Source: Lachnospiraceae bacterium (GTDB taxonomy: Bacteria > Bacillota > Clostridia > Lachnospirales > Lachnospiraceae). From it: a stretch of DNA of 47,771 nucleotides. Below are positions 1-47,771 of the stretch, one piece after another. The position numbers and the translations under genes were made by a program. The stretch is taken from NCBI GenBank assembly GCA_017476665.1, contig JAFUZJ010000039.1:1-47771 (forward strand), given 5' to 3'. The notes beneath the pieces were generated by a model, which was not told where the DNA came from, ran no database searches, and saw only the letters and a list, made by a program, of their open reading frames with translations. How positions within the stretch are numbered: position 1 is the first letter of the stretch; each line of letters opens with the position of its first letter.

Positions 1-513
1 AAACTCTTCTGATTACATTGAAACAAGCTTCCGCATAACGCTTGTCATACAGACACATAGCAGAGCACAGATGGGAATGACTGAAATCCCGATCCGAAAC
101 CCGGATCGGCTGTTCATTCAGGAAAGCTCCTTTCCCTGTCTCCGCACGATACAGTTCATCGCGGTATGGATTATAGATCACACCGGCGTAGGGTGCCCCA
201 TTCTTCACCAGACCCACGGATATCCCGCTGAAACCGATATCCCGGATAAAATTGGACGTCCCGTCGATGGGATCCACCACCCAGATATTCTCTGCATGCA
301 GCTGCCTGTGTTCCCCTTCTTCCCCCAACATCTCACTTTCCGGAACAAGGGCAGGCAGTCTTTCCGCGAGAAAATTCTGTACTGCCTTGTCCGCTTCCGT
401 CACATAGTTGGAGTTATTGCCTTTCTGCTCAATACGATCTTTCAGGCTTTTATCTGTCATCAATTTGCTTGCCTCGCGGACGATGGCCGCAATTTGTACT
501 GTCAGTTCACTCA
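1..513 (-). CDS. Inositol monophosphatase family protein (3' end outside window)
   Basis: Reading the minus strand from a TTG at 513 gives an open frame that runs off the left edge (171 codons seen). The metal-binding signature WVVDPIDGTSNF is at about residues 76-87, and the preceding GEEG (about 66-69) supplies the catalytic glutamate region. This is the Mg2+-dependent, Li+-sensitive phosphatase fold of SuhB/IMPase; the substrate could be inositol phosphate, or 3'-phosphoadenosine 5'-phosphate if CysQ-like, and the sequence alone does not decide. I chose the TTG because GGGAGGA lies 7 nt upstream and the protein then begins MSELTVQIAAIV, as homologues do. The C-terminal metal-binding motif is outside the window. 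It follows the broken MATE gene by 18 nt, so it is probably co-transcribed with it. Confidence 0.85.
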
Positions 514-531
514 AATCCGTTTCCTCCCGCT

Positions 532-1877
532 CTATTCTGTCTTCGTAATATTGCGCACCCAGCGGTACTTCATGTAATGATGATACACCGCCGGTAACTT
601 TACAAATTCATCCAATGTCAAAATAAACGCCACAGCAATCACCGGCAGCTTCCACACAAAAGCTCCCAGCATGCCCAACGGCACCACCACACACCATAGC
701 GTAATCACATCACAGTACATGCCAAATTTTGTATCCCCGCCTGCCGGAAATATCCCCGATATGATCGTGGAATTCAGGGAATTCCCGATGATATAATACG
801 CTGCCAAGAACATCATGTACTTCAGATAGACCATCGCCTGTGGAGAGAGCGACATTACCTGCAGCACAACCGGTGTAAATGCCAGGATCACCAATCCCGA
901 CGCCACACCGATCCAAATGGAAAACCGCACAAAACTTCCGCCAGCCTTCTTTGCCTGCTCCAGTTCATTCCGCCCCAGCATCCCGCCGATAATGATCCCC
1001 ACTCCGGCCGCAATGCCCCAGCACAGACTGGCGATCATGCTGCGGACGATACCTGCGATGGAATTTGCCGCCGTCGCATCCGAACCCAGATGCCCCATGA
1101 TGACCGAGTACATGGTCACACCGCCGCCCCAGCCGATCTGATTGATCAACAGAGGCAATGTATATTTCCAATAATCCGCATGCAGTTCCCCGCCCCGAAT
1201 GCCAAATAACATAGTCAGCCTGATCGGCAGGCATTTTTTTTGCGCTACCGCAGCCAACACGACGACCGTCTCAAAAAGTCTTGCCAGCACTGTAGCCAGA
1301 GCCGCTCCTGCAATCCCCATCCTGGGAAAAACACCCAAGCCAAAGATCAGGCACGCATTCAGTACGATATTCACCACCACTGCCAATGATCCAATCAGAG
1401 AACTCAGCTTTGCCCTGTCACAGACCTTCATGATACCGAAATAAATCTGGGTAAATCCGGTAAAAAATAGGAGACAGACACTATCCGCAGATAGATTCCG
1501 CCCTTTTCGATCAGTATCGGATCATCCGTGAAGAAACGCATGATCCGATCCGGGACAATCGCCGTCGCCAGTGTGAAGATCAGCCCCACCAACAGACAAT
1601 ACCGCATGGCAATGGCCAACACCTCCGTGGCAGCCTCCTTATCTCCTTTGCCCCAATACTGCGCTGCCAATACCGTAAGTCCAAACACAAACGCATTCGA
1701 AAACAAACTGAATACAAATGCGATCTGCCCCGCCAAAGAAGACGCCGCAAGAGACTCCTGATCCAGAAATCCCAACATAAATGCATCACTGGCCGTGACC
1801 ATTGACGCCATCAGATACTGAAAGGCAATCGGTGTCACGACCGTAAATAGTTTTCGATATAAATTCTTTCGATCCAT
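532..1877 (-). pseudogene. MATE family multidrug/cation antiporter, split by a frameshift
   Basis: Two abutting frames together make one MATE transporter of about 449 residues. The N-terminal part (1428-1877, from MDRKNLYRKLF) covers the first membrane helices; the C-terminal part (532-1431) covers the rest. The break is at a run of six A (1462-1467; T6 on the coding strand). Adding one base there restores YFF-TGFTQIYFGIMK across the junction, and the full span is one base short of a multiple of three. MATE proteins have 12 helices and export drugs or metabolites using Na+ or H+. Homopolymer length at the break means a sequencing error, a real null mutation or slippage are all possible. The gene follows the epimerase-like gene almost directly; a TTG at 1889 is an alternative start. 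Confidence 0.85.
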
Positions 1878-1882
1878 CTCAA

Positions 1883-2770
1883 TTACCAAACCCTGATCTG
1901 ATAAGACACGGAAAACTCCTCTCCGCTCTCCAGTACATTCCCATATTCTCTTTCTTCCAGCGCCTGCCCAAAATCCACTCTGTCGCAGCGTCCATACCAG
2001 GGTTCAATACACACGAAAGGTGCATGTTTCCCAACCGGAGACCAAATGCCAAATAAAGGGGCTTCAAAACTCACTGTCAGCAGCTGTTTTTTCTCCGCAT
2101 CCAAAAGAGTTACAGCATCTGCCTGCTGCTCTTCTATGATCAGTGCGTCCTCCGCAAACAACGCATCCGACATGGCAAGACAACCTGCTGAAAGATCAAG
2201 TTTCTTTTGTCTGTCCGAGAGGCATCCGCTGCCATCTCCCTCGATCACATTACAGGTAAGCGCCTCCGTCACAGTTTGCCCGTTCTTTTCAAACAGCAGA
2301 TAGGATCGGTTCAGATCACAGCCAAACGCGGGATGCCCGCCAATGGAAAAATACATCTTCCGCGCATCGGTATTTTTTACTTTCCAATGCACAATGACCG
2401 TATCGCTTTGCAATTCATAACCAACCGCCAACCGAAAAGCAAACGGATACTTCTCATGTGTTGCCTCCGCATCCGTCAGCACAAACCACATTTCGTTTTC
2501 TGCCGCTCTGCTTTGCTCCGGTACAAAATCCATATCTCTGGCAAATCCATGCTGTGACATCTGATAAGCTTTTCCGCCATAATAAGACGTTTTATTCCGA
2601 TAATTGCCAACTAACGGAAATAAAACTGGCGAAGTCCGTCCCCAGAACGCAGGATCCGCCTGCCACATCATCTCCCTGCCGTCGGAATTCCTCACCAATT
2701 AACGGATATCCGCACCGTGCTCTGCCACTGTAAGTTTCAATTTCTCGTTTTTCAAAATAAATTCTGCCAT
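1883..2770 (-). pseudogene. Aldose 1-epimerase (LacX-like) family protein with in-frame stop
   Basis: From ATG 2770, preceded by GGAGAGGGG, the frame reads MAEFILKNEKLKLTVAEHGADIR, then TAA (plus-strand 2699-2701), then continues in the same frame as LVRNSDGREMMWQADPAFW to 1883. Family members read through here with a residue such as Ser between the two halves, so a single C-to-A change (TCA to TAA) would explain the stop. The remaining 271 residues keep the galactose-mutarotase-like beta-sandwich features, including PLVGNYR and GGHPAFGC. A TTG at 2698 directly after the stop might allow reinitiation, but no ribosome-binding site is visible there. The true family role (hexose or sugar-phosphate epimerisation) is not certain for LacX-like proteins. 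Confidence 0.8.
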
Positions 2771-2812
2771 AGTTTTCCCCTCTCCAAAATAAGTTTTATC
2801 TCTGACTCGTCT

Positions 2813-4072
2813 CTATGCTTCCTGCTCCAGCGACGCAAAATATCTCTTTCCTGCCTCTCTGGACCGCGCGTCTCTGGCCGCATCTACCTCCTCATAATGC
2901 GCCTCCAAAAGCTCCACGAGCTCCCCGCTGATACCGCCGCTCTCTACATTTTCATGCAATACCTTCAATGCGTTTTCCTTGTCCATTCCCTTGCGATAAG
3001 GTCTCTCCTCCGTGATCGCAGAGAAAATATCAGCCACCGCCATGATCCTGGCCCCCTGGTCCAACATAGGCGCATCAAAATGAAACGGATACCCTCTGCC
3101 GTTTAGTTTCTCATGATGAAATCCCGCCCAATCCGCAATCTTGCCAAAGCCTTCCACATCCATCAAAATGAGTCTGGTGTAATAAGTATGTTCTTTGACG
3201 ACATTAAATTCTTCCTCGTCCAGCTTGCCCGGTTTCTCCAGAATTGCCCGAGGCACCCGAAGCTTCCCGATATCATGCAGATTTCCTGCAATCTCCATCA
3301 TCAGACATTCTTCCTCGCTCATTCCCGCAAGCTTCTTTGCCGACGCGGCCACCCCTGCGGAATGCATGGCGGTAAACGGACTTCGAAAGTCGATGATCCG
3401 GGACATGAAACCGGTGAGCTGGACCGTCTCCTCCAGCGAGACCGGATGAATATCCCCGGTGAAAATCATCAAAAAAGAAGGATTTAACATAATATCCAGC
3501 CATACAAACTCCCGCCTGCTCACCTTTAGAAACGCATCCACCGTCTCAGACGAATACTCTTTCCCCCGGCATTCCTCCATCACGGCACAGATTGGCTTCA
3601 CCTGATTTAAGACCGGCACATCCTCCTTCAATATGATTGACACTGTATCCGCCAAATGAATGGCATCTGCAATCTCTATGTATGTGGAATACCGTCCACC
3701 CCTCCTGGCCGCAATCTTCAGGTTTTCCGTGTAGCTGTTCTGACAGATTTCAATTACGTTCGCGATCTCCTCAAAGCGATCCAGATCCCGCAGCATCCGT
3801 GCTCCCATGGCAGATACATATTTTGCCTTCTTCTCAATCTCCAGAACGGATTGCTGTTTCTCCCAGACCACCGCTCCCACATCATGCAGAAGCGCCGCAT
3901 AAATCATCAGATGCAGATCCTCCACATCCATGCCTCGCTCCGTTCCGATCAGATACGCCAGATAAGCAGTCTGCTCATGATGATGCTCCATGTCCGGATT
4001 GATCAGATTCATGGATTTTGCCAATGCCCCAAGCAAAGATCTGATATTGGTGAATGATTTATTATCCTGCAT
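2813..4072 (-). CDS. Tandem HD / HD-GYP domain protein (putative c-di-GMP phosphodiesterase)
   Basis: This is a 419-residue soluble protein. The N-terminal half has a first HD-like unit (HHHEQTAYLAYLIG with LLHDVGAVVW at about 70-80). The C-terminal half has a full HD-GYP signature: NLHDIGKLRVP, then KEHTYYTRLIL, HHEKLNGRGYP and ADIFSAITEERPYRKGM. HD-GYP enzymes hydrolyse cyclic di-GMP with a di-iron or tri-iron centre, and the metal ligands visible here (HD, H, HH, D) are intact. The order resembles PF11849-like two-HD proteins of Clostridia that sense through the first HD. GGDEF and EAL proteins occur at the far end of the window, so c-di-GMP signalling is plausible in this organism. Start ATG 4072 has GGAG 6 nt upstream. 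Confidence 0.85.
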   Translation of the reverse strand: MQDNKSFTNIRSLLGALAKSMNLINPDMEHHHEQTAYLAYLIGTERGMDVEDLHLMIYAALLHDVGAVVWEKQQSVLEIEKKAKYVSAMGARMLRDLDRFEEIANVIEICQNSYTENLKIAARRGGRYSTYIEIADAIHLADTVSIILKEDVPVLNQVKPICAVMEECRGKEYSSETVDAFLKVSRREFVWLDIMLNPSFLMIFTGDIHPVSLEETVQLTGFMSRIIDFRSPFTAMHSAGVAASAKKLAGMSEEECLMMEIAGNLHDIGKLRVPRAILEKPGKLDEEEFNVVKEHTYYTRLILMDVEGFGKIADWAGFHHEKLNGRGYPFHFDAPMLDQGARIMAVADIFSAITEERPYRKGMDKENALKVLHENVESGGISGELVELLEAHYEEVDAARDARSREAGKRYFASLEQEA

Positions 4073-4118
4073 ATGTTTACTCCTCTGTCCTTACTGTTCG
4101 TCCATGCTTTTTTGAAAT

Positions 4119-4844
4119 CTAAAATCCCCACGGCAGATACGCTGCCAACACGGCAAACACCACCGCCGGCAGCATGTTCGCCACCCGCAGTTTCTTGCCC
4201 CACACCAAATTCACGCCCACACAGAATATGAGCACCGACCCGATCAGTGACAGATACTCTATGGCCAGATCCGTCATGACCGGTGCGATCAGCCGCGCAA
4301 GCAATGTGATCGAACCCTCGAATAGAAAGACCGGAATCGCCGAAAACGCGCATCCTTTTCCCATGGAAGAGGTCATCACAGCAATAATGATAAAGTCTAA
4401 CACCGACTTCACCGCCAAGGTAGAATAATCACTTAAAAGTCCATCCTGGATCGCTCCCACGATCGCCATGGCGCCGATACACACCGTCAGCGATGCCGTC
4501 ACGAAGGCGTGGACAAATTTTGCATCCCCGCTGTTTCCGGTCTTGTTTTTCAGCCACTCGCCAAACACTTCAAACCCTTTCTCGATCCCGATCAGTTCCC
4601 CGATGATCGTGCCGATTGCCAGACACAGAACCACCAGCATGGACTTGCCGCTGCTCAAGGTTCCGCCCTCTATCCGCAGCATCCCCTCCATAGCGCCTGC
4701 TATCGCAATAAAAAGCACGCTCACACCGCACGCCTTGTTCAGAGAATCCTGTTGCTCCTCCTTAAATAATTTTCCCGTAAAATGTCCGATCACGCCACCC
4801 GCTACAATGGCGGCGCTGTTAATGATTGTACCAAGTCCTATCAT
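4119..4844 (-). CDS. DUF554 family integral membrane protein
   Basis: The 241-residue product starts MIGLGTIINSAAIVAGG, which is the standard start of the DUF554 (YdfK/YqgA) family, and contains about six to seven hydrophobic helices with a central GE-rich loop (GTIIGELIGIEKGFE). Function is unknown; a transport or channel role is often guessed but not shown. A longer start at ATG 4877 overlaps the stop of the SseB-like gene in an ATGA arrangement and would add IRIERSGRSD; I prefer 4844 because homologues begin there, with GGAAGAAG upstream. The overlap means translation is probably coupled to the upstream gene. Confidence 0.8.
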   Translation of the reverse strand: MIGLGTIINSAAIVAGGVIGHFTGKLFKEEQQDSLNKACGVSVLFIAIAGAMEGMLRIEGGTLSSGKSMLVVLCLAIGTIIGELIGIEKGFEVFGEWLKNKTGNSGDAKFVHAFVTASLTVCIGAMAIVGAIQDGLLSDYSTLAVKSVLDFIIIAVMTSSMGKGCAFSAIPVFLFEGSITLLARLIAPVMTDLAIEYLSLIGSVLIFCVGVNLVWGKKLRVANMLPAVVFAVLAAYLPWGF

Positions 4845-4873
4845 ATCGCTTCTTCCGCTTCTCTCAATCCTTA

Positions 4874-6358
4874 TCATTTTGCGCTCTGCGCTATTTTCTG
4901 TATCTCTTCAAACATGTCCTTGCCGATATAGCACCCTGCCGCCGGATATTCCGTCACATTGATGGCGCAGTCAAAGGTCTCGATCATACCCTCTATGGGT
5001 TGGATCATACCGTTCCACTCCTCATCGAATACTTTGCGCAGCCGTTTCCAATCCGTATACATCCGGACTGCATCTCTGTCTTTTTTCCCCGGCATCATGG
5101 GAAACGCAATCTTCATATCCTTTTTCAGCACAGTCCTGCCGCTCTCATCCGGCTGAGGCGTCTCGCCTTCTGTCTTCATAGGAATCACAAAATTTGCTTT
5201 CATCAGTTCCTTTGCCATAAAACGATAATACAATCGATATACAAGCTCCGCATCCGGGCTCTCCGGCCGTCCCATCTGGCCGATGAGCAGCATCCACCGC
5301 ACCAGATCCGGATTGGTCACGGGAATATCAGCCTGCGGTGTATCACCGTAATCCGGCTTCAGGACCAGTTTTTCCGCATCTACAGAAGTCTGCTCGGAAC
5401 AGATCAAAGCACCGCATGCTCCGTTCAGGTAAAATGCATCTCCAAGGAAATCCCGGATGCCGTTTTTCTCCTCTCCGTTTTCAATTTTTCTGACCTCAAA
5501 TTTACTGGCAGGATAAGTTGCCGCATAGGTTTGATAATATGCCTTGGGAATCAGCATGATATCCGGATGGCTGCACATATAGGAACCATCCTCCTGTCTG
5601 TAAGTCTGGGAAAACAGATGGGGTTCGCCGGTTGCCTTGTCATAGATTGTATAGATTTCATCTGCCTCCAGAATTTTCCGGCACAAAGCATCTGCCAGCT
5701 TCTCCACCTTCTGCTGTTTCTCCCGCTTCTCCTCCTCGGATTCTTTGATATTTTTATTGGCATGGAACCAGTTGAACAATCTCCATGCCTCCGCCAGATC
5801 CGCAATGCTCATCGCCTCCAGCTCACTCTCCGCCAGATCCAGATTTTTGCGCGCCACATAGGTATCTCCGATGGCTGTGATATAGGCATCGTGTGCCGCC
5901 TTGGTGGTCGCATCCGCGGTGTGCACAATGGAACCGATGCGCACATGCATCGGCTGTGGAGCATCCAGTTTCAAAGCCACCATGCAGTTGACCGCCTCCC
6001 GCACAGACTTCTCCTCAATCTCCAACCCTTTTATTGTGGTCTGGTACACCGCCCCGTCATCGGCGCCAAATTCCGATACATACACACTCATGCTGTTCTT
6101 CACGATTCCCTGCACCCTGCCGACTACCACCACAGCCTTTGAGTGCCGCAATTCAAAAACATCCTGCACGCCCAAGACAAAAGATCCCTCCGGCGCGCTC
6201 TGCTCATTGTTCTCATTCTTTTCGGAAGAAGACGTTGCTGACTCCGCATTCTGAACCGACCCTTTTGACGCAGTTTCCTCTACTGCCTTGGATGCTTCAG
6301 ATGTTTTCTTTTCCTCCTGCTTTTTATTCTTTTGAAATAACTCCGATAACTTTCCCAT
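4874..6358 (-). CDS. Two-domain protein: EF-Tu domain-2-like barrel plus SseB-like domain
   Basis: This is a 494-residue protein in three parts. Residues 1-60 are a charged, Ser/Glu/Lys-rich linker with no obvious fold. Residues 60-125 (VFELRHSKAVVVVGRVQG through VNCMVALKL) resemble the beta-barrel domain 2 of translation GTPases. The middle carries a Lys/Glu-rich coiled segment. The C-terminal 180 residues look like SseB N-terminal domains: LVRWMLLIGQMG, KANFVIPMKTEG, then KIAFPMMPGKKDRDAVRMYTD. SseB was named for serine-sensitivity enhancement in E. coli and its biochemistry is unclear. No catalytic motif or membrane segment is visible. It sits directly before the DUF554 gene with an overlapping stop and start. 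Family assignment is by pattern only. Confidence 0.6.
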   Translation of the reverse strand: MGKLSELFQKNKKQEEKKTSEASKAVEETASKGSVQNAESATSSSEKNENNEQSAPEGSFVLGVQDVFELRHSKAVVVVGRVQGIVKNSMSVYVSEFGADDGAVYQTTIKGLEIEEKSVREAVNCMVALKLDAPQPMHVRIGSIVHTADATTKAAHDAYITAIGDTYVARKNLDLAESELEAMSIADLAEAWRLFNWFHANKNIKESEEEKREKQQKVEKLADALCRKILEADEIYTIYDKATGEPHLFSQTYRQEDGSYMCSHPDIMLIPKAYYQTYAATYPASKFEVRKIENGEEKNGIRDFLGDAFYLNGACGALICSEQTSVDAEKLVLKPDYGDTPQADIPVTNPDLVRWMLLIGQMGRPESPDAELVYRLYYRFMAKELMKANFVIPMKTEGETPQPDESGRTVLKKDMKIAFPMMPGKKDRDAVRMYTDWKRLRKVFDEEWNGMIQPIEGMIETFDCAINVTEYPAAGCYIGKDMFEEIQKIAQSAK

Positions 6359-6380
6359 GTTTTCTCCCTTTCGTCTTTTT

Positions 6381-6553
6381 CTATCTATTTTGGCACAATG
6401 CGTTCACCGCATCTTCGATGCTTTCCCTTTCCCGTAATCCTTCAATCCATTCCGATGGGATCCCGAAATAGCCCCAATAGATTCCGGTCAGCTCGATATC
6501 CATGATACCACCATTCTGCCAATTTGTCCGCAAAATCCTTCAGACTTTTCCCT
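6381..6553 (-). pseudogene. C-terminal remnant, ADP-ribosylglycohydrolase-like
   Basis: A short decayed coding piece. One frame gives DIELTGIYWGYFGIPSEWI followed by EGLRERESIEDAVNALCQNR and a TAG stop at 6381-6383, which resembles the last 35-40 residues of DraG-type ADP-ribosylglycohydrolases (LAGIYYGxxGIPxEWL pattern). Just upstream a second frame gives KSLKDFADKLAEWWYHG, so the piece also carries a frameshift near 6500. The rest of the gene is absent; the 2'-5' RNA ligase-like gene takes its place. I infer a truncation by recombination. Confidence 0.4.
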
Positions 6554-7049
6554 GCCTTATCCATTTCTCAATAATGATGATAGACTCATCATTGCTGCCA
6601 ATCATTTCCACAGAAATTTTATCAACTGTTGTTACGAATGTATCTTTCCTATTCTTGATCTTATCATATGCTTCATCCATTTCTGAAACTGAAGCTAGTT
6701 TGCCTACCGTCATATGCGGCACGTAATCAAAATCGGAGCAATACATTTTGAATTCATTCGAGTATAATTCATCATGAATCTTCTCTACGATCTCACTACC
6801 CCTTGTCAAATTTAAAAACAGATAATTTCCGAAACGATCACTATGCTTACTGAATCCTCTTAATTCAAGATGAAAAGGTTCCATATCTTTAAGTCTTACA
6901 TCCAAAATATGTTCCAATTCCTCATTGCTGAGCTCTGAATCAAATGGAAAAACTATCGTAATATGTGGCCTTACAAATTCCGCCAAAGGATCATATTGTT
7001 TGCGGATTAAATCTATAATATCTATATTTTCGAAATCCGGAAATATCAT
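6540..7049 (-). CDS. 2'-5' RNA ligase / LigT-like (2H phosphoesterase) family protein
   Basis: This 169-residue protein has the two H-x-T motifs that define the 2H phosphoesterase superfamily: HITIVFPF near residue 30 and HMTVGKL near residue 118. Members hydrolyse or ligate 2',5' or cyclic 2',3' phosphodiesters in RNA or cyclic nucleotides; the substrate here is unknown. I prefer ATG 7049 (MIFPDFENIDII) over the TTG at 7067 because AAGGA lies 5 nt upstream of it. The sequence is AT-richer than the housekeeping genes. It is the last intact gene before the ADP-ribosylglycohydrolase remnant. Confidence 0.75.
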   Translation of the reverse strand: MIFPDFENIDIIDLIRKQYDPLAEFVRPHITIVFPFDSELSNEELEHILDVRLKDMEPFHLELRGFSKHSDRFGNYLFLNLTRGSEIVEKIHDELYSNEFKMYCSDFDYVPHMTVGKLASVSEMDEAYDKIKNRKDTFVTTVDKISVEMIGSNDESIIIIEKWIRQGKV

Positions 7050-7091
7050 TATTGTCCTTAAGCTCAATTATGTATCCCCCTGGTCATTTAA

Positions 7092-7562
7092 TTATGTATC
7101 TATCCGTATGATTTCTGTTAAAGCCTTATTTCTATATGCTACATCATCTCTGACGGTAAAACCCTGGCTCTCCCAAAACGCATTTCCAATCTCATTTCTA
7201 TTGAAAACCAAAAGCGCAACCTTGTTAATGCCTTCCGCCTTAAGCACACTAAGACTGTTTTCCAAGAGTTTTCCTGCAATCCCTTGTTTTCGATAATCTT
7301 CCGCAACAGACATATGATAGATATATCCTCTTCTTCCGTCATGCCCGGCCAACACAACCCCTATAATGCGGTCTGCTTCCTCTGCCACATAAGATGTATT
7401 GGGATTCCTTTTCAGAAACTTCTCTATTCCTTCTTTAGAATCATCAAGATTATTAAAACCCATATTCTTGCAAGACATCCAAAGTTCATACACTTTCTCA
7501 TAATCAGCAATGGTCATTACCCGAAATTGTATTTTATCTGCCCGAATAAAATTTGCACTCAT
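7092..7562 (-). CDS. GNAT family N-acetyltransferase
   Basis: A 156-residue acetyltransferase fold. The acetyl-CoA binding motif A is HMSVAEDYRKQGIAGKLL at about residues 83-100 (the Q/R-x-x-G-x-A segment), and motif B is NAFWESQGF near 130. The substrate is not predictable. The core fold starts around MTIADYEKVYELW, so ATG 7517 is an alternative start, but ATG 7562 almost abuts the stop of the Cof gene (7565) and GGAGGGAG sits 14 nt upstream, which suggests coupled translation. Confidence 0.8.
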   Translation of the reverse strand: MSANFIRADKIQFRVMTIADYEKVYELWMSCKNMGFNNLDDSKEGIEKFLKRNPNTSYVAEEADRIIGVVLAGHDGRRGYIYHMSVAEDYRKQGIAGKLLENSLSVLKAEGINKVALLVFNRNEIGNAFWESQGFTVRDDVAYRNKALTEIIRIDT

Positions 7563-7564
7563 CC

Positions 7565-8356
7565 TTACCTATAACTCCCTCCGAATTCCATTATTAAATT
7601 TTTTATATATTCTGCTATCCCATCTTCATCATTTGTCCCAATTGTTATATCTGCTACGGCCTTAACCTCATCCAAGGCATTTCCCATGGCAACGCCTAAG
7701 CCGCAAAGCTTAAGCATTCCGATATCTGCCAAATCATCACCAAATGCAGTTACATCCTTCAAGCTGATTTCTAATATTTCGCACATTTTTATGATAGCAT
7801 TTTCTTTTGTGACATTTTTCTTTGTAAACTTGTACCAATACTCATCCGTAAATCTGATGGAATCGCAATTCGGAAGGCTTTGCTGTATTTGTCTCGCCTT
7901 GCTTTCATCCACTATTCTCACGCACACTTTAAGAGAAGCTTCTTTCCAATCTGGAAAATCGGAATAAATGTCGCCACCCCATGTTTTTTCAAGCGAAGTA
8001 TATTTTTCCCCATAATTGGCATAGTGATCATCCGCCGTATCTATGGTTATCTCACAATCATCTCCTAAATATTTTCTTGCTATGTGAAGAATGTCGCCGG
8101 TTTCTTCAGCATATAAAGCCTGCTCATATATGACTTGATCTCCTGCCTTTACAAGTGCTCCTCCACTTGCAATGATTACATCCGGAACAAGTTTATCAGT
8201 AAAACTCAATGAATTCCTTATGCTTCTCGAGGTAGATATCCCTATAAGGTATCCGCTTTCCCTTGCCGCAAGCAACGCAGCAAAAGTCTTGTCTGATATT
8301 ATTTTGTCACTGGTAAGAAGCGTTCCGTCCAAATCAAACAATAATAATTTCTTCAT
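7565..8356 (-). CDS. Cof-type HAD-IIB family phosphatase
   Basis: A 263-residue HAD hydrolase. Motif I is LLFDLDGTLL at residues 4-13 (Asp nucleophile and acid/base Asp), motif II is ISTS near 41, the motif III lysine is in KKNVTKENAI, and motif IV is AFGDDLADIGML near 207. The cap is type C2B, as in Cof/YidA sugar-phosphate or PLP phosphatases. It acts in the cytoplasm; the substrate is unknown. It precedes the GNAT gene by 2 nt and follows the methyltransferase by 35 nt. Confidence 0.85.
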   Translation of the reverse strand: MKKLLLFDLDGTLLTSDKIISDKTFAALLAARESGYLIGISTSRSIRNSLSFTDKLVPDVIIASGGALVKAGDQVIYEQALYAEETGDILHIARKYLGDDCEITIDTADDHYANYGEKYTSLEKTWGGDIYSDFPDWKEASLKVCVRIVDESKARQIQQSLPNCDSIRFTDEYWYKFTKKNVTKENAIIKMCEILEISLKDVTAFGDDLADIGMLKLCGLGVAMGNALDEVKAVADITIGTNDEDGIAEYIKNLIMEFGGSYR

Positions 8357-8391
8357 ATACCTTTATCGCCCCGATCATCACACACAATTTA

Positions 8392-9093
8392 TCACACAGC
8401 CTTTCGCATTATCAGATGGTTAAAAAATGCAATATTTCTAAATGCATCCATCTCCGAAACTCTCATTTCCAGTTTCATCATTTCATCCTGCCAGCTTTCA
8501 TCTGAATGCTTTTCCTGGTTTTGTTGAAGATCCCAAAATGTTCGTATTCCGTAGGTTTTCTCACATGTCAATTCCGGACACCATTTTCTGATCTGCTCAA
8601 CCTCGTAATACCGGATCTGCCCAAACCTTGATGCCATGGAATCTTCTCCGTCAAGAAGTGCACTTGCCTTTTCAAAATCATCCAAAAGCACAGCCATTTG
8701 CATTACCCGCCCGTTGCGATTATGCTTAACAAGTGAAATATATCCTTCTGGCTTCACGACCCTTGAGAGCTCGCGCATCACCTCCGCTTTATCATCCACA
8801 TACTCTAAAACATTATGACAGATAATCACATCAAAAGTATTATCCTGAAACTCAGATAATGCAGAAAGGTTCCCAATGATCTGTCTGTATTCATAATCCT
8901 GCCAAGCATCTTTAAGCATTTCTTCCCAAGGCTCCACAGCAATTACTTTGTTGTCTTTCGCAAAATGATCAGCGGTAATTCCCTCACCACTGCCAAAATC
9001 CAGAATATACTTATCGCTTATGTCCCCCAGCTGTTTCCATACTATTTTCTTAAATAATCTTTCCCACGCCGGTAATTCGGTAAGGTGTCTCAT
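8392..9093 (-). CDS. Class I SAM-dependent methyltransferase
   Basis: A 234-residue Rossmann methyltransferase. Motif I is ILDFGSGEGITADHF, motif II contains VIAVEPWEEML, and post-motif residues are VIICHNVLEYVDD, typical of Methyltransf_11/UbiE-like enzymes acting on small molecules. Substrate unknown. I chose ATG 9093 (MRHLTELPAWERLF) because GGAGGA sits 8 nt before it; an upstream GTG at 9111 abuts the stop of the phosphatase gene but lacks its own site. The tight junction suggests one transcript with the phosphatase. Confidence 0.82.
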   Translation of the reverse strand: MRHLTELPAWERLFKKIVWKQLGDISDKYILDFGSGEGITADHFAKDNKVIAVEPWEEMLKDAWQDYEYRQIIGNLSALSEFQDNTFDVIICHNVLEYVDDKAEVMRELSRVVKPEGYISLVKHNRNGRVMQMAVLLDDFEKASALLDGEDSMASRFGQIRYYEVEQIRKWCPELTCEKTYGIRTFWDLQQNQEKHSDESWQDEMMKLEMRVSEMDAFRNIAFFNHLIMRKAV

Positions 9094-9111
9094 TAGTGTT
9101 TCCTCCATCAC

Positions 9112-9648
9112 TTATCTTTCTGCCACGATACATTCTCCATTAGAGTAATGCAGAGATTTATTCTTGACTTTAAAATCTTTTTCCTTCATAACAGCAATAA
9201 GTGAATGCATATAAAATCCATGAGTTACAACAACACAATTCTCATTTTTTTCAACAAGCAAATTCACAAACTTTTCTGCACGCAGATAGGTTTCTTTTCT
9301 ACTTTCCCTTTGTCTATCACTATTAAACCACCATTGCAATCGTCCGGTAATATTCCAAAAAAACAATGGCATTTTCATATTTGTATTTACACTTGCAGAT
9401 AGCGGAACCTCATCAATGAGACCTGAAGATATGTATTCCGTATCTCCCAAAATCTGATATGCTGTGTCTTTGCTTCTTGGTAATGAACTTACATAAATGC
9501 GACAAAACTTAATCTTAGGAATAGAATATGATATAGGAGATATCGGTGCCATGTCATACATCTGACAATCATAATTAAATTGTTCAGATGTACTCCATTT
9601 TTTCCACACATAATCTACTTTTCCATGTCTAATGATAATAATCTCCAA
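9112..9648 (-). CDS. Histidine phosphatase (phosphoglycerate mutase-like) family protein
   Basis: This 178-residue protein begins at TTG 9648 (EIIIIRHGKVDY), preceded by GAGG at about 9 nt. The RHG box with the phospho-accepting histidine is at residues 6-8, and the second catalytic histidine is in VVVTHGFYMHSL near residue 147. SSLPRSKDTA supplies the usual phosphate-pocket arginine. Members are broad phosphatases or mutases; the substrate is not evident. The gene is very AT-rich compared with flanking host genes, a sign of foreign or accessory origin. Stop and next gene are separated by only a few bases. Confidence 0.78.
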   Translation of the reverse strand: MEIIIIRHGKVDYVWKKWSTSEQFNYDCQMYDMAPISPISYSIPKIKFCRIYVSSLPRSKDTAYQILGDTEYISSGLIDEVPLSASVNTNMKMPLFFWNITGRLQWWFNSDRQRESRKETYLRAEKFVNLLVEKNENCVVVTHGFYMHSLIAVMKEKDFKVKNKSLHYSNGECIVAER

Positions 9649-9686
9649 TGTATAATACCTCACTGATCACAATCCTATTATCCCGT

Positions 9687-10172
9687 TTATTCAACCACCC
9701 ATTGAAGTTCTTTTGCAGGTACCACGGAATAATCGCCGGCATTGGGACCAATTCTTAAATACACATTTCTGATACCGGCTTGAATGATCATCCTGGCACA
9801 TAGCGGGCATGGTTTAGCCCTATGGATAGTATTGTCCTCTGGGTTAACGCCGGAAAGATATAGATCAGCATTTAATGTCTGCTCTCTTGCGCAGTTTAAT
9901 AAGGCATTTGCTTCTGCATGTACAGCACGGCACAATTCATATCCCTGCCCTTGATGTAGATTTTTCTCTATCCTTGGGCAGTATCCGATATCACAACAGT
10001 TTTCCTCACCTCTGGGTGCACCATTATATCCCGTAGATATCACTGCATCATCTTTCACAATCACAGCTCCATATTTGCGCTTAATACAGGTGCTTCGATA
10101 TGCAAATACTTCAGCGCAATTCAGATATGTGTCAATTTTTGATACTCTTTTTCCCTTTTCAGATAGAACCAT
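9687..10172 (-). CDS. Deoxycytidylate (dCMP) deaminase family protein
   Basis: A 161-residue zinc-dependent deaminase. The zinc ligands and general acid are in HAEANALLN (H and E) and PCPLCARMI (two Cys), with a GYNGAPRG loop and an extra CCDIGYCPR zinc or structural site that is typical of dCMP rather than cytidine deaminases. The reaction dCMP to dUMP feeds thymidylate synthesis and is common on phages and mobile DNA. I start at ATG 10172 (MVLSEKGKRVSKID), 12 nt after GAGGAG; 13 extra codons lead to another start at 10211. Confidence 0.8.
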   Translation of the reverse strand: MVLSEKGKRVSKIDTYLNCAEVFAYRSTCIKRKYGAVIVKDDAVISTGYNGAPRGEENCCDIGYCPRIEKNLHQGQGYELCRAVHAEANALLNCAREQTLNADLYLSGVNPEDNTIHRAKPCPLCARMIIQAGIRNVYLRIGPNAGDYSVVPAKELQWVVE

Positions 10173-10213
10173 GCTTTCATTTCTCCTCAGCGTGATAGAT
10201 ATAAACTCCAAAT

Positions 10214-10588
10214 TTATAAATCCATTTCTTCCTGAATTTCGGCTAGAAATCCTTGCATATATGCATGGCGGGTTTCTGCTATATTTCTTGCTTCTTCTGT
10301 ATTCATCTCGTCTTTAAGTAATAACAATTTGTCGTCAAAATGTTGCAGGGAAGATTCCAATGATCTACCTTTTTTCCCTCCATAAGCAAATGTCCTCGCG
10401 ATTCCAACTGCTCCAATGGCATCTAATCTATCTGCATCCTGTACAATTTTTCCCTCTACACTTTCGGGATGTTTTCCTTTATTTTTGCTAAATGATACTC
10501 CGTTAATTACCTCACAAATGAGCTCAATCATATCACTTTCAACATTCTGACTTTGCAGGAAATTCCTTGCATTTCTTTTACTATCTCC
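10214..10588 (-). pseudogene. 5'-truncated YedJ-like HD-domain phosphohydrolase
   Basis: The open frame has no convincing start. It begins after a TGA with GDSKRNARNFLQSQ and continues MIELICEVINGVSFS, then GKIVQDADRLDAIGAVGIARTFAYGG, the characteristic C-terminal half of the YedJ/YGL101W-type HD hydrolases. The N-terminal 100 or so residues, including the H...HD metal motif, are missing and are replaced by an unrelated small membrane protein gene 11 nt upstream. ATG 10531 could initiate a 105-residue fragment, but no clear ribosome-binding site precedes it and the metal site would be absent. Confidence 0.7.
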
Positions 10589-10598
10589 TCATTAAAAC

Positions 10599-10811
10599 TC
10601 AAATAAATGAATCACCCGCCAAAAGTGCAGCCATAACAAGAAAAAGTATGTGGCCTATTTGTAAAATCTCTGCATTATCATAATGTGAATTGGCCATTCT
10701 CTGAAAATAATCATAGAAGAAAGGTTTCGACCAAAAACACATACAAATCATCCATATAATGATCAGCACCTTAAACAATCCCGGCCAAGTTCTTTTTAGT
10801 TTGTCTTTCAT
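10599..10811 (-). CDS. Small two-helix membrane protein, unknown function
   Basis: A 70-residue hydrophobic product (MKDKLKRTWPGLFKVLIIIW start). Two segments could span the membrane: about 13-30 and 50-66, separated by an aromatic, polar loop. No family was recognised. AAGGAG lies about 11 nt before the ATG. Its end sits 11 nt before the truncated HD fragment, so the junction between them is the probable recombination point. Confidence 0.5.
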   Translation of the reverse strand: MKDKLKRTWPGLFKVLIIIWMICMCFWSKPFFYDYFQRMANSHYDNAEILQIGHILFLVMAALLAGDSFI

Positions 10812-10828
10812 TCTAACATTTACTCCTT

Positions 10829-10948
10829 CTAGTTGCCCTTCTCATTGGGTTTACGTTCTGTAAATTGAGGTGGAATGTACTGATTTACGGGATCCCTATC
10901 ACATATATCGCCCGTGTGACATGAATTTTTATTGGTTTTGAGATTTTT
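10829..10948 (-). pseudogene. Short coding remnant without start codon
   Basis: A 39-codon open frame bounded by TAA upstream and TAG at 10829-10831 ends DPVNQYIPPQFTERKPNEKGN. The amino-acid composition looks like a genuine hydrophilic protein tail, and the stop lies 17 nt before the next gene, whose ribosome-binding site it contains. There is no in-frame ATG, GTG or TTG, so it is either a decayed gene end or chance. I do not recognise the family. Confidence 0.3.
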
Positions 10949-10965
10949 TTAGAGCCAACAATTAT

Positions 10966-11646
10966 TTAATCCTTGAATTCTTTTTCTTTGATCCTCTTCA
11001 AAAAATCCTTTCTCAAATCATTCCGTGAATGAAAAAGTAACATGTCAGATCTTGTAAGTTTATTTTCATCATATCGTTGTTGAAGCAACGTCAGCGTACA
11101 AATCAGGTCGGCAGCCTGAAACAAACGATAATTAACAGGATGAACTTTTCTCATCTCAAAATCTGTCAATTCCGTAGCCATTACCGCATTGAGCATTCTG
11201 GTAATTTGCCTTTGACCATTATCGTAATATACAATAATTTTTTCAAAATTCTGAAAAAATTCTCGATGATTTCTAAGAAAAGAAGAAAAATCCTTGGCCA
11301 TTTTAGCTTCCAATTTCATCTCATCTTCAAATTGAATTTTTCTGTATAAAAAAGTCTTATACTTAATATCAGAATGCAAAACAAAATAATACAACTTAGT
11401 AAACAATGCCCTTCTCTCATTTGGTTCCACATTTTTATAAATCTCTTCTCTTCGGATCAGTGGTTCCGTATGAATGGCAACATTTTCATACCCCCAATTA
11501 TTTAGGGCGGCATTCAAATTGTTCAACTGCCTTGATAAATCTATATCCTGATCATGAAATACCATGGTGACCACATAATAAGGTGAATGTTTTGCATATT
11601 CACCAAAATCGCCGCTTTCATCTACAAAGCTGCTTAATTCATGCAT
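10966..11646 (-). CDS. DUF3800 domain protein
   Basis: The 226-residue product begins MHELSSFVDESGDFGEY; the DESG acidic motif at residues 9-12 is the hallmark of DUF3800. Further acidic or polar landmarks are IVYYDNGQ near 147 and LFQAADLICTL near 179 (the conserved Asp of the RNase H-like core). The family is thought to have an RNase H-like fold and is spread on mobile DNA; activity is unproven. ATG 11646 is chosen because GGAGAAAAG ends just before it; 25 upstream codons read through a hairpin and are unlikely to be translated. A structured leader precedes the gene. Confidence 0.82.
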   Translation of the reverse strand: MHELSSFVDESGDFGEYAKHSPYYVVTMVFHDQDIDLSRQLNNLNAALNNWGYENVAIHTEPLIRREEIYKNVEPNERRALFTKLYYFVLHSDIKYKTFLYRKIQFEDEMKLEAKMAKDFSSFLRNHREFFQNFEKIIVYYDNGQRQITRMLNAVMATELTDFEMRKVHPVNYRLFQAADLICTLTLLQQRYDENKLTRSDMLLFHSRNDLRKDFLKRIKEKEFKD

Positions 11647-11651
11647 ATCTT

Positions 11652-11745
11652 TTCTCCATAAAAAAACGGCGGAGAGACTCCCCGCCCATTCGGTTGGACC
11701 AAGGTCTTTCGACCAGCCCATAGATGTGACATATCACACCTTTAT
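11652..11745 (-). ncRNA. Structured 5' leader of the DUF3800 gene, with terminator hairpin
   Basis: Minus-strand RNA in this span can form three hairpins in series: TGTGA-TATG-TCACA (around 11724-11737), GGTC-GAAA-GACC (around 11703-11714, a GNRA-type loop), and an 8-bp GC-rich stem (11668-11686) built from GGCGGGGA and TCTCCGCC with one G-U pair, followed directly by T7. The last is a textbook intrinsic terminator placed just before the ribosome-binding site of the gene. Weinberg and colleagues have described DUF3800-associated RNA motifs; I have not aligned this one to them. Confidence 0.55.
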
Positions 11746-11820
11746 TGTATGATAATAGTATCATAAATATTCCAGTTTCGCAAGGATTTTTTTATTAGGT
11801 TTGTGTCGAACTTTAAGAAT

Positions 11821-12415
11821 TTAACCTAACGCAATTTTACCATTTACAATATCAGCAATAACATCTACCAAAAATTTATGTTCCGTTTCTAAAACTCTCG
11901 CAGCTAATATCTCTGGTGTATCATTTTCCAGAACCGGAACTTTTGTTTGTGCAACAATCTCTCCACTATCATATTCCGCACTTACTCTATGTATTGTAAC
12001 TCCCGTTTCTGTTTCCTTGGCAGCTATAACTGCGTTATGAACATTTATGCCATACATACCTTTGCCTCCATATTTAGGCAGTAGCGCAGGATGTATATTA
12101 AAAATCCTATTATTGTACTTTTTAAGAATCGAAATATGCAGTAAACGCATATACCCCGCCAAAAAATATAATATCTATGCTATATTGTTCCAGCACATTA
12201 AGGATTTCTTCTGCTAAGATCTCCTCTCCACCGTATTTTTTTGAACTAAGATGGTATGATGGAATATTCTCCTTTTCTGCTCTGCTCAACGCTTTTGAGT
12301 CACGATTGTTGCTTATCACAACAGAAACATTTGCATTTATCTTTTTATTTTTACAACCATCTATAATTGCTTGCAAATCACTTCCACCATGTGAGGCAAA
12401 TACCGCTATATTCAT
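11821..12415 (-). pseudogene. purN-like formyltransferase, frameshifted
   Basis: From ATG 12415, preceded by a perfect AGGAGG, the frame reads MNIAVFASHGGSDLQAIIDG, the formyltetrahydrofolate-binding start of phosphoribosylglycinamide formyltransferases. It breaks at a six-A run (12161-12166): removing one base joins SIDIIF to LAGYMRLLHISILKKY and on to FNIHPALLPKYGGKG and YDSGEIVAQTKVPV, which hold the catalytic Asn, His and Asp. Total length is 198 codons after correction, normal for PurN. The GGKGMYGINVH segment is unlike standard PurN, so the natural substrate may differ. A one-base indel in a homopolymer may also be a sequencing error. Confidence 0.8.
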
Positions 12416-12427
12416 TTTGCACCTCCT

Positions 12428-12859
12428 ACTGCGATTTGTACATACATCATCCGAATAGGTTCCGTCATCATATTTATTTGCATGATGCAATCTGCCGTAT
12501 TCGACAAACCCCATACTTTCATATAAACGCCTCGCCCGCACATTACTCTCTACAACGGTCAGTTCGGCTTGTCAATTCGGCTTGTTCAAACCCAATCCGA
12601 CGCATTTCTTCTGTCAGTACGGACAACATAGGCTTCCCTAACCCCGCATATTCTCCATTGACAAAAGCCAACAGCAACATAGCACTTCTGCTTTCGTAAA
12701 ACCTACTTCATCAGGCTCACACATCAGAAAACGAGTTTCCCCTGTGACTGCCTTTAGATAATCGATCAGCATTTGTGCCTCATCTGTCTTTGCACTTCTA
12801 AGTACGATTTCTTGCTCACCCAGTTCTCTTATCCCTTGCGAAATACGCTTCAATGACAT
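12428..12859 (-). pseudogene. GNAT acetyltransferase with at least two frame disruptions
   Basis: Three frames each hold part of one acetyltransferase. The N-terminal part is EIVLRSAKTDEAQMLIDYL to GFTKAE; a shift near 12690 leads to SAMLLLAFVNGEYAGLG; a second shift near 12560-12585 leads to VVESNVRARRLYESMGFVEYG, the family's motif B. The second break is a 13-bp tandem duplication (AAGCCGAATTGAC then AAGCCGAACTGAC). There is no stop before purN, so the C-terminus now runs into that gene's start. The 5' end overlaps the UDG-like gene by 44 nt. Confidence 0.75.
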
Positions 12860-13550
12860 TTAATAAACCATCTCTGTTTTGAATAAATTGGTTTTTCCTA
12901 TGTCCATTTGCACCAGACGGATGAGGAAATCCGAGTAAACATTGCTCTTTACTTATTAAATTATCTTTTATCATTTGCTGAAGCACTTCTTCTACAGCCC
13001 TTCCTAATGGAATGATGAAAGCATTCGGTAACGATTCTATTTCTTTAAAAAAATATCTCCTTACATACGAGTATAATGTTTCATTTTCCATTATTTTGGG
13101 TTTTGATCCCGTGTAATTTTTTTCATTTATGAATACAGGATATGGAATTAACGATGTAGTATGAAGTAGATCTTCTTCACCCTCAAATAATTCTGCACAT
13201 GAAGTTAGTTTTAATTTGTCATTTAAGTTTAAGTTGTCTAACATTTCAACTAAATTTTTTCTCATACTTCCTGCAAATCTAGAATTAACTTTACACTCTT
13301 TTTTTATTAACTCATAGGGTAAATTCTGCTGCAACCCAAAATAAGCAGTTTTGTATGCTATTTTTGTTTGTGTCCATCCAGGTGTAATTCCTACAATAAA
13401 TACTCTTGCCTTTTTATTTATTATCTCATTGTGAGGAGCATAATATATACTGAAATTTGAACACCTATATAACTCAAATGTTTTATTTAAGATATCTTCT
13501 TTTTCAAATCCTGTTAATTGCTTTATTTTATCGCTGTATTCATTAAACAT
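12816..13550 (-). CDS. Uracil-DNA glycosylase-superfamily-like protein
   Basis: A 244-residue protein with the two diagnostic segments of the UDG fold: an early VGITPGWTQTK (near 53, equivalent to the catalytic G-x-x-PG loop) and a late LGFPHPSGANGHRKNQF (near 208, equivalent to HPSP). The middle is unlike family 1, 4 or 5 enzymes, so this is a divergent member often annotated only as UDG-like; whether it excises uracil is unknown. It lacks the four-cysteine Fe-S cluster pattern of families 4 and 5. GGAGAG lies just before ATG 13550. The gene is AT-rich. Confidence 0.6.
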   Translation of the reverse strand: MFNEYSDKIKQLTGFEKEDILNKTFELYRCSNFSIYYAPHNEIINKKARVFIVGITPGWTQTKIAYKTAYFGLQQNLPYELIKKECKVNSRFAGSMRKNLVEMLDNLNLNDKLKLTSCAELFEGEEDLLHTTSLIPYPVFINEKNYTGSKPKIMENETLYSYVRRYFFKEIESLPNAFIIPLGRAVEEVLQQMIKDNLISKEQCLLGFPHPSGANGHRKNQFIQNRDGLLNVIEAYFARDKRTG

Positions 13551-13674
13551 TTTCTCTCCTTACGGAAAAAGTGTTATTATCCATGGCGGTAGTACTGATT
13601 CCAAGTGATCTCGAAAGCTCCACCTTGGTAACATTCAGATTATTTCTCATTTCTGCTATGATTCTCTGATTCAT
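13543..13674 (-). pseudogene. Helix-turn-helix tail, remnant of a larger protein
   Basis: The 43-residue frame MNQRIIAEMRNNLNVTKVE then LSRSLGISTTAMDNN looks like the winged-helix tail that ends many AlbA/Divergent-AAA proteins and ArsR-like regulators (KVELSRxLGIS recognition-helix pattern). It overlaps the end of the DUF2809 gene in another frame and the start of the UDG-like gene, and there is no upstream part. It is most simply a leftover gene end; a stand-alone mini-regulator is less likely because no ribosome-binding site precedes ATG 13674. Confidence 0.4.
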
Positions 13675-14017
13675 AAAGTCCCACCAAAGCACACCCAAGT
13701 CCGTAGCACAAAATATCTTTCCAGTCAAACACGCCACCGATCAGTACACTGAAAAACCTGCTGTATGAAAGCCCCAGCACATCCACAATGTGAAACCATT
13801 GCAATATCTCCACAAATATCGCAAATATAAATATGGCAAGCGGCAAAAGCGGCCACCCCTCCGGCACAAAAATCCGCACAAAAGTATATATCACGATCAC
13901 CACCAGCATATCTCCCACATAGGGGCGTATAAAGCGGTCGTTTACATATAGCGCGATCAGTACTTCAATTGTCAGAAGTAAGACGGTCACGATCAGATAA
14001 CATATTCTTTTTTTCAC
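13640..14017 (-). CDS. DUF2809 family membrane protein
   Basis: A 125-residue protein with four hydrophobic segments (about 5-24, 32-51, 57-76 and 98-113), matching DUF2809 in length and pattern, including RPYVGDMLVVIVIY and the late DWKDILCYGLGC. Function unknown. The start is GTG 14017, with AAGGGG 8 nt upstream. The final residues (ESENHSRNEK) overlap the HTH remnant and may be a replaced tail. Confidence 0.75.
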   Translation of the reverse strand: MKKRICYLIVTVLLLTIEVLIALYVNDRFIRPYVGDMLVVIVIYTFVRIFVPEGWPLLPLAIFIFAIFVEILQWFHIVDVLGLSYSRFFSVLIGGVFDWKDILCYGLGCALVGLYESENHSRNEK

Positions 14018-14029
14018 AGTGTATAATCC

Positions 14030-14245
14030 CCTTGTTCATCTCGGCGGCAAAGCTCCGCGCTGCCGCTCCACCAGTTCTGCCGCGCCATTCGCAAAACTCG
14101 TGCTTGCGCACTCCTGCGGCTGCAAACTCAGCCGCGTTTTGCTCATAAAAGCCGATACTTCCGTATCGGCGGCGCTCTGTCCATGAACAGAATCCCACAA
14201 AAAAATCTGCAAGCAGTCTTTTTGTGTGTGCTTTACCCATGGCAG
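14030..14245. repeat. GC-rich multi-hairpin element
   Basis: About 210 bp, GC-rich against AT-rich neighbours, made of perfect inverted repeats: GCGGCA/TGCCGC (14044-14066), CGCAA/TTGCG (14090-14108), GCGGCT/AGCCGC (14116-14135) and GCCGATAC-TTCC-GTATCGGC (14151-14170). It lies between the cardiolipin synthase and DUF2809 genes and supplies the latter's ribosome-binding site. An open frame crosses it on the minus strand, but its Arg/Ala-rich product follows from the hairpin composition. Only one copy is in this window, so calling it a dispersed repeat is inference. Confidence 0.45.
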
Positions 14246-14255
14246 AACTGGTGCG

Positions 14256-15851
14256 CTACATCATCGGGGCTAATAGTTTCATGAACTGGCCCAGCAATTT
14301 CATCCAGATTTTTTCTTTTTTGATGGTTTCAAATGTCACCTGGCGGCATTGCTGAAGCGTTGCCTGATAGTCGGCCTCAATATCCGCCACACAATCCGTC
14401 TTATAGAGGAAGGTGGCACACTCAAAATGATGATACAGGCTGCGGTAATCCAGATTAATGGTACCCACCACCGCCTTCTCATCATCACTGACAAACACCT
14501 TGGCGTGCACAAATCCGGGCGTATATTCATAGATCTGTACCCCAGCCCTCACCAATTCATAATAATGGGTTTTCGCCAGTGCATAAGCCGTGATCTTGTC
14601 TGGGATTCCCGGCAGGATCAGCTTCACGTCTACACCTCTCTGCGCCGCAAACTTCAGTGCCGTTTCCAGTTCTCCGTCCAGGATCAGATACGGCGTCATA
14701 ATGTGTACATAGTCGTTCGCGCGATAAAGGATATCGATATAGACGCTCTCGCCCACTTTCTCCCCATCCAGCGGGCTGTCCGCATAAGGCATGACATAGC
14801 CGGCTGCCCGAGGCGCTCCCGCGATACCGGCTTCCGTTTTTTTCTCCGAATCCTGCAGATTTAAAAACCGGTCAAACTCCGGCTCTTTCTCATCGATATT
14901 CCACATCTGCAAGAACATCAGCGTAAAACTTGCCGCAGCATCTCCCTTCAGCCGCACTGCCGTATCTTTCCACTGTCCGTATACCTGAACATGATTGATA
15001 TATTCGTCCGCCAGATTTACCCCGCCGTTGAAAGCCACCTTGCCGTCAATGACCAGGATTTTCCGGTGATCCCTGTTATTGTAATGGGTGGATAAAAAAG
15101 GCGTCAACGGCGAAAATTCCTTGCACTTGATCCCTTCCTTTTCCATCAGCTTCGGATAATTATAGGGAAGCAGAGTAATCTCACACATTCCGTCATACAT
15201 GACACGCACATCAACTCCTGCCTTGGCCTTGTCCGCAAGGATTTTCAGGATCCTGCCCCACATGTATCCTTCCTGCACAATAAAATATTCCATAAAAATA
15301 AAATGTTCCGCCTTGGTCAGCTCCTCCAGCATATCCTGAAACATCTCCTCACCCAGCGGGTAATAGGTGACCTCTGTATTGCCAAAGATCGGATAGCATC
15401 CCGTTTTTGCCATATAGCGGCACAGATCATCGGTTCCATTCCTGTCCGCCCCAATCCTATCCAGAATGGTCTCGTCCTGGGGAAGCTTATGAAGATTTTC
15501 CTGTGTCAGCGCGTCCACCCGCTTTCGGATCAGTCGATGCCCTAAATTGGACTTCGTATATGCCAGAAAGATAGAGGCCGGGATCGGTGCCAACGACATG
15601 ATAAAAAGCCATGTAATCTTTGCGGAAGCATCCATGACCGCATTAAACAGATACACAAACATCACAAATGTGAACAATGTCGTAAACACGGAAAAATGCG
15701 GCAGATAATCCCGAAACCATCCGTAAACACTGATCCAAAGGGAAACCTGCAATGCAATCAGGAGCAGGATCACTACAATCCTGCTGAAGAGGATCCGCAG
15801 GATTCCTTTCTTTTTTGTATTTGATAAACTTAAGACCTCTGTGTCACTCAT
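14256..15851 (-). CDS. cls: Cardiolipin synthase (phospholipase D family)
   Basis: The 531-residue product has two N-terminal membrane helices (about residues 15-60) followed by two PLD catalytic motifs: HYNNRDHRKILVIDGKVAF (HxKxxxxD with the HRKILVID core) in the middle and HAKVFVSDDEKAVVGTINLD near the C-terminus. This enzyme condenses two phosphatidylglycerols into cardiolipin and glycerol at the membrane. ATG 15851 (MSDTEVLSLSN) is preceded by GGAG at 8 nt; an upstream start at 15887 would add 12 residues without support. A 134-nt gap separates it from eno's terminator side, so it has its own promoter or reads through. Confidence 0.92.
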   Translation of the reverse strand: MSDTEVLSLSNTKKKGILRILFSRIVVILLLIALQVSLWISVYGWFRDYLPHFSVFTTLFTFVMFVYLFNAVMDASAKITWLFIMSLAPIPASIFLAYTKSNLGHRLIRKRVDALTQENLHKLPQDETILDRIGADRNGTDDLCRYMAKTGCYPIFGNTEVTYYPLGEEMFQDMLEELTKAEHFIFMEYFIVQEGYMWGRILKILADKAKAGVDVRVMYDGMCEITLLPYNYPKLMEKEGIKCKEFSPLTPFLSTHYNNRDHRKILVIDGKVAFNGGVNLADEYINHVQVYGQWKDTAVRLKGDAAASFTLMFLQMWNIDEKEPEFDRFLNLQDSEKKTEAGIAGAPRAAGYVMPYADSPLDGEKVGESVYIDILYRANDYVHIMTPYLILDGELETALKFAAQRGVDVKLILPGIPDKITAYALAKTHYYELVRAGVQIYEYTPGFVHAKVFVSDDEKAVVGTINLDYRSLYHHFECATFLYKTDCVADIEADYQATLQQCRQVTFETIKKEKIWMKLLGQFMKLLAPMM

Positions 15852-15951
15852 GTTGCTTACTCCTTTTCCCATCTTATAATCTACCATATTTTACCCCGTT
15901 AATAAACGCTTATTTTGCCTAAATTTTACTTCTGCTTCCCAACACATAAAA

Positions 15952-16002
15952 AAGCATCTGCAGCATATCTTCCGTAACTTGATGATATGCATACAGATGC
16001 TT
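15952..16002 (-). terminator. Intrinsic terminator after eno
   Basis: A long imperfect hairpin: AAGCATCTG (15952-15960) pairs with CAGATGCTT (15994-16002), and GCATATC with GATATGC inside; on the minus strand the stem is followed by a T-rich tail. It lies 20 nt after the enolase stop. Confidence 0.8.
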
Positions 16003-16021
16003 CTTCATTCAATCAAAGAAC

Positions 16022-17467
<1,446 letters not shown>

Positions 17468-17483
17468 TTACTAACCAAGGTTA

Positions 17484-17511
17484 ATTATACCTAATTTCTC
17501 TGATATGTCAA
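17484..17511 (-). promoter_or_regulatory. Strong sigma-70 type promoter of eno
   Basis: TTGACA (17506-17511) and TATAAT (17484-17489) on the minus strand, spaced 16 nt, both perfect consensus. The resulting leader is about 150 nt and also contains GTTAG/CTAAC near its start. Confidence 0.8.
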
Positions 17512-17541
17512 CACTTTTTATTGAGAACTTTTTCTCAATTA

Positions 17542-19629
17542 TCAATTCTGTTCTTCTGACAAAAGATTCTGCATATTCTTCAGGCTGATCCCCAATGTGG
17601 ATATATTGTGTAAAAGCGCCGTGGTCGTAGGCGGCACAATTCCCGCCACTCCCAACACGATCAGACTGCCGTTAAATCCCACAATCGTACGATAATTCCG
17701 ATGGATACGCCGCATCAATTTCGTGGACAGCCACCGCAGCGTCACCAGTTCATGCAGATCAAAAGCGCGAATGGTCACATCCGCTACCTCTCTGGCAATC
17801 TCTGCACCCTCTCCGATGGCAATGCCTACATCTGCCGTGGAAAGCGCCAGTGAATCATTGATCCCGTCTCCGATCATGATCACTTTATGCCCTTCTGCCT
17901 TGGCTTTCTCCACGTAAGCCGCCTTATCCTCCGGCAACACCTCGGAATAGTATTCATCCACCCCAACCGCTTCCGCAATGGCTTTGGCCGTACGCTCGCT
18001 GTCTCCGGTCATCATCACGATATGGGAAAAACCGTTTTCTTTCAGTTTGGCAATTACCTCACCGGCCTCTTTTCTGAGCGGATCGTCAATGCACAGAACA
18101 GCGGCAAGTTCCCTGTCAATGCCCAGATACAGCAGGGAACAGTCCGTTGGAAGATTGTCAAATAAAGCTTCTTTCCCCTGCGGAACAACACACCCCTCAT
18201 CTTCCATGACAAAATGATAGCTGCCGATCACCACAGGAATATTGTTGACGGTGGAGGAAATTCCGTGTGCCACAATATATTGCACCTTGGAATGCATCTC
18301 CTCATGCTCCAGATTCCTTTCCTTTGCCGCATTTACGACCGCCGTCGCTACCGAATGAGGGAAATGTTCCTCCAGGCATGCAGCCAGCCGAAGCAGTTCC
18401 TCCTCCGGCTTATCATGGAACGGGATTACCGCACGCACTCTGGGCTGGGCCTTGGTGAGGGTTCCCGTTTTGTCAAAAACAATAGTATCCGCCTCCGCGA
18501 TGGCTTCCATATATTTCCCGCCTTTTACGGTAATTTGATGGTTGCTTGCCTCCCGGATTGCAGACAACACAGATATGGGAATCGCTAACTTCAGCGCACA
18601 GGAAAAGTCTACCATCAAAACCGCCATCGCTTTTGTCACATTGCGGGTCAGCAGGTAAACTGCTCCCGTTCCCAGAAAAGTATACGGCACAAGAGCGTCT
18701 GCCAGATGTGCTGCTTTGCCCTCAATATTGGACTTTAGTTTTTCCGATTCTTCGATCATGGTCACAATGCGCTCGTAGCGGCTGCTGCCGCCCGCATTTT
18801 TCACCCGGATCGTCAGTTCTCCCTCATCCAACACTGTGCCGGCGTATACCGTGGCTCCCGGCAGTTTGCGCACAGGAAGCGCCTCACCGGTAAGGGATGC
18901 CTGGTTCACCATTCCTTCGCCTTCTGAAATCTCTCCGTCAAAGGGGATCAGATTGCCCATGTGAACGACAACTTCATCCTCCGGCTGAATGTCCTGCGTC
19001 GATACCAGAATCTCCTGTCCCGCCTGTTTTACCCAGACACGATTGACATTCAGCGCCATGCTGCGCGCCAGATCGCCAACGGATTTCTTGTGAGTCCACT
19101 CCTCCAGGATCTCACCGATCCTCAGTAGAAAGATCACGGAGCCGGCCGTCTGATAATCGCCTCTGATAACGGACACACCGATTGCAGTGGCATCCAACAC
19201 CGCTACCTCTATTTTACCCTTTGCCAGCGTTTGTATTCCCTGCCAGATGTATTTTGTCGCCCGCAAAACAGTGATCATATTGCGCACCGGAATCGGCAGC
19301 AAAAATCTTTTCGCTGCCCGCCTCACCACAGTCATGATCAGTTTTTCCCGATATTCGTTGTTTAATGCTCTGCCGGAGCACTGCAGATAGTATTCCGGAA
19401 CCTGCACTTCTCCCCATTCATAAGCCCGCAATGCAGCGAGCACCTGCTCTCTTTCGCCTTCATACCAGACCACTAAGTCTGCCGTATTTTCATACACTTT
19501 GACAGCACTGACGCCGAATTGGTTCTCCATATAATATTTTAGCGTATCCGCCTCCTTTGCACTCATCCGCTTACAGATGAGATGGACACGAATACGCCCT
19601 TTGATTTCATGCTTGATTATGCTTCGCAT
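17542..19629 (-). CDS. P1B-type heavy-metal ATPase with atypical metal motif
   Basis: A 695-residue metal exporter. Landmarks: an N-terminal HMA-like fold without a CxxC pair (residues 1-70), the actuator TGE (SLTGEALPVRK), the phosphorylation site DKTGTLT near 380, MTGDSERTAKAIA and GDGINDSLALSTADVGIAI. The metal-binding helix that is usually CPC in this class reads DFSCALKLAIPIS, keeping one Cys and lacking the proline. Metal specificity is therefore hard to assign; Mn, Fe or Zn are possible. The start codon overlaps the stop of the DUF6110 gene by 13 nt, so the two are translationally coupled. Confidence 0.85.
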   Translation of the reverse strand: MRSIIKHEIKGRIRVHLICKRMSAKEADTLKYYMENQFGVSAVKVYENTADLVVWYEGEREQVLAALRAYEWGEVQVPEYYLQCSGRALNNEYREKLIMTVVRRAAKRFLLPIPVRNMITVLRATKYIWQGIQTLAKGKIEVAVLDATAIGVSVIRGDYQTAGSVIFLLRIGEILEEWTHKKSVGDLARSMALNVNRVWVKQAGQEILVSTQDIQPEDEVVVHMGNLIPFDGEISEGEGMVNQASLTGEALPVRKLPGATVYAGTVLDEGELTIRVKNAGGSSRYERIVTMIEESEKLKSNIEGKAAHLADALVPYTFLGTGAVYLLTRNVTKAMAVLMVDFSCALKLAIPISVLSAIREASNHQITVKGGKYMEAIAEADTIVFDKTGTLTKAQPRVRAVIPFHDKPEEELLRLAACLEEHFPHSVATAVVNAAKERNLEHEEMHSKVQYIVAHGISSTVNNIPVVIGSYHFVMEDEGCVVPQGKEALFDNLPTDCSLLYLGIDRELAAVLCIDDPLRKEAGEVIAKLKENGFSHIVMMTGDSERTAKAIAEAVGVDEYYSEVLPEDKAAYVEKAKAEGHKVIMIGDGINDSLALSTADVGIAIGEGAEIAREVADVTIRAFDLHELVTLRWLSTKLMRRIHRNYRTIVGFNGSLIVLGVAGIVPPTTTALLHNISTLGISLKNMQNLLSEEQN

Positions 19630-19874
19630 TCTTCCGCTTCCGCTCTCTCTTCATTGATCTGCTTTGCCTCGGCATAGATGTCCTCAGCGTTTTCCTGTAT
19701 CCGGGTTGCCGTTTCCATCACGCAGTCCTTGCCGCGCAAAACCGCCGCAGTCACATGGGTGTAAACTTTCTTGGCGTCCTTGCTGGATAAAATTTTGATA
19801 CCGGCGGTTCCGAACAACACTCCCGCAGCAAAAATACAAGTGGATTTGGAATTGATCTTTTCAAAAAAACTCAT
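19617..19874 (-). CDS. DUF6110 family protein
   Basis: An 85-residue protein starting MSFFEKINSKSTCIFAAG. A single hydrophobic segment (about 10-30, AAGVLFGTAGIKIL) is followed by SSKDAKKVYTHVTAAVLRGKD and a Glu-rich tail. The family is found beside P1B ATPases in Clostridia and may assist them at the membrane, but its role is unknown. ATG 19874 has AGGAGCGTGAGGG upstream; a longer frame begins at 19937 with no family match. Confidence 0.7.
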   Translation of the reverse strand: MSFFEKINSKSTCIFAAGVLFGTAGIKILSSKDAKKVYTHVTAAVLRGKDCVMETATRIQENAEDIYAEAKQINEERAEAEECEA

Positions 19875-19966
19875 AACCCTCACGCTCCTGTTCCTTTGTG
19901 AAAAATGGATAAAATCTCTATTTCCATAGTACACCATTCCTCCGAACCGTGGAACAGGAAAGTGCG

Positions 19967-20488
19967 CTATTGATAATTTTTATCGCTAACAATATTACCT
20001 TTTCGAACTTCCTCCATATTTAAAATTCTCTGATTATCCGATCCCCGGAAAGCCAGCCGCAGATTCTTTCGTTCCTCCACAAACGGTCCGTCTACCAGCA
20101 CATCGATGTTCTCCAAGATCGCTGCTACCGCAGGCTCCGTCTTCGCCCGCAGGCTGAGTTCCGTCTCATACACCCCGCCGCTGTAGCACCAGATGTCCTT
20201 TCCGGGATAACGCTCCTTCACCTTACAGATGATCTTTGCCACCGTTTCCGCATTTGCAGGCTCAAAGGGCTCTCCGCCTAACACAGAGAGCCCCCTGATA
20301 TGATCCGGAGCGAGCGCGGAGAAAAGTTCCCGCTCCGCCGCCTCGTTCCATTCTGTTCCGTAGCTGAAATCCCATGCTTCCCGGTTAAAGCACCCTTTAC
20401 AGCCTCTGGTGCAGCCGCTGACAAAAAGCGATACCCTGATTCCGGGACCGTTTGCCACATCGGTCTTTTTGATACTTGCATAATTCAT
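19967..20488 (-). CDS. nrdG: Anaerobic ribonucleotide reductase activating protein
   Basis: A 173-residue radical-SAM activase. The cluster motif CTRGCKGCF is near residues 30-38 (CxxxCxxC pattern). It uses a 4Fe-4S cluster and SAM to generate the glycyl radical on NrdD. GGEPF and DIWCYSGG are further radical-SAM signatures. The start overlaps the nrdD stop by 4 nt (ATGA), the usual tight coupling, with GAGGG upstream inside nrdD. Confidence 0.95.
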   Translation of the reverse strand: MNYASIKKTDVANGPGIRVSLFVSGCTRGCKGCFNREAWDFSYGTEWNEAAERELFSALAPDHIRGLSVLGGEPFEPANAETVAKIICKVKERYPGKDIWCYSGGVYETELSLRAKTEPAVAAILENIDVLVDGPFVEERKNLRLAFRGSDNQRILNMEEVRKGNIVSDKNYQ

Positions 20489-22620
20489 AGATGCAATACC
20501 CTCGATTTGATTTCTTTTGTCTTGCCCGTATTCCAGAAATTCTCTCCCAGATAGCCGCAGGTTCTGCGGGTCACATTCATCTTGGCATGATTCTTATTGT
20601 GGCACTGCGGGCACTCCCACTCGTTATTGTCATTCACCAGAATTTCTCCGTCATAACCACACTCATGACAGTAATCCGACTTCGTATTAAATTCACCGTA
20701 CTGAATATTGTCATAGATAAATTTGATTAGCTCCTCTATGGCTTCCGTATTGTGCATCATATTGGGAATCTCCACATAAGAGATTGCTCCGCCCAGAGAT
20801 TTATTCTGAAATTCGCTCTCAAAGGTAAACTTCGTAAATGCATCAATCGGCTCACGCACATCCACATGATAGGAGTTGGTATAATATCCCTTGTCCGTCA
20901 CATTCTTAATCTCGCCGAACTTCTCTCTGTCAATTCTGGCAAACCGATAGCAGAGCGACTCCGCCGGAGTACCGTAGAGAGAAAATCCGATCCCCGTCTC
21001 CGCTTTCCATTTCGCGGCGGTATCCTTCATCCGATCCATCACCCGCAATGCAAACTCCTTTCCGTCCGGTTCGGTGTGACTGCAGCCTTTCATCAGCCAG
21101 GTGAGTTCGTAGAGTCCGATATATCCCAGAGACATGGTGGAGTATCCGCCCAGCAGGTACTTGTCGATCTTCTCGCCTTTTTTCAGTCTCGCGATGGCAC
21201 CGTACTGCCAATGGATCGGGCTCACATCTGAAGGGATTCCTAAAAGTGCCTTATGTCTGCACATCAAAGCCTCATAGCAGAGCGCCAGCCTTTCGTCCAG
21301 AAGTTTCCAGAATACTTCTTCGTCCCCTTTCGCCAAAATGCCGATCTGGGGCAGGTTCAGACTTACCACGCCCTGGTTAAAGCGTCCTTCCCACTTGTAA
21401 TTCCCATTCTCGTCTTTCCAGGGCGACAGGAAAGACCGGCACCCCATACAGGAAAATACATTGCCTTCATAATTTTCCCGCATTTTTTTTGCAGAGATGT
21501 AATCCGGATACATACGCTTGGCGGAACATTTCGCCGCCAGCCTTGTCACATCGTCATATTTACCGCCTTTTAAACAGTTATTCTCATCCAGCACATACAC
21601 CAGTTTCGGGAATGCGGGCGTCACATAAACCCCCTTCTCATTCTTGGTGCCCTGCAGACGCTGATTCAGAATCTCCTTGATGATCAGCACCGTTTCCTCC
21701 ACATAGGGATCCGTGTCATCAATATGCAAAAACAGCGTCACAAACGGAGACTGTCCGTTGGTTGTCATCAGCGTGTTGATCTGGTACTGGATCGTCTGTA
21801 CGCCTGCGCGGAGTTCATCCATCAGACGCAGCTCTACAATCCGCTTCTTGCTCTCTTCATCCAGGGATGTTCCAAACTCCTCATCCAGCTGATGCTTAAA
21901 CTTTTCACGGCTCTTCGCCAGATATTTCCCGAGATGCTTCACATTGACCGACTGTCCGCCGTACTGGTTACTGGCCACAGCCGCAATGATCTGGGTTGTG
22001 ATCGTACAGGCCACCTGAAAACTCTTAGGGGACTCGATCATCTTGCCGTTGATCGAAGTGCCGTTGTCCAGCATATCCCCGATATTTACCAGACAGCAGT
22101 TGAAGATCGGCTGGATAAAATAATCCGCATCATGGAAATGCAGCACGCCATTGTCATGCGCCAGTGCAATATGCTCCGGCAAGAGCAGACGTCTGGTCAC
22201 ATCTCTGGACACTTCACCCGCAATATAATCCCGCTGAGTGGACGCAAGTCTGGTATTCTTGTTGGAGTTTTCCTCCGCAAGCTCCTTGTTTTCATTGCGG
22301 ATCAGCTTCAAAATAGACTCATCTGTGGTATTGGATTTGCGCAGCAGACTCCTCTGATAGCGGTAAACGATATACTTCTTTGCCAAAATATACTTATTCT
22401 GCTTCACCAGACGCTCCTCGATCATATCCTGCACATGCTCAACGGCCAGTTTTTCTCTGTCCTCAGCAAGCACATCATCCAGGATCTCATCGATCAGCGC
22501 ATCCTCTGCTCTCTCCTGCTCCGCTACCTCTGCGTTTGCCTTTTGAATTGCCGCCACAATCTTTTCTTTCTCAAAAGGCACAACCCGCCCGTCTCTCTTT
22601 TGAATCATCGTAGCACTCAT
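20485..22620 (-). CDS. nrdD: Anaerobic ribonucleoside-triphosphate reductase
   Basis: About 711 residues. An N-terminal ATP-cone (MIQKRDGRVVPFEKEKIVAAI) gives allosteric control by ATP/dATP. The C-terminus carries the zinc-binding cysteines (CHECGYDGE and CPQCHNK) and the radical-site glycine loop RRTCGYLGENFWN. It reduces NTPs to dNTPs using formate or thioredoxin and is destroyed by oxygen. I chose ATG 22620 (MSATMIQKRD), about 11 nt after AGAGAGG; ATG 22629 is three codons earlier. Two NrdR-like boxes lie in its promoter region. Confidence 0.95.
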   Translation of the reverse strand: MSATMIQKRDGRVVPFEKEKIVAAIQKANAEVAEQERAEDALIDEILDDVLAEDREKLAVEHVQDMIEERLVKQNKYILAKKYIVYRYQRSLLRKSNTTDESILKLIRNENKELAEENSNKNTRLASTQRDYIAGEVSRDVTRRLLLPEHIALAHDNGVLHFHDADYFIQPIFNCCLVNIGDMLDNGTSINGKMIESPKSFQVACTITTQIIAAVASNQYGGQSVNVKHLGKYLAKSREKFKHQLDEEFGTSLDEESKKRIVELRLMDELRAGVQTIQYQINTLMTTNGQSPFVTLFLHIDDTDPYVEETVLIIKEILNQRLQGTKNEKGVYVTPAFPKLVYVLDENNCLKGGKYDDVTRLAAKCSAKRMYPDYISAKKMRENYEGNVFSCMGCRSFLSPWKDENGNYKWEGRFNQGVVSLNLPQIGILAKGDEEVFWKLLDERLALCYEALMCRHKALLGIPSDVSPIHWQYGAIARLKKGEKIDKYLLGGYSTMSLGYIGLYELTWLMKGCSHTEPDGKEFALRVMDRMKDTAAKWKAETGIGFSLYGTPAESLCYRFARIDREKFGEIKNVTDKGYYTNSYHVDVREPIDAFTKFTFESEFQNKSLGGAISYVEIPNMMHNTEAIEELIKFIYDNIQYGEFNTKSDYCHECGYDGEILVNDNNEWECPQCHNKNHAKMNVTRRTCGYLGENFWNTGKTKEIKSRVLHL

Positions 22621-22667
22621 GTCCTGCATTACCTCTCTGTTGGGATTTTATGGTTTAAAAACTTATT

Positions 22668-22715
22668 ATACCAGATTTTGTATGATTTGCTTTTTCTCAA
22701 AACTACATCTTGTAT
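22668..22715 (-). promoter_or_regulatory. Pair of NrdR-like boxes
   Basis: On the plus strand ATACCAGATTTTGTAT (22668-22683) and AAACTACATCTTGTAT (22700-22715) share the core C-y-A-s-A-T-y-TTGTAT. They are offset by exactly 32 bp, three helical turns, as in tandem NrdR sites. They lie just downstream of the nrdD -10 box, where a repressor would block the start of transcription. Confidence 0.6.
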
Positions 22716-22742
22716 TATACATGGTTATATTCTAAATTACAA
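22714..22742 (-). promoter_or_regulatory. Promoter of nrdDG
   Basis: TTGTAA (22737-22742) and TATAAT (22714-22719) on the minus strand, spacer 17 nt. The leader to nrdD is about 90 nt. Confidence 0.65.
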
Positions 22743-22761
22743 GCCTAAAATACAACGCAAA

Positions 22762-22789
22762 ATAAAAGAGACTGTAAAGCCTCTTTTAT
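22762..22789 (-). terminator. Intrinsic terminator after the uridine-kinase-like gene
   Basis: ATAAAAGAG (22762-22770) pairs perfectly with CTCTTTTAT (22781-22789) across a 10-nt loop; on the minus strand the stem is followed by TTTTATTTT. It starts 11 nt after the stop and separates the dgt-to-kinase block from nrdDG. Confidence 0.8.
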
Positions 22790-22799
22790 CGCACTGATA

Positions 22800-24458
22800 T
22801 CAAACATTAAAACAACTTCCTCCTGTGAACTCCCGACAGATTGAATTATTCGGCAGGCTCTCACTGGTCACATTCAGGAAGTAACTGAGGAACTTCAATA
22901 ACCGCTTTGCCTCATAATACTCCGCCGCATCCTTCGGAATCTGGAACAACAGCGGTTCCGCATACTGTTTTAATACAGCCAGCTCATAGACAAGCGCCGA
23001 ATTAAACATCACATCCGCATCCTCCTGGAACGGGAAAATATTCTCCTCCTCCCCTTTTCTCACAGACGGCCACATTTGGATCGTACGTCTTGCATCCGAT
23101 CCTCTGGTCCTGGCGTCACGCACCATCCGCCGCAACAGTCTTCCATCGGTAGTTGGAATTCGGTTGTGTCCATCAATATTCAGGGACGTCAGCGCACTGA
23201 TATAGATCTTAAATTTGCTCTCCTTGGGCAATGCAAAAGACATCTTATCATTCAACCCGTGGATTCCTTCCAGGACCAGAATGTCATCCGGTCCCAATTG
23301 CTTGTAGTCTCCCAGATATTCCCGCTTGCCGATCTTGAAATTGAAGGTGGGAAGTTCCACTCGTTCTCCTGCCAGCAACTTACACATATCTTCATTAAAC
23401 TGCTTGATATCGATTGCCTCCAGACATTCAAAATTATAGTCGCCGTTTTCATCTCTCGGCGTAAACTGTCTATCGACAAAATAGTTATCCAACGCGATCG
23501 GATGCGGTTTCTTCCCCAGCGTTCTCAACTGTACGGACAATCTGTGTGAAAAACTGGTTTTTCCCGAGGATGACGGTCCTGCGATCATGACAAACTTCAC
23601 ATTGCTCCGACTCACGATCTCTTTCGCGATCTCCCCGATTTTGCGCTCCTGCTCCGCCTCCTGCATCAAAATAAACTCATTCATGGAGCCTCGACATATC
23701 TCATCGTTCAGATCGCCTACATTTTCAATCCCGATCTTCGTTCCCCAGTCCTCCGATACCAGCATCGTCTCAAAAAGCTGCTTTTGTTCTTTAAAAGGTT
23801 CCACTTCCAGCGGATTGTTTCTGGTAGGCAGAAGCAGCATAAATCCCTTACCGTAAGGAATCAGGTCAAAATATTTTACATAACCCGCATTCGGCAACAT
23901 ATAGCCATAGTAATAGTCATAATAGCCGTCAATCTGATACAGGTTTACCTGAGAATTCATACGGTAGTGGAACAATTTTTCCTTGTCTTTCATGCCCTGC
24001 GTCCTGAAGATATCCATTGCTTCATCCAACGGACAAGTCTTCTTCATAAAAGGAGCACCGGCATCCACCAGTTCCTGCATGCGTTTTTTTATTTTTTCTA
24101 CATTCTCCGCATTGGCAGCAATCTTGTCGCCCGGATCTATGTAATACCCATGACCGATGGCAAACTCAAGTCTGCACTCTCGTGCAGAGGCTGCTCCGAA
24201 CACATCGAATACAGCTTTGAAGAACAGCATGGTCGCAGTTCTTACATAAGTCTTATGTCCCACATTATCCTTCCACGTAAAAAACGTGATCGTACAATCT
24301 CTGTTGATCTTTTTAAATAATTCTCTGATCCTGCCGTTTGCTGCCACTGCCGCGATCATATTATCATACGCCGGCTGATATTCCTTCACTACCGCTTCGT
24401 AAGTGGTTCCCCGTTCCACTTCTTTGGAGCCTCCGTCAATCGTAACCGTAACCTTCAT
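22800..24458 (-). CDS. Uridine kinase-like nucleoside kinase with TGS/ThrRS-like N-terminus
   Basis: A 552-residue two-part protein. Residues 1-70 (KVTVTIDGGSKEVERGTTYE) look like a TGS domain, followed by a ThrRS-like second domain (GHGYYIDPGDK). The C-terminal half is a phosphoribulokinase/uridine kinase P-loop fold: Walker A MIAGPSSSGKTSFSH near residue 293, then ALDNYFVDR and VLEGIHGLND. It probably phosphorylates uridine or a related nucleoside with ATP or GTP, but the fused regulatory-looking N-terminus is shared by a family whose substrate is poorly defined. It is the last gene of the dgt-dnaG-rpoD-trmK run. Confidence 0.85.
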   Translation of the reverse strand: MKVTVTIDGGSKEVERGTTYEAVVKEYQPAYDNMIAAVAANGRIRELFKKINRDCTITFFTWKDNVGHKTYVRTATMLFFKAVFDVFGAASARECRLEFAIGHGYYIDPGDKIAANAENVEKIKKRMQELVDAGAPFMKKTCPLDEAMDIFRTQGMKDKEKLFHYRMNSQVNLYQIDGYYDYYYGYMLPNAGYVKYFDLIPYGKGFMLLLPTRNNPLEVEPFKEQKQLFETMLVSEDWGTKIGIENVGDLNDEICRGSMNEFILMQEAEQERKIGEIAKEIVSRSNVKFVMIAGPSSSGKTSFSHRLSVQLRTLGKKPHPIALDNYFVDRQFTPRDENGDYNFECLEAIDIKQFNEDMCKLLAGERVELPTFNFKIGKREYLGDYKQLGPDDILVLEGIHGLNDKMSFALPKESKFKIYISALTSLNIDGHNRIPTTDGRLLRRMVRDARTRGSDARRTIQMWPSVRKGEEENIFPFQEDADVMFNSALVYELAVLKQYAEPLLFQIPKDAAEYYEAKRLLKFLSYFLNVTSESLPNNSICREFTGGSCFNV

Positions 24459-24486
24459 ATTGTTCCCTTCCCTTCTCTGAAACTAT

Positions 24487-25308
24487 TTATCGATACCAGT
24501 TTAGAGCCGCTTCCATATCCGCCACATCAGCTTCATTTTCTGCCAGGCTCTGCTCCAGCCGGAAATTACCGCCTTCCCCCCGATGCGCCAGAATTTCCTC
24601 CAACACATTTTCACTTGTTTTCAGACATTTTTCCAAATACTCTTTCAGCACCGGGTTTCGTTCTTTTAATAGCTGCTCCCCAAATCGATCAAACAACCTC
24701 TGATCTTGATTTCTGCAGTCCACGCCCCCCAGTCGCCCGTCAAATCCACCCAGTCTGCCGTTTATACTTCCAAAAGTTTCCGAATGGTCTCCGACTGGCT
24801 TTGCGCTCTCTTCCATTCCAGTCAATACGCGAAATGCAAAATAATACTTCCCGTCCCCGCACACAATGCGTTCCTGTGCGATCTTATAACCTTGTTCTCT
24901 CAAAAACACACGAAATTTCATCAGTTCCGACTGCGGCTGCAGGATCATCTCCGTAAACTCCCTTGTCACAGGCTCACTTTGCATCAGGATCTGCTGCATA
25001 AGCCTGCCTCCCATTCCTGCGCACACAAGCGTATCTGCCTCCCCCGGCCAATACTCCAACAACCCGTCCGAGAGCCGGGTCTCTATGTAATCTTCCAATC
25101 CGTAATCTGCAATATGCTCCCTGGCTGCCGAAAGCGGTCCCTGCCGCACATCCGATGCGATCACTCTGGGACTGATACCGCTCTGCACCAGATAGATGGA
25201 CAGAAAACCATGATCACATCCCACGTCTGCCACAGAATTTCCCGGCGTCACCAAATCCGCCAACATCTGAAGTCTTTCCGATAGCTGCACCTGCCGTCCT
25301 TCTCCCAT
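24487..25308 (-). CDS. trmK: tRNA (adenine(22)-N1)-methyltransferase
   Basis: The 273-residue protein has the TrmK start: LSERLQMLADLVTPGNSVADVGCDHGFLS, SAM motif I VADVGCDHG, IASDVRQGPLSAAREHI, and AGMGGRLMQQIL. It methylates A22 in tRNA, commonly essential in Firmicutes. An insertion after VLTGMEES contains a short tandem repeat (NGRLGGF-DGRLGGV), which most family members lack. ATG 25308 (MGEGRQVQLSERL) has GGAGAG 8 nt upstream; ATG 25326 would add six residues. Confidence 0.9.
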   Translation of the reverse strand: MGEGRQVQLSERLQMLADLVTPGNSVADVGCDHGFLSIYLVQSGISPRVIASDVRQGPLSAAREHIADYGLEDYIETRLSDGLLEYWPGEADTLVCAGMGGRLMQQILMQSEPVTREFTEMILQPQSELMKFRVFLREQGYKIAQERIVCGDGKYYFAFRVLTGMEESAKPVGDHSETFGSINGRLGGFDGRLGGVDCRNQDQRLFDRFGEQLLKERNPVLKEYLEKCLKTSENVLEEILAHRGEGGNFRLEQSLAENEADVADMEAALNWYR

Positions 25309-25348
25309 ATTCAATTCTCTCCACATCGATTCTGTCTTTTCACGTTTA

Positions 25349-26461
25349 TCAATCCAGATAATCTTTCAGTTTGCGGCTGCGGCTGGGATGTCTCAGTTTT
25401 CTTAACGCTTTCGCCTCAATCTGACGGATACGCTCACGGGTGACATTAAATTCCTTGCCCACTTCCTCCAGTGTACGCGCCCGTCCGTCATTCAAACCAA
25501 AACGCAGCTGTAACACTTTCTGTTCTCTCTCTGTCAAGGTTCCCAACACTTCCTCCAGCTGCTCCTTCAACAGGGTAAACGCTGCGGCATCTGCCGGTAC
25601 CGGAACATTATCATCCTGAATGAAATCACCCAGATGACTGTCCTCCTCCTCACCAATCGGCGTTTCCAACGAAACCGGCTCCTGGCTGATCTTGAGGATT
25701 TCCCGTACACGCTCCACAGGCATATTCATCTCCTCCGCGATCTCCTCCGGCGAAGGCTCACGCCCCAGCTCCTGCAGCAGCTGTCTGCTCACGCGAATCA
25801 ATTTATTGATTGTTTCCACCATATGCACCGGAATTCGAATGGTTCTCGCCTGATCGGCGATCGCACGGGTGATTGCCTGACGGATCCACCAGGTTGCATA
25901 CGTGGAAAACTTATAACCCTTTCTATAATCAAATTTTTCCACAGCTTTGATCAGACCCAGATTTCCTTCCTGGATCAGATCCAAAAACAACATACCACGT
26001 CCCACATAACGCTTTGCAATGCTGACAACCAGACGAAGATTTGCTTCCGCCAGACGCTTTTTGGCCTCCTGATCCCCCAGTTCCATACGTTTCGCCAGCT
26101 CGATCTCCTCCTCTGCGGACAGAAGGGGCACTTTACCGATCTCCTTCAGGTACATACGAACCGGGTCCTCAATACTGACTCCGTCGGGCACGGAAAGGTC
26201 AATATTCTCTACATCAACCTCATCCTCATCCGACAACATGATATCACTGTCAATGTCATCCTCATCATCAGAGATACGCAAAACATCTACATTGTTCTGC
26301 TCCAAAAGTTCCAGAATCTTCTCAAACTGCTCCTCCTCCAGCTGCATATCACTGAAAAAGTCATTAATCTCCTGGTACTCCAGTACATTCTTACGCTTCT
26401 TTGCCGTAGCAAGAAGCTCCTTCATTTTCTCGTCAAATTTCACCTGTGCATTTTCGTCCAT
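25349..26461 (-). CDS. rpoD: RNA polymerase primary sigma factor
   Basis: A 370-residue SigA. Region 1.1 is acidic ([12 protein letters not shown]), region 1.2 starts [13 protein letters not shown], region 2 has [32 protein letters not shown] and the -10 recognition helix [18 protein letters not shown], region 3 follows, and region 4 ends with [22 protein letters not shown], the -35 reader. It lies directly after dnaG, the classic dnaG-rpoD order. Confidence 0.97.
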
Positions 26462-26532
26462 TTTGTATTCTTCCTCCCTGGAAACTGATTCCCTCTGTAT
26501 TTTTCAAGTCTGATTTGCACTTATTTTTAACC

Positions 26533-28305
26533 TTAATCCAAAGAAATATGCGTTTTTGCAAGGTTTTCAAGGTCCTTCTTGCCCGCTACAACCTTTTGCA
26601 GCGCAGTGATATCCGCTCCGGCTTTCTCATTGTAATATTCATAGCTGTTTCTCTTTACCGCCATCAGGATATCATGAAACGCCTGCTCCCTTTCCTGCTT
26701 TGAATCCATCTCCGGCAAAGTCGTCTGGAACAACTCTCCCACCTGCTTCTGTTCTTCCGGATCTTCAAACATGCTGATAATACTGGCCGGCTGAAACCCG
26801 GGCTGATCCAATCCGGCAAAAAGCTTGTCCGCGGCCTTAGCATACAATTCATCCGTAAAATCCTCCGGAGAGATATATTTTTTGATCTTATGATATAATC
26901 CGGGTTCATCTACCAGCCAGGTAATCAACAGTCTCTGCGCCCGCTTCACATTTTCCTCCGGCGACTGTTTAGAAACAATTCCAGACCGCGGTCTCTCAAT
27001 CGGCTGTACCTCACCGGCTGTCGCCGCATAACTTTTCACCAGCTTTCTCAGATTGTCCACGCTGATCAGATATTTCTCCGCGATCGCCTGCAAATAGTTT
27101 TCCCGCTCTACTTCTTCCGAGAATCCGCACAGTTTTTTCGCAATCTCTCTGTGAAAATGCGTCTTCTGCTCCGGATCCTGCATTTGATACTGCTCCGCCA
27201 ATATCCGGATTTCAAAGAAAAAGCTGTTTTCCGCCTGATCGATCCGTTCCTGAAAAGCCTCTTTTCCCAGATTCTTTATGAATTCATCCGGATCCTTATA
27301 AGGCTTCATATTAATGACCTTACCGGAAAGTCCGGCTTCCCGCAGGATCCCGATTCCCCGGAGTGCAGCCTTCACACCGGCTCCGTCACTGTCATAGGCT
27401 AACAGTACATTATCAGTATAACGACGCAGCAACACTGCCTGTTCCGAAGTAAATGCCGTGCCCAGCGACGCCACCGCCTGCGTAAAACCAGCCTGATGCA
27501 TGGCGATTACATCCATATATCCCTCACATAAAATCAGATTTCCACTGCGGGCCGTTCGGGCAAAGTTCAATCCGTACAGATTTCTACGCTTGTCAAAAAT
27601 ATCGGTTTCAGGCGAGTTTAAGTATTTCGGCTCACCGTCTCCCATCACACGGCCCCCGAAACCGATGACCCGATGATTGATGTCCTGTATGGGATACATG
27701 ACACGATTCCAGAACTGGCTGGACAACCCGCGCCTCTCGGAATACGTAGCCAATCCGGCATCCCGGATCAGCGCATCCTCAAATCCCTTGCTCCGCAGAT
27801 ATTCTACCAGCGTCGTGCCATTCATACCGGCATAGCCCAGTCCGAATTTATGTATCGTTTCCGGTGTCAGTTCGCGTTTCTGCAGGTACTGCATCCCCTT
27901 CTCTCCGTGAGGGGACCGCAGCTGATAATAAAAGAACTTGGCAGCTTCCTTGTTGACCTCCAGCAGTCTTGCTCTCCGGTTTGCCCGTCTTTTCTCCTCC
28001 TCCGAATATTCCACCTCGGGAAGATTGACGCCTGCCCGTTCCGCCAGCGCTTTCACCGCTTCCGGGAACGTATAATTCTCATATTGCATTAAAAATGTAT
28101 ACACATTTCCACTGACTCCGCAACCGAAACAATGGTACATCTGCTTATTCTCGGAAACGGCAAACGAAGGTGTCTTTTCATTGTGAAACGGACAGCAGCC
28201 CCAATGGTTGCTCCCTCTCTTCTTTAGGCTCACATAACTCCCGATCACACCCACGATATCATTTTTTGTCCTGATTTCCTCCACCAGTTCCTCAGGATAG
28301 TACAT
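26533..28305 (-). CDS. dnaG: DNA primase
   Basis: A 590-residue primase. The N-terminal CHC2 zinc site is CCPFHNEKTPSF and YHCFGCG (residues 37-62). The catalytic core and TOPRIM domain follow, with LCEGYMDVIAMHQAG and AYDSDGAG as metal-binding segments. The C-terminal third is the DnaB-interacting helical domain. It makes RNA primers at the replication fork. dgt lies 14 nt upstream, so they are probably one transcript. Confidence 0.96.
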   Translation of the reverse strand: MYYPEELVEEIRTKNDIVGVIGSYVSLKKRGSNHWGCCPFHNEKTPSFAVSENKQMYHCFGCGVSGNVYTFLMQYENYTFPEAVKALAERAGVNLPEVEYSEEEKRRANRRARLLEVNKEAAKFFYYQLRSPHGEKGMQYLQKRELTPETIHKFGLGYAGMNGTTLVEYLRSKGFEDALIRDAGLATYSERRGLSSQFWNRVMYPIQDINHRVIGFGGRVMGDGEPKYLNSPETDIFDKRRNLYGLNFARTARSGNLILCEGYMDVIAMHQAGFTQAVASLGTAFTSEQAVLLRRYTDNVLLAYDSDGAGVKAALRGIGILREAGLSGKVINMKPYKDPDEFIKNLGKEAFQERIDQAENSFFFEIRILAEQYQMQDPEQKTHFHREIAKKLCGFSEEVERENYLQAIAEKYLISVDNLRKLVKSYAATAGEVQPIERPRSGIVSKQSPEENVKRAQRLLITWLVDEPGLYHKIKKYISPEDFTDELYAKAADKLFAGLDQPGFQPASIISMFEDPEEQKQVGELFQTTLPEMDSKQEREQAFHDILMAVKRNSYEYYNEKAGADITALQKVVAGKKDLENLAKTHISLD

Positions 28306-28319
28306 TTTTCCACACTCCT

Positions 28320-29324
28320 CTATATCTGCCAGGATTTCGGCACGTAAATATCATTGTATAACGCAATTGCAAAACGATCCGTCATAGCTCCCAGGTAATC
28401 GCATACCACCCGTTCCTTGGGTTCTCCCTCAGACAAAAGATTTAAAAACTCCTCCGGCATATCGTCCGAATTTTTCATGAAATGATGGTACAACGTTTCC
28501 ATTAGATTCTCTGCTTTGACTTCCTCGCCCTTGGCCAGCGGATTGGTATATACATTTTCAAACATAAAACGCCGGATTCCCTGCATTGCTTTTTCAACCC
28601 GTTCCGACATGACAATATCATTTTTATCCGTACTGTTTGTGATAATATCATGGATCAGGCAATCCAGCCGGTCACCCGGCCTGGATCCCAATACGTCCCG
28701 GATCTCCTGCGGCACATCCATCTCTGTCAGGATGCCTGCGCGGACTGCATCGTCCATATCGTGATGTATGTAGGCAATTTTATCGGAAAGCCGCACAACC
28801 TTCCCTTCCAGAGTATGCGGTCTTCCGCTGGTCTGATGGTTTCGGATTCCATCGATCACTTCATAAGTCAGATTTAATCCCCGTCCGTCCTTTTCCAGCC
28901 GCTCCACCGTACGCACACTTTGCTCACTATGCTCAAATCCCAGAGGACACACTCGGTTTAACGCTCTCTCCCCCGCATGTCCGAAAGGGGTATGTCCCAG
29001 ATCATGCCCCAGCGCAATCGCCTCCACCAGCTCTTCATTCAGTCTGAGCGCCTTGGCAATCGTCCTGGCATTCTGCGAAACTTCCAGCGTATGCGTCAAT
29101 CTCGTACGATAGTGATCACCCTCCGGTGACAAAAACACCTGAGTCTTGTCCTTCAGTCTCCGGAATGCTTTACAATGTATGATCCGATCCCGATCCCTCT
29201 GAAAAACAGGTCGGATGTCACACTCTGCTTCCTGTCTGGCTCTCCCTTTTGAATTTTTGCTCTTAGCAGCAAAAGGGCTCAGATAATCCTCTTCCCACTG
29301 CTCTGTTCTTTCGCGAATCGTCAT
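28320..29324 (-). CDS. dgt: Deoxyguanosinetriphosphate triphosphohydrolase-like protein
   Basis: A 334-residue HD hydrolase that begins MTIRERTEQWEEDYLSPFA. Metal ligands are in HTLEVSQNARTIA, ALGHDLGHTPFGHAGERAL (the HD pair) and IAYIHHDMDDAVRAG. It splits dNTPs to deoxynucleosides and triphosphate; the shorter class seen here is less specific than E. coli Dgt. First gene of the dnaG-rpoD operon in this arrangement. Residues KDKTQVFLSPEGDHYRTRL match the family consensus. Confidence 0.93.
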   Translation of the reverse strand: MTIRERTEQWEEDYLSPFAAKSKNSKGRARQEAECDIRPVFQRDRDRIIHCKAFRRLKDKTQVFLSPEGDHYRTRLTHTLEVSQNARTIAKALRLNEELVEAIALGHDLGHTPFGHAGERALNRVCPLGFEHSEQSVRTVERLEKDGRGLNLTYEVIDGIRNHQTSGRPHTLEGKVVRLSDKIAYIHHDMDDAVRAGILTEMDVPQEIRDVLGSRPGDRLDCLIHDIITNSTDKNDIVMSERVEKAMQGIRRFMFENVYTNPLAKGEEVKAENLMETLYHHFMKNSDDMPEEFLNLLSEGEPKERVVCDYLGAMTDRFAIALYNDIYVPKSWQI

Positions 29325-29421
29325 AATGATACCCCCAATACAACTCTAACTATATATTCTGCATCTTCTTTTTAATTCCTTTTCTTTTTTTCAATTTGTA
29401 TAAATTTTTTCAAAAATAATA

Positions 29422-29450
29422 TTGACATTTAGTTTTATCTGTTATAGAAT
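29422..29450 (+). promoter_or_regulatory. Promoter of tRNA-Leu
   Basis: TTGACA (29422-29427) and TAGAAT (29445-29450), spacer 17 nt, ending 11 nt before the tRNA. Confidence 0.75.
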
Positions 29451-29461
29451 ACTATTTGTTC

Positions 29462-29545
29462 GCAGGAATGGCGGAATTGGCAGACGCGCACGGTTCAGGT
29501 CCGTGTGGTAGCAATACCATGAGAGTTCAAGTCTCTTTTCCTGCA
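29462..29545 (+). tRNA. tRNA-Leu(CAG)
   Basis: An 84-nt class II tRNA. The acceptor stem GCAGGAA pairs with TTCCTGC, discriminator A; the anticodon stem CACGG/CCGTG holds the loop TTCAGGT with anticodon CAG at 29496-29498; a variable arm and T arm (GTTCAAG) follow. CCA is not encoded. Its 3' end is the integration target of the element that follows, and the copied sequence leaves the tRNA intact. Confidence 0.95.
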
Positions 29546-29546
29546 C
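29530..29546. repeat. attL core, left direct repeat
   Basis: AGTCTCTTTTCCTGCAC, covering the last bases of the T arm and the acceptor stem of tRNA-Leu. Confidence 0.85.
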
Positions 29547-29556
29547 TGTATTTTGT

Positions 29557-29590
29557 GGCTTTTCATGTGATTGCATGGAGAGCCATTTTT
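29557..29590 (+). terminator. Hairpin with T tract after tRNA-Leu
   Basis: GGCTTTTCATG (29557-29567) pairs with CATGGAGAGCC (29574-29584) with two G-U pairs, followed by ATTTTT. It lies inside the element and would end tRNA transcription in place of the host terminator now at 38296. Confidence 0.65.
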
Positions 29591-29676
29591 CATTGAAAAT
29601 AAAGGCTTTTCTGAACATTCACTTGTTTTGTCTTGTGTTATCATTATACATCAAAAAATGTGGTTTTTGGGGGTAA

Positions 29677-29710
29677 TAGTAGTCAAAATAGTAGTCAGAA
29701 AAATAGTCAG
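29677..29710. promoter_or_regulatory. Candidate integrase arm-type sites, left end
   Basis: Three direct repeats: TAGTAGTCA (29677-29685), TAGTAGTCA (29689-29697) and ATAGTCAG (29703-29710). The same motif recurs at the right end of the element. Confidence 0.6.
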
Positions 29711-29766
29711 TTTCCCTTATAAATAAAGGATTTCCGGCAAATCAGATTTTAAAAAAACAAAAAAAT

Positions 29767-29803
29767 CAGCCCCACTTCTGCTCTACTGTCAGAAATGGGA
29801 CTG
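29767..29803 (-). terminator. Intrinsic terminator of the integrase operon
   Basis: A 14-bp stem (29767-29780 with 29790-29803, two G-U pairs), 9-nt loop, followed on the minus strand by ATTTTTTTG and more T. Confidence 0.85.
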
Positions 29804-29824
29804 CTGCCATCTTTTATTTTATTA

Positions 29825-30961
29825 TCAGAGTGCTAAAACCATTGTATCCATTGCCGCCTGCTTGGTGTCTGTCAGACAATGCCCATATAGGCTCATGGTG
29901 ATATTGAAATTGCTATGTCCCATGATCTCCTGCAAGGTTTTCATATTCATGCCGTTCTCAATGGCTCTGGTTGCAAATGTGGCGCGGAATGCGTGCATCG
30001 AAAAAGGCTCTATGCCTGCTGCCTTGCAGATTCTTATAATTTCCCGATCAGTAGGCATTGCCAGCAATAACCCCCGCTCCGGTGCTTTGAAAATACGATC
30101 ATCCATTGAAACCACATTTCCGTCAAGCATACTATTAATTGCCTTTTGGTCTGCCAGAATAGCCTTGATCTGCTCATTCATGGGGATGGTGCGCCGTCCT
30201 GCCTCTGTCTTTGCATTCTCACCCATTATATGCGATCCCGTTTCCGTCCGTGTGATCGTCCTCTCAATGTGGATCATGCCACCCCGGATGTCTGAATTTT
30301 TCAATGCTCCGATTTCGCCGATCCGCATCCCAGTACTAATCGCAAATCTAAACACATTGTAATAATATGACTTCTTGCAACGCTCACACTCGAAAAATTT
30401 CTTCTGTTCCTCCAAAGACAAGGCTCTGTGCCCGGTGTTCCTCGCCTTTTCCTCTGTCCGTTTCAGCGGTTTCAACAATACGCAAGGGTTATAGTCAATC
30501 ACACGCTCCTTTAACGCATCATTCATAAAATGCTTAATATGTGCCAGATAATCATTTACAGTCTGCGTTTTACGCTCTTTCCGTGTGCCATCTTTCCTTA
30601 CTTCTCCCTTTTTCAATTCTGTCTGCAATACCCGCAGATCATCAATAGATACCTCTTTCAGCTTTAATTCTCCAAAGGTTCTATTGGCGGAGGGTATTTT
30701 AACCGCCTTGAACGCATGGAACATTTTCCCCTGCGCCCGCAATGTAGCATCAGAAACCGTTCCACGCCGCGCCTCTGTCCAGCGTTCATAGTATTCTGAT
30801 ACTGTGGGATTGTTCCGCTTTTCAAGTCCCTTTTCGATCTCCTCACGCTTTGCCAGTTCCTTCTCAAACAGTTCCTTTGTTGAGTGGCCATATACAACAT
30901 ATTTCTTGCCGTTTACGGTAAATGCTTTTTGCATCCGGCCGTCTGCTCGTTTCTTTGCCAT
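29825..30961 (-). CDS. int: Tyrosine-type site-specific integrase
   Basis: A 378-residue phage-type recombinase. The N-terminus (residues 1-60) is an arm-binding-like domain (KAFTVNGKKYVVYGHSTKE), then a SAM-like core-binding domain, and the catalytic domain from about 190. Catalytic residues visible: Arg in STGMRIGEIGAL, HAFRATFA (H-x-x-R), MGHSNFNI (His) and Tyr in MSLYGHCL. It would catalyse integration into tRNA-Leu at the 17-bp core. It lies closest to attL and is the last gene of an operon with four microproteins. Confidence 0.93.
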   Translation of the reverse strand: MAKKRADGRMQKAFTVNGKKYVVYGHSTKELFEKELAKREEIEKGLEKRNNPTVSEYYERWTEARRGTVSDATLRAQGKMFHAFKAVKIPSANRTFGELKLKEVSIDDLRVLQTELKKGEVRKDGTRKERKTQTVNDYLAHIKHFMNDALKERVIDYNPCVLLKPLKRTEEKARNTGHRALSLEEQKKFFECERCKKSYYYNVFRFAISTGMRIGEIGALKNSDIRGGMIHIERTITRTETGSHIMGENAKTEAGRRTIPMNEQIKAILADQKAINSMLDGNVVSMDDRIFKAPERGLLLAMPTDREIIRICKAAGIEPFSMHAFRATFATRAIENGMNMKTLQEIMGHSNFNITMSLYGHCLTDTKQAAMDTMVLAL

Positions 30962-31026
30962 AGTAGCACCTCCTTATAGCGAAGGGGACGCCAAACCGCC
31001 GCCCCCTGTGTTTGTGTAATAAGTAA

Positions 31027-31155
31027 TTACTTGTTGTTCTTACGCCTAACAATTGTTTCGTGGAATATCGTATAAACAAACCTCAAAACAATTGCGTCTT
31101 TCGTTTCCCTTGCCATCTTGATAATCTTTTCTCTATACCACTCTTTCTCGTCCAT
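31027..31155 (-). CDS. Microprotein C, 42 residues
   Basis: MDEKEWYREKIIKMARET then KDAIVLRFVYTIFHETIV, ending RRKNNK. It has the same pattern as its two upstream neighbours: a short charged start, a K-I-I-x-x-x helix and a second hydrophobic helix, here with a basic tail instead of KED. The start lies 2 nt after the stop of microprotein B and has GAAGGAGG upstream. Such small two-helix proteins are common on Clostridial mobile elements; function unknown. Confidence 0.6.
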   Translation of the reverse strand: MDEKEWYREKIIKMARETKDAIVLRFVYTIFHETIVRRKNNK

Positions 31156-31157
31156 GC

Positions 31158-31271
31158 TCAATCCTCCTTCGTCATATTCTGAATAAACAGCAGAATTTGT
31201 TCCAGAATCCATATTCTATCAATCGCCTCCACCCGCTCAATAATTTTTGCCTTACATTCTTTCAGAGTCAT
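31158..31271 (-). CDS. Microprotein B, 37 residues
   Basis: MTLKECKAKIIERVEAID then RIWILEQILLFIQNMTKED. Predicted as two short amphipathic helices. It aligns with microprotein A at the E-x-V-x-A-I-D-x-x-W-I-L core and the KED end. ATG 31271 follows the stop of A by 6 nt, with GGAGG about 10 nt upstream inside A. Confidence 0.6.
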   Translation of the reverse strand: MTLKECKAKIIERVEAIDRIWILEQILLFIQNMTKED

Positions 31272-31277
31272 GCTTTC

Positions 31278-31394
31278 TCAGTCCTCCTTCATAACAGCGA
31301 TAATAAGCCGTTTTAATCTGCTAAGGATCCAGAGATCGTCAATCGCTCTTACCAGTTCACAAATTTCCTCTTGAAAATGTTCCTCTGCACTCAT
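31278..31394 (-). CDS. Microprotein A, 38 residues
   Basis: MSAEEHFQEEICELVRAID then DLWILSRLKRLIIAVMKED. Start ATG 31394 overlaps the TGA of the upstream small membrane protein (ATGA) and is preceded by GGAGGGCAGGG. Paralogous to B and C. No family name recognised. Confidence 0.6.
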   Translation of the reverse strand: MSAEEHFQEEICELVRAIDDLWILSRLKRLIIAVMKED

Positions 31395-31525
31395 ACCCTG
31401 CCCTCCTGTCCTGCCATCACCGCAACGATAGCAACCAGTGCCATGATAGCGGCTACTACCCTCCAGAATGCCGTATGTTGCTTCTCCATCTGCAAAATTT
31501 CTGTTGCTAATTTTTTACTTTTCAT
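31391..31525 (-). CDS. Microprotein D, 44-residue single-span membrane protein
   Basis: MKSKKLATEILQMEKQHTAF then WRVVAAIMALVAIVAVMAG. One hydrophobic helix at about residues 22-38 after a charged N-terminus. It is the first gene of the four-gene run, with GAGGAGAGTAG upstream. An inverted repeat AAAATTA/TAATTTT lies just before it (31543-31561). Confidence 0.6.
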   Translation of the reverse strand: MKSKKLATEILQMEKQHTAFWRVVAAIMALVAIVAVMAGQEGRV

Positions 31526-31669
31526 GTTTTCTACTCTCCTCTAAAATTAGTGTTTAATTTTGTTTGCAGGAAAGCCTCTCGCCATGTTAGAATATTTCAT
31601 GTGTGGGCTTTTGCCTGCGCTTGATAAAGTAGGGGTATCTCGCTTTGGTCGGTGATTGATACTCCTATT

Positions 31670-31846
31670 TTATTTTTGCTCTGCCAAAAGTGATAATGCC
31701 TTTAAGATCGTATCTGTTCTTGACAATCCATATTTTTTAGCCAATTCATTCAACAATCTATTTTGTTGCTGATTTAATCGTATTTCAAGCCGAATGCCTT
31801 TGCTTTCTCCGTCACATTTTGGCGGTCTGCCTGTTCTAGGGCTCAC
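31670..31846 (-). CDS. Ribbon-helix-helix type DNA-binding protein
   Basis: A 58-residue protein, start GTG 31846 with AGAGG 8 nt upstream, giving SPRTGRPPKCDGES as the N-terminus (the family's usual MSPRTGRPP start). The rest, IRLEIRLNQQQNRLLNEL then LSRTDTILKALSLLAEQK, has the beta-strand plus two-helix layout of CopG/Arc regulators. An 11-bp perfect palindrome overlaps its promoter, so autoregulation is likely. Confidence 0.75.
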   Translation of the reverse strand: MSPRTGRPPKCDGESKGIRLEIRLNQQQNRLLNELAKKYGLSRTDTILKALSLLAEQK

Positions 31847-31868
31847 ACTTTTCACCTCTCTTTCATTT

Positions 31869-31913
31869 ATGCCCGTACATATAAAATTATACTATTGTAC
31901 GGGCATAAGTCAA
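31869..31913 (-). promoter_or_regulatory. Promoter and palindromic operator of the RHH gene
   Basis: TTGACT (31908-31913) and TATAAT (31886-31891) on the minus strand, 16-nt spacer. A perfect inverted repeat, ATGCCCGTACA (31869-31879) and TGTACGGGCAT (31896-31906), flanks the -10 box. Confidence 0.7.
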
Positions 31914-31948
31914 GTATTATTTTTTTCAAAAAACGAACATTTGAAATT

Positions 31949-32004
31949 ATGCGTATAAAATATGTGTATAATTTCTTGACATGCGCACAAAATAGGCGTA
32001 TAAT
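31949..32004 (+). promoter_or_regulatory. hicAB promoter with two direct-repeat operators
   Basis: TTGACA (31976-31981) and TATAAT (31999-32004), 17-nt spacer. Two 24-bp direct repeats, 20 of 24 identical (31949-31972 and 31981-32004; core ATGCG...AAAATA...GTATAAT), are offset by 32 bp, and the second covers the promoter. They are probable HicB binding sites. Confidence 0.65.
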
Positions 32005-32026
32005 TATCATTGTAAGGAGGCGAGAC

Positions 32027-32212
32027 ATGACATCAAGGGAAATTTTGAAAACACTCCACAATGACGGCTGGTATGACGTGGATCAAGACGGCTCACATCT
32101 ACAGCTAAAACACCCTACCAAACCCGGCAAAGTCACTGTACCGATACATGCGGGAAAAGACATCGCACCGGGAACACTCAATAAAATACTGAAACAGGCA
32201 GGGCTTAAATAA
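32027..32212 (+). CDS. hicA: HicA-type mRNA interferase toxin
   Basis: A 61-residue toxin. TSREILKTLHNDGWYDVDQ then GSHLQLKHPTKPGKVTVPIH is the HicA dsRBD-like fold; the catalytic His is in GSHLQLKHP. It would cleave mRNA and stop translation when free of HicB. ATG 32027 has AAGGAGG 6 nt upstream. A toxin-antitoxin pair here may stabilise the island or defend against phage. Confidence 0.9.
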   Translation: MTSREILKTLHNDGWYDVDQDGSHLQLKHPTKPGKVTVPIHAGKDIAPGTLNKILKQAGLK

Positions 32213-32253
32213 GCCCCTGTTTGTACGCTCATCCAAGAAAGGAGCATAATATC

Positions 32254-32667
32254 ATGTTAAATTTAACTTATCTAGCAGTATTGGAACCGGGAGAAGATGG
32301 CAGCTACAGTATTTCCTTCCCCGATCTCCCCGGCTGTTTCAGCTTTGGTGATAATTTGTCTGATGCACAACACATGGCGGAAGAAGCTGCAAGCCTCCAT
32401 GTTTACGGTATGGAGCAGGATGGAGAAGAAATTCCCACTCCTTCCGTCAGACTTCCAAAAGAAGAAACCGAAGGCAATGTCATTATGCCTATCACAATTC
32501 ACCCTGACCTCTACCGTGCAAAGCGGGACAATGAACGCGTCAAGACCAATATCACACTTCCTGCATGGCTGAAACGGATTGCCGAAGAGCAGAAAGTCAA
32601 TTATTCTCGCATTTTGGAGAATGCCCTGATTGACTATCTGCAACTTCCAAAGAAAAACCTACAATGA
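32254..32667 (+). CDS. hicB: HicB-type antitoxin
   Basis: A 137-residue antitoxin. The N-terminal partial RNase H-like fold (LAVLEPGEDGSYSISFPDLPGC, then AEEAASLHVYGM) binds HicA; the C-terminus (TNITLPAWLKRIAEEQ, NYSRILENALIDYLQL) is a ribbon-helix-helix domain for operator binding. ATG 32254 has AAAGGAG upstream, 41 nt after hicA. Confidence 0.9.
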   Translation: MLNLTYLAVLEPGEDGSYSISFPDLPGCFSFGDNLSDAQHMAEEAASLHVYGMEQDGEEIPTPSVRLPKEETEGNVIMPITIHPDLYRAKRDNERVKTNITLPAWLKRIAEEQKVNYSRILENALIDYLQLPKKNLQ

Positions 32668-32722
32668 TTTTTATTGCAATATCCCATTCCTCATGATACA
32701 ATAAGCTTAGGCTAGTTTTGTT

Positions 32723-32765
32723 AAGGCGGTATGTTTTTAGACGGGGCATACCGCCTTTTTTATTT
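32723..32765 (+). terminator. Terminator after hicAB
   Basis: GGCGGTATG (32725-32733) pairs perfectly with CATACCGCC (32747-32755), 13-nt loop, followed by a T run. Confidence 0.85.
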
Positions 32766-33144
32766 TATGGATTTTTCAAGGTGCCTTTTTTATTTCTGGG
32801 GAAGTTTGAGGGACTAAGTAGAGCCACCACCATAGCCCTCAAAAACCCCCTCCGCATCAACTATTCGTTAAATTATGGTTTTGCGCATAGTTGACTTTCG
32901 CTCTGTAGCGGTATATTCCACCGTTCATTGACGGTGAACAATACATTCAGCGTTTTATTGTTGCCACTACTACTGCCCCACCACTCATGTGTCCCCCGAA
33001 AAACGGAAAAGCCTGCCGACAAGGATGTCATGTTTCATTACTCCCCTCATATTCGCCCCATACAAGCCTATTACTGTTCTATGCGATAACTTTATCATTA
33101 AATTGCTTTTCGTGGCTCTACGGGGCAAATACAAGGTTGTGGCA
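32766..33144. other. Non-coding stretch between hicAB and the satellite late-like genes
   Basis: I see no convincing gene in this 379-bp stretch. It contains an 8-bp inverted repeat TCAACTAT/ATAGTTGA (around 32857-32894), a CACCGT-TCATTG-ACGGTG hairpin (around 32920-32937) and a CGCT-CTGT-AGCG hairpin between them. Its position at the end of the packaging-like genes would suit a packaging or transfer site, but nothing proves it. Confidence 0.3.
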
Positions 33145-33297
33145 TTATCTGCGGTATTTATCCAGCAACTGCTGAGTATTGCCACTGTTTGTGTGCCGCT
33201 GTGCTAATTGTACCGCTAAACGCTGTGCTGTGCTTTGCTGTCTCTGTGCCTGCCGCTTTTCATAATCCGTAATAATGCGCTTTGCCGTTTCGTCCAT
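33145..33297 (-). CDS. Small hydrophilic protein, 50 residues
   Basis: MDETAKRIITDYEKRQAQRQ then QSTAQRLAVQLAQRHTNSG, ending LLDKYRR. Gln/Arg-rich and probably helical. ATG 33297 has GAGGAGG 9 nt upstream and follows the stop of the 313-residue gene by 3 nt, so it belongs to that operon. Unknown function. Confidence 0.55.
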   Translation of the reverse strand: MDETAKRIITDYEKRQAQRQQSTAQRLAVQLAQRHTNSGNTQQLLDKYRR

Positions 33298-33300
33298 ACA

Positions 33301-34242
33301 TCACGCCTCCTCTGCAAATGCTTTCTGAATTGTTCCGCAAAATCTGCTATCCGCTGCAAACAATTCCTTTAATCCCTCGTCCCGCTTTGCAATCTCGACG
33401 GCTCGATCTTGCGCCAACGATGGATATTTTTCAAAGTCCGTTAAAAATCCAAGTAACTCCCGCTCCTGCGAAGTAAGTACTCTTTTTTCCGGCTCTGCCA
33501 TGTTGTCCAACACCTCGATCTCATCAACAAATGAAACCTCGCCATCAGAAAAACCGCGCTCAAAATAGGTATTTGCTTTAGTTGCAAAGGAAATTTCTGT
33601 TGCACTCTTACGATCTCGGAACATATCCATTTCCGGCTCGGTTCCCGCATATCCCATAATTACGAGATGCACTACATTTTCCAGACGCTTAAAGCCTGCG
33701 TAAATGTTGTCAACACTAGGAATTTTGATAAAATAGGGATCATCTTTTGTCTCTGTCATCCGGCGCGGATTGCCTCGATCATCCAGTTTTGCTGTTTGTA
33801 CGGATTTTGTGCGACTTTCCGCCAGTCGCCGCAACATTTGCAATTCACTAAATGTACTAGCCTGCCGCCGCAGCATCTGAAATTCATCATAGGTCAAATT
33901 GTTTGCCATTCCCATCTGATAATATGCAGTAATCTTAGATGCAAAGGCGGGGTTCGGGTTCGCACCCAGTGTCTTATCAATCCTGCTACGAATAGTCTCA
34001 AGATCCTTGTCCACAATTTCCTTGTGCTGTTTCCGCAGATCGTCCAAAACAGCCTTATAATCGTGGCTAGGCTGCCAGCTTTTCCGAAATTCTTCAAGAT
34101 AGGTTTCGGAATAGCGCCCACCTCGATTTTCGAGAAGTTCGTCTCTCTGCTGCCGCTCTTGCTGATAAGCGGCAATTATGCTATCTGCCTCCTGCCGAAA
34201 TGTCCCCAAATCGACAATCAATTTTTTAATGTGTTTTTTCAT
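33301..34242 (-). CDS. Island protein of unknown function, 313 residues
   Basis: Not recognised. The first half (TFRQEADSIIAAYQQERQQR, then RKSWQPSHDYKAVLDDLRK) is helical and probably coiled-coil. The second half holds a mixed region (KIPSVDNIYAGFKRLENVVH, then YFERGFSDGEVSFVDEIEVL). No membrane segment or catalytic motif is visible. It sits between the terminase-like gene (3 nt) and the 50-residue gene, so a role in DNA packaging or capsid interaction is possible, but this is inference from position. Confidence 0.5.
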   Translation of the reverse strand: MKKHIKKLIVDLGTFRQEADSIIAAYQQERQQRDELLENRGGRYSETYLEEFRKSWQPSHDYKAVLDDLRKQHKEIVDKDLETIRSRIDKTLGANPNPAFASKITAYYQMGMANNLTYDEFQMLRRQASTFSELQMLRRLAESRTKSVQTAKLDDRGNPRRMTETKDDPYFIKIPSVDNIYAGFKRLENVVHLVIMGYAGTEPEMDMFRDRKSATEISFATKANTYFERGFSDGEVSFVDEIEVLDNMAEPEKRVLTSQERELLGFLTDFEKYPSLAQDRAVEIAKRDEGLKELFAADSRFCGTIQKAFAEEA

Positions 34243-34245
34243 GTC

Positions 34246-34737
34246 TTATTCCTCGCTTTCTTCAATATTTCCCAACTGCGGCAGAGCCGACACTGGTAGC
34301 GGCGATCTGCCGTTATGTTCAAGTGGCAATCCTTGCTCGATTGAAACAGAATCCCGATAATTCATCCAATTTTTCATTAAAAAAATTGAGGTTGCCGGGT
34401 TTAACTTTCCTGCAAGCGCCATTTGTTCAAGAAAAGCATCAATGCTCTGCTTTGCATTCTGCATGATTGCCGCTCTTTCAGCATCGCAATTTTCCCCACG
34501 CAGCCAGTAAAAAACTGTCTGACGCGAAACCGAAAGCGCACAAGCCAACCCTTCAACACCCGGTCTCCAACCTCGCTCTCTGCAAAACGCAAAATAATCA
34601 TCAATTCTCTGTTGCAGTTCAATGTTATCTTTGGGTTTTCCCTTGTTTCGCAGATCAAGCAGACAAGTCACCATTTCTTTGATCTGAACCGCTGGTACTT
34701 CGCTAAGTTCAGATGTTGGAAAATTGTTCTTTCCCAT
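34246..34737 (-). CDS. Terminase small subunit-like DNA-binding protein
   Basis: A 163-residue protein. Residues 40-55 (ELQQRIDDYFAFCRERG) start the pattern of phage small terminases; an HTH follows (VEGLACALSVSRQTVFYWLRG), then the helical oligomerisation part with AKQSIDAFLEQMALAGKLNP and the hallmark TSIFLMKNWMNYRDSVSIE. TerS proteins bind pac or cos DNA and choose what is packaged. There is no large subunit in the element, which is typical of satellites that redirect a helper phage. Called by pattern, not by alignment. Confidence 0.6.
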   Translation of the reverse strand: MGKNNFPTSELSEVPAVQIKEMVTCLLDLRNKGKPKDNIELQQRIDDYFAFCRERGWRPGVEGLACALSVSRQTVFYWLRGENCDAERAAIMQNAKQSIDAFLEQMALAGKLNPATSIFLMKNWMNYRDSVSIEQGLPLEHNGRSPLPVSALPQLGNIEESEE

Positions 34738-34794
34738 ATTTTATACCTCGCTTTCTACTATTTCTTTTTTGTAATGTTAATTAGTGCGCGGAAG

Positions 34795-35016
34795 TTAGCC
34801 CATAGCCGCCTTTGATTTCCTCTCCAGTTCACAAGTGACCGCCAAAACCAGATCACGGCAAAACTTCCTGTCGCCATGCTCCTCCCGGATTCGTTCCGCA
34901 TCAGCAACGCACTCCGCCCATTGTTCGTCACTTTGATCTATGCCGCCCCACCGCTTCCAAAATTCCCATGCCGCATTAAAATCTTGATACTGCGTTGTCT
35001 GTCTCATACTATCCAT
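34795..35016 (-). CDS. Small acidic protein, 73 residues
   Basis: MDSMRQTTQYQDFNAAWEFW then KRWGGIDQSDEQWAECVAD, ending with a basic tail. Trp-rich and helical; family not recognised, though similar short proteins precede terminase genes on Clostridial elements. AAGGAAG lies about 10 nt upstream. Confidence 0.5.
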   Translation of the reverse strand: MDSMRQTTQYQDFNAAWEFWKRWGGIDQSDEQWAECVADAERIREEHGDRKFCRDLVLAVTCELERKSKAAMG

Positions 35017-35045
35017 AGAATTAAAACTTCCTTTTACTGGTTCAT

Positions 35046-35209
35046 TTACTGTCGCATTCTCCGTGAGGGTGAAGGAAGTGAGTCAGTAAGAGGCAAAACC
35101 CTTATAAATAAAGGCTCCGCATTTACTGTCGCAGGTGAGTCAGTAAAGGGCTATTTATTTGCTTACTGTCGCACATTGCGTCAGTAAATACAAACCCTTA
35201 TAAAATAAG
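35046..35209. repeat. Iteron-like repeats, candidate replication origin
   Basis: Three units each start TTACTGTCGCA and end TCAGTAA (35046-35089, 35123-35146, 35163-35187), so each has TTACTG/CAGTAA inverted ends. AT-rich boxes CCCTTATAAATAAAGG (35099-35114) and CCCTTATAAAATAAG (35195-35209) lie between and beside them. The block is just downstream of the RepA-like gene, where satellite origins lie. Confidence 0.55.
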
Positions 35210-35245
35210 ACTTTTTTATCAATCAGACTCACTTCGCATCCCCCC

Positions 35246-36535
35246 TTAAGAGGAGTTGAGACAGATATAAAATTTCTTATTGCTCCCATACCCTTCACAC
35301 CGATATTTGATAATACCGTTTTCTTTTAATTCAGCCTTACACCGCTTAAGCGTTCCTGTGCTAATTCCGGCAGCTTTCACCGCATCGTCCACCTCTTTTG
35401 TCAGATGGTCTTTTGCATCTCCAAGCAAATTGAGAATAATCTCTTTGCACTCTGACTTTGCTGGTGCTGATCTGCTCACCTGAGCATTTTCCAGAACAAA
35501 ATCTTTGTCCCGCTTTGCTGTGGTGCCTTGATATATGATTTTGCTGTCTTCGATAGTGAAAAGGATAGTCGGCTCCTGCTCCGCATAGTTTGACTTCTCA
35601 TGGGACAAATACCGAATATTGTTTTCTCCAGTATTCCCGGCAATCAGTACCGAACGGGCAATATCCCAAATGTCGCTTGAATCGGCGCACCGTGCCCGAC
35701 CATATGTACCTTGTTTCTTGTTTGTGTGCATGACAATCAAAAAAGTTGTAGCATACTTTTCGCCCAGGGCAATAAGTGGCGAAAGGCATTGTCGCATGGC
35801 GTTTCGGCTACCCATCTGAACCGTTGGCGGAATAAAACTTTGCAACGGATCAAATACACATAGTTTCGGCTTATTGTCTGAAATGAGTTGTTCCAGTTGC
35901 GGAGAGTCAAATTTAATCAGATTAAAATTTTCATCTGCCAGATCGATGAATTGCACTTTGCTTTCATCTGCCCCCGCCCGTCGTAATCTGCGCTTAAGCA
36001 CCATTGGCACGCTATCTTCAGAGGAAAAAAACAAACAATTCCCTATTTCCCCGTCCATATCAAATGGGGTTACATTTTGATTCAAAATAGTTGTCTTTCC
36101 CGCTGTAACGCCTGCAATCAGATCACACCATATTGAAGTTTTTCCAGAGCCACCATCGCCAACAAGTAGCGTAATCTGCTCTTTCGGAATGTATTGGGGA
36201 AAAAGCCATTCCATCGTTTGCTCGGCAACCTCATCCACCCTTTTCAGTTTGATTGTTGCGATTTCTGGTGCCTGCGGTCTAGGTGACTGTCTTAACGGAT
36301 TAGTTTCGATTATTTTTCCAGCCTCTTTATCGTTCCGACTATATTCTGCCTCTTTGACACCCTTCCATACCAAATAACAATCTACGCCTTCAGGTGTCAT
36401 CTTAGACAAAAGATACGGCTCACGGATTGGATCCGCAACAGATAACGCATAAATTTTTCGAAACTCATTTTCAGTGTAGACTGCCGCTTTTGAAAGTTCC
36501 TCGGCTATCTTCTCTACAAATGCGGGCATTTCCAT
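35246..36535 (-). CDS. RepA-like AAA ATPase/helicase with winged-helix C-terminus
   Basis: A 429-residue protein from ATG 36535 (MEMPAFVEKIAEELSKA), 8 nt after AGGAGG. The ATPase core has Walker A GDGGSGKTS and Walker B-like KLCVFDPLQSF, then FLIVMHTNKKQGTYG, the layout of RepA/KaiC-like hexameric helicases (AAA_25). The C-terminal 70 residues (AKDHLTKEVDDAVKAAG, STGTLKRCKAELKENG) look like a winged helix for binding DNA. It probably replicates the excised island. A longer frame from 36625 reads Arg-rich sequence in another gene's space. Confidence 0.75.
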   Translation of the reverse strand: MEMPAFVEKIAEELSKAAVYTENEFRKIYALSVADPIREPYLLSKMTPEGVDCYLVWKGVKEAEYSRNDKEAGKIIETNPLRQSPRPQAPEIATIKLKRVDEVAEQTMEWLFPQYIPKEQITLLVGDGGSGKTSIWCDLIAGVTAGKTTILNQNVTPFDMDGEIGNCLFFSSEDSVPMVLKRRLRRAGADESKVQFIDLADENFNLIKFDSPQLEQLISDNKPKLCVFDPLQSFIPPTVQMGSRNAMRQCLSPLIALGEKYATTFLIVMHTNKKQGTYGRARCADSSDIWDIARSVLIAGNTGENNIRYLSHEKSNYAEQEPTILFTIEDSKIIYQGTTAKRDKDFVLENAQVSRSAPAKSECKEIILNLLGDAKDHLTKEVDDAVKAAGISTGTLKRCKAELKENGIIKYRCEGYGSNKKFYICLNSS

Positions 36536-36629
36536 CCCTCTCACCTCCTGCTCCCGCCTGCTGCCGCGCCTTGACCTCCTCAACCATCCCATTCCAGCGG
36601 GGAAAATCTCGCCTTTCTTTTTCATTCAT
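36471..36629 (-). CDS. 52-residue protein overlapping the RepA-like start
   Basis: MNEKERRDFPRWNGMVEEVK then ARQQAGAGGERDGNARICRE. The perfect AGGAGG 6 nt before ATG 36629 supports it, and its end overlaps the RepA-like gene by 65 nt in another frame, with that gene's own ribosome-binding site inside it. It may be a translational leader for rep or a real small protein. Unknown function. Confidence 0.45.
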   Translation of the reverse strand: MNEKERRDFPRWNGMVEEVKARQQAGAGGERDGNARICREDSRGTFKSGSLH

Positions 36630-36639
36630 GGCTGACCTC

Positions 36640-36831
36640 CTACTGATATAATTTGTCGATTGCTCTGTCCAATGTTTCAATATCGATTCGCACCGCTCTA
36701 CCAATACGCCTTACCGCGCCCTCCGCCGTTGCTAGTTGCATCAGTGTTGTCCTCCCTAGCTTGTACCGTTCAATTGCCATTTCAACCGTGGCCAGTTTTC
36801 CCGGTTTGTTTGTATAACTTGGTTTATTCAT
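36640..36831 (-). CDS. Excisionase-like small HTH protein
   Basis: A 63-residue basic protein. LATVEMAIERYKLGRTTLMQ, then AEGAVRRIGRAVRIDIETLD, is the MerR/Xis-type HTH (DUF6462/excisionase-like). It would bend DNA at the element ends to favour excision, or regulate early genes. First gene of the leftward operon (Xis - 52-residue - Rep - ...), divergent from the XRE repressor, the usual switch layout. Confidence 0.65.
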   Translation of the reverse strand: MNKPSYTNKPGKLATVEMAIERYKLGRTTLMQLATAEGAVRRIGRAVRIDIETLDRAIDKLYQ

Positions 36832-36985
36832 GTTTTACCTCCGTCTAATTATTTGTGACTTCATGCGCATTTCCGTCTTTCTTTGTTGCAGTTTTATTTT
36901 ATATCTGTTAATATATTACTGTGAATGGTGAAATTTTAAATTTATTTATTTATTTTTACCCTAATATATTATTTTGGAGGAACCC
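36832..36985. promoter_or_regulatory. Divergent control region of repressor and leftward operon
   Basis: AT-rich. Two identical palindromes TAATATATTA lie at 36909-36918 and 36962-36971, and TTGCAG with TAATAT at 17 nt gives a plus-strand promoter for the repressor that includes the first palindrome. They are candidate operators. Confidence 0.5.
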
Positions 36986-37705
36986 ATGGAAGACATCAAT
37001 AATAACAAGAGACCTAGTCCAAATAAAGGAAATAGCTTGAAATTACCTATAGAAATTACACAAAATTTCAAAAATAGATTTAATGCAAGATATAAAGAAT
37101 TAAATCTTACTTATGACGAAGTAGCACAAAAAGCCGGAATAAACCGCAAAACAATTGATAACTGGATTTATGGGAAAAAAAATGAAACGACAGGGGAAAC
37201 AGAATATACTCCGCCATCTATAGCTAAACTAATAAAAATAGCTAGGGTCCTCGGTGTATCTCTCGATTATCTTATGAATCCCGAAGTTGATTGTTTGACC
37301 ATGACTAATCAAATGATCTGCGATAAAACAGGGTTATCAGATAAAGCCATAAACAACTTAGGGAAAATCGGACATATATGTGAAAAAAGAAATGAGCTTG
37401 TGGATTCTAGTGAAATAGATATGTTAAACTATATAGTCGGACAAGATAACTTTTATGATTTTCTCCACTATCTTAAGTTCTTTTTTGATAATGAGTTTAG
37501 GGTTCCTCTTGCATTAGAAGGTAGTTCTTATGTAAACGCAAATACATCTGGTGCTATTGTTTTAGGAAAAAAGATGATTGATAATGCCGGGAATGATGGA
37601 TATGCTGCTTTCGCTGATGATATATCTAAATTTACGGACTCCTATGCAATATATAACATTGAAAAAATATTAAATACTTGGAAAGATAATTATAAAGACA
37701 ACTAA
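36986..37705 (+). CDS. XRE family transcriptional regulator
   Basis: A 239-residue protein, ATG 36986 with TTGGAGG upstream. The HTH is LTYDEVAQKAGINRKTIDNW (about residues 42-61), extended by a loop with GKKNETTGETEYTPP before the last helices (IAKLIKIARVLGVSLDYL). The C-terminal half (KFFFDNEFRVPLALEG) has no known catalytic motif; a sensor or dimer domain is likely. Very AT-rich compared with the host. Probably the island's master repressor, facing away from Xis/Rep. Confidence 0.8.
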   Translation: MEDINNNKRPSPNKGNSLKLPIEITQNFKNRFNARYKELNLTYDEVAQKAGINRKTIDNWIYGKKNETTGETEYTPPSIAKLIKIARVLGVSLDYLMNPEVDCLTMTNQMICDKTGLSDKAINNLGKIGHICEKRNELVDSSEIDMLNYIVGQDNFYDFLHYLKFFFDNEFRVPLALEGSSYVNANTSGAIVLGKKMIDNAGNDGYAAFADDISKFTDSYAIYNIEKILNTWKDNYKDN

Positions 37706-37740
37706 CGAATTTAACTATCCAACGCCCCACATAGCCCCCA

Positions 37741-38130
37741 AACCACAAAAGGTGTTATTTCCTCAATGGCGATCATAAAACCGCTAGAAACGGTAAATAC
37801 ACGCTTTCCCAGTGTACAAACTTATTACACAAGCCTAGCGGTTGTACGAATTTCGTTCAACCCGTACCCGTAGGTACGCAGCATTCCCAGGAAGTTGGGA
37901 AGCCTCATGCACACTTGATGGCACGATACCGTTGCGGTACCGTAGGTACACCTACGCTTGTTACCGCTCACTCATTTTTCTCGCGTTGCCAAAATGGCAA
38001 CACCTAGCAGAATACAAATTTCAATCCCTGAAACTGCGTCAGAAAGATACGCGCTACAAGCGTACCCGAAGGTACACTTGCACCTATAACCTCCGTAAAG
38101 GTTTTAGCGGACGTTTCAACCCGTAAAATG
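37741..38130. ncRNA. Non-coding tract of serial hairpins, candidate large structured RNA
   Basis: No gene. Perfect or near-perfect hairpins follow one another: AACCGCTAG/CTAGCGGTT (37779-37787 with 37835-37843, enclosing more), 37841-37861, CGTACC-CGTA-GGTACG (37863-37878), a two-level stem at 37881-37910, CGTAGGT-AC-ACCTACG (37941-37956), GTTGCCA-AAA-TGGCAAC (37985-38001), GTACC-CGAA-GGTAC within 38058-38079 and AACCT/AGGTT (38088-38103). The CGTACCCGwAGGTAC hairpin occurs twice. Orientation is unknown; plus is suggested by the upstream repressor transcript. Confidence 0.45.
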
Positions 38131-38209
38131 ATTTACCTGCTCCGTGCTTTTCTTTTGCAACAGGGTGCAAAAAATTTCACACCCCAACCTGCTTATTTTT
38201 GAGTGAAAA

Positions 38210-38237
38210 TAGTAGTCAGTAGTCAAAATGGTAGTCA
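38210..38237. promoter_or_regulatory. Candidate integrase arm-type sites, right end
   Basis: TAGTAGTCA (38210-38218), GTAGTCA (38219-38225) and GTAGTCA (38231-38237), same motif and orientation as at the left end. Confidence 0.6.
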
Positions 38238-38276
38238 TTTCCCAGAATTCCGCATAAATACGCCATTGTTGGTTTT

Positions 38277-38293
38277 AGTCTCTTTTCCTGCAC
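38277..38293. repeat. attR core, right direct repeat
   Basis: AGTCTCTTTTCCTGCAC, identical to 29530-29546; the flanking bases differ on the upstream side, marking the end of the element. Confidence 0.85.
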
Positions 38294-38295
38294 GT

Positions 38296-38329
38296 AAAAA
38301 GCTGTGTATCATCGGATGCACAGCTTTTT
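38296..38329. terminator. Bidirectional terminator, tRNA-Leu (original) and glgD
   Basis: AAAAAGCTGTG (38296-38306) pairs perfectly with CACAGCTTTTT (38319-38329). It is 9 nt after the glgD stop; before insertion of the element it also followed the tRNA by a few bases. Confidence 0.85.
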
Positions 38330-38337
38330 CAATGTCT

Positions 38338-39477
38338 TTAAACGCTTCTGCCCTTTTCCACGTAAACCGGAAAGGTATCCGTCCCCTTCAGTTCTTTCCC
38401 GGCATGAATGATCACCTTCTTATCCGCGATCACATACTCGAGCACGGCACCGTCCTCAACGACAACATCATTCATCAGGATACAGTTTTTCACTCTGGCT
38501 CCCTTTCCAATCTGAACCCCGCAGGATAAAATACAGTTCTCCACTTCGCCGTCAATTCGGCAGCCATCTGCCGCCATGACATTTTTCACGCTGGCTCCGC
38601 TTAAGTATCGGGTAGGATCTTCGTCACACGAATTGGTATAAACCGGATTCGGACCAAAAAGCGCATCCTCATTCTCTGCCTCCAGCAGCTTCATATTTTC
38701 TTCAAAATAGCTGCGCAGACTGCCGATTCGTGCCACATACCCCTCAAAACAATATCCGCGCACATCCAGCTCATCCATCTGTTTTGCCAGTATATCCCGT
38801 TCATAATAGATACTGCCCTGCAAATGCGCCTCAGAAATCTGCTGGATCAAGCGTTCCCGATCAACCGCATATATATTCATCGCCAGATTCTGAATTCCTC
38901 TTTTTTTGGAATTCACATTGATCTTTGTAACCCGATTTCCTTTGATATCTAATGTGTAATACAGATTCTTGGTATCTGCGGGGAGTTCCGCCAGGTCTCT
39001 GGGAATCGCTTCTTGGGTATAAACCGCTGTCACATCTGCGCCACTGGCAATATGTTTGTCCAGAAGATCCCGAAAATCAAAATTTACCGCCAGATTGACA
39101 TCCGACATCACTATATATTTTTCCCTGCGATCCTTGAGGTACGGAATAATTCCGTAAATTGCCTCCACCCTGCCGGTATAAACGATAGAATCCTTATTGG
39201 CAAAAGGCGGGATCAGATTGATATTGCCGGTACCGGAAGGACTCCATTCTCTTCCGTTCCCAAGATGTGTCATCAACGAATGATAATTCTCCTTGACCAC
39301 CAGCGACACATTCTCGATATCTCCATTGACCATGCTGGACAAAATAAAATCTACCAGCCGATAACTTCCCGCAAACGGAATCGCACCCATAAGACGCTCC
39401 CGCACCAACTCCGGCACCATGGAATCATAGCTGTTAGGCAAAAGGATACCGATTGCGTCCGCACAACTGTTTAGCAT
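38338..39477 (-). CDS. glgD: Glucose-1-phosphate adenylyltransferase-like subunit
   Basis: A 379-residue nucleotidyltransferase-like protein: N-terminal Rossmann fold ([20 protein letters not shown], replacing the GlgC sugar loop), then a left-handed beta-helix with repeats such as [20 protein letters not shown]. GlgD lacks some catalytic residues of GlgC (no GGxGxRL loop at the start) and is thought to regulate it in a heterotetramer for ADP-glucose synthesis, feeding glycogen. It overlaps glgC by 7 nt. Confidence 0.92.
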
Positions 39478-40694
39478 ATCATCTCCCCCTCCTTCACAGA
39501 TTTTTCAATCATTGCTTTTGCGCCGATCCTTGCGCCTTTACCGACAATGACGTCCGGTCCTATGTTCGCGATCAGTTTCTCCTTCCCGTCTGAATCTGCC
39601 GCCGAAGCTTCCTCGCCTACGATTGCATTTTCTTCAATGGTCACATTTTCCGCCACGATACTGTGTCTCACTACGGCTCCTGCCTTGATCACCGTGTCTC
39701 CCATGATCACAGAATCTTCTACCAACGCACCTTTTTCTACCTGTACACCGGGAGACAGCAGCGAGTGCTTTACCACACCCTCTATATGACATCCATTCGT
39801 GATCATGGAATCCGTGACCTGGGCTTCCCGGCCGATCCGATGAACCACCCTGCCGTTTGTCCTGCTGTGAATCTGCCAGTTCTCGTCAAAAAGATTGATA
39901 CCGCTCTTTTCCGGCGACAATACCTCCATATTGGCCTCCCAGAGCGCCGGAATCGTTCCGACATCCTTCCAATATCCGGAGAATCGATATGCATACATCG
40001 CGCGCCCATCCTGCAATAAGTTCGGAATGATATTATTGCCGAAATCATTCTCTGACTCTGAATCCGCCTCATCTTCTTCCAGATACTTCTTCAAAATATC
40101 CCAGTTAAAAATATAGATTCCCATGGATGCCAGATTGGACTTCGGCTGCTTTGGCTTCTCCTGAAACTCTGTGATCCGGTCCTTATCATCGGTCACCATC
40201 AGGCCAAACCTGGATGCATCTTCCCACGCAACTTCCCTGACCGCCACAGAGAATTCCGCTCCCTTTTCCTTATGGAATTTCAGAAAATCACGATAATCCT
40301 GCTTGCAGATCTGATCTCCCGACAAAATGATCACATACTTAGGCTTATATCTGGCAATGAAGGAGAGATTCTGATAAATTGCATTGGCGGTACCCTTATA
40401 CCAATCCGATCCCTTTGCAGACTGATACGGCGGCAGAACATGCACGCCTCCGTTTTTTCTGTCCAGATTCCAAGGTTCTCCGTTGCCGATATATTCATTC
40501 AGAATCAGGGGCTGATATTGCGTAAGGATTCCCACCGTATCAATTCCGGAATTCACACAATTGGAAAGTGGAAAATCTATCATGCGATACTTCCCGCCAA
40601 AGGGCACTGCAGGCTTTGCCAATTTCTGCGTCAGCGCATAAAGTCTTGAGCCCTGACCTCCCGCCAGCAGCATCGCCACAATTTCCTTTGCCAT
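39471..40694 (-). CDS. glgC: Glucose-1-phosphate adenylyltransferase, catalytic subunit
   Basis: A 407-residue enzyme with the nucleotide-binding start [20 protein letters not shown] and [19 protein letters not shown]; other landmarks are [11 protein letters not shown] (metal Asp) and [18 protein letters not shown]. It makes ADP-glucose from ATP and glucose-1-phosphate. The beta-helix tail ([18 protein letters not shown]) is present. First gene of the glgCD pair; no other glycogen genes follow because the island insertion site lies just after glgD. Confidence 0.96.
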
Positions 40695-40797
40695 ACGATT
40701 TCCCCCTTTCTGATACTCATCATCCTTGTATCAATTATCATATCAAATTTATTAGAAAATTTCCAGCTATTTATTGAATTTTTAGAAAATTCAAATC

Positions 40798-40837
40798 AAA
40801 AAAGTGAAAAGAACAAGAATATTCTTCCCACTTTTTT
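40798..40837 (-). terminator. Terminator of htpG
   Basis: AAAAAAGTG (40798-40806) pairs with CACTTTTTT (40829-40837), with an AAGAATATTCTT palindrome inside the loop. Confidence 0.75.
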
Positions 40838-40866
40838 ATCTTTTATTGATGTTTCTCCATGATTGC

Positions 40867-43008
40867 TTATTTTGCCAAAAGCATCATAATTTCATTCGTC
40901 CGATTGACAAATTTTGTCATCTCTTCGGGTGCGAGCGGTGCCTGCTGCAGCTTTGCCAGATCATACAACTGCTCACAGATCATCTTCGTATTCTCGCCTT
41001 CCTCATGCTCCGTGACATACTGTACCAGTGGATGATTTGCATTCAGGATCAGGGTCTCCCCTTCCCCGCCCATTCCGGGCATATTCATGCCGGGCATGGA
41101 ATACATTTTCATCATATCCTGCATACGTCTTGTCTCCTCCGACAGGGTAAGCACAGATGAAATCTTCTTGTTTTTCAGCTTCTCCACCTTCACTGTGAGT
41201 TTATCATTTTTCAATGCTTTCTTCACGATCTTGCCGAGACTTTCCGCCTGTGCATCCAACTCTGCCTGCGCCTTCTTGGAAGTCTTTGCCTTCAACGCAT
41301 CCGTCACATCCGCATCGATCCGCAGGAACTTCACACCTTCATTCTTGCTCTCCAGTTGGGAGATAAAATGTTGGTCAATATTATGTGTCAGAATCACCGC
41401 ATCCATTTTGGCAGCTTTGAACATATTGATATACTGGCTCTGTTGCTGTTCATCTGTCACATAGTATATGATCTTTTCTTTCTTTTCGTCCGTTTCATCG
41501 GCCGTCTCGTCATTTCCATTGGTCGCATCACTGTCTGCATTGTCCTCTGTAACAATCTCCGCTTCAACCTTCTCGCCGTTTTCGTCCACAGCATCGCCAG
41601 CCGCTTTCTCCGCCTCTTCCTCTGTATCAATAGGCTTGGTTTCCAGGCATTCCGGTAAAGTCAGATATTTGCCCTCCAGATTCTTGAAAAGGATATAATC
41701 ATTCATCTTCTCGCAGAATTTGTCATCTTTCAGACAACCAAATTTGATGAACGGACTGATGTCATCCCAATACTTATCATACTCGTCCTTCTCAGTCTTG
41801 CACATACCGGCAAGCTTGTCCGCCACCTTCTTTGAGATATACTCTGCAATCTTCTTCACGAAACCATCATTCTGCAGTGCACTCCTGGATACATTCAAAG
41901 GCAGATCCGGGCAGTCGATCACACCCTTCAGCAGAAGCAGAAACTCCGGGATCACCTCTTTGATATTATCTGCGATGAATACCTGATTATTATACAGTTT
42001 GATCGTTCCCTCAATGGACTCATACTCCATATTGATCTTCGGGAAATACAGAATACCCTTCAGGTTGAACGGATAGTCCATGTTCAAATGGATCCAGAAC
42101 AGAGGCTCTTTGTAATCCAGGAAGACTTTCCGGTAAAATTCCAGATATTCTTCCTTTGTACACTCATTCGGATGTCTGGTCCAAAGAGGATGGGTTTCGT
42201 TCATCAGCTCCGGACGCTTACGGATCTTATATTTCTTCTCCTCCGGCTCCTTTTCCGTCTTTTCCCCATCAGCGCCTTCAGCTGACGCCTCCGCTTTCTT
42301 CTCCGGCTGGATCTCCTCGATCACCACATCATCCGGCAGCTTCTCTGATTCCTTGACGATCTGCGTCTCCTTGGTGTCCGCCTTGGACAGATAAATTTCT
42401 GTGGGCATAAAGGAGCAATACTTCTTCACAACCTCTCTCGCCTTATACTCGTTACAGAACTCCAGGCAATCTTCGTTTAGGAACAGCGTGATAGTCGTGC
42501 CGACCTCCGTCCGGTCACCATCCTCCATAGAAAACTCAGTGCCGCCGTCACATTCCCAATGCACCGGCTTTGCGTCCTTTTTATAAGACAAGGTATCAAT
42601 ATGCACCTCATCCGCTACCATAAATGCAGAATAGAAGCCCAGGCCGAAATGTCCGATGATCTGATCTGCATTGCTCTTATCCTTATACTTTTCAATAAAA
42701 TCTGTTGCACCGGAGAACGCGATCTGATTGATATACTCCTCTACCTCATCCGCTGTCATGCCAAGACCATTATCCTTGAATACCAGCGTCTTATGCTCGG
42801 GATCTACGATCACATCCACTCTCGCTTTATAATCCTCCGGCAGACTGTACTCTCCCATCATGTCCAGTTTTTTCAGCTTAGTCACGGCATCACATCCGTT
42901 GGAAATCAGCTCTCTGTAAAAAATATCATGATCCGAATACAACCATTTTTTGATAATAGGAAAAATATTTTCACTGTTAATAGATAAGCTTCCGCTCTTT
43001 GTTGCCAT
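40867..43008 (-). CDS. htpG: Molecular chaperone HtpG (Hsp90 family)
   Basis: A 713-residue Hsp90. GHKL ATPase landmarks: ELISNGCDAVTKL (catalytic Glu, Mg-binding Asn), VFKDNGLGMTADEV and GHFGLGFYSAFMVAD. The middle domain follows (LPLNVSRSALQND, with the catalytic Arg). Two acidic insertions are present: a normal charged linker (EKKAEASAEGADGEKTEKEP) and a second, unusual one after CLETKPID with about 60 Glu/Asp-rich residues. ATG 43008 (MATKSGSLSINSENIF) is the family start; a longer frame to 43080 crosses the CIRCE and promoter. It is alone on its transcript. Confidence 0.95.
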   Translation of the reverse strand: MATKSGSLSINSENIFPIIKKWLYSDHDIFYRELISNGCDAVTKLKKLDMMGEYSLPEDYKARVDVIVDPEHKTLVFKDNGLGMTADEVEEYINQIAFSGATDFIEKYKDKSNADQIIGHFGLGFYSAFMVADEVHIDTLSYKKDAKPVHWECDGGTEFSMEDGDRTEVGTTITLFLNEDCLEFCNEYKAREVVKKYCSFMPTEIYLSKADTKETQIVKESEKLPDDVVIEEIQPEKKAEASAEGADGEKTEKEPEEKKYKIRKRPELMNETHPLWTRHPNECTKEEYLEFYRKVFLDYKEPLFWIHLNMDYPFNLKGILYFPKINMEYESIEGTIKLYNNQVFIADNIKEVIPEFLLLLKGVIDCPDLPLNVSRSALQNDGFVKKIAEYISKKVADKLAGMCKTEKDEYDKYWDDISPFIKFGCLKDDKFCEKMNDYILFKNLEGKYLTLPECLETKPIDTEEEAEKAAGDAVDENGEKVEAEIVTEDNADSDATNGNDETADETDEKKEKIIYYVTDEQQQSQYINMFKAAKMDAVILTHNIDQHFISQLESKNEGVKFLRIDADVTDALKAKTSKKAQAELDAQAESLGKIVKKALKNDKLTVKVEKLKNKKISSVLTLSEETRRMQDMMKMYSMPGMNMPGMGGEGETLILNANHPLVQYVTEHEEGENTKMICEQLYDLAKLQQAPLAPEEMTKFVNRTNEIMMLLAK

Positions 43009-43033
43009 AATATTCACATCCTTTCTGAAAAAC

Positions 43034-43062
43034 AGTTTAAGACAGTAAAACAAAAAAGTCAA
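43034..43062 (-). promoter_or_regulatory. Promoter of htpG
   Basis: TTGACT (43057-43062) and TAAACT (43034-43039) on the minus strand, 17-nt spacer, just downstream of CIRCE. Confidence 0.6.
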
Positions 43063-43069
43063 CACAAAA

Positions 43070-43096
43070 TTAGCACTCAAGCATGTTGAGTGCTAA
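43070..43096. promoter_or_regulatory. CIRCE operator (HrcA binding site)
   Basis: TTAGCACTC (43070-43078), nine bases, GAGTGCTAA (43088-43096): the perfect CIRCE consensus. It lies 7 nt upstream of the htpG -35 box, so HrcA should repress htpG. Confidence 0.92.
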
Positions 43097-43138
43097 TAAT
43101 TCCGCAAAAATCCCTGTTTTTCAAGCATTTCTCCAATT

Positions 43139-44215
43139 CTAAAATTTTTCTAAATCGGGAAAATATTTCTCATATACCTCAAAAAAATTGTGTGTCTGAA
43201 CCGCATCATCATGGATGAACTCGACTTTATCCCAAAGGGACTGATTCAGATTTCGCGCCAAGGTGTCCACAAAAGCGTCATACTCCTGACCAAAGGTCTC
43301 CTTTCGCCGCTGCTCCACAATCTTCAACTTATTGGCATCCGTTTCTTCCCTGTTAAAGGTATTAAGGCATTTGATGATATGATATCCGCTGTTCGTCTCG
43401 ATCACCGGACTGATCTCGTCTGTCTGGAGTTTGAACGCCGCTTCCTCAAAGACCTGATCCAACTCTCCCTTTCCGAAAGAATAGGTAATGTTGGTATCTT
43501 CGCTGTACTTTGCTGCCAGATCTGCAAAATCATTCTGCCCGGTCATAGCCAACTCCCGAATCTCACATATCTTTTCGTAGGCCGATCTTTTGGCATCGGT
43601 TGACAATTCAACCTGATTGCCCGCGCCGTCCAATGCGGAAGTTCGAAGCAAAATATGTTGTACCGTCACCGTCCGGGCCTCATCATCACTGATCTCCGGG
43701 TTGATTCCATCAATCAGATTTTGATATATTTTCTGAGACAATGCATACTCTGCATAAAGCTTTTCTACCGTACTTTCGGACAGGTTCATCTCCTTGATTT
43801 CCGTTTGATTCAGAGACTGATAATACTCTTTTGCCGCTGCTTTCACCATCGCCGTCTCTTGCTCATCCAGTGTAACTCCTCTGTCCTGCGCCAGCAGATA
43901 CATGGTCTTGACCTGTGCAATCCTTGCCAACACAGTCTCTTTCACATTCTGCTCCAATGTCACACCATCCAGGGAAACATTCCAGATTTCCTTGCCATAG
44001 ACATCTTCATACTGATTCTGCGCAGTCGTCAAATACACCATGATCTCGCTTAAGCTGCAGGATTCCCCTTCAATCCGAAATATCTCATCCTTGGAAAACC
44101 CTCTGGTGAACACAACCCTTGTTCCGGTCTTGTTGCGCAGTCTCAATCCCGCGATCCCGGCTATGACCACTGCGGTCAGAATCAGAATACCGATCAATAA
44201 TCTTTTTCTCTTCAT
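43139..44215 (-). CDS. Parvulin-type peptidyl-prolyl isomerase, membrane anchored (PrsA/SurA-like)
   Basis: A 358-residue exported foldase. Residues 6-25 are a hydrophobic signal-anchor (LLIGILILTAVVIAGIAGL) without a lipobox Cys. A helical SurA-N-like part follows, then the rotamase: VTVQHILLRTSAL, FADLAAKYSEDTN, SFGKGELDQVFEEAAFKLQ, and SGYHIIKCLN. It would catalyse proline isomerisation of proteins outside the membrane. Transcribed away from htpG's CIRCE region on the same strand, 17 nt after the ilvE-type gene, probably one transcript. Confidence 0.85.
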   Translation of the reverse strand: MKRKRLLIGILILTAVVIAGIAGLRLRNKTGTRVVFTRGFSKDEIFRIEGESCSLSEIMVYLTTAQNQYEDVYGKEIWNVSLDGVTLEQNVKETVLARIAQVKTMYLLAQDRGVTLDEQETAMVKAAAKEYYQSLNQTEIKEMNLSESTVEKLYAEYALSQKIYQNLIDGINPEISDDEARTVTVQHILLRTSALDGAGNQVELSTDAKRSAYEKICEIRELAMTGQNDFADLAAKYSEDTNITYSFGKGELDQVFEEAAFKLQTDEISPVIETNSGYHIIKCLNTFNREETDANKLKIVEQRRKETFGQEYDAFVDTLARNLNQSLWDKVEFIHDDAVQTHNFFEVYEKYFPDLEKF

Positions 44216-44232
44216 GCCTTATTCCATGGTAC

Positions 44233-45258
44233 TTATTTGATCACATGGATCCAACCTTCAGGTGCCTCGATCCGTCCCATCTGGATACCGGTCAAAGTTT
44301 CATACAGCTTCTTGGTGGTAGGTCCCATCTCTGTCATACCACTGGGCAGGCAGATCTCTGTACCATGATCTACGATCTTGCCAACGGGAGAGATTACGGC
44401 AGCCGTACCGCACAATCCGCACTCCGCGAAATCTTTCACCTCATCCAGATATACTTCTCTTTCCTCTACTTCCAGTCCCAGATATTCCTTCGCCACATAT
44501 ACCAGAGAACGACGGGTGATAGAAGGCAGAATGCTGTCAGACTTCGGAGTCACAACCTTTCCATCCTTTGTCACGAACAGGAAGTTCGCGCCTCCGGTCT
44601 CCTCCACCTTAGTCCGGGTTCCGGGATCCAGATACATGTTCTCGTCATACCCCTCTTTGTGGGCAGATACGATTGCATGCAGGCTCATCGCATAATTCAG
44701 TCCCGCCTTGATATGGCCGGTTCCGTGTGGTGCCGCCCGGTCAAAGTCACTCACCCTGATTGTCAGAGGCTTTACGCCGCCCTTAAAATACGGCCCTACC
44801 GGCGTACAAAGAATCCGGAACTGATACTCCTCCGCAGGTTTTACACCGATTACAGGATTGGAACCAAACATATAAGGACGCACATACAATGTAGCGCCGC
44901 TGCCATAAGGGGGAACAAACGCCTCATTTGCAGATACAACCTCTGTCACAGCCTGAATGAAACGGTCCTCGGGAAATACCGGCATCTCCAGTCTTTCTGC
45001 AGAATCCTTCATGCGGGATGCATTCAGATCCGGACGGAATGTCACAATATGACCATCCTCGGTGGTATATGCCTTCAAGCCCTCAAATACTGTCTGCGCA
45101 TACTGCAACACTCCTGCACACTCGTTCAGCACGATATTCGGGTCATCCGTGAGCTTTCCCTCATCCCATGCGCCGTTCTTGAACAGAGAAACATATCTCT
45201 TGTCTGTCTGCACATAGCCAAATCCCAGATTTCCCCAATCAATGTTCTTCTTTTCCAT
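44233..45258 (-). CDS. ilvE: Branched-chain amino acid aminotransferase
   Basis: A 341-residue fold-type IV PLP enzyme. It starts MEKKNIDWGNLGFGYVQTD; substrate and PLP residues are in QTVFEGLKAY, GSGATLYVRPYMFGSNP and HIKAGLNYAMSLHA, whose Lys carries PLP. It transaminates Leu, Ile and Val with 2-oxoglutarate. ATG 45258 has AAGGAAAACC upstream; the frame extends to 45318 without support. Confidence 0.94.
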   Translation of the reverse strand: MEKKNIDWGNLGFGYVQTDKRYVSLFKNGAWDEGKLTDDPNIVLNECAGVLQYAQTVFEGLKAYTTEDGHIVTFRPDLNASRMKDSAERLEMPVFPEDRFIQAVTEVVSANEAFVPPYGSGATLYVRPYMFGSNPVIGVKPAEEYQFRILCTPVGPYFKGGVKPLTIRVSDFDRAAPHGTGHIKAGLNYAMSLHAIVSAHKEGYDENMYLDPGTRTKVEETGGANFLFVTKDGKVVTPKSDSILPSITRRSLVYVAKEYLGLEVEEREVYLDEVKDFAECGLCGTAAVISPVGKIVDHGTEICLPSGMTEMGPTTKKLYETLTGIQMGRIEAPEGWIHVIK

Positions 45259-45365
45259 TTGGTTTTCCTTCTTTCCTGAATGTTTTTCATAAATACTCAT
45301 CTGCCAGGGTACGTACACCCAAAAATCACATTTATTATCATACTTTCCAAACCAAAAGTCAATAA

Positions 45366-46742
45366 TCAGTTGCGGGCAACCCCGTTTTCGGAAATGACCT
45401 CCAGGATCTTACTGATATACGTCAGATCCGTCACATCCGAATCCGCAAACTTTCGGGAATTGTCCCGTCTGTTGACATAGACGATATGCCCGGGATTCCG
45501 TTCCCGATCCATCCGATAAATGATCATATAACGGATTCCTTTTCCCTCTATATAATCATAAATTCCGGAACAGAGATCTCGCTTCATCTCGCGGAAATCC
45601 AGGATTGCAATTTTATTCTCATTGAACAGTCTTCCAATGTTCTCCGCATGCAACGCCGACATACTCATCTCACTGTCCGCCGTGAGATCCTCGATTCCGT
45701 TTTCGTGAATCCTTCCGCACACACTGGTATCGCTCTCGTCGAAAAAGAAATACATAGCGTCCAGATTATAATGACAGACCACTTCATTCATCACATCCTG
45801 CAGAATGATTGCCTCATGATGCAACGCTTTCTCAAACAGTTCCATCATAAACTTCGTCTTATTGCGGATCGTCTTTCGATAGCTGGAATTGGCCACCTTG
45901 TCATCTGACAACATATTGCCGTGCAATTCCGGCGTGTAGATGATGTATCTGTTTCGACCTTTCATCTTCCCGATGTACAACATTTTATCCGCCACCAGGA
46001 ACAGCTCCTCATAGGTATGTGCATGGTCAGGAAAGAGCACCGCCCCGATCGTAACCGTCACATGCACTCCGTCTCCGTTTTCCGCGTACAATGCCTCCAC
46101 TGCCAATCGGATCGCCTTCAGATAGGATCTGGCTGACTGTTCATCCTCCGCATGCTCCAACAGGATCATAAACTCATCGCCGCCAATTCTTCCCACGCTG
46201 CCGGCCTTTCCCACCTGTTCCCGAATGATATGCGCCACATCTATGATCACTTCATCTCCGCGCATATGGCCATATACGTCGTTGACACTTTTAAAATTAT
46301 CAATATCCATCACACAAAGGATAAATTTCTCATACGGTCGCTTTGCCGCCAGATGATGCGCCTTCCTGATGATTGCCTGCTTGTTCAGCACGCCTGTCAT
46401 CTGGTCATAGCTGGATTCGGAAATATCCTCCTCCATATTGCGAATATCATACATCTGAATGCATATTGCAGCTTTAGATACATCTGTGTCTCCAAACTCC
46501 AAATGCGCAGATACCCACCGATAATTCTTGTTTTTATCCTGTATACGAAAACAGGTGAACTCCTGCCTGTCCGGTTCCAACTGTTCCACTGTAGTCCGAA
46601 GCTGATCCAGATCCCCCGGATACACGATTTTTTCAAATGTATTTAATTTCTTCAACCCCAGATATGCAAAAAACTGATCCTCTCCTGCAAGGATCCTCAG
46701 GTTCTTATCCACACTGACCGAAAAGCGGTTAAACTGCTCCAT
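45366..46742 (-). CDS. PAS-GGDEF-GAF diguanylate cyclase
   Basis: A 458-residue protein. An N-terminal PAS-like sensor (FAYLGLKKLNTFEKIVYPGD to RIQDKNKNYRWVSAHLEF) leads to a GGDEF domain with VMDIDNFKSVNDVYGH and the active-site GGDEF in RIGGDEFMILLE; no RxxD inhibitory site precedes it. A GAF-like domain (ILQDVMNEVVCHYNLDAMYF) ends it. It should make c-di-GMP. ATG 46742 (MEQFNRFSVSV) has AGGGG upstream and overlaps folA by 14 nt. The adjacent EAL gene would degrade the same signal. Confidence 0.85.
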   Translation of the reverse strand: MEQFNRFSVSVDKNLRILAGEDQFFAYLGLKKLNTFEKIVYPGDLDQLRTTVEQLEPDRQEFTCFRIQDKNKNYRWVSAHLEFGDTDVSKAAICIQMYDIRNMEEDISESSYDQMTGVLNKQAIIRKAHHLAAKRPYEKFILCVMDIDNFKSVNDVYGHMRGDEVIIDVAHIIREQVGKAGSVGRIGGDEFMILLEHAEDEQSARSYLKAIRLAVEALYAENGDGVHVTVTIGAVLFPDHAHTYEELFLVADKMLYIGKMKGRNRYIIYTPELHGNMLSDDKVANSSYRKTIRNKTKFMMELFEKALHHEAIILQDVMNEVVCHYNLDAMYFFFDESDTSVCGRIHENGIEDLTADSEMSMSALHAENIGRLFNENKIAILDFREMKRDLCSGIYDYIEGKGIRYMIIYRMDRERNPGHIVYVNRRDNSRKFADSDVTDLTYISKILEVISENGVARN

Positions 46743-47247
46743 CCTGATCCCCTTTTCTCTGCTTTCTCTCATACTTTAAAAACTGATAAGGAATATCAAA
46801 GTACGTCTGTTCATCGCTATCCGCCGTGATCTCCCATTCCTCGTCCTTATCCAGATTTGGGAAAAAAGCGTCCGCCGCATATTCATGGTCAATCTTTGTG
46901 ACATGTGCCACGTTACAATACGGCAGCATTTGCTTATAAACGCTGTCCCCTCCGATGATATAAACGTCCTCATCCGGGTATTGCTTCAATTCTTCCAAAA
47001 GCTCTTCCACCGAATGGACCACAATGGCATCTTTCACCTGATAATCCTTTTTCGTGGACAAAATAATATTTGTCCGATTCTTTAAAGGCAACCCCTGGGG
47101 GAATGTCTCCAGCGTCTTTCTACCCAATACAACCACCTTGCCTGTGGTCTCTTCCCTGAAATGTTTATGATCATTCGGAATCCGGATCAACAGTTCGTTC
47201 TTATGACCGATTGCCCAATTATTATCTACCGCCACGATCAAATTCAT
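46729..47247 (-). CDS. folA: Dihydrofolate reductase
   Basis: A 172-residue DHFR. It starts MNLIVAVDNNWAIGHKNELL (cofactor loop), with IPNDHKHFREETTGKVVVLGRKT (catalytic Asp, NADPH motif) and IIGGDSVYKQML. It reduces dihydrofolate to tetrahydrofolate. Its end overlaps the GGDEF gene by 14 nt. The last residues (RKGDQDGAV) exceed the standard length slightly. Confidence 0.95.
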   Translation of the reverse strand: MNLIVAVDNNWAIGHKNELLIRIPNDHKHFREETTGKVVVLGRKTLETFPQGLPLKNRTNIILSTKKDYQVKDAIVVHSVEELLEELKQYPDEDVYIIGGDSVYKQMLPYCNVAHVTKIDHEYAADAFFPNLDKDEEWEITADSDEQTYFDIPYQFLKYERKQRKGDQDGAV

Positions 47248-47259
47248 TTGCTTTCCTCC

Positions 47260-47771
47260 TTACAGCGCTGCTATAAACTGCTCTAACGGGATCGGTTTGG
47301 AATAATAATACCCCTGGAAACTTGTCACCGGATACTGCTGCAGGATTGTTTTCATTCCGCAGGTTTCGATTCCTTCCACACAAACCTTTGCCCCAAATGT
47401 ATCCGCCACACCTGTGAAAAATCCTACCAATTCCCGTTCCCTTCGGTCCTCCTCAATATTCTGCACAAAACTTCTGTCAATCTTGATGGTATCAAAAGTC
47501 AGCTCCTTCACGATTCCCATAGAAGAGAAGCCTGTGCCGAAATCATCCAGCGCGAACTTGATCCCCCGCGCTTGAAGATTCACAAAAATATTTTTCAAAA
47601 GCGTCATATCCAACAACCGGCATCTCTCTGTGATCTCCAAGCATAAGTGTTCCGCAGGGAATCCTGTCTCCGCCAAAAGTTCCAGTACCATATCCACGAA
47701 AACCGTATTATCCAACTGTGCAAATGACATATTAACATTTATCACAAAATCAGTACAATACACAATGATAT
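47260..47771 (-). CDS. EAL-domain protein, 5' end outside window
   Basis: The C-terminal 170 residues of an EAL domain: FVINVNMSFAQLDN, CLEITER (the E-x-T-E metal site), KFALDDFGTGFSSM, TIKIDRSFVQNI and CVEGIET with QGYYYSKP. EAL proteins hydrolyse c-di-GMP to pGpG. The EAL signature itself lies upstream, beyond the edge. The frame is open to the edge, so a longer multi-domain protein is likely. Confidence 0.85.
   Translation of the reverse strand, partial: IIVYCTDFVINVNMSFAQLDNTVFVDMVLELLAETGFPAEHLCLEITERCRLLDMTLLKNIFVNLQARGIKFALDDFGTGFSSMGIVKELTFDTIKIDRSFVQNIEEDRRERELVGFFTGVADTFGAKVCVEGIETCGMKTILQQYPVTSFQGYYYSKPIPLEQFIAAL

Follow-up and report, generated by a model that had tools for sequence, protein, structure and literature searches.

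Comparison with described phage satellites

Gram-positive phage-inducible chromosomal islands (PICIs) are presented in one account (PMC6092414) as elements of typically about 15 kb that occupy att sites never used by prophages, carry PICI-unique genes, and depend on a helper phage for induction, interference and packaging. The same account gives their layout: a master repressor is divergent from a xis-rep operon, int lies to the left of the repressor and is co-oriented with it, a primase/replication initiator is followed by the origin, terS is found in some, and structural and lytic genes are absent. Cos-type SaPIs such as SaPIbov5 encode a capsid homolog, Ccm, according to PMC8569155, and PMC10690885 ascribes a full head and packaging set to the capsid-forming cf-PICIs.

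We analysed a contig of a Lachnospiraceae bacterium (JAFUZJ010000039.1, 47,771 nucleotides, hereafter the window) and found an 8.7-kb island that is most probably an integrated PICI-like phage satellite. An earlier note on this DNA had proposed the satellite label, which we infer from the integrase, the divergent repressor, the rep gene with iterons and the TerS, together with searches that found no virion or conjugation genes. With the SaPI-type PICIs described in PMC6092414 the island shares site-specific integration, a repressor divergent from xis, a rep gene with the presumed ori on its 3' side, and terS, and likewise no structural or lytic genes were found. It differs from them by its size (8.7 kb, not about 15 kb), by the placing of int, which lies away from the repressor at the opposite end and is co-oriented with rep-terS, and by its RepA-type ATPase, for which no primase part was matched. 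Both the co-orientation of int and repressor and the primase part occur in relatives: the canonical int-repressor order is seen where the replication protein is VapE-like, as in L054 (Mediterraneibacter glycyrrhizinilyticus BSD2780061687b) and others, and it is relatives such as L075, not the window island, that gave a primase match.

The island is inserted in a tRNA-Leu gene

The tRNA-Leu(CAG) gene predicted by ARAGORN at 29462-29546 (+) is the integration target, and its 3' end is attL. The plus strand of the window holds exactly two copies of the 17-bp att core, AGTCTCTTTTCCTGCAC, one at 29530..29546 (attL, +) and the other at 38277..38293 (attR, +). They lie 8,747 bp apart, which is the size of the island and agrees with the repeat about 8.75 kb from the tRNA 3' end that had been reported previously. 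The wider repeat is identical at 20 of 22 bp. The insertion is real, since the joined island flanks align across the att core to an intact, uninserted dgt/tRNA-Leu/glgD locus in a genome of the same genus (L096). A repeat search revealed arm-type repeats near the left end (AGTAGTCA, 29678..29709, +), putative integrase arm sites, and near the right end (38199..38237, +); the L135 island has a similar repeat pair, GTTAGTCAAATGTTAGTCAAA, near both its ends. The stretch at 37706..38180 (+) is rich in hairpins, with a single-strand DNA fold z of -4.1 and none of 100 shuffles as stable.

The protein encoded at 29825..30961 (-, 378 aa) is a tyrosine integrase, as previously claimed, with matches to Phage_integrase (PF00589, 2.8e-21) and phrog_1 (3.5e-60). 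Could the island nevertheless be immobile today, its TerS being retained purely for phage interference? A TerS-like protein might poison helper packaging, and Pfam detected toxin-antitoxin genes in the window island and in some relatives. Mobility is favoured by the integrase, by att ends that are each accompanied by arm-type repeats, and by the occurrence of relatives in many genera, and we regard such immobility as extremely unlikely.

Regulatory, replication and accessory genes

The XRE repressor gene (36974..37705, +) encodes an HTH_3 domain (PF01381, 5.8e-12), with no S24 peptidase domain among the domain matches listed, and is divergent from the xis, rep and terS genes (-). The Xis-like HTH protein (36640..36831, -) matches DUF6462 (PF20063, 6.5e-9), and its match to the excisionase family phrog_16129 is weak (0.0054). 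The two genes thus face apart as the earlier note had stated, in the arrangement given for PICIs in PMC6092414.

The replication protein (459 aa, 35246..36625, -) is a RepA-type ATPase of the AAA_25 family (PF13481, 4.7e-23). Directly 3' of its gene, iteron-like repeats at 35043..35212 (+), comprising three copies of TTACTGTCGCA and two of GTGAGTCAGTAA, form the presumed replication origin, so that the initiator and presumed origin follow each other as in that PICI description and as claimed beforehand. L017 and L075 have other iterons, also palindromic, at the same place, bringing to three the islands with iterons 3' of rep. Relatives of the window RepA were found in 11 further genomes among the 397 examined. 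Among 50,697 phage records, 37 matched it, and the 15 of these that were listed all showed less than 30% identity.

Between the integrase and terS regions, HicA toxin (32027..32212, +; PF07927, 4.2e-23) and HicB antitoxin (32254..32667, +; PF15919, 6.7e-20) genes are present as announced. The "coupled microproteins" announced with them are short open frames, such as that of 61 aa at 31027..31212 (-), which gave nothing in the PADLOC scan. Both hicAB and these frames look accessory to the window copy rather than marks of a family. Another 61-aa protein (31670..31855, -) resembles ribbon-helix-helix regulators (phrog_876, 3.5e-8; RHH_1, 0.006, below the cut-off).

The small terminase subunit and its neighbours

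The protein encoded at 34246..34737 (-, 163 aa) matches GP3_package (PF16677) at 3.2e-10, with 40.6 bits for a cut-off of 29.4, and the terminase small subunit family phrog_606 at 1.3e-5, and its fold matches the P22 small terminase. A score above the curated cut-off and a TerS fold identify it as a TerS of the P22 gp3 type, confirming the previous assignment; the alternative set beforehand, a plasmid replication or partition protein, was not seen. Its identity to P22 gp3 (PDB 3p9a) is 14%, and it differs from the phage protein in having no adjoining TerL. A search of plasmids for TerS gave no usable match, nor did a single-protein scan of viral contigs. The best hit of the TerS profile among PDB sequences, a potassium-channel fragment (0.0029), was taken as chance, and two phage records of faecal origin that encode weakly similar TerS proteins, as well as MT838186, look like parts of other phages and gave no packaging evidence.

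L037 and L082 have TerL and portal genes close to a TerS relative, and L045 and L048 have TerL close to theirs. In a tree of 47 of 54 rows (five duplicates and two fragments being dropped), 32 of 33 island TerS fell in one group (84/82), apart from 6 unassigned rows and 8 phage-context rows, one of which, L051, was so labelled by kinship only. Where PMC6092414 names PICI-unique genes, the observations here are this TerS group and a RepA matched only distantly in phages; terS itself is a gene of some PICIs in that description.

Upstream of terS, orf73 (34795..35016, -) is conserved in the family as cluster C5, which covers 25 loci including the window, and matches the head-scaffolding family phrog_2592 weakly (0.016). 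Just downstream of terS, ORF313 (33301..34242, -) encodes a mostly helical protein, which some of the relatives also have, conserved, close to terS (alignment of 9). No match better than 0.057 was obtained for it in Pfam, PHROGs, NCBIfam and PADLOC. Its predicted model (pLDDT 80.9) gave a single BFVD match, to an uncharacterized siphovirus protein (3.5e-4, TM only 0.41-0.44), and nothing below 0.8 in the PDB. A profile search of 299 genomes returned its own place, one in G174 and two partial weak ones, and a single-protein scan of genome contigs gave no usable match.

Search for virion and conjugation genes

Apart from the weak match of orf73 noted above, profile searches with the 10 main window proteins detected no structural or packaging gene besides terS at E 0.001, and tblastn of 18 virion proteins gave no match in the island. 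By these profile and tblastn searches, the island has no phage structural or lytic genes and thus lacks the prophage set of TerL, portal, capsid and tail, in line with the earlier claim of a TerS without other such genes.

Integrase, Xis, XRE and RepA are also found in integrative mobilizable elements, and the island might then be moved by conjugation, its TerS-like protein merely having a regulatory role. The ribbon-helix-helix protein at 31670..31855 is weakly like MobC_2 (0.062, below the cut-off), and a close integrase (68%) lies in a different kind of locus in G486. Against this, known relaxase or conjugation families were above the cut-off in none of the 10 window proteins and in none of 71 accessory ORFs from 10 delimited relatives (ORFs of at least 60 aa, core clusters and shorter frames being left out). 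Pfam found 10 families among these ORFs, none of them for conjugation or virion structure, and the PHROG results cover 25 of 29 families for them and 25 of 52 in a further comparison. Moreover, the TerS has the P22 small-terminase fold and phage relatives near TerL, and genes for TerL, capsid, scaffold or tape measure are present in related islands, making conjugative transfer very unlikely.

Relatives in the Lachnospiraceae and their virion modules

Relatives with the genes of the island were found in many Lachnospiraceae. The compact set, its open frames long, is present again and again across many genera. Between the ends of the relatives examined, we found neither the conjugation genes nor the full prophage genes set beforehand as an alternative. 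Delimited relatives measure 7.7-16.2 kb. For this delimitation, 25 loci were searched for att-like repeats, and 9 of them plus the terminally repeated L031 were retained; the repeats of L017 and L075, two of these nine, are of low complexity, and others, such as one of 211 bp in L077, were unused. L031 is probably circular, as suggested by a 70-bp terminal repeat on its 13.5-kb contig. Genes in the relatives' loci were called by a simple script, and some loci represent one contig twice (L017/L080, L013/L054, L059/L026 and others). A guessed TerL in their maps ("TerL?27") was not supported, the L032 protein matching none of the PHROG families.

In 28 of 29 genome loci tblastn gave no TerL or portal match, the 29th, L082, having both. 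The tblastn sample comprised 35 TerS-island loci, namely 28 of these 29 and 7 of 29 from another set; L026 was left out because it shares its contig with L059, the other 21 loci have phage-like or unassigned contexts, and the 18 queries include proteins of searched loci, which match themselves.

Which single part of the machinery for building virions is present seems to differ from relative to relative. Among islands sharing the RepA, TerS stands alone in the window, L017, L075 and L076, TerS is accompanied by TerL in L118 and L119, scaffold and capsid genes are found in L134 and L140, and a tail chaperone or tape measure in L141 and L135. L071, L077, L025 and L069 carry TerS and a tape measure with replication genes of other kinds. 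A virion module was absent by tblastn from 6 of the 12 RepA-type loci, four of these six being cut by contig ends. Some relatives thus hold one virion module, whereas PICIs, in PMC6092414, have no structural or lytic genes. According to PMC8569155, cos-type SaPIs use one helper-type virion gene, to be compared with the scaffold and capsid islands L134 and L140, whereas the window island has a TerS and no capsid gene, and its RepA-sharing relatives have other modules. Like cf-PICIs in PMC10690885, these islands encode packaging or capsid genes of their own, but with one or two such genes found per island instead of a full set.

The different virion genes kept by RepA-sharing islands, and the six RepA-type loci without a module, could also result from differential loss, the island and its relatives being different remnants of full phages with few genes kept in each. 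However, the recurrence of a compact gene set with long open frames in many genera, the separate grouping of island and phage TerS, the integrase and att ends of the window with an empty site in L096, and the probably circular L031 all speak against decayed prophages, and a functional scaffold and capsid pair in two distant islands is unexpected under random decay. We therefore consider decay unlikely and rank it, like the mobilizable and immobile alternatives, below a satellite.

More tentatively, the satellite could belong to a modular Lachnospiraceae superfamily, a possibility we hold at somewhat less than even, in which a shared chassis of integrase, repressor/Xis and RepA-type ATPase with iterons would be combined with one exchangeable helper-hijacking module acting at a different assembly step in each island. 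If so, the virion-assembly step taken over would be swappable while replication and integration genes are kept. A satellite's own tape measure would set, in the particles that the helper makes, the length of the tail or the specificity of DNA injection, offering a testable route to altered helper tails; we found no announcement of a satellite-encoded tape measure in the literature searched.

Proposed cycle and possible helper

Lachnospiraceae are major gut bacteria. We came across no description of phage satellites in this family in searches of open-access PubMed Central, and the SatelliteFinder survey may already list some. As a satellite, the island would be derepressed during helper phage growth by a helper product lifting the XRE repressor. 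Excision as a circle would follow, carried out by Int and the Xis-like protein, and RepA would replicate the circle from the iterons. The island TerS would mark this DNA at the island's pac/cos site and hand it to the helper TerL, which would fill helper heads with it, and the island would integrate again in the next cell. A resident prophage of the same genome, with an HNH-TerS-TerL arrangement, a portal and an HK97 capsid, is a possible helper. A search of this genome for phrog_38 returned nothing. Its phrog_2 match (9.6e-5) was set aside: it lies inside a 740-aa frame that by eye resembles a RecD-type helicase, and the family matches 11 of 14 control genomes.

Insertion site and gene order of the island

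The earlier note had proposed that the island is phage-satellite-like, with a gene set resembling that of PICIs that hijack a helper phage, and had described a 17-bp direct repeat at the tRNA 3' end and about 8.75 kb away. We recovered this pair exactly: AGTCTCTTTTCCTGCAC lies on the plus strand at 29530, in the tRNA-Leu(CAG) gene (29462-29546), and at 38277, the sole two copies in the window, which gives an island length of 8,747 bp between the repeats. We fetched 20 same-genus regions to look for the empty site; only one, L096, was informative, glgD being unmatched in the other 19. In L096, dgt, tRNA-Leu and glgD are arranged as in the window without the insert; the joined flanks of the window align with this locus across the att core (72% identity over 619 columns). 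Judged by this alignment to an uninserted locus, the 8,747-bp stretch is an insertion. Short repeats of the AGTAGTCA type are found close to both island ends, and the relative L135 has a similar repeat pair close to both of its ends; these are putative integrase arm sites.

An XRE repressor gene stands at the right end, directed outward. The minus strand carries, from the right, the genes for a DUF6462 Xis-like protein and an AAA_25 (RepA-type) ATPase, the iterons, and the genes for a 73-aa protein (orf73), TerS, a 313-aa protein (ORF313), an RHH protein and the integrase; hicAB, on the plus strand, separates ORF313 from the RHH gene. The iterons 3' of the ATPase gene comprise three copies of TTACTGTCGCA and two of GTGAGTCAGTAA. 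Because the relatives L017 and L075 have different iterons, likewise palindromic but of the TTATTCCCC/GGGGGAGTAA type, in the corresponding stretch 3' of the ATPase gene, the presumed origin appears to keep its position while its sequence varies. A hairpin stretch at 37706-38180, including three near-palindromes of the GTAGGTAC type, folds 4 sd better than shuffles and might serve in packaging or replication. Of the integrases found, the closest (68% identity) is in locus L142 of genome G486, where it adjoins an Xis-like gene; by eye this locus is of a different kind, with a DinB-like gene.

Islands related by TerS

Counting the host genome itself, TerS relatives were found in 3 of 61 genomes close to the host (one match weak) and in 10 of 397 genomes of the family (several weak). 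The genome collection and IMG/VR gave 29 loci each, many of those from IMG/VR in phage-like or unassigned contexts. In tblastn searches with 18 virion proteins, TerL and portal were unmatched in 28 of the 29 genome-collection loci, L082 being the one with both matches, and 31 of 35 island loci had no virion protein match. A frequent layout places the integrase and XRE genes in one direction and, in the opposite direction, genes for a small HTH protein, a VapE-like primase-helicase, orf73, HNH, TerS, small proteins, a serine resolvase and a sigma factor; in other relatives, e.g., L017, L075 and L079, the integrase is at the island end as in the window. Nine islands are bounded by att-like repeats (7.7-16.2 kb), some of them adjoining the end of a conserved gene or following rpsI (genes named by eye). 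The 13.5-kb contig L031 (IMGVR_UViG_3300006217_002198) carries a TerS-family island and probably existed as a circle in its sample, since 70 bp are repeated at both of its ends.

The TerS tree (47 rows) placed 32 of 33 island rows in one group (84/82), with L035 outside, and grouped the window with L017, L075, L077 and L079 (89/81) on long branches. Conjugation or full prophage genes in relatives, the finding that the earlier note had set against its own reading, were not seen among the 71 accessory ORFs of 10 delimited relatives: these ORFs matched 10 Pfam families, none conjugative or structural, and among the 25 of 29 PHROG families listed the structural ones all came from the tape measure of L071.

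A tape measure was the sole virion match in the remaining four of the 35 island loci, with TerL, portal and capsid unmatched. It lies at 12716-16435 in L071 (phrog_1535, 6.5e-53), 12427-16206 in L077 (phrog_1535, 2.8e-124), 7541-10627 in L025 (phrog_1535, 2.1e-32) and, by similarity, at about 14337 in L069, where the gene is cut by the stretch end. Two small proteins (clusters C59 and C60) are encoded upstream of it in L025, L069 and L071.

Islands related by RepA

At E<=1e-40, 12 of 397 family genomes, counting the host's own, encode the RepA-type ATPase of the window, and two IMG/VR contigs have it at 64-66%. Ten of these loci were fetched in addition to the window and L017; the integrase, repressor and Xis-like genes of their islands are partly shared, but the window-type TerS is absent. 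L118 and L119, the IMG/VR contigs with RepA closest to that of the window, carry TerS and TerL (3314-5096 and 3709-5297, respectively), TerL being recognized by phrog_2 and phrog_3717 at about 1e-43 to 1e-44. A TerS of another type precedes TerL in L118 (phrog_7344, 1.5e-4) and has a 58% relative in L119; two portal queries were unmatched in both, L119 being a short contig. In the distant islands L134 (5625-6948) and L140 (11336-12639), a scaffold-like protein (2.5e-5 and 4.6e-12) and a major head protein (phrog_422, 5e-59 and 3e-61) are the only virion genes found among those sought. A tape measure is encoded in L141 (6e-125), together with a tail chaperone (1.4e-22), and in L135 (1e-73); L132 and L133 showed no virion module by tblastn with the 18 virion proteins or among the 25 of 52 PHROG families listed. 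Phage kin of the island virion modules exist: the L134 head protein matched 75 phage records (at most 42% in the 8 listed) and the L135 tape measure 81.

In the RepA tree of 16 rows, well-supported branches separate the two capsid rows from each other, and likewise the two tail rows, forcing two changes for each, with two rows each too few to test clustering. The nearest kin of the window are the TerS+TerL contigs (100/99), whereas its TerS kin fall elsewhere. Over all labels the tree needs 7 changes, where shuffled labels need 9.1 on average; 6 of 200 shuffles gave as few. Exchange of hijacking modules among RepA-type islands would be the simplest reading. Alternatively, different full phages could have decayed independently, leaving islands with different virion genes, but functional pairs are kept and island ends are delimited, which argues against decay, albeit in small numbers. 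End repeats of 45 bp at tRNA-Thr and of 16 bp at tRNA-Gly bound L135 and L133, respectively, and those of L134 (18 bp, AT-rich), L140 (16 bp) and L132 (13 bp) are weaker; additional flanks (of L134 on both sides, of L135, L140 and L141 on one) hold housekeeping genes by eye, and contig ends cut L136-L139 and L141.

Relation to known satellites and candidate helper

The window island would work like a PICI, in line with the earlier note, and has most of the testable defining features of PICIs, but it differs from them in integrase order and typical size. Because these two differ, we file the island as a PICI-like variant, not a canonical member. In the available part of the open-access literature, outside the SatelliteFinder survey, we found no description of Lachnospiraceae satellites or of a tape measure encoded by a satellite. 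For SaPIs it is established (PMC6092414) that a helper protein lifts the repressor, that the element then excises and replicates, and that its TerS makes packaging preferential. For each of these steps the window island has a candidate part. No S24 peptidase domain is among the Pfam domains listed for the XRE protein, as would fit derepression by a helper protein instead of SOS cleavage. ORF313 lies directly 3' of terS in the window and a few genes 3' of it in ten other cluster loci (one a duplicate contig). The protein is mostly helical and has no clear family match; structurally it matched one uncharacterized siphovirus protein at low TM. Our guess is a putative capsid or packaging interference protein.

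A possible helper, as a candidate only, is the prophage on contig C71 of the host genome (L115, L116), which encodes HNH, TerS, TerL (phrog_9, 5e-98), portal and an HK97 capsid (PF05065, 3.1e-14); tail genes that include a tape measure were recognized by eye. Its TerS is of a different type from that of the island, and no DNA match to the island was found in the part compared. This prophage also carries a HicB-like frame.
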